Made by a program: the position numbers and the translations under genes. DNA of 43,629 bases from Clostridiales bacterium (GTDB lineage: Bacteria > Bacillota > Clostridia > Oscillospirales > Oscillospiraceae). Location of the stretch: the NCBI GenBank assembly GCA_029267755.1, contig JAJUHS010000003.1, positions 1 to 43,629 of the forward strand. Direction: 5' to 3'. The notes beneath the pieces were generated by a model, which worked only from the letters and a program-made list of their open reading frames with translations, was not told where the DNA came from and did not search any database. Shown one piece after another: positions 1-43,629 of the stretch (position 1 is the stretch's first letter; each line of letters opens with the position of its first letter).

Positions 1-1
1 G

Positions 2-3000
2 TTGGGCGAGCAGAGCACAAGGAACCTTCGCGGCAGCAAGATGGAGGACGTTATTTTCGGCGGCACTCAGCGCCGAAGCCAGCTGGGCTTTGCCCAGGTT
101 TCGCTTATTCTTGACAATACCGACGGGCTGTTTGGCGTTGAAGGCCCGGAGGTAATGATTACGAGACGATATTACCGCAGCGGCGAAAGCGAATATTATA
201 TAAACAAGCAGTCCGTTCGTCTTAAGGATATTTATGAGCTTCTTATGGATACCGGCCTCGGCAAGGAAGGCTACTCGATAATAGGACAGGGCAGGATTGA
301 TGACATACTGTCGGAGAAAAGTACTGACAGGCGTGAGATATTCGAGGAAGCCGCCGGAATTTCGCGCTTTCGCCACCGCAAGGAGGAGGCCGAAAGAAAG
401 CTTCAGCGCACAGACGAGAATCTTCTTCGAATAAACGATAAGATTTCCGAGCTTGAAATTCAGATAGAGCCTCTTCGAAAGCAGGCGGAGACGGCAAAAA
501 AGTATATCGTCCTGCGTGATGAGCTGCGCGTTATCGAGGTTTCGGTGTGGCTTGATACCCTCGAAAGGCTGAAGCAGTCCACCACGAAGCTTGAAAACGA
601 TTTTGCCGCGGCCAGGGAACAGCTTGACAGCGAGCATAAGAGAATGGAAGCTCTTTACGCCGATGCGGAACGCTATACGGAGCTGATGCGCGAAAAGGAC
701 GTAGAAGCGGAAGCATTGAGAGAGAAGATATCCGGACTCGAATCGGCCTCGGCAGAGCTTGATAGCGCCCTCGCGGTGCTTAACGCAAATCTTACGAACA
801 ACTTCGAAAGAATCGGTAGGATAGAGTCCGAGCTTTCAGAGCAGGAGGACAGGGCCTCCGCGCTTTCGAAACAGATTGAGCAGAGACGAATCAGAATAGC
901 AGAAATAGAGGCGGAGAAGGATAAAATTTCTTCCGAGATGCTGTCAGTTACTGCTGAAACCGAGAAAATGAACGCCTCTGCGGGGGAAATCACCTCGCGT
1001 ATGAGCGAATTGATGCGCAATGCAGAGTCGGAAGCTTCGTTGGCGGGAGAGGCGAAGGAAAGGCTATCGGCTCTCGCTTCGGGCATGCAGGAGCTTTGCG
1101 ACCGCGAAAATTCTCTTTCAGTAGAGCTTAATTCGGCGATGCAGCGCATAGAAGCGGAGAAGGCCGAAGCGGCTTCGCGTGAGAAATCGCTTCAGGCCGA
1201 GAGGGAGGAAGCGGTTTCGATATCTAACATAATAAACGGTCACTCGCTGCGCCGGCAGTCGCGGCAAAAAAAATCCGAAGACCTCTCCGATAAGCGGAAC
1301 CGTATTATAATGGAGCAAAACGCGCTTCGCTCGCGCATTTCGATGCTGAAGGAAATGGAAAAGGAGTTTGAAGGCTACTCCAAATCTGTCAAAATAGTCA
1401 TGCAGGAAAGCGACAGGGGCACACTTAAGAATATACATGGTCCGATAGCCAACCTTGTTAAGACTGCGGACAGATATGCCCTCGCGATCGAAACCGCGCT
1501 TGGCGCTTCTATGCAGAGCATTATCGTCGACCGCGAGGAGGACGCAAAAGCCGCTGTCATGCTACTGAAGCGCAGGGACGGAGGCAGAGCCACCTTCATG
1601 CCTGTTTCCTCGATTCGCGGAAGCCTGCTAAGGGAGCAGGGACTGGAAAACGAGGACGGCTTTGAGGGGCTGGCCGTAAACCTCGTCGGCTTCAATAAGA
1701 GGTACGAGCAGATTTTTATGAACCTTCTAGGACGCACCGCTGTTGTCGAAGATATGGACTGCGCAATCGCAATAGCGAGGAAGTATTCGAACCGGTTCCG
1801 AATTGTCACGCTCGACGGACAGGTCGTAAATGCGGGCGGTTCCATTACCGGCGGCAGCGCATCGAAAAATGCCGGAATTCTTTCAAGGTCGAACGAGATT
1901 GTTCGTCTTTCCGAAGAAGAGAAAAAACTTACCCGGGAGTTGTCCGCAGTCGAAGCGGAGTATAACGAGGCGCAGAGGGAGCTTAGTGCCGTAACTTACG
2001 AGCTTGAGCAGGCCGAGGCCGAAAGACGGCGCTTTGAGGATAACATTCTTAAGATGGAGTCCGAGCTTTCGCAGCACAGGCTGCTTATTTCCGCATTGGA
2101 GGACAACTGTGCAACCATAAAATTAAGCATTGAAAATATTTCTGAAAGAATAGCAAAAAGCGAAATTGATATTACTCAGACCCGCGCCTCCATTGCCGAG
2201 CATGAAAGGCGGGCTTCCGAATACAGGGCGCAGGCAGACAAGCTTACCGAGGGCCGAGAGGAGCTTGCCGCCCTTGCCACAGCGCTTTCGGACAAGCTGT
2301 CCGGGCTTAGAACAAAGCTTGCTACACTCGAAGCGGAGCGCAGCGCGACGGATACCGCAGTTTCAGAGCTTGATCTCCTTAACAAGAACATAATCGGCGA
2401 CAGGGAACAGCGCTTAAGCGCGATTGACGAGCTTAAGTCCCAAAGCGAGCTCATAGTCGCGCAAACAAAGGAGCGCGAGGCTAAGCTTGCCGAAGTAAGA
2501 AACAAAATTGCCGAGAATAAAAACAGACTTTCGGAAACAATAAATCAAAAATTGAGCCTGGAGGCTGAACGCACAAAGGCGGAGAAGGAAAGCCAGGAAA
2601 AGAACAGGCTGATTTTAGACCTCGAAAAGGAATTCTCACGTCTAGAGCAGAAGAAGCTTGCCGCGGACATGGAGGAAAAGCAAATTGTTGACAGGCTTTG
2701 GGACACTTACGGTCTCAGCCGAACCTCAGCCGAGTCGATAAGAACCGAGCTTGAAAGCATTCAGAAGGCCCAGCGCCGCATCGCGGAGCTTAAACGCGAT
2801 ATAAGTTCGCTCGGAACCCCGAATCTAGGCGCTGTCGAAGAATATGAGCGGGTGGGCGAGCGTTACGAGTACCTCGTTTCCCAGCGGAACGACGTTCAGA
2901 GCGCAAAATCGGAAATCGAGCGCATAATAAGGAACATTACCTCCGAAATGAAGAGCATTTTCGCAAGAGAGTTCGAAGCTATCAACGAGCGCTTTAAGGA

Positions 3001-3430
3001 AACATTTGCGGAGCTATTCGGAGGCGGAAAGGCCTCTCTCGAGCTTGAAGACGAGGAGGATATCCTTAACTGCGGTATAGAAATCAGGGTGCAGCCGCCC
3101 GGAAAGTCGCTCAGGTCGCTAACTCTTTTGTCTGGAGGGGAGAAGGCCTTTGTTGCCATTGCGCTGTACTTCGCGATACTTAAGGTGCGGCCTACGCCAT
3201 TTTGCGTAATGGATGAGATTGAGGCCGCGCTGGATGACGCGAATGTTTCGCGCTTCGCGGAATATATGCGGAGAATGTCCGATAAGACTCAGTTCATCGT
3301 AATTACCCACAGACGCGGCACAATGGAGGAGGCGGACGTACTTTACGGCGTCACCATGCAGGAGCAGGGTGTATCGAAGATACTCAGCGTAAACCTTGAG
3401 GAAGCGGAAAAGGAAATACTGACGGCTTAG
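2..3430 (+). CDS. smc: Chromosome segregation ATPase SMC, 5'-truncated by the window edge
   Basis: Begins at LGEQSTRNLRGSKMEDVIFGGTQRR (just after Walker A of SMC); long coiled coil; hinge-like GPIANLVKTADRYALAIETALGASMQSIIV; C-terminal LTLLSGGEKAFVAIALYFAIL and CVMDEIEAALDDANVSRF. Confidence 0.97.
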   Translation: MGEQSTRNLRGSKMEDVIFGGTQRRSQLGFAQVSLILDNTDGLFGVEGPEVMITRRYYRSGESEYYINKQSVRLKDIYELLMDTGLGKEGYSIIGQGRIDDILSEKSTDRREIFEEAAGISRFRHRKEEAERKLQRTDENLLRINDKISELEIQIEPLRKQAETAKKYIVLRDELRVIEVSVWLDTLERLKQSTTKLENDFAAAREQLDSEHKRMEALYADAERYTELMREKDVEAEALREKISGLESASAELDSALAVLNANLTNNFERIGRIESELSEQEDRASALSKQIEQRRIRIAEIEAEKDKISSEMLSVTAETEKMNASAGEITSRMSELMRNAESEASLAGEAKERLSALASGMQELCDRENSLSVELNSAMQRIEAEKAEAASREKSLQAEREEAVSISNIINGHSLRRQSRQKKSEDLSDKRNRIIMEQNALRSRISMLKEMEKEFEGYSKSVKIVMQESDRGTLKNIHGPIANLVKTADRYALAIETALGASMQSIIVDREEDAKAAVMLLKRRDGGRATFMPVSSIRGSLLREQGLENEDGFEGLAVNLVGFNKRYEQIFMNLLGRTAVVEDMDCAIAIARKYSNRFRIVTLDGQVVNAGGSITGGSASKNAGILSRSNEIVRLSEEEKKLTRELSAVEAEYNEAQRELSAVTYELEQAEAERRRFEDNILKMESELSQHRLLISALEDNCATIKLSIENISERIAKSEIDITQTRASIAEHERRASEYRAQADKLTEGREELAALATALSDKLSGLRTKLATLEAERSATDTAVSELDLLNKNIIGDREQRLSAIDELKSQSELIVAQTKEREAKLAEVRNKIAENKNRLSETINQKLSLEAERTKAEKESQEKNRLILDLEKEFSRLEQKKLAADMEEKQIVDRLWDTYGLSRTSAESIRTELESIQKAQRRIAELKRDISSLGTPNLGAVEEYERVGERYEYLVSQRNDVQSAKSEIERIIRNITSEMKSIFAREFEAINERFKETFAELFGGGKASLELEDEEDILNCGIEIRVQPPGKSLRSLTLLSGGEKAFVAIALYFAILKVRPTPFCVMDEIEAALDDANVSRFAEYMRRMSDKTQFIVITHRRGTMEEADVLYGVTMQEQGVSKILSVNLEEAEKEILTA

Positions 3431-3440
3431 GAGAAGAAGC

Positions 3441-4349
3441 ATGGCTTTTTTTGATAAAATAAAAGAGGGACTGGCAAAGACAAGGAAAAACATTTCCGTG
3501 CAGCTGCAGGGAATGTTTGACTCTTTTACCGGTGCAAACGAAGAATTTTTTGAGGAGCTTGAGGAAACGCTTATACTTGCGGACCTGGGGGCTGAACTTG
3601 CGGTACGCTCGGTGGAAAGACTGCGCGAGATCACTAAGCAGCGGGGACTTCACGGTGCGGAAGAGCTTCGCGACGCACTCTCAGAAATACTGCTGGATGT
3701 GCTGAAAGTTGAGGACGAGGGAATCAAACTCCGGACCAGGCCTTCGGTAATTCTGATGATAGGCGTAAACGGAGTCGGAAAGACAACCACAATAGGAAAG
3801 CTTGCGACACGCTATATTAAGGAAGGAAAACGCGTGCTTCTCTGCGCCGGGGATACCTTCCGCGCGGCGGCGGCCGAACAGCTTGCCGTGTGGGCCGATA
3901 GGTCGGGCGCAGATATCGTGCGGCAGTCCGAGGGCTCGGATCCGGCGTCCGTCGTATTCGATGCGATAAATGCCGCCAAGGCGAGAGGCACGGATATCGT
4001 AATCTGCGATACCGCCGGAAGGCTCCACAACAAGCAGAATCTTATGAACGAGCTTAGTAAGATAAGCAGGATTATAAGCCGGGAGCTTCCCGACTGCGAC
4101 CGGGAGACCCTGCTGGTGCTTGATGCGACAACTGGGCAAAACGGACTCATACAGGCTAAGCAGTTCAGGGAAGCCGCAGGAGTTACGGGGCTTGTCCTCA
4201 CAAAGCTGGACGGTACCGCAAGAGGCGGCATAGTGTTCGCCATTGCCGACGAGCTTAACCTGCCGGTAAGGTATGTGGGAGTGGGCGAGCAGGCGGACGA
4301 TCTTATTGATTTTAATCCGAACGAGTTCGTAAATGCGCTTTTGAGGTGA
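3441..4349 (+). CDS. ftsY: Signal recognition particle receptor FtsY
   Basis: GVNGVGKTTTIGKLA, GDTFRAAAAEQL, DTAGRLHNKQNLM, TKLDGTARGG; directly downstream of smc. Confidence 0.97.
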   Translation: MAFFDKIKEGLAKTRKNISVQLQGMFDSFTGANEEFFEELEETLILADLGAELAVRSVERLREITKQRGLHGAEELRDALSEILLDVLKVEDEGIKLRTRPSVILMIGVNGVGKTTTIGKLATRYIKEGKRVLLCAGDTFRAAAAEQLAVWADRSGADIVRQSEGSDPASVVFDAINAAKARGTDIVICDTAGRLHNKQNLMNELSKISRIISRELPDCDRETLLVLDATTGQNGLIQAKQFREAAGVTGLVLTKLDGTARGGIVFAIADELNLPVRYVGVGEQADDLIDFNPNEFVNALLR

Positions 4350-4351
4350 AT

Positions 4352-4945
4352 ATGAAGTTTGTATTGGCGAGCAACAATCCCAAAAAGCTTATAGAGCTTC
4401 GTGCGATTTTATCCGGCCTGGGCATCGACGTAATATCGCAAGACGAGGCCGGTGTGCAGATTGAAGTCGAGGAAACCGGATCTACGTTCGAGGAAAACGC
4501 GATCCTTAAGGCAGAGGCTGTAATGGGGGCAGCGGGAATTCCGGCTATTGCCGACGACTCAGGGCTTTGTGTCGACGCCCTTGGAGGGGCGCCGGGCATA
4601 TATTCCGCCCGATATGGAGGCAAAGGCTGCAAAAGCGATTTCGAGCGCTGCGAGTTTTTGCTCCGCAATATGCGGGGTGAGGAAAACCGCAAGGCCGAGT
4701 TTATCTCCACAATAGCCTGCATTTTTCCAGACGGCAGGACGATAACCGCAAGGGGAGCCTGCCGGGGAGAAATACTGAAAGCGCCGAGGGGATCAGGCGG
4801 TTTTGGATATGACCCGGTGTTTTTTTTGCCGGAGTTTGGAGTGACAATGGCCGAAATGCCGGCTGAGCTGAAAAATAAAATATCACACAGAGCCAGAGCA
4901 CTGCATGAATTCAGGGATAAACTGGGAAAAATAGACTTAAAATAA
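4352..4945 (+). CDS. rdgB: XTP/dITP diphosphatase (RdgB/HAM1 family)
   Basis: MKFVLASNNPKKLIELRAIL, IADDSGLCVDALGGAPGIYSARYGG, GSGGFGYDPVFFLPEFGVTMAEM. ATG at 4352 preferred over in-frame GTG at 4346. Confidence 0.93.
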   Translation: MKFVLASNNPKKLIELRAILSGLGIDVISQDEAGVQIEVEETGSTFEENAILKAEAVMGAAGIPAIADDSGLCVDALGGAPGIYSARYGGKGCKSDFERCEFLLRNMRGEENRKAEFISTIACIFPDGRTITARGACRGEILKAPRGSGGFGYDPVFFLPEFGVTMAEMPAELKNKISHRARALHEFRDKLGKIDLK

Positions 4946-4961
4946 AAGGAAGATTGCAAAC

Positions 4962-5255
4962 ATGCTTACAGGTAAACAGAGGGCCTATCTTCGCTCACTT
5001 GCGAACAAGGAGGATACGATAGTCCATATCGGCAAGGGCGGGATAACCGACAATATCGTAAAGCAGGCAGAGGACGCGCTCAAAGCCCGTGAGCTTATAA
5101 AGTGCCGCGTGCTTGAGAATTCGCTTTTGTCCGCAAGGGAGGCCTGCGACGAAATGGCGGCGCGTACATCTTCCGAGCCAGTGCAGGTGATAGGTACAAG
5201 GTTCGTTTTGTATAAGAGAAATCCCGAAAAGCCGATGATAGAGATTAAAGTATAA
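4962..5255 (+). CDS. yhbY: YhbY-family (CRM domain) RNA-binding protein
   Basis: MLTGKQRAYLRSLANKEDTIVHIGKGGITDNIVKQAEDAL...LIKCRVLEN; 97 aa. Confidence 0.92.
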   Translation: MLTGKQRAYLRSLANKEDTIVHIGKGGITDNIVKQAEDALKARELIKCRVLENSLLSAREACDEMAARTSSEPVQVIGTRFVLYKRNPEKPMIEIKV

Positions 5256-5325
5256 TATTTTGCGCTCCGGGTCGGCATTTCTGCCGGCCGCAGTATTTTG
5301 ATAAAGATATGGCGGGGGTTTTGGT

Positions 5326-6510
5326 ATGGATGTTTCGGATACGGAGAAGATCGGAATCTTGGGGGGGACTTTCAATCCCGTCCATATCGGGCATATCGGT
5401 GCGTCAAAGCTTGCGGCTGAGCGTCTGGGCCTGAAAAAGCTTATTTTTATTCCCAACTTGACCCCTCCGCACAAGGAGCTGCCGGAAGAAACGGCGCCCG
5501 CCGAGATGCGCCTTGAAATGCTGAGGCTTGCCGTCGGGGATATGGAGGAAGCCGAGGTTTCCGATATCGAAATAAAGCGCGGCGGCGTCAGCTATACGGC
5601 GGATACGGTAGAGCTTCTAAAAAAGCGATATCCTGATGCGGAATTCTGGCTTCTTCTCGGCAACGATATGCTTTCGTCCTTTGAACAATGGTACAGATTT
5701 GAGTGGCTTTGCGAAAACGTATCCTTATGTGCCCTCTCAAGGTACAATGACGGCGGAGAACAGAAAGCGGCTGCGGACAGGCTCCGGGAAAAATACGGAG
5801 CAAGAATTGAGTTTGCCGGAAACGATACCACCGAGATATCATCGACCGATATCCGTGAAATGCTGAAAAAACGCGGCGGACGCAGGTTCCTTATGCCCGG
5901 TGTTTATGATTATATAGTAAAAAACAGGCTGTACGGCGTTAAGCCTGAATTTGACTGGCTGCGCGCAAAAGCTATGGAAATGCTTGAGCCAAAGCGCATT
6001 TCCCATGTAATGGGCTGCGAAAGCGAGGCCGTAGCCTTGGCTGAGCGCTGGCATGCCGACAAGGATGACGCGAGATGCGCCGCCATTTTACACGACATAA
6101 CGAAGAAGCTGGACTTAAATGAGCAGTTGATAATATGCCGCAAGTATGGTATTATGACAGATGCTGTCGAAATGCGGGAGGTAAAGCTGCTCCATTCAAA
6201 GACAGGAGCCGCGCTGGCGGGCGATATTTTCGGAATGCCTGAGGCAGTATGCGACGCGATAAGGTGGCATACAACGGGCAAGGCAGACATGTCGCTTCTG
6301 GAAAAGATTATATACTTGGCCGATTACATAGAGCCGGGCAGGGAATTCGACGGCGTGGGCGCCTTGAGGGAGCTCGCGTACCGTGATTTGGATGCCGCTA
6401 TGCTTTTGGGGCTTGAAATGAGCGAGGCCGAGATAAGGGAGCGCGGAAAAGCAGTCCATCGCAATACGTTATCGGCAATAGAGTACCTTAAAAGGAGCAT
6501 AAAGGCATAA
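5326..6510 (+). CDS. nadD: Fusion of nicotinate-nucleotide adenylyltransferase (NadD) and YqeK-type HD hydrolase
   Basis: N-terminus GILGGTFNPVHIGHIGASKLAAERL and ISSTDIREML (NadD); C-terminus RISHVMGCESEAVALAERW...AAILHDITKKL...LHSKTGAALA...DAIRWHTTGKADMSLLEKIIYLADYIEPGR (YqeK HD). One continuous 394-aa frame. Confidence 0.92.
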   Translation: MDVSDTEKIGILGGTFNPVHIGHIGASKLAAERLGLKKLIFIPNLTPPHKELPEETAPAEMRLEMLRLAVGDMEEAEVSDIEIKRGGVSYTADTVELLKKRYPDAEFWLLLGNDMLSSFEQWYRFEWLCENVSLCALSRYNDGGEQKAAADRLREKYGARIEFAGNDTTEISSTDIREMLKKRGGRRFLMPGVYDYIVKNRLYGVKPEFDWLRAKAMEMLEPKRISHVMGCESEAVALAERWHADKDDARCAAILHDITKKLDLNEQLIICRKYGIMTDAVEMREVKLLHSKTGAALAGDIFGMPEAVCDAIRWHTTGKADMSLLEKIIYLADYIEPGREFDGVGALRELAYRDLDAAMLLGLEMSEAEIRERGKAVHRNTLSAIEYLKRSIKA

Positions 6511-7676
6511 TGAAGCTTTATGGCAATAGCCGCGGTAAAAAGAACCCGAACAGATATAACGATGATTCATTCGATGAATATAGACCAGGAAGAACTCCGG
6601 AAGAGCGCGCCGAAATCGAAAGAATGATAGCTAGGTATCAGAAGATAAAACGGCGCAGGAGAATCATAACATTAAGCGTGATATTAATTCTGGCTGCGGC
6701 CGGCTTTATTCTATGGAAGAGCTTCATACGTCCGCCGGAAATTCCGGACCCCACTCCCGAGCCTACCGCGTCCGAAAACATTGCCCCGGGCACTACGCTT
6801 AAAACGGCCTACACAAGAAAGCAGGGCGTATATACCTTCGCTCTTTTAGGAAAGGACGTTGAGGCGGGGCTGACCGACACTATTATGGTCGGTACTTTCG
6901 ACACGGAAAACAGGATACTGAATATAGTGAATATTCCGAGAGACACTCTTTTAAACGTGAAGCGCGAATATAAAAAGGCAAACGGCATGTATTCTCACAA
7001 CGGCAACGATATGGAAAAGGTAAAGGCAGAGCTTAAGGATCTGCTGGGCTATAACATAGACAGCTATATCATTGTCGATATAAAGGCGTTTGAAAAGGTT
7101 GTGGATACAATCGGCGGCGTTGATTTTGACGTGCCGGTCAACATGGATTACGACGACGAAATTCAAAACTTCAGCGTGCACCTTAACGCAGGTTACCAGC
7201 ACCTCGACGGTGAGAAGGCCCTTGGCGTTGTCCGCTTCAGGCAGAATAACGCGGATTCGCCCTACGGAATCGCATATCCTCAGGCGGACATAGACCGCAT
7301 CGCCACTCAGCAGGCCTTCATGAAAGCAGTCGTCAAAAAGTGTTTGTCTATCGGAAACGCCACAAAGGTAAACGAATTTGCGCAGATATTCAAGGAATAT
7401 GTAATAACCGATTTGACGGTCGGAAATATGGCATGGTACGGCCTGCAGTTCTTGAACCTTAAGGCCGAGGATATTAATTTTATGACCATGCCGGAAAAAT
7501 ACGACGATTTCGCAATGGGCATAAACTGCTGCATAATAGAGCTTGACGCATGGCTAGATATGATAAATGCAAACCTTAATCCTTTTAAAGAAAAAATCAA
7601 AACGGAGTCGCTTAACGTGCTGACCCGTAATTCAAAGGGCGTCCTGTATTCGACAAGCGGAAAAATATACGAATAG
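6510..7676 (+). CDS. LytR-CpsA-Psr (LCP) family protein
   Basis: N-terminal TM helix, then FALLGKDVEAGLTDTIMVGTFDTENRILNIVNIPRDTLLNV and GYNIDSYIIVDIKAFEKVVDTIGGVDFDVP; start overlaps the nadD-yqeK stop. Confidence 0.93.
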   Translation: MKLYGNSRGKKNPNRYNDDSFDEYRPGRTPEERAEIERMIARYQKIKRRRRIITLSVILILAAAGFILWKSFIRPPEIPDPTPEPTASENIAPGTTLKTAYTRKQGVYTFALLGKDVEAGLTDTIMVGTFDTENRILNIVNIPRDTLLNVKREYKKANGMYSHNGNDMEKVKAELKDLLGYNIDSYIIVDIKAFEKVVDTIGGVDFDVPVNMDYDDEIQNFSVHLNAGYQHLDGEKALGVVRFRQNNADSPYGIAYPQADIDRIATQQAFMKAVVKKCLSIGNATKVNEFAQIFKEYVITDLTVGNMAWYGLQFLNLKAEDINFMTMPEKYDDFAMGINCCIIELDAWLDMINANLNPFKEKIKTESLNVLTRNSKGVLYSTSGKIYE

Positions 7677-7700
7677 CAGCTTAGGAGGAAATTTAGGCTT

Positions 7701-8060
7701 ATGATGACTCCCGCGGAAGTAATGAAACTTATCGTAAAAACACTCGACTCGAAAAAGGCGGCCGACATTAAGGTGCTCAAGACCGAAAAGGTTACGATTC
7801 TCGCGGATTATTTTGTAATTTGCACCGCGACATCCTCCACGCACGTCAAAACCCTGTCGGAAGAAACTGACAAGATCCTCAGCGAGAACGGCGAGGCGCC
7901 GCTTCGAACCGAGGGATACCGCGGGGGCGGCTGGGTACTTGTCGATTTTGGCTGCGTTATAGTTCATATTTTCACTGACGAGGTTCGCAAGTTCTACGCT
8001 CTCGAGCGGCTGTGGGGCGATGCCGAGCCCGTGGATATATCCGGTTTTCTTACCGAATAA
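7701..8060 (+). CDS. rsfS: Ribosome silencing factor RsfS
   Basis: [44 protein letters not shown]...[39 protein letters not shown] upstream of ATG. Confidence 0.95.
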
Positions 8061-8118
8061 GCGAAAGGCGGCAGCCTTAAATATACAGCACGATTCCACT
8101 GAAAGAGAAGTGTTTGAG

Positions 8119-10539
8119 ATGAAATATGATTTTACGGCCATAGAAAAAAAGTGGCAGGGAATTTGGGAAGAAAGAAAATGCTATGCCGCCCAAAACGGCT
8201 CGGACAAACCGAAGTTTTACGGACTGATCGAGTTTCCGTATCCCTCGGGGGAGGGCCTGCACGTCGGACACCCGCGCCCGTATACCGCAATGGATATTGT
8301 GGCGAGAAAGAGGCGCATGCAGGGATACAACGTGCTTTTCCCAATAGGCTACGACGCATTCGGACTCCCTACCGAAAATTATGCGATTAAACATAAGATG
8401 CACCCGCGCGAAGTTACGAAGCGCAACATCGCGCGATTTACACAGCAGCTTAAGATGCTAGGATACAGCTTTGACTGGGACCGCGTCGTCGATACTACTG
8501 ATCCTGAGTACTATAAATGGACTCAGTGGATATTCCTTAAGCTTTTCGAAAACGGGCTCGCGTACAAGACAAAGATGCCGGTCAACTGGTGTACCTCCTG
8601 CAAGTGTGTGCTTGCTAACGAGGAAGTCGTGAACGGAGTATGCGAACGCTGCGGAAGCGATGTCGTACGCAAGGAGAAAAGCCAGTGGATGCTGAAGATT
8701 ACGGCCTATGCCGAGAGACTTATAAACGATCTTGACGGTCTTGATTATATCGAGAGAGTAAAGACGCAGCAGAGGAACTGGATCGGCCGCTCAACCGGCG
8801 CGGAGGTCGATTTCGCGACTACGGCGGGGGATACTCTGCGCGTATTTACGACTCGTCCCGACACGCTGTTCGGCGCGACATATATGGTTATGTCTCCCGA
8901 GCATGAGCTGCTAAAAAAGTGGGAGAGTATTATATCAAACCGCGCCGAGGTTGCAGAATATCAGGAAGCAGCGGCCAGAAAGTCAGACTTTGAGCGTACC
9001 GAGATGGCCAAGGAAAAAACCGGAGTATGCCTTGAGGGCGTTCGAGCGATAAACCCTGTTACAGGCAACGAGATACCCATCTTTATTTCGGACTACGTTC
9101 TCGCGACCTACGGTACGGGTGCGATTATGGCGGTTCCAGGCCATGACGACAGGGACTGGGAGTTCGCAAAGAAGTTTTCTCTTCCGATAATCGAGGTGGT
9201 TAAGGGCGGAAACGTCGAGGAATGCGCCTTTACTGATTGTCAGACGGGAATTATGGTCAATTCCGGTTTTCTCAATGGCCTTTCAGTCGAGGATGCCAAG
9301 AAGAAAATCGTTGAATGGCTCAGCGAAAAGGGACTCGGCGTTCAGAAGGTTAACTATAAGCTCCGCGACTGGGTTTTCAGCCGCCAGCGTTACTGGGGAG
9401 AGCCCATCCCGCTCGTATACTGTGAAAAATGCGGCTGGGTACCGGTGCCTGAAAGCGAGCTTCCGGTTCTGCTGCCGGACGTCGAATCCTATGAGACTAC
9501 GGATACCGGTGAATCCCCGCTTTCTTTGATGGAGGACTGGGTCAGAACCGTGTGCCCGCACTGCGGAGGTCCCGCGAAGCGCGAAACCGACACCATGCCG
9601 CAGTGGGCAGGTTCTTCATGGTATTTCCTTCGCTATATGGATCCGCACAATAAGGAAGCTCTGGTAGGGAAGGACGCCATTAGCTACTGGAACAGGGTGG
9701 ACTGGTATAACGGCGGTATGGAGCATACGACTCTGCACCTGCTGTATTCCCGCTTCTGGCATAAGTTCCTTTACGACATCGGTGTCGTGCCCACATCGGA
9801 GCCATATGCAAAGCGCACCAGCCACGGAATGATACTCGGCGAGGGCGGAGAAAAAATGTCAAAGTCCAGGGGCAATGTCGTAAACCCGAATGATATTGTC
9901 GAGGAATTCGGAGCCGATACGCTTAGGTTGTATATCATGTTTATAGGCGACTTTGAGAAGGCAGCGCCGTGGTCATCCACGGCGGTGAAGGGCTGCAAGC
10001 GTTTCCTGGACCGTATTTGGAACCTTTGCGAAAAGGCCGTCTCCGACTCTGGCAAGGACTTTACGACGAAAAACGAGGCGCTTATCCACAATACGATAAA
10101 GAAGGTCGGCGACGATATAGAAAACGTCAAATTCAATACCGCCATCGCAAGCCTTATGACCATGGTAAACGAATTTTACGACAACGGCTGCAACAAGGCC
10201 GACCTGATGCTGCTTCTTAAGCTTCTTAGTCCCTTTGCGCCGCATATTGCCGAAGAGCTCTGGGAGATGCTCGGCGGAGAAGGTCTTTGCTGCGAGCAGC
10301 CTTGGCCTTCGTTCGACGAGAGCAAGATGGTTGAGTCGGAAAAGACACTTGCGGTACAGGTAAACGGGAAGCTGAAAACGACCGTCGTGGTACCTTCGGA
10401 TTCGGATGACAACGCAGTGCTCCAAAAGGTGCTTGCGGACGAGAAGATGAAGCGTATTCTTGAGAACATGGATATAGTAAAAACCATTGTGGTTAAGAAT
10501 AAATTGATAAATTTAATTGTAAAGCCGCAAAATTCTTGA
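8119..10539 (+). CDS. leuS: Leucyl-tRNA synthetase
   Basis: [38 protein letters not shown] (HIGH-type), editing domain, [12 protein letters not shown] (KMSKS). Track ORF opens at 8020; start reassigned to 8119. Confidence 0.97.
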
Positions 10540-10564
10540 CAATAAGTATCATTTTATTTATAAT
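10536..10564 (+). promoter_or_regulatory. Sigma-A-type promoter for rpsU
   Basis: TTGACA (10536-10541), 17-nt spacer, TATAAT (10559-10564): exact consensus hexamers with optimal spacing. The -35 overlaps the leuS stop codon (10537-10539). Confidence 0.88.
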
Positions 10565-10595
10565 ACTGATGTGAAGCCATAACATGGCCCTTAAG

Positions 10596-10612
10596 ACGCT
10601 GATTTTCAGCGT
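10596..10612 (+). promoter_or_regulatory. Leader hairpin upstream of rpsU
   Basis: acgctga-ttt-tcagcgt, perfect 7-bp stem between the promoter and the rpsU Shine-Dalgarno. Confidence 0.45.
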
Positions 10613-10632
10613 GTTTGGAGGGAGGGAAGTTA

Positions 10633-10818
10633 ATGTCGGAAGTTCGTGTAAAGGATAATGAGTCGCTGGATAGCGCATTGAAGCGTTTTAAGCGCAGCTG
10701 TGCCAAAGCCGGGGTATTGTCTGATCTCAGAAAGAAGGAGTACTACCAGAGTCCCAGCGTAAAGCGCCGTAAGAAGTCAGAGGCGGCGAGAAAGAACAAG
10801 AATAAGAAATACTTTTAA
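10633..10818 (+). CDS. rpsU: 30S ribosomal protein bS21
   Basis: [64 protein letters not shown] at 10633 after GGAGGGAGGGAAG. Confidence 0.97.
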
Positions 10819-10823
10819 AATTA

Positions 10824-10854
10824 ATTCGGGCTGTCCTTGACAGCCCGAATTTTT
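10824..10854 (+). terminator. Rho-independent terminator after rpsU
   Basis: attcgggctgtc-ctt-gacagcccgaat, 12-bp stem followed by a T run. Confidence 0.92.
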
Positions 10855-10977
10855 CCTGATTGTTGCGTTATGAGCCGTTGTGTGGTAGATTTTTATCGGG
10901 CGCTTAGCCTGCCCTGGGGCGGCAGCTCGGATTCTCCCATAAGCGGGAGACTTTATTTAGGTTCCATGGAGGACGAT

Positions 10978-11205
10978 ATGAAGAATTTGCAGAACATGGA
11001 TTATAAAAGAATAAGCATAGCCTTGCTTCTTATTGCCTTCGGCATATTTACATTAATCAGAGGTATTACAGTCGGAGGAACGGATGTCGGTTCGATAATG
11101 TTTGCAACCATGTCCACTCCCATATATGTGCAGTATGCTTTCGGCGCAGTAATGATAGTAATAGGAGTTTATCTTCTTATTCCAAAGAAAAAGGATAAGG
11201 AGTAG
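10978..11205 (+). CDS. Small membrane protein of unknown function (about 75 aa, two predicted TM helices)
   Basis: GGAGG 5' of ATG 10978; MKNLQNMDYKRISIALLLIAFGIFTLIRG...YVQYAFGAVMIVIGVYLLIPKKKDKE. The upstream part of the track ORF looks non-coding. Confidence 0.65.
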   Translation: MKNLQNMDYKRISIALLLIAFGIFTLIRGITVGGTDVGSIMFATMSTPIYVQYAFGAVMIVIGVYLLIPKKKDKE

Positions 11206-11214
11206 AAGCGCCTT

Positions 11215-11955
11215 TTATTCTAGCAACCGCATCAAGAGATTTTTGCTTTCGCTGTAAACTAATATTGCCTTATTAATTTTAAGCGATTCGGCTAGCTGGA
11301 GCTTCTTTTTTAAGGTTCCGGCGGTATCATACAATACGAAATGCGTATTTCCTTTTTCAGAGTATGTAAAATAGTTGCAGCATAATTCGGGGGAGTAGAA
11401 GGCGGCCGAGGAGTATTTATCGGATAGCTCGGAAAATTCGTCAAATGATAGGATTTTACCTTCCCCGTCCGGTGCGGGAAGCAAGAAGTTCCTGAAAACC
11501 GGTTCTACGTCAAGCAGTATACGTTCCGGTCCGAAGTGTTCGGCTGCCTCTGAAAGACGCCGTTTCAGCGTGCCGCCCGAAATGGCGGAGGAAACGAGCA
11601 CCGTGGCGTTTTCATACTCATAACCCATTTCCTCATGGACATAGAGAGTAAGATTAAGTGAATTAAGCTCTTTCGCAAGTGGTTCCAGCAGCTCGCGATT
11701 TTCAAAATTTACAAGGACGCCGGTAAACTTGCGCGTTTTGCACTCCGTGATTATTTCATAAACCAGTCTGTCTCCGATACGCTGCTCGCTCAAATCAGAT
11801 CCTATTACCATTATGCCTCCGCTGATTTTTGACGCGCCCTCGGCACGGTACAGGCACCCGTCTTCGCCAACCCGGTATGCGATGTGCGCCAGCTGTGTTT
11901 TCAGACTCAACACTTCCTCCAGATCACCGGGTTCCGCGGCAATTACAAGCCGCAT
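11215..11955 (-). CDS. Hypothetical protein; possible GH18-like/TIM-barrel relative
   Basis: 246-aa ORF preceded by AGGAGTG; GGIMVIGSD, FTGVLVNFENRELLEPLAKEL, ILLDVEPVFRNF and C-terminal FVLYDTAGTLKKKLQLAESLKINKAILVYSESKNLL resemble a GH18 strand pattern. Family call is weak. Confidence 0.6.
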   Translation of the reverse strand: MRLVIAAEPGDLEEVLSLKTQLAHIAYRVGEDGCLYRAEGASKISGGIMVIGSDLSEQRIGDRLVYEIITECKTRKFTGVLVNFENRELLEPLAKELNSLNLTLYVHEEMGYEYENATVLVSSAISGGTLKRRLSEAAEHFGPERILLDVEPVFRNFLLPAPDGEGKILSFDEFSELSDKYSSAAFYSPELCCNYFTYSEKGNTHFVLYDTAGTLKKKLQLAESLKINKAILVYSESKNLLMRLLE

Positions 11956-12081
11956 AATAATATCACTCCTATCGGAAAAAAATTATGATTAATAATATAA
12001 TTAATGTTGAACAAAAAACTAGCAGACATTAATTATTTATTTCTCAAAATAAAAATTATGCTATCCTGCTTGAGGTGTAAA

Positions 12082-12576
12082 ATGTTTAAGGTGTTTGTTC
12101 CGGATTTAAAGCTTGACTCCATATACGATATAAAGCCTGAATTGCTGAGCAGAAAGAATATCAGACTGCTTCTGATGGATCTGGACAATACAATATCTCC
12201 ATATTCGGGTTCAGAGCCCTCCGAGTCGCTGACCAGATGGAAGGAAGAGCTTCTTTCGGCTGGTGTTGGTCTGCACATTGTATCAAACACCAAGACGGAT
12301 CGCGCAAAGAGGTTTGCCGGACTTTGGGGAGTTCCATATGTCGACTGCGCGAAAAAGCCTTTTTCGGATACGATTGAAAAGATAATTGCAAAAATGGGCG
12401 GCAAACTTGAGGAAACGGCTCTTGTAGGCGACCAGATTTTTACCGACGTCTGGGCCGCTAACCGCGCGGGAATTTTATCCATTGCGGTAAAGCCGATCGA
12501 ACTGAGAAATCCGCTCAGACGTTTGAGGTATTGGGCAGAACTTTTGTTCAGGGCTATGGCGAAAAAATCAATATAA
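12082..12576 (+). CDS. yqeG: YqeG family HAD IIIA-type phosphatase
   Basis: MFKVFVPDLKLDSIYDI, LLMDLDNTISPY (HAD motif I), HIVSNTK, KKPFSDTIEKII, ALVGDQIFTDVWAANRAGI. Start chosen at ATG 12082 after GAGGTG. Confidence 0.88.
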   Translation: MFKVFVPDLKLDSIYDIKPELLSRKNIRLLLMDLDNTISPYSGSEPSESLTRWKEELLSAGVGLHIVSNTKTDRAKRFAGLWGVPYVDCAKKPFSDTIEKIIAKMGGKLEETALVGDQIFTDVWAANRAGILSIAVKPIELRNPLRRLRYWAELLFRAMAKKSI

Positions 12577-12589
12577 AGAAGGCAAAATT

Positions 12590-13660
12590 ATGAACCGGGT
12601 AAGCAAAATAAGGTCAAGATTTAAGGATTACGGGATAAATGCCCTGCTTGTTACGACCGGCGTCAACCGCCAGTATGCCTGCGGCTTTCGTTCTACGGAG
12701 GGAGTAGTGCTAATCACTGACGATGAGGCGTATCTGTTTGTCGATTTCCGTTATATAGAGGCGGCCCAAAAAGCTGATACGGGCATGACCGTGCAATTGG
12801 TCGACTCGGAGAATACTTACAGGAAGCGGATTGAAGCCGCGCTCAAGGGTAAAAAGTATGCGGCCGTCGGCTTTGAGGACGGCAGCATAACATATTCTGA
12901 ATATAAAAAATACAGTAATGACATAATATCCTTGCCAATGAAGCCTGCTTCAGGGCTTCTGAACGAGCTGCGGAGAGTAAAGGACGACGAAGAGGTATCA
13001 AACCTGATCGCCGCACAAAGGATATCGGAAAATGCCCTCCGGGAAGTACTGAGCGTTATTAAGCCGGGAATAACCGAACGCGAAATTGCGGCCGAACTGA
13101 CATACCAAATGCTGAAATACGGGGCGGAAAACATGTCCTTTGACCCTATAGTGGTTACTGGCGTGAAAACAAGCATGCCTCACGGGGAAGCTGGCGACGA
13201 GGCGGTAAGAGGCGGAGACTTTGTTACGATGGACTTCGGTTGCCGCGTAAACGGCTATTGCTCTGATATGACAAGGACAGTAGCCGTGGGTAACGTTTCG
13301 GAGGAGATGCGTAACGTATACGATATCGTACTCCGCGCCCAGCTTGCGGGAATAGCAGCCGCAAAAGCGGGAGTCAGGGGACGGGATATCGACGCCGCGG
13401 CCAGAAACGTTATAAGCAAAGCAGGTTACGGTCAGTATTTCGGACACAGCTTCGGGCATGGGCTCGGGCTGAATATCCACGAAGAGCCCAGCGCCTCACC
13501 GATGTCGGACATCATTATGCCGGCGGGGGCTGTCATTTCGGCCGAACCAGGAATATATTTGCCGGGAAAATTCGGGGTTCGAATCGAAGATGTGCTTATT
13601 CTAGGTGAAAACGGATGCAGGAATATTACTTTGGCAAAAAAAGAGCTTATTATTTTGTAA
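12590..13660 (+). CDS. Xaa-Pro aminopeptidase/dipeptidase (M24 family)
   Basis: FDPIVVTGVKTSMPHGEA, TMDFGCRVNGYCSDMTRT, GHSFGHGLGLNIHEEP, ISAEPGIYLPGKFGVRIEDVLIL. Confidence 0.93.
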   Translation: MNRVSKIRSRFKDYGINALLVTTGVNRQYACGFRSTEGVVLITDDEAYLFVDFRYIEAAQKADTGMTVQLVDSENTYRKRIEAALKGKKYAAVGFEDGSITYSEYKKYSNDIISLPMKPASGLLNELRRVKDDEEVSNLIAAQRISENALREVLSVIKPGITEREIAAELTYQMLKYGAENMSFDPIVVTGVKTSMPHGEAGDEAVRGGDFVTMDFGCRVNGYCSDMTRTVAVGNVSEEMRNVYDIVLRAQLAGIAAAKAGVRGRDIDAAARNVISKAGYGQYFGHSFGHGLGLNIHEEPSASPMSDIIMPAGAVISAEPGIYLPGKFGVRIEDVLILGENGCRNITLAKKELIIL

Positions 13661-13762
13661 ATAAACACAATTATGCTTGCAATAATTTACGGAATAATAT
13701 AAAATAACCTGTAGATTTTAAATGGGCATTACATCAGACACAAAGATACAGGAGGATTTTTT

Positions 13763-14326
13763 ATGATTACAGCCAGCGAATTCAGGAACGGCGTAACTTT
13801 TGATATGGACGGAAAAGTCATGCAGGTTATTGAATTTCAGCATGTAAAACCTGGAAAGGGAGCCGCTTTCGTTCGTACCAAGATGAAAAACGTTATTACG
13901 GGCGCGGTTATCGAAACGTCCTTTAACCCCACAGATAAATTCGAGAACGCCTATGTAGAGCGCAAGGATATGGAATATAGTTATTCCGACGGCGACCTTT
14001 ATTATTTTATGGATACCGAAACATTTGAACTTGAGCCTATTGACGGCAAGCTCCTTGGCGATAACTTCCGTTTCGTCAAGGAAAACATGGTCTGCAAGGT
14101 CATGTCCTATAAGGGCAAGGTTTTTGGAATTGAGCCGCCCAACTTTGTTGAGCTGGTAGTAACGGAAACGGATCCGGGATTTGCCGGCAATACCGCGACA
14201 AACGTAACAAAGCCCGCGACTCTCGAAACCGGAGCAGAGATAAAAGTACCTCTCTTTATCAACCCCGGCGATAAGGTTAAGATTGATACCAGAACAGGCG
14301 AATATCTGGAGCGCGCGAAGGGGTAA
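13763..14326 (+). CDS. efp: Elongation factor P
   Basis: [54 protein letters not shown]...[23 protein letters not shown]; directly after the M24 peptidase. Confidence 0.97.
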
Positions 14327-14374
14327 ATTCCTTTTAGACAGGTTTTACCACAAAATACAAAGGAGAATGCTAAC

Positions 14375-14800
14375 ATGACAATATCCGAAAAAGCGGCATA
14401 CCTGAAGGGACTGGCCAAGGGCCTCGAAATCAGCAAGGATACAAAAGAAGGAAAACTGTTCGAAGAGATAATTGATCTTCTGGGCGACATGGCGGACGGA
14501 ATCACGGAGCTTGATGAGGCTATCGACGAGCTTACTGAAGAAGTCGACGCGATTAGCGAGGACCTCGAGGATGTTGAAAACTTTGTTTTCGATGAAGAAG
14601 ACGAGGACGAATGTGACGATGACGATGAAGAGCCTATGCTGTTTTCCATTAAATGCCCTTCCTGCGGAAACGAGATTACGGTGGACGAGGACGTTCTGGA
14701 CCTCGGTTCGATCAATTGTCCAAGCTGCAACGAGCTGCTTGAGTTCGATTTCGACGAGGATGACAGCGACAGCGGTTGCGATTGCGGCTGCGAAGACTGA
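14375..14800 (+). CDS. CD1247 N-terminal domain-like acidic protein with zinc ribbon
   Basis: MTISEKAAYLKGLAKGLEISKDTKEGKLFEEIIDLLGDMADGI...; CPSCGNEI...CPSCNELLEF zinc ribbon; acidic linker and Cys-rich tail. Confidence 0.8.
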   Translation: MTISEKAAYLKGLAKGLEISKDTKEGKLFEEIIDLLGDMADGITELDEAIDELTEEVDAISEDLEDVENFVFDEEDEDECDDDDEEPMLFSIKCPSCGNEITVDEDVLDLGSINCPSCNELLEFDFDEDDSDSGCDCGCED

Positions 14801-14821
14801 CAGTTGCAGAATAAAAACAAC

Positions 14822-14855
14822 TTTAAGGGAAGTCATGCCAATGACTTCCCTTAAA
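14822..14855 (+). terminator. Rho-independent, potentially bidirectional terminator
   Basis: tttaagggaagtcat-gcca-atgacttcccttaaa, 15-bp perfect stem between convergent genes. Confidence 0.88.
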
Positions 14856-14869
14856 CTTATCCCGTTATT

Positions 14870-15214
14870 TTATTCGGAGTCCTGCTCGCTTTTGCGAGGA
14901 GGATCGGCAGGATAACCGTAGCGAGGCAGCTTTGATACCTCGTCTAACTTGAATTCAAGTACCATTTCCAGCTTAATTATATTTTTAAGAGTATCGGAAA
15001 CCGATTGATTTATGGCAACCAGATCGCTTATACATCTCGCCATCGGCGGAAAGCGCATCCCACCGTCTGTTATTCCCAGAGCGGTCTGTATTTTTTCGCC
15101 TTCGGCGTTCAAAATATGGGCTAATCCCGCTTCCTGAAGGGCGATTGACTCGAGCAAATCAGAGTATGCCTGAAAAGGCAGGGCACCCGACGGGCGAATA
15201 CAGGGCATTGACAT
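14870..15214 (-). CDS. Hypothetical protein with the ESIALQEAGLAHILNAEGEKIQ motif seen in clostridial surface/spore proteins
   Basis: SDLLESIALQEAGLAHILNAEGEKIQTALG...NQSVSDTLKNIIKLEMVLEFKLDEV; 114 aa, convergent with the upstream gene across a terminator. Confidence 0.6.
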   Translation of the reverse strand: MSMPCIRPSGALPFQAYSDLLESIALQEAGLAHILNAEGEKIQTALGITDGGMRFPPMARCISDLVAINQSVSDTLKNIIKLEMVLEFKLDEVSKLPRYGYPADPPRKSEQDSE

Positions 15215-15321
15215 AGTATAATGTTCTCTCCCAAGACAATATTTGAATAGACGGTCTATCTATCCATTATCATTGTATTCCAGATGAGCCGAAAGGTTCA
15301 GACTGCGGCGGGTTGACTAAA

Positions 15322-15554
15322 AATCGGAACGTTTCCGTTCCGATTGAGCTTGTCGAAAAAGTATTTTCGACAAGCTTCTAGGGGGCATCCGATGCCCCCT
15401 AGATACGCGGCTTGCGCCGCGAAACCCCCGGTCGCGCACGATTTGCGCGGGCTGAGGTATTTTTCCGAGAAGTGAATTCCCGGAAAAAATAGATTTAAAT
15501 ATCCCTGCGGGGGAGTTTTTTGACAGTCTTAATCGGAACGTTTCCGTTCCTATT
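15322..15554. repeat. Multi-hairpin intergenic element bounded by near-identical palindromes
   Basis: aatcggaacgtttccgttccgatt (15322-15345) and aatcggaacgtttccgttcctatt (15531-15554); between them agcttgtcgaaaa/ttttcgacaagct (15347-15376), ctagggggcat/atgccccctag (15378-15402), cgcggc/gccgcg (15406-15421), cgcgca/tgcgcg (15433-15449), tttttccg/cggaaaaa (15460-15488). Confidence 0.85.
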
Positions 15555-15563
15555 AAAAAGTTA

Positions 15564-16397
15564 TTATTCAAAAAATTTAAGGCTGATGTCAAGCGATTTG
15601 ACCGTATGCGTCAGCGCGCCGATAGAGATTATATCAACTCCGGTCTCGGCTACCTCTCTAAGGTTTTTTTCGCCCATGTTTCCGGAAGCCTCAACCAAGG
15701 CTCTACCGTTAATTCGTTCTACGGCGGCCGCCATTTCGGCAATAGTCATATTGTCGAGCATTATAATATCGGCCCGGGCCTCCAAAGCCTCTTCAATCTG
15801 CTCGGCGGTTTCGGTTTCAACCTCAATTTTGAGGGTGTGTGGGGCGGTTCTTCTTACGGCTTCAATTGCGTTTTTGATGCCGCCGGCTGCCTTAATGTGG
15901 TTGTCCTTAATCAAAATGCCATCGGATAGGTTAAACCTGTGGTTAGAGCCTCCGCCTACCTTTACGGCATACTTTTCAAGCACGCGAAGTCCGGGCGTCG
16001 TTTTTCGAGTATCCGCGATTACGGCCTTTGTGCCGCTTATCTGCGATACCGCTTCATGCGTACGAGTTGCAATGCCGGATAAGCGCTGGATTATATTCAG
16101 CGCGACGCGCTCACCGGAAAGGATGCTCTGAGATTTGCCTGAAATTTCTGCTATGACCGCACCCATTTCAACATAGTCGCCGTCGGATATTATTGGATTT
16201 ACGCATACGGTTGCATCAAGCAGCGCAAACACTCGTTTCAGAATTTCCATGCCGCATATTATGCCGGCTTCCTTAGCCTTGAAGGCTCCCTTGGATACGG
16301 CGGCAGGTGAGATGCAGCACATTGTTGTTATATCGCCCGTTCCTATGTCCTCGTTTAAGGCGCGGGTTAAAAACTCGTCAAGTCCAAGAATAAACAT
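15564..16397 (-). CDS. nadC: Nicotinate-nucleotide pyrophosphorylase (carboxylating)
   Basis: ALNEDIGTGDITT, ERVALNIIQRLSGIATRTH, ADTRKTTPGLRVLEKYAVKVGGGSNHRFNLSDGILIKDNHI, VEASGNMGEKNLREVAETGVDIISIGALTH. Confidence 0.97.
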   Translation of the reverse strand: MFILGLDEFLTRALNEDIGTGDITTMCCISPAAVSKGAFKAKEAGIICGMEILKRVFALLDATVCVNPIISDGDYVEMGAVIAEISGKSQSILSGERVALNIIQRLSGIATRTHEAVSQISGTKAVIADTRKTTPGLRVLEKYAVKVGGGSNHRFNLSDGILIKDNHIKAAGGIKNAIEAVRRTAPHTLKIEVETETAEQIEEALEARADIIMLDNMTIAEMAAAVERINGRALVEASGNMGEKNLREVAETGVDIISIGALTHTVKSLDISLKFFE

Positions 16398-16402
16398 ATT
16401 CT

Positions 16403-17944
16403 CTAATCCTCTCGGTAGTGTGCTCCGACGCTTTCCTTGCGCGCAAGGGCGGCGGTAAGGATTTCTTTCGCGATGCTCGCGATATTAAGCGTTTCTATAT
16501 AAGCCTTGCATCCGCAGTAGCAGCCTTCAAGAGCCGCTAAGATTTCGGATACGCGCGCATAAGCTGCTTTCAGTCCGGCTTCGTTTCTTATAACATAGCA
16601 GTTGTTATGCATAAGATGCCTTATCTCGTTTCGCAGAGCCGTAAAATCCAGATCGGCCACAGGCCTTAGGGCACCAATATTGATTTCGGGGTGCGCATGA
16701 GCTTGGTTTTCCGCCAAAGCGGCGTTAATACCCGCTGCCGCTCTTCTTCCAAAAACCAGGCATTCAAGCATGGAATTTGACGCCAGGCGGTTTGCGCCAT
16801 GTACGCCCGTACAGGCGGCCTCGCCGCAGACGTAAAGGCCTTTGACACAGGTTTCAGAATTCAAGTCGACCTCTACGCCGCCGATAAGATAGTGCTGCAC
16901 CGGGCAGACGGGAATCCAGTCCTTTGAAATATTAATACCGCGGTTAAGACATTCGTTGTAGATAGTAGGGAAACGGTTTTTAAGAAAATTATCGTCCTTC
17001 GCCGTAATATCCACGAAAACATGATCGTCTCCGGTTCTTTTAAGCTCTCTCACAATAGCTCTGGCCACTATATCGCGGGGCGCAAGCTCGTTTAATTCAT
17101 GGGTTCCTTCCATAAACCTAACGCCTGCGCTGTTTTTGAGAAGCCCACCCTCGCCCCTGACAGCCTCGGAAATAAGGAAAGCGCGATCTTCGGGATTTTT
17201 GCTGTACAGGCCGGTCGGGTGGAATTGGATAAACTCCATGTTTTTAAGCTTGGCGCCCGCTCTGACGGCTGCCGCTATACCGTCACCGGTGGCAACTGAG
17301 GGATTTGTACTTGAGAGATAAACCTGTCCGATGCCGCCGGTGGCTATTACAATGTTTTTGGTTGCGATTATGCCAAGATTATCATTTTTATCTGCATAGA
17401 TTATTCCGGAAACAGCACCTTTCTCATCTGTCAATATATCAACAAAAAAGGTGTGGTCCATAAATTTGATATTAGACAGCGGGCGGACAAGCTCGGCAAG
17501 AGCCTTGACCGTCTCGCGCCCCGTAGCGTCTCCGCCGGCGTGTACTATGCGGTTCCTGCGGTGTCCTCCCTCGCGCGTTATCTGAAGATCTCCGTCGGCG
17601 TTAAGATCAAACGGGACGTTCATCGAAACGAGTGTTTTGATGTCCATAGGACCTTCGTCTACCAGTACCTCGACCGCTTCCTTGTCGCATAGACCCGCGC
17701 CGGCAATGAGGGTATCCTCTAAATGAAAATGCGGGGTATCGTCAACCGCGATAGCGGCGGCGATACCTCCCTGAGCCAGCCATGAATTTGAAAGATCCAG
17801 GCCTTCCTTTGTCATAATGCAGCAGGAATACTTGCTGTCGATATTTAACGAAGTGTAAAGACCGGCAAGACCAGATCCCACTATTACCACATCAAATTGA
17901 AGGCGGTTTTTTATTTCAATACTTCCGTTAACGGCGTAACGCAT
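16403..17944 (-). CDS. nadB: L-aspartate oxidase
   Basis: FDVVIVGSGLAGLYTSLNI, LAQGGIAAA, EGGHRRNRIVHAGGDATGRE, FIQFHPTGLY, YLIGGVEVDLNSETCVKGLYVCGEAACTGVHGANRLASNSMLECLVFGRRAA. Confidence 0.96.
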   Translation of the reverse strand: MRYAVNGSIEIKNRLQFDVVIVGSGLAGLYTSLNIDSKYSCCIMTKEGLDLSNSWLAQGGIAAAIAVDDTPHFHLEDTLIAGAGLCDKEAVEVLVDEGPMDIKTLVSMNVPFDLNADGDLQITREGGHRRNRIVHAGGDATGRETVKALAELVRPLSNIKFMDHTFFVDILTDEKGAVSGIIYADKNDNLGIIATKNIVIATGGIGQVYLSSTNPSVATGDGIAAAVRAGAKLKNMEFIQFHPTGLYSKNPEDRAFLISEAVRGEGGLLKNSAGVRFMEGTHELNELAPRDIVARAIVRELKRTGDDHVFVDITAKDDNFLKNRFPTIYNECLNRGINISKDWIPVCPVQHYLIGGVEVDLNSETCVKGLYVCGEAACTGVHGANRLASNSMLECLVFGRRAAAGINAALAENQAHAHPEINIGALRPVADLDFTALRNEIRHLMHNNCYVIRNEAGLKAAYARVSEILAALEGCYCGCKAYIETLNIASIAKEILTAALARKESVGAHYRED

Positions 17945-18208
17945 AATGCCAACTCCTTAAATAGCTCTTAGCAGTAAAGAGCAATTTTGGCCCGGCTGAT
18001 TTATCCGGTAATCAGGCCGAACCATAAGCCCAATACGGAGAATACAAAGTTTAATGGTAAATGAATACCTTTTACAACAAATTATACATCAGAGCAAGTA
18101 AAAACTCCAAAATGTAGATATTTCTAACATTATACCACTCTTTTATTAGTTTGCAATAAAAATCTAAAATTAGCCTACAACGAAAAGGGCAAAATCCGGA
18201 AATAGCAT

Positions 18209-18237
18209 TTGACGATTTTGTATAATAATGTTATAAT
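18209..18237 (+). promoter_or_regulatory. Sigma-A-type promoter for the methyltransferase-ecf-truA gene string
   Basis: TTGACG (18209-18214), 17-nt spacer, TATAAT (18232-18237), 30 bp upstream of the ATG at 18268. Confidence 0.75.
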
Positions 18238-18267
18238 TATCAACTAACACATATAAAGGAGCACATT

Positions 18268-19128
18268 ATGTGGCTTGCAGATAAATGGGTTGACTTTGAG
18301 CTGATTGATTGCTCACGAGGCGAGAAGCTCGAACGCTGGGGCAGAGAAATACTCATCAGGCCCGACCCGCAGGCAATATGGGATACGCCAAGGGAGCATG
18401 AGGGCTGGAAAAGGCCTTCGGCAAAGTATACTCGCTCGTCGTCGGGCGGAGGAAGCTGGGAAAAAAGCAAGCTTCCCGAGAGCTGGCAGATAAATTACGG
18501 GAATTATACCTTTAATATAAAACCGATGAACTTCAAGCATACGGGGCTTTTCCCCGAACAGAGCGCAAACTGGGATTACATCGATAAAAAGGTGCGCCGC
18601 GCGGGAAGAGAGATAAGCGTTCTTAATTTATTCGCGTATACGGGAGCGGCTACTGTTGCCGCGGCCGCCGCGGGAGCCTCGGTCTGCCATGTAGACGCCG
18701 CCAAAGGCATGGTGGCATGGGCAAAGGAAAACGCAAAATCGTCCGGGCTTTCGGATAAGCCGATCAGATGGATAGTAGACGACTGCGTCAAATTTGTGGA
18801 GCGTGAAATAAGGCGGGGTAAGCGCTATGATGCGATAATAATGGATCCGCCGTCATACGGCAGAGGCCCCTCAGGCGAGATTTGGAAGCTCGAAGAGAAC
18901 CTTTATTCCTTTGTCAAGCTCTGCGAGGGCGTACTCAGCGACGAACCCTGCTTTGTGATAATCAATTCCTATACCACCGGGATATCGCCTTCGGCTCTGA
19001 CTTATATAAGCGAAACGGTGTTTACAAGGAGGTTCGGAGGGCGCAGCGAAAGCGGCGAACTCGGAATACCGGTGACGGCAAGCGGATTAAATCTGCCCTG
19101 CGGTGCCACCTGTCGCTGGGAAAGATGA
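18268..19128 (+). CDS. Class I SAM-dependent methyltransferase (RlmI-like)
   Basis: [70 protein letters not shown]. Confidence 0.88.
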
Positions 19129-19148
19129 CCGGCGGAGAGAGGAAATAT

Positions 19149-19988
19149 ATGAAAGATATTATTGTTGCTGAAAATCTAACATATACCTATACCTCCGGTG
19201 AGAGCATAGATGCGGCGCTCGACAACTTGAGTCTAAGCATAGAGGAGGGCAGCTTTGTCGCGGTGCTTGGACATAACGGTTCCGGCAAATCGACACTGGC
19301 GAAGCATATGAACGCTATTTTGCTTCCCGCTGGCGGAAAGGTTTATGTGTCCGGCATGGATACCTCCGATGAGAGCCTTACCATAGAGATACGCCGTCAG
19401 GTCGGAATGGTTTTTCAAAACCCAGACAACCAGATGGTTTCAAACGTGGTCGAGGAGGATGTCGCTTTCGGGCCCGAAAATCTCGGGATCGCTCCGGATG
19501 AGATCCGAAAAAGGGTGGACGAAGCCTTAAAGCTCGTAGGAATGTATGAATTCAGAACACACGCGCCGCATCTTTTGTCAGGTGGCCAGAAGCAGAGGAT
19601 AGCCATAGCGGGAATCATCGCTATGCGCCCGAGATGCATAGTTTTAGACGAGCCTACCGCAATGCTCGACCCAATGGGGCGGGCTGAGGTAATAAAGACG
19701 ATACATGAGCTTAACCGCAATCAAGGAATCACGGTTGTGCTCATAACGCATCATATGGAGGAAACGGTCGAAGCGGACAGGCTTGTTGTAATGAAGGACG
19801 GGAAAATAGTCGCCGACGGAAAGCCTTCTGAGGTTTTTACGAGAGTCGATGAAATGAAGGCCTTCGGGCTCGACGTGCCCGAAACGACCGAGCTTATGTA
19901 CGCCCTTAACAAGGAGGGGTTCAATCTTCCTCTCGATGCGCTGTCGGTCGAAGAATGCGCCCAAGCCATTTACTCGGTTCTGTCTTAA
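19149..19988 (+). CDS. ecfA1: Energy-coupling factor transporter ATPase
   Basis: [22 protein letters not shown] (Walker A), [65 protein letters not shown]. Track ORF opens upstream at 18882. Confidence 0.95.
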
Positions 19989-20059
19989 CGGGGATGACTT
20001 ATAAGCACATTTAAAATGTACCGGTGGCATCCACCATTAATAAAAAGGGATTGAAGCAA

Positions 20060-20926
20060 TTGACACCTATTATAAAAACCGAAGGGCTGTGCCATAGGTA
20101 CAGCGTGGGAACACCGTTTGAGCGCACTGCGATAGAGGACGTCAGCTTTGAAGCGATGCGGGGCGAGTTTATCGGCGTTATCGGACACACGGGTTCAGGA
20201 AAATCTACCTTCATACAGCATCTTAACGGCCTCTTAAAACCATCCGCAGGGAAGGTGTATTACGAGGGCGTCGATATATGGGAATCCAAGGAGACAATCA
20301 GGGATACTCGCTTTAAAGTAGGAATAGTTTTCCAGTATCCGGAGTATCAGCTTTTTGAGGAGACGGTTTACAAGGACATAGCCTTCGGGCCGCGGAATAT
20401 GAAGCTTTCCGAAGAAGAGGTGGATATCCGCGTCCGGGAGGCGGCGGAGTTCGTGGGAATCGACTGCTCGCTTTTGCCAAAGTCGCCGTTTGAGCTTTCG
20501 GGCGGCCAGAAGCGCCGCGTGGCGATCGCGGGTGTTATAGCGATGGGGCCGAGCGTGCTTATACTCGACGAACCGGGAGCGGGACTCGACCCGCGCGGCA
20601 GGGAGAGCATAATAGAGAACATCAGGAGCTATCATGAGGCGACAAACGCAACCGTTATCATGGTTACGCATAGCATGGAGGAAATAGCTTCCAACGTAGA
20701 CCGGATAGTTGTGTTCAATCAGGGCAGACTGGCTATGAGCGGGACTCCGAGGGAGATATTTTCACGAGGAGACGAACTTACGCAAATGGGGCTGTCCGTA
20801 CCCGAGGTAACGAGGATTGCAAAGCGCCTCAAAGAGCTAGGGCTGCCGGTTGATACCTCCGTATATACGATCGGCCAGCTTAAGGATATACTCCTTTCTC
20901 TGAAAGGGGGCGGACGCAATGCTTAA
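20060..20926 (+). CDS. ecfA2: Energy-coupling factor transporter ATPase
   Basis: GHTGSGKSTFIQHLNGLLKPSAGKVYY, VGIVFQYPEYQLFEETVYKDIAFGP, LSGGQKRRVAIAGVIAMGPSVLILDEPGAGLDP. TTG start at 20060 preferred (AAAGGGA upstream); in-frame GTG at 20024 possible. Confidence 0.93.
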   Translation: MTPIIKTEGLCHRYSVGTPFERTAIEDVSFEAMRGEFIGVIGHTGSGKSTFIQHLNGLLKPSAGKVYYEGVDIWESKETIRDTRFKVGIVFQYPEYQLFEETVYKDIAFGPRNMKLSEEEVDIRVREAAEFVGIDCSLLPKSPFELSGGQKRRVAIAGVIAMGPSVLILDEPGAGLDPRGRESIIENIRSYHEATNATVIMVTHSMEEIASNVDRIVVFNQGRLAMSGTPREIFSRGDELTQMGLSVPEVTRIAKRLKELGLPVDTSVYTIGQLKDILLSLKGGGRNA

Positions 20927-21722
20927 AGATATTACGCTCGGGCAGTATTTTCCCGGCAATACAGTAATGCACAGGCTTGACCCGAGAACAAAGCTTATTA
21001 TGACGCTCATCTATATCGTCGCTCTTTTTATCGTGCAGAGCTATATTTCGTACGCTTTGATGGCGGCGGTTCTTATTGCCGGAATTACGGTGTCGAAGCT
21101 GAAGCCCGGGATAATAATGAAGGGCCTTAAGCCAATAATCATCGTTGTTATAATAACCGCCATACTAAACCTTTTTTATTCAAGCGGAAATGTTATCGCA
21201 GAGTTCTGGATATTTAAAATAACCGATGCGGGTATACGAAACGCTGTTTTCATGGTGCTTCGCATAATAATGCTGATAACAGGAACGCTGCTGCTTACCT
21301 ACACTACATCGCCGCTTGACCTTACTGACGGGCTTGAAAAGCTTTTAAATCCGCTTAAGAAAATCAAAGTGCCGGTTCATGAGCTCTCAATGATGATGAG
21401 CATAGCCCTGCGCTTTATTCCAACGCTTATCGAGGAGACGGATAAGATAATGAGCGCGCAGAAGGCGAGAGGCGCCGATTTCGATACCGGAAATCTTTTT
21501 CAGCGGGCAAGGGCGATGCTGCCCCTGCTTGTGCCGCTTTTCGTCAGCGCATTCAGGAGGGCGGACGATCTCGCGGTCGCTATGGAGAGCCGCTGTTACC
21601 ATGGAGGAGTCGGCAGGACGAAGATGAAGCAGCTGAAGATGAAAACGCGAGATATCGTCACGCTTGCTCTTGGAGCGCTTATCCTCGCGGGGACGATAAC
21701 GCTCGCAAGCTTAGGGTTATAA
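20919..21722 (+). CDS. ecfT: ECF transporter transmembrane subunit
   Basis: MLKDITLGQYFPGNTVMHRLDPRTKLIMTLIYIVALF, ELSMMMSIALRFIPTLIEETDKIMSAQKARGADF; start overlaps the ecfA2 end. Confidence 0.95.
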   Translation: MLKDITLGQYFPGNTVMHRLDPRTKLIMTLIYIVALFIVQSYISYALMAAVLIAGITVSKLKPGIIMKGLKPIIIVVIITAILNLFYSSGNVIAEFWIFKITDAGIRNAVFMVLRIIMLITGTLLLTYTTSPLDLTDGLEKLLNPLKKIKVPVHELSMMMSIALRFIPTLIEETDKIMSAQKARGADFDTGNLFQRARAMLPLLVPLFVSAFRRADDLAVAMESRCYHGGVGRTKMKQLKMKTRDIVTLALGALILAGTITLASLGL

Positions 21723-21734
21723 CGGGTGAGGCAT

Positions 21735-22505
21735 ATGCGGAACATAGCGCTTCGCCTCATGTATGACGGTACGAATTATCATGGCTGGCAGGTGCAGAAA
21801 ACGGAAGTCACAGTCGCCGAAACTATTGAAAAGGCTCTGTCAAAAATATGCGGGCAGCCCGTAAAGCTTGTCGGCTGCGGCAGGACGGACGCCGGGGTGC
21901 ATGCGCTGCGCTACTGCGCAAACTTCAAAACCGACGCTGGCATACCGACGGACAGAGTGCCGCTTGCAGTAAACGCTCTTATTCCGGGAGATATCGCGGT
22001 CGTCGACGCTGTAGATGCGCCGGAGGATTTCAACGCGATTTTGTCATGCATAAAAAAAGAATATACCTACAGGATTTATAACAATCGCATACGCAATCCC
22101 TTGTATATGAACAGAGCTTATTTCTGCCCCGTTCCGCTGGATATAGGAATAATGGAAAGGGCGGCCGAGTCCTTTGTGGGAACGCACGACTTCAAGGCGG
22201 TGCAGTCGGTCGGAACCGACGTAAAAACCACCGTAAGGACGGTACATTACTGTGACGTATACCGCAGGGATGATTTCATCGAGCTGAGGGTATGCGCCGA
22301 CGGATTTTTGTACAACATGGTGCGCGCGATAACCGGAACCGTGCTGTATGCGGCGCTTGGAAAGATAAGGCCCGAGGAAATCTCGGAGATACTCGAAAAG
22401 GGAGACAGGCGCCTTGCCGGCCCCACAGTTCCGCCGCATGGGCTATATATGACGGGCGCGTGGTATGACGGCGAGGTCGGGCGAATGATGGAGAAAAATT
22501 TTTAG
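21735..22505 (+). CDS. truA: tRNA pseudouridine synthase A
   Basis: ALRLMYDGTNYHGWQVQ, VGCGRTDAGVHALRYCANF, IPLAVNALIPGDIAV-type motif, FLYNMVRAITGTVLYAALGK. Confidence 0.95.
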   Translation: MRNIALRLMYDGTNYHGWQVQKTEVTVAETIEKALSKICGQPVKLVGCGRTDAGVHALRYCANFKTDAGIPTDRVPLAVNALIPGDIAVVDAVDAPEDFNAILSCIKKEYTYRIYNNRIRNPLYMNRAYFCPVPLDIGIMERAAESFVGTHDFKAVQSVGTDVKTTVRTVHYCDVYRRDDFIELRVCADGFLYNMVRAITGTVLYAALGKIRPEEISEILEKGDRRLAGPTVPPHGLYMTGAWYDGEVGRMMEKNF

Positions 22506-22550
22506 TATATTTTTTGATATATGAGTGCTATAATGCTTTAAGGAGAGCAG

Positions 22551-23651
22551 ATGGAAAAGCTTGTTACCGAAAAACGAAAAAGACGCGGCTTCGCGATAAG
22601 ATTTATACTGGTTTTGCTTGTAATAATCATTGCGCTGGGCTCCGTTCTTTTTGCCCTTTACAGAAAGGATAGCGAGAAAAACGATGCGGGCTCGAAGGGT
22701 ATACGGTTCGACGTGTATTCCGACAACAAGTTTGTATGGATAAACAGCGGGCTTGCGGTTGCTTCCGGTGCCGGCACCCAACTGCTTAGTGCAAAAGGGG
22801 ACATGCTAAGCTCGAGTTCCGCGATGATGCAGAAACCGGCGATAACCGGCGGCGGAGATATGGCGGTTGCGTGGAGCATTGGCAGCAAGAATTTTTACAC
22901 AGTAAGCAAATCCGGTGCCAAAACGGTCGAAACTGGCGGTGCGGTAACGAATATCTCCATGAACAGCGAGGGGCTTATCGCCGTTGCCGCCGAGGAAAGC
23001 GGATATAAGGGAGCCGTAAGCGTCTATAATAAAAAGCTTAAGCCGATTTACAAGTGGTATTCCGGAGAGGGATATCTGATAGACGCCGCCTTATCCGACA
23101 CAGGCGAGAAGATGGCGGCGCTTACGATGACCGGCTCGGGCAGCAAGGTTTCGACATTTACTTTGAACAGCACCGAGCAGAAGGGCAGCTATTCGAGTGA
23201 AGACGAGGTTTTTTTTGATATCGAATATATAAGCCCGTCAAGGATATGCCTGTTATCCGAAAAATCGGCGGTTTTTCTTAACGATAAGGCCGAAGCGGTT
23301 TCGAACTACAATTTTACAAACGGATTCCTCAAGGATTACAGCCTGGACGGCTCAGGTTTCGCGGTGCTAGCGATAGGAAAGTACAAGACTGGCGAAGCCG
23401 CAGCTATAGTTACGCTTTCTGCGGACGGTAAAGTAGTGGGTAATATCAATATCAGCGGCGACGTGCTGTCACTTTCCGCACGAGGAAAATATGTTGCCGT
23501 TTTATATAACGACAGGCTAGTGATATATAATTCCAATATGACTGAGTATAAGAGCGTAAATGATGTAGCTAATATTAAACAGGTTCTTATGAGGGATGAC
23601 GGATCAGTCGTGATGATTTCTAATTCGGGAGCCCTAATATATAGGCCGTGA
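22551..23651 (+). CDS. DUF5711-like membrane-anchored beta-propeller-type protein
   Basis: N-terminal TM helix (FAIRFILVLLVIIIALGSVLFALY); repetitive beta-rich ectodomain (DVYSDNKFVWINSGLAVASGAGTQLLSAKGDML...). Confidence 0.75.
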   Translation: MEKLVTEKRKRRGFAIRFILVLLVIIIALGSVLFALYRKDSEKNDAGSKGIRFDVYSDNKFVWINSGLAVASGAGTQLLSAKGDMLSSSSAMMQKPAITGGGDMAVAWSIGSKNFYTVSKSGAKTVETGGAVTNISMNSEGLIAVAAEESGYKGAVSVYNKKLKPIYKWYSGEGYLIDAALSDTGEKMAALTMTGSGSKVSTFTLNSTEQKGSYSSEDEVFFDIEYISPSRICLLSEKSAVFLNDKAEAVSNYNFTNGFLKDYSLDGSGFAVLAIGKYKTGEAAAIVTLSADGKVVGNINISGDVLSLSARGKYVAVLYNDRLVIYNSNMTEYKSVNDVANIKQVLMRDDGSVVMISNSGALIYRP

Positions 23652-23664
23652 AAGGTAAACTGAT

Positions 23665-24372
23665 ATGCTTTCCATATTTCCTATAATAATCGATATTGTA
23701 CTTTTATTTTTGCTGCTGCTGTTTATAATCTCGGGATATAAAAGAGGATTGATTCTTGGGATAAGCGGCATTATAATTATTATTATCGCTTTTTTAGGAG
23801 CGGGAAAAATAGCTGGTACATATTCCGATAGATTTAAGCCGATGATAGAGCCGCTGGTCGTCAAGCTCGTAAACAAATCGGTGACGGAAACCGAGGAGCA
23901 GTACAAGACCTCGCCTTCTCAGACTGCCGCATCCGGGAGTGAGTTGGATACTGTCGGACTTGAAAGCCTTTTGAATTTAGGCATATTCAAAGATACGGCG
24001 GAAAACATAATCACAGATTTGAAAAAATCTGTTACAAAGGTGGGGCAGGAGTTCAAAAGCGCCGTTGCGAGCAGGCTTACCTCGTCCGTAAGTTATATAC
24101 TCACATTCATTGCTTCCTATATCGTAATAACAATTATTCTTACGCTTGCCTTAAGACTCCTGAATTTTGTGTTCAGGGCACCCGGACTGGGACTTATTAA
24201 CGGTGCGGGCGGTATGGTTCTCGGAGCCGCGAAGGGGATGCTTATTCTATTTGCGATAGCGTGGGCCATGCGTTATTTCGGGGGCGTTTTCCCGGACGAG
24301 ACGCTAAGCAAGACTGTATTTCTCAAGTGGCTTATGGGCAATAATCTGCTTACGGCCTTTCTGGGAATTTGA
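23665..24372 (+). CDS. CvpA family membrane protein
   Basis: IDIVLLFLLLLFIISGYKRGLILGISGIIIIIIAFLGAGKIA...RAPGLGLINGAGGMVLGAAKGMLILFAI. Confidence 0.85.
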   Translation: MLSIFPIIIDIVLLFLLLLFIISGYKRGLILGISGIIIIIIAFLGAGKIAGTYSDRFKPMIEPLVVKLVNKSVTETEEQYKTSPSQTAASGSELDTVGLESLLNLGIFKDTAENIITDLKKSVTKVGQEFKSAVASRLTSSVSYILTFIASYIVITIILTLALRLLNFVFRAPGLGLINGAGGMVLGAAKGMLILFAIAWAMRYFGGVFPDETLSKTVFLKWLMGNNLLTAFLGI

Positions 24373-24391
24373 TTGATTGGGAGAGATATCG

Positions 24392-24937
24392 GTGAACGTT
24401 CCAAATGTTCTGTCTGTTTTCAGACTTTTGCTGGTACCTGTGTTTGCGGTGGTTTATTTCAGCGACCTTGGGCAAGCGCATGTTTATGCGACCGGAGTAT
24501 ATATGCTGGCTGCGGCTACGGATTTCTTTGACGGAAGAATAGCAAGAAAGTACCATCTAGTTTCAAAGCTTGGAAGGATTTTGGATCCGCTCGGCGATAA
24601 AATTATGACTTTTACGGTTCTCCTCTGCATAACCATAGATAAGATAATACCGGTCTGGGCCGTAGTAATATTTTTCCTTAAAGAATCTCTGATGGCTATC
24701 GGCGGCTTTATGATTTACAGAAAGTCCTCGGATATGCCGTCTGCGAACTATTTGGGCAAGGCGGCCACGGTGGTATTCGTAGTCGTATGCGGGATACTGA
24801 TGCTTTTCAATATTCCGAAATTTTATTCAACAATTATGATTACTGTGGCGATAATAGTAATGATAGCTGCATTCATGGGTTATCTTTTGCAGTTTATAAA
24901 ATTTACTCAATCGCTGAATAAAAAAAGGATTAGTTAA
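24392..24937 (+). CDS. pgsA: CDP-diacylglycerol-glycerol-3-phosphate 3-phosphatidyltransferase
   Basis: NVPNVLSVFRLLLVPVFAVVYF; CDP-alcohol phosphotransferase motif AATDFFDGRIARKYHLVSKLGRILDPLGDK. GTG start at 24392 with GGGAGAG upstream. Confidence 0.93.
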   Translation: MNVPNVLSVFRLLLVPVFAVVYFSDLGQAHVYATGVYMLAAATDFFDGRIARKYHLVSKLGRILDPLGDKIMTFTVLLCITIDKIIPVWAVVIFFLKESLMAIGGFMIYRKSSDMPSANYLGKAATVVFVVVCGILMLFNIPKFYSTIMITVAIIVMIAAFMGYLLQFIKFTQSLNKKRIS

Positions 24938-24947
24938 GGAGTACTAT

Positions 24948-27242
24948 ATGCAACCTACAATTTGCGCAAGATGCAAAAAGAATGTAGCTGTTATTTTTAT
25001 AACAAAGATGGAAAACGGCAAATCCACGAATGAGGGTTTGTGTCTTAAGTGCGCCAAGGAGCTTAATATTAAGCCTGTTGACGATATTATGAAAAAAATG
25101 GGAATTTCAGACGAGGACCTTGAAGGCATCTCAAACGAGATGCTGGACGCATTCGGCGGAGCCGAGGGAATTGCCGAAGTTGAAGGTGAAGACACCGAGG
25201 AGGGAAAGACTGCTACATTTCCGTTCCTTAACCGTCTTTTTAATACGGAACCCGGACAGGAAACACAGCAGCCCGGCGGCACGGGCCAGCCGGGTGGCGG
25301 GAACAGGGAGTCCGCATCCAGCAGGGGGCAGAAGCGCAAGTTCCTGGACAACTACTGCATATCGCTGACGCAGAAGGCGCTGGAGGGCAAGATAGACAGG
25401 ATAGTAGGCAGGGAAGAGGAAACCGAAAGGGTCGTTCAGATTCTGAACCGCCGCCAGAAGAACAACCCCTGCCTGATCGGAGAGCCCGGCGTTGGAAAGA
25501 CCGCGATCGCCGAGGGGCTTGCTCAGCGCATCGCCGACGGAAACGTTCCATATAAGCTTAAGGATAAGGAAGTTTTTTTGCTGGACCTTACGGCTCTGGT
25601 TGCCGGAACTCAGTTCCGCGGACAGTTTGAGAGCCGAATGAAGGGCCTTATCGAAGAGGTAAAAAAGCAGGGAAACATTATTCTTGTAATAGACGAGGTG
25701 CACAATATAGTAGGTGCAGGGGACGCGGAGGGTTCGATGAACGCCGCCAATATTCTGAAGCCCGCGCTTTCCAGGGGAGAGATTCAGGTTATCGGTGCTA
25801 CAACATTTGCGGAGTACCGCAAGCATATCGAAAAGGACTCGGCGCTTGAGCGCAGGTTCCAGCCGGTCATAGTCAGCGAGCCGTCCATAGATGACTCCGT
25901 TGAAATAATAAAGGGAATAGCCAGATATTACGAAAGCTTCCACGGGGTAAGGATTTCAGACGAGATGTGCCGTCAGGCGGTGGTATTGTCGGAAAGATAT
26001 ATCACCGATCGCTTCCTTCCGGACAAGGCGATAGATCTCATTGACGAGGCCTGCTCAGACGTCAACCTTAAAAATAAGAATTTAGCAAGAAGCGCCGAGC
26101 TTTCGAAGGAAAAGGCCGATCTCGCAAAGGAGCGCGACCTTCTCCTTGCCGATTCAAGCGAGGACTCGTACCGTAGGCTTGCGGTAATACGCAGCCGCGA
26201 TATTCAGATAGATAATGAGCTTTCTCAGCTTAACAAAGAGGGTATTCCCGAGCTTACGATAGATAACTTGGCACGCATTATAGAGCTATGGACCAAAATT
26301 CCAGCCGTCAGCATCCGCGAGGACGAGTATGAAAAGCTTTCAAAGCTCGATAAGAGGCTGAAGCAGCATATAATCGGTCAGGACGAGGCGGTAGACGCGG
26401 TCTGCGCAGCGATAAGGCGCAACAGGGTTGGAATAGCCGCAAAGCGTAAGCCGGTTTCCTTCATATTCGTCGGGTCAACAGGTGTCGGCAAGACGGAGCT
26501 TGTAAAGCGCCTTGCCGCGGATCTGTTCGATACTCCGGAATCTCTTATCCGTCTGGATATGTCGGAGTTTATGGAAAAGCATACTGTGTCAAGGCTTATC
26601 GGCTCGCCTCCCGGCTATATAGGATATGACGAGGCTGGACAGCTGACCGAAAAAATACGCCGCAAGCCTTATTCAGTGGTTCTGTTCGACGAGATAGAGA
26701 AGGCACATCCCGATATTCTCAACATTCTGCTTCAGATTCTCGACGACGGCCGGATAACCGATGCTCACGGCAAGACAGTGAACTTCGAGAATACGGTAAT
26801 AATAATGACCACCAACGCAGGGAGCGATAAGAAGGACGGTGCAGTGGGTTTCAACCGCTCGATAAGCGATCAGGGCAAGGAGAAGGCGATCAAGGCCCTT
26901 AACGACTTCCTGCGCCCAGAGTTTATCAACCGTGTTGACGAGATAGTTTACTTCAACAAGCTGACTGAGGAGAACTTTAAGGCAATATCGGCGATCATGC
27001 TCAATGAGCTCAGTGACAGCATGAAGGAAAAGGGAATAGCGCTTTCATATGACAACTCCGTGCTTGACTATCTCATAAAGAAATCCTACTCGATAACCTA
27101 TGGTGCGAGAAACCTCCGCCGATTTATTCAAAAGGAGATCGAAGACAAGGTTGCCACACAGATTATCGAAAGCTACGAAAAGCCGGTCAAGAATATTGCT
27201 CTTACGGTTTCCGATGATAAAATAGAATTGGTATCATACTAA
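24948..27242 (+). CDS. ClpE/ClpC-type ATP-dependent Clp protease ATPase with N-terminal C4 zinc finger
   Basis: N-terminal CARCKKNVAVIFITKMENGKSTNEGLCLKCAKEL; AAA1 GEPGVGKTAIAEGLAQRIADGNVP; AAA2 FVGSTGVGKTELVKRLAADLF, GSPPGYIGYDEAGQLTEKIRRKPYSVVLFDEIEKAHPDILNILLQILDDGRITDAHGKTVNFENTVIIMTTNAG. Confidence 0.93.
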   Translation: MQPTICARCKKNVAVIFITKMENGKSTNEGLCLKCAKELNIKPVDDIMKKMGISDEDLEGISNEMLDAFGGAEGIAEVEGEDTEEGKTATFPFLNRLFNTEPGQETQQPGGTGQPGGGNRESASSRGQKRKFLDNYCISLTQKALEGKIDRIVGREEETERVVQILNRRQKNNPCLIGEPGVGKTAIAEGLAQRIADGNVPYKLKDKEVFLLDLTALVAGTQFRGQFESRMKGLIEEVKKQGNIILVIDEVHNIVGAGDAEGSMNAANILKPALSRGEIQVIGATTFAEYRKHIEKDSALERRFQPVIVSEPSIDDSVEIIKGIARYYESFHGVRISDEMCRQAVVLSERYITDRFLPDKAIDLIDEACSDVNLKNKNLARSAELSKEKADLAKERDLLLADSSEDSYRRLAVIRSRDIQIDNELSQLNKEGIPELTIDNLARIIELWTKIPAVSIREDEYEKLSKLDKRLKQHIIGQDEAVDAVCAAIRRNRVGIAAKRKPVSFIFVGSTGVGKTELVKRLAADLFDTPESLIRLDMSEFMEKHTVSRLIGSPPGYIGYDEAGQLTEKIRRKPYSVVLFDEIEKAHPDILNILLQILDDGRITDAHGKTVNFENTVIIMTTNAGSDKKDGAVGFNRSISDQGKEKAIKALNDFLRPEFINRVDEIVYFNKLTEENFKAISAIMLNELSDSMKEKGIALSYDNSVLDYLIKKSYSITYGARNLRRFIQKEIEDKVATQIIESYEKPVKNIALTVSDDKIELVSY

Positions 27243-27252
27243 ATAAGCAATT

Positions 27253-27285
27253 ACAGCGCTCCGAACAATCGGGACGCTGTTTTTT
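27253..27285 (+). terminator. Rho-independent terminator after the clp gene
   Basis: acagcgctccga...tcgggacgctgt with one mismatch and one wobble, then TTTTTT. Confidence 0.85.
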
Positions 27286-27298
27286 GTCCCGGGACAAA
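27283..27298. promoter_or_regulatory. Perfect 16-bp palindrome (possible operator)
   Basis: TTTGTCCCGGGACAAA; no spacer; follows the clp terminator T-tract and lies upstream of two small ORFs. Confidence 0.35.
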
Positions 27299-27362
27299 GT
27301 AACAAACGAGCCCTGCGTGCGTATAATGTACTGTGAAACTTTGATTGCGAGGGGCGGCAGTT

Positions 27363-27521
27363 ATGAGAAGATATTGTTTCAGGTACGGCAAAAAAGCCGG
27401 ACTTGTTTTCCTTACGCTTGGGGCGATTATTATTCTTGCGCTTATTATGCCGCCGATATTCTGGTGCTTTGCGCTCGGAGTAACGCTTATTTGCATAGGC
27501 TTGGCGCTGCTTAGAAGATGA
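27363..27521 (+). CDS. Small membrane protein (52 aa), unknown function
   Basis: MRRYCFRYGKKAGLVFLTLGAIIILALIMPPIFWCFALGVTLICIGLALLRR; read directly from sequence, below the ORF-track length cutoff; AGGGGCGG upstream of ATG. Confidence 0.6.
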   Translation: MRRYCFRYGKKAGLVFLTLGAIIILALIMPPIFWCFALGVTLICIGLALLRR

Positions 27522-27542
27522 CGGAAAACGGAGGTGCGGCAT

Positions 27543-27617
27543 TTGAAGGTATTTGTGGTGAAAACTCCCCGGTTTATGTCGGGCTTGCTGAGATTTATTT
27601 TTCGCGTTAAAAAATAA
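27543..27617 (+). CDS. spoVM: SpoVM-like sporulation peptide (24 aa)
   Basis: TTG start with GGAGGTG 6 nt upstream; MKVFVVKTPRFMSGLLRFIFRVKK. Matches B. subtilis SpoVM (MKFYTIKLPKFLGGIVRAMLGSFRKD, from memory) at K2, K7, P9, F11, G14, R17. Not in the ORF track. Confidence 0.82.
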   Translation: MKVFVVKTPRFMSGLLRFIFRVKK

Positions 27618-27692
27618 ATAGGACATATTCCAAAGCCAACATAAATATACTCTAGCAAGGACAGTTGAAATAGCGTCAAGGAGAGGATATTT

Positions 27693-29225
27693 ATGGAGGC
27701 TAAGCTTGAAAAGAAATCTGTATCTTTTTATAAAAACCTTTTTAGCGCCGACGTAACGCAGGAAGAGACGATGGAGATGATAGTGCCTGATGCAATGCCG
27801 GACATAGTCAGGATTATCGAAACCGACGGGGTTATAACACTGCGAAGCAAGGAAGCGGAAGCCGGCAGGGCGACGGTCGGCGGCGTCATCAATGCCGTGG
27901 TGCTGTATATGCCGGAAGGCGATGAGCAGGTAAAAAAGCTCGAGCTGAAAATACCGTTTACGTCGGTCCTTGAGCACCCGGCCGCAGACAGCAGCGTACG
28001 CCTTACTGCGAAAGCCGTGCTTTGCTCCATAGACAGCAGAAATCTGAATCCCAGAAAGATTCTGGTGCGGGCCGATGTTTGCACACAGATTTCCGGCTAC
28101 GGTCCGGTTAAGCTTGAGCTTTGCCACGCGGTCGAGGAGGCTCCTCAGGATATGGAGATCCTTTTGGAAAGGAGAACCGTAAAAAGCGTTGCCGATGTTC
28201 GCGAAAAGACCTTTGTGATATCCGACGACTATGTGCTTCCTTCTTCGGCTATGCCGGCAGGAGAGATACTTGCTTCAAGGATTGCTCTTTTGACGGAGGA
28301 TACCAGAACCGTCGGCAGCAAGCTGATAATAAAAGGAAACGCGATGGTTTCCGTCCTTTACCGCTCAAGGAACGAGGGGGAGCTATGCAAAGCCGAATTT
28401 TCTACCGTTTTTTCTCAGATAGCGGAGATAGAAGCCGTAAGCAACCCCGAATTTGCTGTTACGATAATGCCTACGGGCATATACTTTGACCTTGCGGACG
28501 GTTCGGGCGGCAACCTTATGATTACCATGGAGCTTCACGCGGTCGCTCAGATCGTTGTCATAGAGAACAGGGAAATCGAATACATATCCGATATGTACAG
28601 TACAGCATATGATTTAATATGTAGGAATGAAAAATATTCAATAGATACCGTAGAGAGTTCCACGGTTATCCGGGAGGATGTCCGCAAAAATATAGAGACC
28701 TATGTTCAGGCGAAAAGCATAGTATGTGTTAATGCGTTTACGGGAAAGACCTCAAAAATCAACAGCGATGACGGATGCAGGTTCGAAACCACCGCCTGCG
28801 TGGAGGTAGTCTACAAATCCGAGGACGGCCGCCTTTTTTCCGTAAGGGACAAAATGAATGTTTCCGCCATGTGGGAGGACCCATGCGAAAATGTTGCCTG
28901 CGTATGCAGCGCGGATTGCGGGGACGCAAGCGCCGTTATTATAGATGAGGGCATAGAGGTCCGCATGAGCGTGGATTTCATTGTTACGGCGCTGAAATCG
29001 CAGACCATAGACGCCATAACGGGCGCCGGCTGCGATGACACGGCCCTCAGGGACATTTCGCGGCTGCCGTCAGTAACTTTGAGGCGGGTGGCAAATGGCG
29101 ATACCCTATGGATGCTTGCGAAAAGGTACAATTCAACCAGGGCGCTTATTCTTGAGGCGAACGGCATGGAAGAAATGACGGAGCAGGACGAAGGCAGGCT
29201 TCTTATTATACCGAAAAGGAGATAA
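27693..29225 (+). CDS. sipL: SPOCS (DUF3794) and LysM domain protein, SipL-like spore coat/cortex morphogenetic factor
   Basis: N-terminal IVPDAMPDIVRIIETDGVITLRSKEAEAGRATVGGVINAVVLYMPEGDEQVKKLELKIPFTSVLE (SPOCS); C-terminal LRRVANGDTLWMLAKRYNSTRALILEANGME...GRLLIIPKRR (LysM). Confidence 0.88.
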   Translation: MEAKLEKKSVSFYKNLFSADVTQEETMEMIVPDAMPDIVRIIETDGVITLRSKEAEAGRATVGGVINAVVLYMPEGDEQVKKLELKIPFTSVLEHPAADSSVRLTAKAVLCSIDSRNLNPRKILVRADVCTQISGYGPVKLELCHAVEEAPQDMEILLERRTVKSVADVREKTFVISDDYVLPSSAMPAGEILASRIALLTEDTRTVGSKLIIKGNAMVSVLYRSRNEGELCKAEFSTVFSQIAEIEAVSNPEFAVTIMPTGIYFDLADGSGGNLMITMELHAVAQIVVIENREIEYISDMYSTAYDLICRNEKYSIDTVESSTVIREDVRKNIETYVQAKSIVCVNAFTGKTSKINSDDGCRFETTACVEVVYKSEDGRLFSVRDKMNVSAMWEDPCENVACVCSADCGDASAVIIDEGIEVRMSVDFIVTALKSQTIDAITGAGCDDTALRDISRLPSVTLRRVANGDTLWMLAKRYNSTRALILEANGMEEMTEQDEGRLLIIPKRR

Positions 29226-29247
29226 TCGGCAAACCATAGTTTACTCG

Positions 29248-29282
29248 GCAGGCAGAACCTTTATTCTGCCTGCAATTTTTTT
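29248..29282 (+). terminator. Rho-independent terminator after the SPOCS-LysM gene
   Basis: gcaggcagaa-cctttа-type loop-ttctgcctgc, 10-bp stem (29248-29257/29264-29273), then AATTTTTTT. Confidence 0.9.
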
Positions 29283-29430
29283 AGCCTTTGCGACTTGTCA
29301 TGCCGGGAGTTTTATGATAAAATAACGGGTACGTTAATTTCCTGCGTATTAGGCGCTTACGCGGGTTCGGCCTCCGGTCTTAAACACCGGGTGTATAAGC
29401 AAAACACAAAGGGACAGAGGAGATGAATTT

Positions 29431-30165
29431 ATGTCAGGTCATTCCAAATGGCATAATATACAGAAAACGAAGGGAGCTCAGGACGCAAAGCGCGCGCAGG
29501 CGTTTACGAAAATAGCCAGGGAAATAATTGTAGCGGTAAAGGAAGGCGGCAGCGGGGATCCGGCCAACAATTCCCGTCTGGCAGCGATAATTACCAAGGC
29601 AAAGGCCGCAAATATGCCTAACGATAATATAAAGAGGACGATTGAAAAGGCGCTGGGCGGAGGCGATAACTCTAATTACGAAAGCATCAACTATGAGGGA
29701 TACGGCCCCAGCGGAATTGCGGTAATCGTTGAAACGATGACAGATAACCGCAACCGCACAGCCTCAGAAATGCGCCACTACTTTGACAAATACGGCGGCA
29801 ATATGGGAACCACGGGTTGCGTTTCATGGTCGTTTGATAAAAAGGGCGTCATTATTATCGACAATGAGGAGATGAACCTGGACGAGGATAAGGTCATGGA
29901 GGACGCGCTAGAAGCCGGAGCGGATGATATTTCAAATGAGGGCGAAGTGTTTGAAGTATATACGAATCCGGATAGTTTCCAGGCAGTATCCGACACGATG
30001 GAAAAGCAGGGTTATAAATTTCTCTCCGCACAGGTTGAAATGGTTCCGCAGACATATATTAAGCTTACAAACGAGGACGACATTAAGAACATGCGGAAGA
30101 TGCTCGACATGTTCGAGGACAACGATGACGTCCAGAACGTCTGGCACAACTGGGAAGAGGAATAG
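29431..30165 (+). CDS. yebC: YebC/PmpR family (TACO1) regulator/translation factor
   Basis: MSGHSKWHNIQKTKGAQDAKRAQAFTKIAREIIVAVKEGGSGDPANNSRLAAIITKAKAANMPNDNIKRTIEKALGG. Confidence 0.97.
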   Translation: MSGHSKWHNIQKTKGAQDAKRAQAFTKIAREIIVAVKEGGSGDPANNSRLAAIITKAKAANMPNDNIKRTIEKALGGGDNSNYESINYEGYGPSGIAVIVETMTDNRNRTASEMRHYFDKYGGNMGTTGCVSWSFDKKGVIIIDNEEMNLDEDKVMEDALEAGADDISNEGEVFEVYTNPDSFQAVSDTMEKQGYKFLSAQVEMVPQTYIKLTNEDDIKNMRKMLDMFEDNDDVQNVWHNWEEE

Positions 30166-30302
30166 AGAACAAGGAAATTCAATGGTCTGAGGGCAATTCT
30201 GAAAGCATTGAAAATGCTATATTTTATAATAAATTCTTTGAACTATTGAATGTTCTTGATTCGAATGTTAAACATACGGGTTGTACTCATAATTTAAGAA
30301 TT

Positions 30303-30348
30303 AACCGCCTTTTATGAAGCCTTATAGCTAGAAAAAGGCGGTTTTTTT
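30303..30348 (+). terminator. Rho-independent terminator
   Basis: aaccgcctttt (30303-30313) / aaaaggcggtt (30332-30342), then TTTTTT. Confidence 0.82.
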
Positions 30349-30515
30349 ATACAGACTGTATTTGGGCGCATGCGCTTAAATAAACGCACTGTAAATCGGC
30401 GGTTCCTTAAATAGGGGAGTAATTATGGACATTAAAAAGCTGGGTATTATTTAATTGAAGAAGCCTTAAAGTAAGAAAAAATGTGCACAACCGAATAGCT
30501 TGCTATTAATGTCGA

Positions 30516-30556
30516 GAAAAATTCCGAACCCATCCCCAATAGGGAAAAGGTTCGGA
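30516..30556 (-). terminator. Terminator of the minus-strand acd-etfBA unit
   Basis: tccgaacc (30523-30530) / ggttcgga (30549-30556); on the minus strand the stem is followed by atttttct, 17 nt past the etfA stop. Confidence 0.75.
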
Positions 30557-30573
30557 TATGGAATCAATTTATT

Positions 30574-31755
30574 CTACTGGTCAAGGGCATCCATAAGTGC
30601 GGGAATAACCTTGTAGAGGTCGCCGACGATGCCGTAATCGGCAACCTCAAAAATCGGAGCGTTTTCATTTTTGTTTATAGCGACGATGTAGCCTGAGTTC
30701 TGCATACCGGCAAGGTGCTGGATAGCGCCGGAAATTCCGCAGGCTATGTAGAGTTTAGGCTTTACCGTCGTACCGGTCTGTCCGACCTGGTGTGAATGTT
30801 CTATCCAGCCGGCGTCGACCGCGGCGCGGGAAGCGCCGACAGTTGCGCCGAGCTTCTTGGCAAGGGCCTCGATGAGCTTGAAGCCCTCTGCGCTGCCGAG
30901 GCCGGCTCCGCCGGATACTATTATCTCAGCGTCCGTGAGGGACACGATTTCCTTGGTGCTCTTCACAATTTCTAGAACCTCAGTGCGTATATCGCCGGCC
31001 TTGAAAACCGTCTTGAGCGGAATTACCTCGCCCTTACGGGAATCGTCGCGCACTGCTTTTTCCATAACGCCCGGACGGACGGTTGACATCTGCGGGCGGT
31101 GGTGGGGGCAAACGATTGTGGCCATAAGGTTTCCGCCGAAGGCGGGACGGGTCTGCTTTATTTTTCTGTCCTCGGGGTCTATCTCAAGCTTTGTGCAGTC
31201 GGCGGTGAGGCCGGTTCCGCACTTGACGGCGAGGCATGGGCCAAGGTCACGGCCGATATGTGTCGCGCCGAGCAGGACTATCTCGGGCTTATACTTGTTT
31301 ATAGCCTCGTAGATTACCTTGGTATAGCCGTCTGTCGTGTAGGTCTTGAGCTCAGGGGAGTTGGCGTAATAAACTTTATCCGCTCCATAAGCGATAAGCT
31401 CCTTTGCAAGTTCATCTATGTTTTCACCGCAGAGAATAGCGCACAGCTCACACCCAATTTCGGACGCTAGCTTTCTGCCTTCCCCCAAAAGCTCAATGGA
31501 AACGCCCATGAGCTTGCCGTCGCGCTGCTCGGCAAAGACCCATACGTTATGGAAGGATGAGATGTTCGGTGTATGTACAGCTTCATCAGTTTTCTCGATA
31601 GCGGCAAAGGGACAGACATCAACGCAGGCTCCGCAGCTTGTGCAGCTCGGCCCGATGACGGCGAGCTTCCCCTCCATGGTGATGGCATTGAAGGGGCAGG
31701 CTTTCAGGCATTTCTGACAGCCCTTGCACTTCTCATCTATAATATTTACAGCCAT
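30574..31755 (-). CDS. etfA: Electron transfer flavoprotein alpha subunit with N-terminal 2x[4Fe-4S] ferredoxin domain (CarE-like)
   Basis: [16 protein letters not shown] and [16 protein letters not shown], then EtfA with [72 protein letters not shown]. Confidence 0.95.
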
Positions 31756-31779
31756 TTAGGTCCATATCCTTTCGTTTAA

Positions 31780-32574
31780 TCAAAGTACATGCTTCTCTCG
31801 CAGCTTCTGTACGAGAGCGCTGCTCATCTCGGTTACGGTGCCTGTGAGCATCTCGCCCTTGCCCTTCGGGGCGGGTGTAAAGCTTCTTAAAACCTGAGTC
31901 GGACTGGCCTTAAGTCCGCAGCTCTCTGGTCGTAGACCTATATCGTTTTCATTCCAGACCGTTACCGATTCTTTTTTTTCGCAGGCGTCGATTATCCTTC
32001 CTACGTTCATGTAGCGGGGCTCGTTAAGCTCCTTGACAGCCGTGAGCATGCAGGGAGTTTTAACCTTGATTACCTCATAGCCGTCTTCAAGCTGGCGCTC
32101 AACAATAATATAGCCATCGCCGAGCTCGCGCACCTTGCTGACATAAGTAACCACGGGAATGCCAAGACGCTGAGCAACCTGAGGGCCAACCTGGGCGGTA
32201 TCGCCGTCGATGGCCTGACGGCCCGCGAAGATAATGTCAAAACCGCCGAGTTTTCTGATGCCGGCGGCAATGGTAGTGGATGTAGCGCAGGTGTCCGCTC
32301 CGCCGAAGGCGGGGCTTGAAAGAAGGTAAGCTTGATCGGCGCCCATTGCCAGGCACTCATAAAGCATGATTGACGCCTGCGGCGGACCCATGGAAATAAC
32401 GCTTACAGTTGTTCCCGGGTATGAATCCTTCATTGTGAGAGCGGCCTCAAGTGCGTTTGCGTCGTCCGGATTCAATATGGAAGGCACTCCGTCGCGAATA
32501 AGGGTTCCCTTGACGGGGTCGATTTTTACTTCATTAGTATCGGGCACCTGCTTGGCGCATACTATTATTTTCAT
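31780..32574 (-). CDS. etfB: Electron transfer flavoprotein beta subunit
   Basis: MKIIVCAKQVPDTNEVKIDPVKGTLIRDGVPSILNPDDANALEAAL, FDIIFAGRQAIDGDTAQVGPQVAQRLGIP. Confidence 0.96.
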   Translation of the reverse strand: MKIIVCAKQVPDTNEVKIDPVKGTLIRDGVPSILNPDDANALEAALTMKDSYPGTTVSVISMGPPQASIMLYECLAMGADQAYLLSSPAFGGADTCATSTTIAAGIRKLGGFDIIFAGRQAIDGDTAQVGPQVAQRLGIPVVTYVSKVRELGDGYIIVERQLEDGYEVIKVKTPCMLTAVKELNEPRYMNVGRIIDACEKKESVTVWNENDIGLRPESCGLKASPTQVLRSFTPAPKGKGEMLTGTVTEMSSALVQKLREKHVL

Positions 32575-32587
32575 AATTACTCCCTCC

Positions 32588-33730
32588 TTATTTTTTTAGC
32601 AGTTCTTTGGATATTACTATCTGTTGAACCTGCGAAGTGCCCTCAAAGAGTGTGTTTACACGAATATCACGATACAGACGCTCTATGCGGTAGTCCTTTA
32701 TGTAGCCGTATCCGCCGTGTATCTGAAGCGCGTCATGTGCGATGCGACAGGCCGTTTCCGTTACAAAGAGCTTTGCCATGGAGCAGTGCATTCCGGCATC
32801 CTTGGCGTTTGTATCCTTTAAAACTGCGGAATTGTAAAGAAGTTCTCTGCAGGCCTGGATCTGCGTTGCCATCTGAGCTATCATAAATGAAATTGCCTGA
32901 AAGTCTGCTATTCTTTGTCCGAACTGCTTGCGGTTCTTGGCAAAGTCGATGGCCTCCTCAAGGCAGGCCTGAGCTACGCCGAGCGCAGTGGCGGCAACAC
33001 CGAGACGACCGACATCAAGTGTTTTCATGGCGTTGATGAAGCCCATGCCCTCTTCGCCAAGAAGACTGTCCTTATGTACGCGCACATCCTCAAGAATAAT
33101 GTCGCTGGTGGGCATTCCGATAATACCCATTTTTTTCTCGTTTCTTCCGAGGGAAATGCCCGGAGTATCCATGTCGACAATGAACGCGGAGATGCCCTTT
33201 GCTCCCTTGCTGAAATCTGTCTTAGCATATATGATCGCAAAATCGGCGATCGGAGCACCGGTAATAAAGGTTTTGCGGCCGTTGAGCACATAGTAATCGC
33301 CGTCACGCACCGCACTGGACTGAAGTCCGGCCGCGTCAGAGCCGGCACCGGGCTCTGTAAGAGCGAAGGCAGGAAACTTTTTGCCCTCCGCGACAGGTCG
33401 AAGGTACTTTTCAAGCTGCTCCGGCGTAGCAGCATTAAGCAGAGGGCCGCTGCCTAGAGAGTTTGCCCCGCTAATGTAAATGGAGGTGACCATGCTGACG
33501 CGGGAGATTTGCTCAACGAACAAAACGTAGGCAAGGTTGTCGCCGCCTTGTCCGCCGTATTCCTTGGGGATCTTGATTCCGAAAAAGCCGTTGTCAGTGA
33601 TTTTCCGATAGAGAGATTCGGGATATTTGCCGGTCTGATCGATCTCTTCCTGCATAGATTCGGGAATTTCCTTTTCAGCGAAATCTCTTGCTAGTTTCTG
33701 TATCAGCTGATACTTTGGGGAAAGAATCAT
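32588..33730 (-). CDS. Acyl-CoA dehydrogenase
   Basis: FFGIKIPKEYGGQGGDNLAYVLFVEQISR, FALTEPGAGSDAAGLQSSA, FGQRIADFQAISFMIAQMATQ, IHGGYGYIKDYRIERLYRDIRVNTLFEGTSQVQQIVI. ATG at 33730 (track ORF opens at 33838). Confidence 0.95.
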   Translation of the reverse strand: MILSPKYQLIQKLARDFAEKEIPESMQEEIDQTGKYPESLYRKITDNGFFGIKIPKEYGGQGGDNLAYVLFVEQISRVSMVTSIYISGANSLGSGPLLNAATPEQLEKYLRPVAEGKKFPAFALTEPGAGSDAAGLQSSAVRDGDYYVLNGRKTFITGAPIADFAIIYAKTDFSKGAKGISAFIVDMDTPGISLGRNEKKMGIIGMPTSDIILEDVRVHKDSLLGEEGMGFINAMKTLDVGRLGVAATALGVAQACLEEAIDFAKNRKQFGQRIADFQAISFMIAQMATQIQACRELLYNSAVLKDTNAKDAGMHCSMAKLFVTETACRIAHDALQIHGGYGYIKDYRIERLYRDIRVNTLFEGTSQVQQIVISKELLKK

Positions 33731-34185
33731 GGTGCGATAACTCCTTTCGTTATGTAAATTATTTTTATCGGACCGTAGTTTGTGCCGAGTCCTCTGCCGA
33801 TGCAGAGAGTCGAGAGATCGGACTTTGCTTTGGAGCATATTCTTAGGGGGGCGACATATCCGTGTTCCAAGAATATGAGGCGGGCTACGGGCTTAAGACT
33901 GATTTTTATCGGCAATTATTTTTAGTATTGATGCCGGTCGCATTTCCATATAAATCTATTAATCGCCTGAAAAAACAATTTTTTCTAATTATATCCAATA
34001 TATTTCAACAATTCAACTATAAAATAGGTAAAAATTCATATATTTTTAGTAAATACTATTATGATTTACATTCAAACAATTGGTTAAATTACTTAAATTA
34101 CAATTATTTTATTATCACATTTACAAATTGCAAAAATCACTTTTGCGTGATATATTTTCCATATCAATCCTTTCGGAGGTATATC

Positions 34186-34419
34186 ATGGCTGTAAGTTAC
34201 AAGAAATTGTTTCACTTGATGATAGAAAAAGATATGACCAATACGCAGTTGCAGAGGCTGGCGGGATTCAGCGGCAACATTCTCACGCGGCTGAAGCGCA
34301 ACGGATATGTATCGCTGGAAAGCGTCGAAAGCATCTGCCGAGTTATGGACTGTACGCCTAACGATATACTTGAATTTCTGCCTGATAAGATACAGAATGG
34401 GGAAAAAATCAGTAATTAA
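34186..34419 (+). CDS. Small Cro/CI-type helix-turn-helix regulator
   Basis: MAVSYKKLFHLMIEKDMTNTQLQRLAGFSGNILTRLKRNGYVSLESVESICRVMDCTPNDILEFLPD; GGAGGT upstream of ATG; upstream part of the track ORF is AT-rich and unlikely coding. Confidence 0.87.
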   Translation: MAVSYKKLFHLMIEKDMTNTQLQRLAGFSGNILTRLKRNGYVSLESVESICRVMDCTPNDILEFLPDKIQNGEKISN

Positions 34420-34558
34420 GGTATTATCGCGATAGCATTTACTCTGTCGGTCTAAACATGCTAAATGTCTATGCGGAAACGGCGTTTGTAATCAATAATA
34501 TCGATACTTTAAAGAAAGGGTAGTGGAAGTTTCACAGTCCATTATACAAGGTGAAAAT

Positions 34559-35446
34559 ATGAATTCCATGCAGATTAATTGCTTTCTTACCGCAGGCCGA
34601 TGCCTTAACTTCACGCAAGGCGCCAGCGAGCTTTATATTTCACAGCCGGCGTTCAGTCATAACATTTCCGCGCTTGAAGAGGAATGGGGGATAGATCTAT
34701 TTACCCGTAACAACAAGCGAAAGGATACTAATCTGACACCGGCCGGAAAAATAATGTACGAAGGTATGAAAGGCCTATGGGAGCAATATGAAATCATTCT
34801 TCAGAAGGCCAGATACGTTCATGAAGGAAAGACCGGTACGCTTCGCATAGGACTTTCGGGCAGCAACAGGATAGACGAGCGTATCCTCACATTATTCGAT
34901 CGTTTTCAGGAAACGTTTCCAAAAATCGAGCTTTCATTTTTGAAAGGAAGCAACAGCGATTTGATAAGATCTTTGTTTAATAACACTATTGATATACTGT
35001 TTGCCTTGAAGATCGATGTTGAGGATAAAAATTGGCTGATATACAAAGAACTTTTCAGTATGGAGACAGCCCTGTATCTTAATGAAAATCATCCTATGGC
35101 GAAAAAGGAGAATTTATCGCTCAGTGATTTCAGAAATGAAACTTTCATTAACATTTCGTCAAAGGAATCCCCCGCTATAAACGCGCTTTTAATAATGGAA
35201 TGTGAAAAAGCGGGGTTTACGCCTAAGGTGATCGACGCCCCTGATTTAAATTCTCAAATCCTGTATATGGAGGCGGGAAAAGGAGTGGCGATTTGCAGCA
35301 CAAACAATATTGCCGCTTATAAAAGCCGTTTAATTCCCTTGCGTCTTCGCGATTTAAAACCGCTTGAAATGGTTATAGCATGGAACCGTATGAATGATAA
35401 TCCTTCCATAGGGCTCTTCGATTCTACTTATGAGCTTATAAAATAA
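34559..35446 (+). CDS. LysR family transcriptional regulator
   Basis: MNSMQINCFLTAGRCLNFTQGASELYISQPAFSHNISALEEEWGIDLFTRNNKRKDTNLTPAGK, then a LysR substrate-binding domain. Confidence 0.93.
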   Translation: MNSMQINCFLTAGRCLNFTQGASELYISQPAFSHNISALEEEWGIDLFTRNNKRKDTNLTPAGKIMYEGMKGLWEQYEIILQKARYVHEGKTGTLRIGLSGSNRIDERILTLFDRFQETFPKIELSFLKGSNSDLIRSLFNNTIDILFALKIDVEDKNWLIYKELFSMETALYLNENHPMAKKENLSLSDFRNETFINISSKESPAINALLIMECEKAGFTPKVIDAPDLNSQILYMEAGKGVAICSTNNIAAYKSRLIPLRLRDLKPLEMVIAWNRMNDNPSIGLFDSTYELIK

Positions 35447-35494
35447 AAGAATTTTACAAACCAGTTTTGAAAAGTTAATATTAAGTATATTAAT

Positions 35495-35534
35495 AACTCC
35501 TATCAATTCCGTTTGTTTGGATAGGAGTTTATTA
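35495..35534 (+). terminator. Terminator after lysR
   Basis: aactcctatc (35495-35504) / gataggagtt (35520-35529), then TATTATTT. Confidence 0.65.
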
Positions 35535-35558
35535 TTTGAAAAAGGCTGCTTTTTCAAA
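35535..35558 (+). promoter_or_regulatory. Leader hairpin upstream of the cupin-led gene string
   Basis: tttgaaaaag-gctg-ctttttcaaa, 10-bp perfect stem immediately after the lysR terminator and about 60 bp before the cupin ATG. Confidence 0.4.
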
Positions 35559-35618
35559 ACGCAAGTAGGCGGTAATCGACTATATCCGGGTTAATATTTT
35601 AGAAAGGGTGTTGGATTT

Positions 35619-35966
35619 ATGGTAAAGCGTACTTTGGAAGAACTTAAAACCTATGAAGCCCCCGGCCATTTTAAGATGACCGCTATGAGGATTCACGGCA
35701 AAGAGGAAACGGGAGCGGAAAAGTTCTGGGTGGGACTTTCGACCTTTCTGCCTGGCGGAGGTGCGGAATACGCCTATGAGGACAACCCTCTTGAGAAGTT
35801 CTACTACGTTCTTGAGGGAGAGATGACTGTGACCGATAAGGCCGGAAACAAATATGTTATCCACGCCGGGGAGTCGATATCGTTTGCTCCCAATGAAGGC
35901 CGTCATCTCATAAACGCTTCAAACAGACCGGCTGTGATGCTTGTTGTAATTAACTATCCGAATTGA
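35619..35966 (+). CDS. Cupin domain protein
   Basis: [75 protein letters not shown]. Confidence 0.88.
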
Positions 35967-35976
35967 GGTGGATGAA

Positions 35977-36768
35977 ATGATCAAAGTCGAAAAGGAATTT
36001 GCAAGGAAAATGTTCGATATAAGCGGCAGGGTAGCGCTTGTGACCGGCGCAACCGGCGCTTTGGGCGGAGCTGTAGCCAAGGCTTACGGCTATCAGGGTG
36101 CGAAAGTGGTTATGACAGCCCGAAATGCTTCAAAGCTCAGGGAATTGGAGGCCGAATTTAAAGCCGAGGGGATAGACTGCGCGGTTTTTGCGGCGGATCC
36201 CGGTTCTTCCGAGGAAGTTGGAAAGCTGATCAAATTTGTAGTCTCTACTTACGGCGAATTGAATATACTCACCGTTTGCCATGGGTACAACAATCCAAAG
36301 GGCATTTTGGAGCAGAGTGTTGAGGATTGGCAGAAGATCATGGACGCGGACCTTAAGAGCGTATATGTAGTCTGCAAGGCGTCGGCCGAGCAGATGGTGG
36401 CGCAGAACAAAGGCGGAAAGATTGTCGTTACCTCGTCGGCGCGCAGCAAGATGGGAATGAAGGGGTATACTGGCTACTGCGCGTCCAAGGGCGGCTGCGA
36501 TCTGATGATACAGTCCATGGCCAGCGATCTTGCGCCCTATCACATTAACGTCAATACAATTAACCCGACCGTTTTCCGGTCTGAGCTTACCGAGTGGATG
36601 TTCGACCCTGAATCGGCTGTTTACCAAAACTTTCTCAAGCGTCTTCCGATTGGGCGTTTGGGCGAGGTGCAGGACTTTATCGGACTGGCGACATTCCTTG
36701 CCTCACCAGCTTCGGATTTCCTGACGGGCGGCAACTATGACGCCACCGGCGGATATTGGAGCAACTGA
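35977..36768 (+). CDS. Short-chain dehydrogenase/reductase
   Basis: [33 protein letters not shown] (Rossmann), [14 protein letters not shown] (YxxxK), [19 protein letters not shown]. Confidence 0.92.
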
Positions 36769-37697
36769 TGAAAAGTATAAAAAACATTCTTGTCGTCGGT
36801 GGCGGCATGATGGGCAAAAACATTGCATTTGTGCTTACAGAAAACCCTGAGCTTCGAATAACTGTTACCGACATTGCTAACCAGGATATATGGTCGGGTA
36901 TCCGCGCAAATTGCCTGCAGCTAACCGAAAAGGGTATCATTTCGGAGCAGGAGATGAACTCCCGCCTCGGAAGGATTGAATTTACTACCGGTATTAGCGG
37001 CGCTTCCGTTAGGGAGGCAGACCTTGTAATTGAAGCCGTGTTTGAGGACATGGAGCTTAAGAAAAGGACGTTTGCAAACCTTGAAGAGTGCTGCGCCACT
37101 GACACAATCTTCTGTACAAACACTTCGGTAATGAGCCCGTCCGAAATAAGTGCCGAGCTGAAGCACCGCAGCCGCTTCGTGGGAACACATTTCTGGAATC
37201 CTGCGCACCTTATTCCGCTTGTCGAGGTGGTTAAATCCGACGCGACTTCGGATGAAACTGCTGAAACCGTAATGGAGCTGTTAAAATCTGTCGGCAAAAA
37301 ACCTATTTTGTGCAAAAAGGATGTGCCGGGCTTCGTAGCGAACAGGATGCAGCATGCCCTATGGAGGGAGGCAATCTCGATTGTAGAAAACGGCATTGCT
37401 GACGCGGAGACTGTCGACGAGGCTGTCAAGTATTCATTCGGGTTGCGTCTGCCGCAGCTTGGACCGCTTGAAAACGCGGATATGGTCGGCACGGATCTGA
37501 CCTACAATATCCATAGCTACATATTGAAACATCTGGAATCCTCCGCCGATCCGTCGCCTCTTCTTAAGGAGTTGTGCGATAAGGGGGAGCTGGGCTTTAA
37601 AACCGGCAGGGGCTTCAGAACATGGACACAAGAGGAAATACAAAAATCACGGGATGAATTAAATGCGTATCTAATAAGAGCGTTATACAACAAGTAA
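36768..37697 (+). CDS. 3-hydroxyacyl-CoA dehydrogenase family NAD-dependent dehydrogenase
   Basis: NILVVGGGMMGKNIAFVL, ADLVIEAVFEDMELKKRTFANLEE, NTSVMSPSEISAELKHRSRFVGTHFWNPAHLIPLVEVV, DVPGFVANRM; start overlaps the SDR stop (TGATG). Confidence 0.93.
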   Translation: MKSIKNILVVGGGMMGKNIAFVLTENPELRITVTDIANQDIWSGIRANCLQLTEKGIISEQEMNSRLGRIEFTTGISGASVREADLVIEAVFEDMELKKRTFANLEECCATDTIFCTNTSVMSPSEISAELKHRSRFVGTHFWNPAHLIPLVEVVKSDATSDETAETVMELLKSVGKKPILCKKDVPGFVANRMQHALWREAISIVENGIADAETVDEAVKYSFGLRLPQLGPLENADMVGTDLTYNIHSYILKHLESSADPSPLLKELCDKGELGFKTGRGFRTWTQEEIQKSRDELNAYLIRALYNK

Positions 37698-37717
37698 CAC
37701 ATTAGGAGGAAATAATA

Positions 37718-38656
37718 ATGGGTAAAAAAGTTTTTGTTGACCTTACGCATCCGTTCAGCGCGGAGATTCCCCGCTGGCCATATTTTGACAAACCAATAAT
37801 CGATAACAATCATACAATGGCCAAGGGCGGCGTGCTTACCCAGAAGATTACCTGCACAATGCATACCGGAACGCATTGCGACGCCCCCCGACACGTTATG
37901 GAAAGGGAGTTCGACGGCAGAAGAGCCCGCTATACCCATGAAATGCCAGTTGACGCCTATACGGGCGACGCGGTATGTCTGGAAATCAAAATCGGCCGTT
38001 GGGGCCTGATCCTGCCTGAGCATCTGGAAGATGCCTGCGAACGCGCTAACATTAAGCCCAAAGAGCTTGAGGGAATGGTTATCTGCCTGAATACGGGAAT
38101 GCACCGCAAGTTTGATGACAGCAAGGAGTACTATCATTATTCCTGCGGCACCGGTATCGACGCCGGCAAATGGTTTGTTGAGCATAAGGTCAAGTGCGTG
38201 GCTATGGACAGCCAGGCTCTTGATCATCCGCTTCACACCGCCATGGGCAATAACGGCATGACGAGAATGAACCTGCTCGGAGCGTCTGGCAGACCGATCA
38301 CCGAGGAGTATATAGAGCAGTTCGGCGAGGAGGCTTATGCCGAATTCGATAAGTTTACCTACATCAAGGTTCACGGAAAAGAAGCTTATGACAAGAAGTT
38401 CGGCGAGCTTGAGGCCTTGGGCTGCTGGGGAACATGGGAGCCCTGTCACAAGTATATGCTCGGGCATGGCATTGTCGGCGTAGAGAACCTTGGCGGAGAT
38501 CTGGACAAGGTTTCCGGCAAACGCTTCAGATTCTATTGCTTCCCGCTCCGCTGGTATCTTGGGGATGGATCGATGGCTCGCTGCGTAGCGGAAATCGATG
38601 AAGACGACCTTAACGACGTACCGGACAGAACCTATACCTACGGCGGGAATATCTGA
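37718..38656 (+). CDS. Cyclase family (kynurenine formamidase/isatin hydrolase-like) metal-dependent hydrolase
   Basis: VDLTHPFSAEIPRWPYFDKP, ITCTMHTGTHCDAPRHV (HxGTHxDxPxH motif), VKCVAMDSQALDHPLHTAMG. Confidence 0.88.
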   Translation: MGKKVFVDLTHPFSAEIPRWPYFDKPIIDNNHTMAKGGVLTQKITCTMHTGTHCDAPRHVMEREFDGRRARYTHEMPVDAYTGDAVCLEIKIGRWGLILPEHLEDACERANIKPKELEGMVICLNTGMHRKFDDSKEYYHYSCGTGIDAGKWFVEHKVKCVAMDSQALDHPLHTAMGNNGMTRMNLLGASGRPITEEYIEQFGEEAYAEFDKFTYIKVHGKEAYDKKFGELEALGCWGTWEPCHKYMLGHGIVGVENLGGDLDKVSGKRFRFYCFPLRWYLGDGSMARCVAEIDEDDLNDVPDRTYTYGGNI

Positions 38657-38672
38657 GCAAAGAGGTAATTGT

Positions 38673-39527
38673 ATGGCTGATCTTAAAAACAAAAGAATTA
38701 TAACCGTGGCTACCACGGGCGCATGGCCGACAAAGGAGAACACCCCTAACGTGCCCATCGAACCGGCGGAAATTGCGGAGGAAATTTATAATTGCTGGAA
38801 GGAAGGAGCCGCGATTGCCCACATCCATTGCAGGGATAACGCTGGAAAGGCTGCAATGGTATTTGAGAAGTTCGAGGAGACGGTAAAGCTTATCCGCGCG
38901 AAAAAGGATTGCGACATTATAATAAACCTGACCACCTCGGGCGGTGTAAATCTGCTTGAGGAAGACAGGATAAGGCCGTTTTACGAGCTCGTGCCCGATA
39001 TGGCCTCCTATGACTGCGGATCTATGAACTGGCAGCATACTACGGTTTTTGAAAACAACCCCAAATTCCTTGAGAAACTCGGAACACTCATGCAGGAAAA
39101 GGGCGTAAAGCCTGAAATTGAAGTGTTTGATCCCGGTATGATATACAACGCGGCATATCTTCTGAAAAAAGGTTTCATTAAAGCGCCGCTCCACTTCCAG
39201 TTCTGTATGGGCGTGCCGGGCGGAATCGGCGCCTCCACAAAAAACCTTGTATTCATGAAAGATACGATGGAAGAAGTGGCGCCTGGCTCCACATGGTCGG
39301 CATTCGGCGTCGGTGCGACCGCAATGGAGATCCTGTACGCTACTGTTGCCATGGGCGGCAATGTCCGTGTAGGCATGGAGGACAATGTTTACTACAAGAA
39401 GGGCGTTCTGGCGGACAGCAACATGCAGTTCGTCGCGCGCGCAAAGCGGATAATAGAGGAATTCGGCTGCGAGGCGGCAACACCTGCCGAAGCCAGAGAA
39501 ATACTGGGATTAAAACCTAGGGCATAA
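38673..39527 (+). CDS. BKACE/Kce family (DUF849) beta-keto acid cleavage enzyme
   Basis: AAIAHIHCRD (HxH metal site), IIINLTTSGGV, PDMASYDCGSMNW, GVKPEIEVFDPGMI, LHFQFCMGVPGGIGASTKNLVFM, GNVRVGMEDNVYYKKGVLADSNMQFV. Track ORF opens upstream at 38598. Confidence 0.92.
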   Translation: MADLKNKRIITVATTGAWPTKENTPNVPIEPAEIAEEIYNCWKEGAAIAHIHCRDNAGKAAMVFEKFEETVKLIRAKKDCDIIINLTTSGGVNLLEEDRIRPFYELVPDMASYDCGSMNWQHTTVFENNPKFLEKLGTLMQEKGVKPEIEVFDPGMIYNAAYLLKKGFIKAPLHFQFCMGVPGGIGASTKNLVFMKDTMEEVAPGSTWSAFGVGATAMEILYATVAMGGNVRVGMEDNVYYKKGVLADSNMQFVARAKRIIEEFGCEAATPAEAREILGLKPRA

Positions 39528-39603
39528 GCGTTTTCCAGGTATGTATAACGGGGAGAAATGTACCTTAATAATTGAATAGATATGTGAAATATGGAGATGT
39601 AAT

Positions 39604-40788
39604 ATGAAAGACATATACATAATAAACTGCTGCCGTACGGCAATCGGCAGCTTCGGCGGCTCACTTAAGGATGTCCCCGCCGCCGATCTGGGTGCGGTTG
39701 TTATAAAGGAAGTCCTCGTTCGCGGCGGCGTATCTCCTGAGCAGGTGGACGAGGTCATGTTCGGCTGCGTTCTTACGGCCGGACAAGGCCAGAATGTAGC
39801 CCGCCAGGCCTCAATCAAGGCGGGACTGCCGGTGGAAGTACCCGCGTTTACCATCGATATGGTATGCGGTTCCGGAATGAAGGCTGTCATTGAGGCGGCC
39901 AGGACTATAATTTCGGGAGATGCCGAAATTATAGTTGCGGGCGGCACCGAAAACATGTCGGCGGCGCCGTATGCCATCCCTTCAGCTCGCTGGGGCGCCA
40001 GAATGAATGATGGCAAAATTGTCGACTTAATGGTAAATGACGCCCTTACCGATGCTTTCAACAAGTATCATATGGGAATAACCGCGGAAAACGTTTGTGA
40101 CCGCTGGGGCATAACCCGCGAGGAGCTAGACTCTTTCGCTCTTTCTTCTCAGCGGAAGACCGCAGCCGCGCAGCGCGAAGGGAAATTTAATTCCGAGATT
40201 GTCCCCGTACAGGTTAAGGTAAAAAAGGAAACCGTTAATTTCTGCGTGGATGAATTCCCTCGCGCCGATACGGACGCCGCCGCGCTTGCCAAGCTGAGAC
40301 CCGCATTTAAATCCGACGGTGGAAGGGTTACGGCCGGCAACGCATCGGGCATCAACGATGGTGCGGCCGCGATTCTGCTTGCATCGGAAGAAGCTGTCAA
40401 AAAATACGGTCTGAAGCCGATGGCCAAGCTTATCGGATGGGGGCAGGGAGGAGTAGAGCCGGAAGTAATGGGCGTAGGTCCCGTGCCGGCCTCTAAAAAA
40501 GCTCTTGCAAAGTCCGGTCTCACCATTGCGGATATTGATTTGATAGAGGCAAACGAGGCATTTGCGGCTCAGTCAATTGCGGTTGCAAGAGACCTCGGAT
40601 TTGATATGGAGAAAGTAAACGTAAACGGCGGCGCAATTGCCATAGGTCACCCGGTGGGTGCTTCCGGCGCGCGCATTATCGTCACACTTCTACATGAAAT
40701 GCAGAAACGTCCCGATGTAAAGCGCGGCCTTGCAACCCTTTGCATAGGCGGAGGCATGGGTACCGCTACTGTATTTGAGAAGTGCTGA
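39604..40788 (+). CDS. Acetyl-CoA C-acetyltransferase (thiolase)
   Basis: [21 protein letters not shown] (nucleophilic Cys), [43 protein letters not shown]. Confidence 0.96.
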
Positions 40789-40824
40789 TAATGGTATCAT
40801 TCGAGAATACAGGAGGTAAATAAT

Positions 40825-41514
40825 TTGGCTAAGTTTATATCCGTGGAGGAAGCCGTGGCGATGATTCCGGACGGCGCGTCCATCATGGTGGGCGGTTTTA
40901 TGGGCTGCCGCAATCCGCATAAAATAATCGACGCTTTATCAAAAAGCGGCAAGGGCAATTTTACCATGATATGCAATGACGGCGCTAAGCCCGCCGGCCC
41001 TACCGGTGAAGAGTATTATGGGGTGGCAAAGCTTATACATAATCATCAGGTTAAGCACCTGGTGGCGACGCATGTGGGGCTTAATCCCGAAGTTGGAGAG
41101 CAGATGAACGACGGCTCTATGAAGGTAGACCTTATTCCACAGGGCTCATTTGCCGAAATGATACGCGCCGGCGGAGCGGGGCTCGGAGGCGTACTTACTC
41201 CGACTGGTGTTGGCACTATAATTGAGGATAACAAGGAATTTACCCATTCCGTACAGGAAATTGACGGGAAGAAGTATCTGCTTATGAGACCGATTAGAGC
41301 GGATTTTGCGCTTATTAGCGGATTTAAGGTTGATAGGGTGGGCAACGTATGGTACAAGGGCGCTACCCGCAACTTTGCTCTGGCTATGGCGACTGCTGCC
41401 GATGTGGTTATCGTCGAGGCGGATAATATAGTCGAAACAGGTGAAATAGAGCCGGAGAATGTCATGACTCCGGGCGTCATTGTCGATTACGTTGTGGACG
41501 GGGGCAGTATATAA
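40825..41514 (+). CDS. atoD: 3-oxoacid/acetoacetate CoA-transferase subunit A
   Basis: VEEAVAMIPDGASIMVGGFMGCRNPHKIIDAL, IPQGSFAEMIRAGGAGLGGVLTPTGVGT; TTG start after AGGAGG. Confidence 0.93.
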   Translation: MAKFISVEEAVAMIPDGASIMVGGFMGCRNPHKIIDALSKSGKGNFTMICNDGAKPAGPTGEEYYGVAKLIHNHQVKHLVATHVGLNPEVGEQMNDGSMKVDLIPQGSFAEMIRAGGAGLGGVLTPTGVGTIIEDNKEFTHSVQEIDGKKYLLMRPIRADFALISGFKVDRVGNVWYKGATRNFALAMATAADVVIVEADNIVETGEIEPENVMTPGVIVDYVVDGGSI

Positions 41515-42173
41515 TGGATAAGGAAAACATAAAGAGTTATATAGTGGCCCGCGCCGCAAAAGAACTGAAAGACGGCGATGTCGTGAATCTTGGCATAGGA
41601 ATGCCTACAATGATCCCCTCATTTCTGCCGGAAAACGTCAGGGTGACTGTACAGGCCGAAAACGGTCTTATGGGCGTCGTTCCCTGCACGGAAGAGTCCT
41701 TGGAGCACAGCCTTTACAGTGTGGACGCCGGCGCGACTCCGGTCAAAGTGGCACCAGGCGGTTGCTATTTTGACTCAACGGTTTCTTTCGGGCTGATAAG
41801 AGGCGGACATGTGGACGTTACGGTTTTGGGCGCGCTCGAGGTTGATGAGAAAGGGAATCTCTCAAACTGGATCATTCCTGGAAAAAAGCTGCCCGGCATG
41901 GGGGGCGCAATGGATCTCGTGGTAGGCGCAAAAAAAGTTATCGTTACAATGGAGCACACTCAAAAAGGGGAGCCCAAGATACTGAAAAATTGTCGTTTGC
42001 CTTTAACCGCACTAAATTGCGTGGACCTTATCATTACAGAAATGGGCGTAATTGAGGTTACTGAGGAAGGATTAAAACTGGTGGAAATCAATCCCGAGTA
42101 TACACCGGAACAGGTCCAGAAAGCGACCGAGGCAAGACTTATAATCTCAGAAAATCTCAAACCAATGGTTTGA
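41514..42173 (+). CDS. atoA: 3-oxoacid/acetoacetate CoA-transferase subunit B
   Basis: VNLGIGMPTMIPSFL, VQAENGLMGVVP (catalytic Glu motif), GGCYFDSTVSFGLIRGGHVDVTVLGALEVDEKGNLSNWIIPGKKLPGMGGAMDLV. Confidence 0.95.
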   Translation: MDKENIKSYIVARAAKELKDGDVVNLGIGMPTMIPSFLPENVRVTVQAENGLMGVVPCTEESLEHSLYSVDAGATPVKVAPGGCYFDSTVSFGLIRGGHVDVTVLGALEVDEKGNLSNWIIPGKKLPGMGGAMDLVVGAKKVIVTMEHTQKGEPKILKNCRLPLTALNCVDLIITEMGVIEVTEEGLKLVEINPEYTPEQVQKATEARLIISENLKPMV

Positions 42174-42234
42174 TTCTCATTACTATATAGACATAAATTT
42201 ACATATAGTTGGGGAAGAGCAATAGTAAAGGAAT

Positions 42235-42268
42235 CCGGCAAGTGGTGGAAACTGCTTGCCGGTTTTTT
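42235..42268 (+). terminator. Rho-independent terminator of the cupin-atoA gene string
   Basis: ccggcaag (42235-42242) / cttgccgg (42255-42262), then TTTTTT. Confidence 0.88.
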
Positions 42269-42472
42269 GTCCGATCAAGCGACTTTGTTCATATGTAAAG
42301 TGTGCAGGGCAAAACGTCAGTCTCTTTTAACGCGGGTTTCGTCGCTAGGTTTTTACGTTATGCTCTACCTCTTTTATTTTAGAACCAAAAATTATTGTTT
42401 TTAGAGATATTATATTAAGCTCAATTTTGCCGATAGATATTATAAACAGATAATAAAAGGATGCGGTGCTTC

Positions 42473-43629
42473 ATGTCAGAAAGAAATAGAGTATTCAAAA
42501 GCAGTATTTTCGGCAAAATGATATTCGGTATATGTATACCTATCACAATCGTATTTGTGTTGCTGGCTATAATGATTTTAAATATCGCCCAAAACAGCGT
42601 ATCCAAGTTGACGGACGAAAATTTGACTTCAAAATCGCAGACAGCTTCCGCACAGGTAGGCGAGTATTTCACAAAATACATGGAAGTGTCAAAGCAAATG
42701 GCTACTAACGCTGTATTTGAAGAATTGTTTAATTATACTGTTAAAGGCCAAAAAATAACCGAAGTCCCGGGTTTTACCAATGTTTTTAAAGCACTTCAAA
42801 ATGTAAAAAACACCGATAGCTCCAATATTGTTGTTTCCTGGATAGCAGATTTTGATTCCAGCCAGTTTACTCAATCGGACGGCTACTTATCCGGAAGCGA
42901 TTACGATGTAACCACAAGAGAATGGTACAAGCAAGTGCAGGCCGCAAAAACCACAGTTGTCACTGAGCCATATGTAGATACCGCAAGCAATAAATTGATT
43001 GTCAGTGCAATAGCTCCTGTAAACTCGTCGTCAAACCAAATGATAGGAGTTACGAGTATAGATTTCTCAATAGACAAACTCCAGACTATGATGAAAGGCC
43101 ATAAGCTGGGCGAAAGCGGATTCTTCATGCTGATTTCATCGAAGGGTTCAATGATCTATTATCCTGATTCACAGTACCTTGATAAAAATATTACCGACGT
43201 GAATATGTCCGATAATATTAAAAAGGCTATCCAAAACAAGCAAACAGGGCTTTATACATATACCGCTTTGGGGCAGACGATGCACGGTTATTTATCGATA
43301 GACAGCAATACAGGCTTTATAGTAGTAAGCGGACTGCCCGACAAGGAATACAAAGGGCCGATCACGTCGCTGCGCAATACTATTATTACGGTTTTTGGAA
43401 TTGCCATAGCAGTTATTTTCGTGCTCGTTATACTACTGTCATTGAGTATCGTAAAACCTGTCAAGAGGCTTAGAAATGCCGCCAACCAGATTGCCGAAGG
43501 GAAACTGGACATAGATGTGCAATCCAGATCTAACGATGAAATCGGCCAGGTAGCTAAAGCGTTCAGCAGAACCGTTGACAGATTAAAAAACTATATCAAC
43601 TACATCGACGAGGTATCGGCCACGCTTGA
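42473..43629 (+). CDS. Cache-HAMP methyl-accepting chemotaxis-type sensor, 3'-truncated by the window edge
   Basis: Read directly (not in the track because no stop falls inside the window): MSERNRVFKSSIFGKMIFGICIPITIVFVLLAIMIL; Cache motif TTREWYKQVQAAKTTVVTEPYVDTASNKLIVSAIAPV; second TM; HAMP SIVKPVKRLRNAANQIAEGKLDIDVQSRSNDEIGQVAKAFSRTVDRL. Confidence 0.85.
   Translation, partial: MSERNRVFKSSIFGKMIFGICIPITIVFVLLAIMILNIAQNSVSKLTDENLTSKSQTASAQVGEYFTKYMEVSKQMATNAVFEELFNYTVKGQKITEVPGFTNVFKALQNVKNTDSSNIVVSWIADFDSSQFTQSDGYLSGSDYDVTTREWYKQVQAAKTTVVTEPYVDTASNKLIVSAIAPVNSSSNQMIGVTSIDFSIDKLQTMMKGHKLGESGFFMLISSKGSMIYYPDSQYLDKNITDVNMSDNIKKAIQNKQTGLYTYTALGQTMHGYLSIDSNTGFIVVSGLPDKEYKGPITSLRNTIITVFGIAIAVIFVLVILLSLSIVKPVKRLRNAANQIAEGKLDIDVQSRSNDEIGQVAKAFSRTVDRLKNYINYIDEVSATL

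Follow-up and report, generated by a model that had tools for sequence, protein, structure and literature searches.

A BKACE-family protein from an uncultured clostridial lineage as a predicted triacetate acetoacetate-lyase in anaerobic phloroglucinol degradation

Phloroglucinol is a fragment of plant polyphenols. An anaerobic phloroglucinol pathway was described in Clostridium scatologenes, with the same gene set as reported here, thiolase and CoA-transferase included (PMC10470551). Its triacetate acetoacetate-lyase CsTAL (A0A0E3M5J5) is a member of the BKACE family and was demonstrated to form acetoacetate and acetoacetyl-CoA from triacetate (3,5-dioxohexanoate) and acetyl-CoA. The published signature of this lyase is Trp16, located where Kce of lysine fermentation has Glu14 (PMC10470551). 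BKACE15 from Paracoccus denitrificans (8RIO, 8RIP, 9HNF) also accepts 3,5-dioxohexanoate. Like the protein described here, it has no acid at the Glu14 position (Ile), but it shares ~34% identity with it, has a length of 310 aa with an insertion and belongs to a separate subfamily. BsfD from Burkholderia (9ZSC) is another BKACE and has, as the protein described here, Phe at the position of Kce Tyr145. It differs in its chemistry, which is an acetyl transfer followed by decarboxylation, and has the GxGR Arg (Arg226), a loop insertion and Arg91.

The BKACE-family protein encoded at 38673-39527 was characterised by its family, residues, fold, gene neighbourhood and phylogenetic placement. It lies in a window of 43,629 nucleotides, the whole stretch of clostridial DNA that was analysed, and its gene is the fourth in a run of seven on the + strand. 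The features are as follows.

34523 to 35446, + strand: LysR-type regulator 5' of the operon, assigned by profile; a regulating role is suggested by its position only
35968 to 36768, + strand: PGR, putative NADPH-dependent phloroglucinol reductase (SDR), assigned by Pfam SDR and the PDB match 5g4k/5g4l
36756 to 37697, + strand: TfD, putative (S)-3-hydroxy-5-oxohexanoate dehydrogenase (3HCDH fold), assigned by profile and CsTfD-like residues
37718 to 38656, + strand: DPGC, putative dihydrophloroglucinol cyclohydrolase (PF04199 cyclase family), assigned by profile and CsDPGC residues
38673 to 39527, + strand: BKACE-family protein of 284 aa, predicted triacetate acetoacetate-lyase (TAL), assigned by profile match, residues, model and the published CsTAL signature
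39604 to 40788, + strand: thiolase of the acetyl-CoA C-acetyltransferase type, assigned by profile, with a predicted role in splitting acetoacetyl-CoA as in PMC10470551
40825 to 41514, + strand: CtfA, acetoacetate CoA-transferase subunit A, assigned by profile
41514 to 42173, + strand: CtfB, acetoacetate CoA-transferase subunit B, assigned by profile
42235 to 42262, + strand: intrinsic-terminator-like hairpin at the operon end, a 12-pair stem followed by TTTTTT

As in the CsTAL cluster, PGR, TfD and DPGC, the neighbours that define a TAL cluster, adjoin the BKACE gene together with a thiolase and a CoA-transferase (PMC10470551). TfD has His145, Ser124 and Asn196 in the same spacing as His143, Ser122 and Asn194 of CsTfD and has retained neither of the HBD residues that bind CoA, with Ile at the Lys56 position and a residue other than Asn at the Asn221 position. 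This is the published signature of CsTfD, which keeps the three residues and has lost HBD Lys56 and Asn221 (PMC10470551). The metal motif HxGTHxDxPxH of DPGC is present as HTGTHCDAPRH, and its Trp20 and Tyr22 are found at exactly the published positions of CsDPGC, where they stand for Ile32 and Leu34 of isatin hydrolase (PMC10470551). The NADPH motif TR(S/N) is not present as a literal string in the window's PGR, which reads TARN, while the closest solved structure reads TGRN. The best PDB match of PGR was 5g4k/5g4l (E=1.8e-113, 67% identity over 263 columns), which we take to be phloroglucinol reductase. The sequence-only reading had left these neighbours unconnected to the BKACE, and it is they that give the pathway. 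A carnitine-type pathway, combining a 3HCDH with a BKACE, was rejected since carnitine dehydrogenase models scored far under their cut-off and the PF04199 enzyme would be left unexplained.

On the - strand, at 30574-33838, the window encodes an acyl-CoA dehydrogenase, EtfB and EtfA with two 4Fe-4S motifs. The set scored below cut-off with the model for acryloyl-CoA reductase and may serve butyrate formation.

The BKACE gene starts with ATG at 38673 with an AAGAGG box just 5' of it. Its product matched the Pfam profile BKACE (PF05853) with E=5.9e-106 and 354 bits over profile positions 2-274 of 274; this full-length match and the Zn triad (His-x-His and Glu) assign it to the family. Alignment to Kce (PDB 2Y7D) placed His50, His52 and Glu236 on the Zn ligands His46, His48 and Glu230, in agreement with the Zn-ligand elements recognised by the sequence-only reading. 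The same alignment bore out its two by-eye substitutions: the TGAE-type motif is altered to TGAWPT, with Trp18 in the column of Kce Glu14, and the GxGR segment lacks its Arg, with Ala215 at Kce position 209 (GVGA versus GIGR in Kce). An AlphaFold model (pLDDT 88.8, pTM 0.90) superposed on the Kce-substrate complex 2Y7F with a TM score of 0.91 and 39% identity; the structural comparison that had been called for thus supports the sequence register. The protein shares the TIM-barrel fold and the Zn ligands with Kce, and the alignment of relatives showed that Kce Glu143, Arg226 and Asp231 are all kept. It differs from Kce in Glu14 (Trp), Ser82 (Thr), Thr106 (Ser), Tyr145 (Phe) and GxGR (GxGA) as well as in its operon. 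Compared to CsTAL, the Trp is at the same site (Trp18 for Trp16), and the protein is two residues longer N-terminal of it. The best-scoring curated model, NCBIfam NF052387 (Lys_ferment_KCE), gave 309.3 bits at a cut-off of 382, and the NCBIfam model for 3,5-dioxohexanoate:acetyl-CoA transferase gave 241 bits at a cut-off of 430. Therefore, the protein is claimed by no curated model.

Judged by its sequence and setting, the protein is very probably the Zn-dependent TAL of an anaerobic phloroglucinol pathway. The proposed link to CsTAL runs via the published residues, the operon and the relatives. By analogy to the biochemistry of C. scatologenes, PGR would reduce phloroglucinol to dihydrophloroglucinol, the ring of which would be opened by DPGC to give (S)-3-hydroxy-5-oxohexanoate. 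TfD would oxidise this to triacetate, and TAL would use acetyl-CoA to cleave triacetate. The products, acetoacetate and acetoacetyl-CoA, would both be converted to acetyl-CoA by CtfAB and the thiolase. Kce binds the 5-amino group through a Glu, and Trp18 in its place would suit the uncharged methyl-ketone tail of triacetate. The enzyme and the pathway are already known and published; only the sequence is new. The window's own genome also encodes a homologue of phloretin/DAPG hydrolase, a possible source of phloroglucinol.

The specificity of the Trp was assessed in 80 fetched loci of relatives with 65-94% identity to the window protein. The column of Kce Glu14 was readable in 79 of them and held Trp in 78 and His in one; DPGC was found within the fetched stretch at 51 of the 80 loci. 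The same TAL is present, at 88-94% identity, in genomes of the window's genus. As relatives were not to be chosen on the trait itself, an independent sample was drawn with Kce as query from 291 genomes of the class, and neighbours were judged within ~1.5 kb of the fetched loci. In this sample, DPGC adjoined all six Trp-type BKACEs, whereas none of the 23 Glu-type BKACEs had PGR, TfD or DPGC within that distance (Fisher p=2e-6 for 23 + 6 loci, with kinship not taken into account). In a tree of 69 rows, the Glu rows formed one group with a support of 100/99 and the Trp rows another with 99/96, the lone His row being placed inside the latter. TALs of the same clade were also seen in MAGs named Treponema, Accumulibacter, Spirochaetes and Actinomycetota (L022, L024, L025, L026, L027), which reflects either lateral transfer or mis-binned contigs.

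A second setting was observed at 19 of the 80 TAL loci (L039, L047, L051, L054, L060, L075, L076, L078-L081 and others), where the fetched stretch contained TfD but not DPGC. A sigma-54 activator is present at 16 of the 19 and a short-chain fatty acid transporter (PF02667) at 14 of the 19, compared to none of the 51 DPGC loci (Fisher p=6e-11 for the transporter, kinship again not taken into account). A DPGC homologue was not found in seven of 16 tested genomes with such loci, though MAGs may be incomplete. The TfD-TAL-transporter loci look as if they served to import and consume an acid that other organisms release, be it 3-hydroxy-5-oxohexanoate, triacetate or a similar compound.

The only further BKACE in the window's own genome is a Gly-type paralogue (Gly at Kce position 14). 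On contig C61 of this genome, a paralogous operon (L113:7563-13221) comprises a sodium-solute symporter, CtfB, CtfA, a BKACE with Gly/Ala at Kce Glu14, a 3HCDH-like dehydrogenase and a PF04199 cyclase. This BKACE also occurs in five further genomes from the family, in four of them with the dehydrogenase adjoining. The operon resembles a parallel pathway that opens a ring or lactone.

Concerning the substrate, it seems very improbable that the enzyme acts on another uncharged or hydrophobic β-keto acid such as 3-oxohexanoate with triacetate as side activity. The distant relative BKACE15 does take several such acids, 3,5-dioxohexanoate among them; yet the operon would deliver triacetate specifically, and the association of Trp-type BKACE and DPGC recurs across many lineages. 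There is a similarly slight chance that the Trp-type enzyme acts on another β-diketo acid supplied by a cyclohydrolase that has another ring as substrate, in which case the cluster would degrade a related cyclic triketone by a route like that of phloroglucinol.

The sequence-only reading had argued from both substitutions against an amino-keto acid and possibly for a hydrophobic or uncharged one. The part based on the Trp is sound and already in print, as the published reasoning for CsTAL likewise took the loss of Glu14 to favour an uncharged tail over 3-keto-5-aminohexanoate. The part based on the Arg did not hold, and altered substrate chemistry through its loss is hardly credible. The column is indeed occupied by Arg or Lys in 23/23 Glu-type Kce relatives, versus Ala in the window protein. 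However, it corresponds to Arg226 of BsfD (9ZSC) by an alignment with numbering consistent with the Zn ligand Glu247, and in the BsfD co-crystal Arg226 and Lys254 hold the 3'-phosphoadenosine of CoA. Among TALs, it varies between A, K, H, S, Q, P and R while the pocket is otherwise nearly unchanged. A column that contacts CoA and varies among TALs thus carries no information on the keto acid, and Ala215 was rejected as substrate determinant; the change would bear on CoA binding at most.

Arg254 of BKACE15 was proposed as catalytic base in early work, and Glu171 is the catalytic residue favoured by later structures. By alignment, they correspond to Kce Arg226 and Glu143, both present in the window protein. 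Residue 152 is Phe at the position of Kce Tyr145. Tyr was stated for all BKACEs at this position, and Phe may explain the different chemistry of BsfD (PMC12871164). Phe was found in all clostridial Kce- and TAL-type BKACEs sampled, which runs against this statement, and it was therefore dismissed as a mark of BsfD-like chemistry.

A role as Kce of lysine fermentation, with 3-keto-5-aminohexanoate as substrate, can practically be discarded: Lys_ferment_KCE is the protein's best curated model and Kce 2Y7F its best structural match, but the score is below cut-off, Trp replaces the Glu found in 23/23 Kce-type relatives, the Glu-type clade stands apart, lysine-fermentation genes are absent among the neighbours identified, and no KamA-family match (lysine 2,3-aminomutase type) was found in its own genome with a control search positive in 9/14 genomes.

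With the TAL of the phloroglucinol pathway as the preferred reading, an uncultured clostridial lineage would join the anaerobes equipped to convert polyphenol-derived phloroglucinol to acetyl-CoA. For the BKACE family, the residue at position 14 is a usable annotation marker to tell TAL from Kce, the nearest curated name for such proteins still being that of the lysine enzyme.
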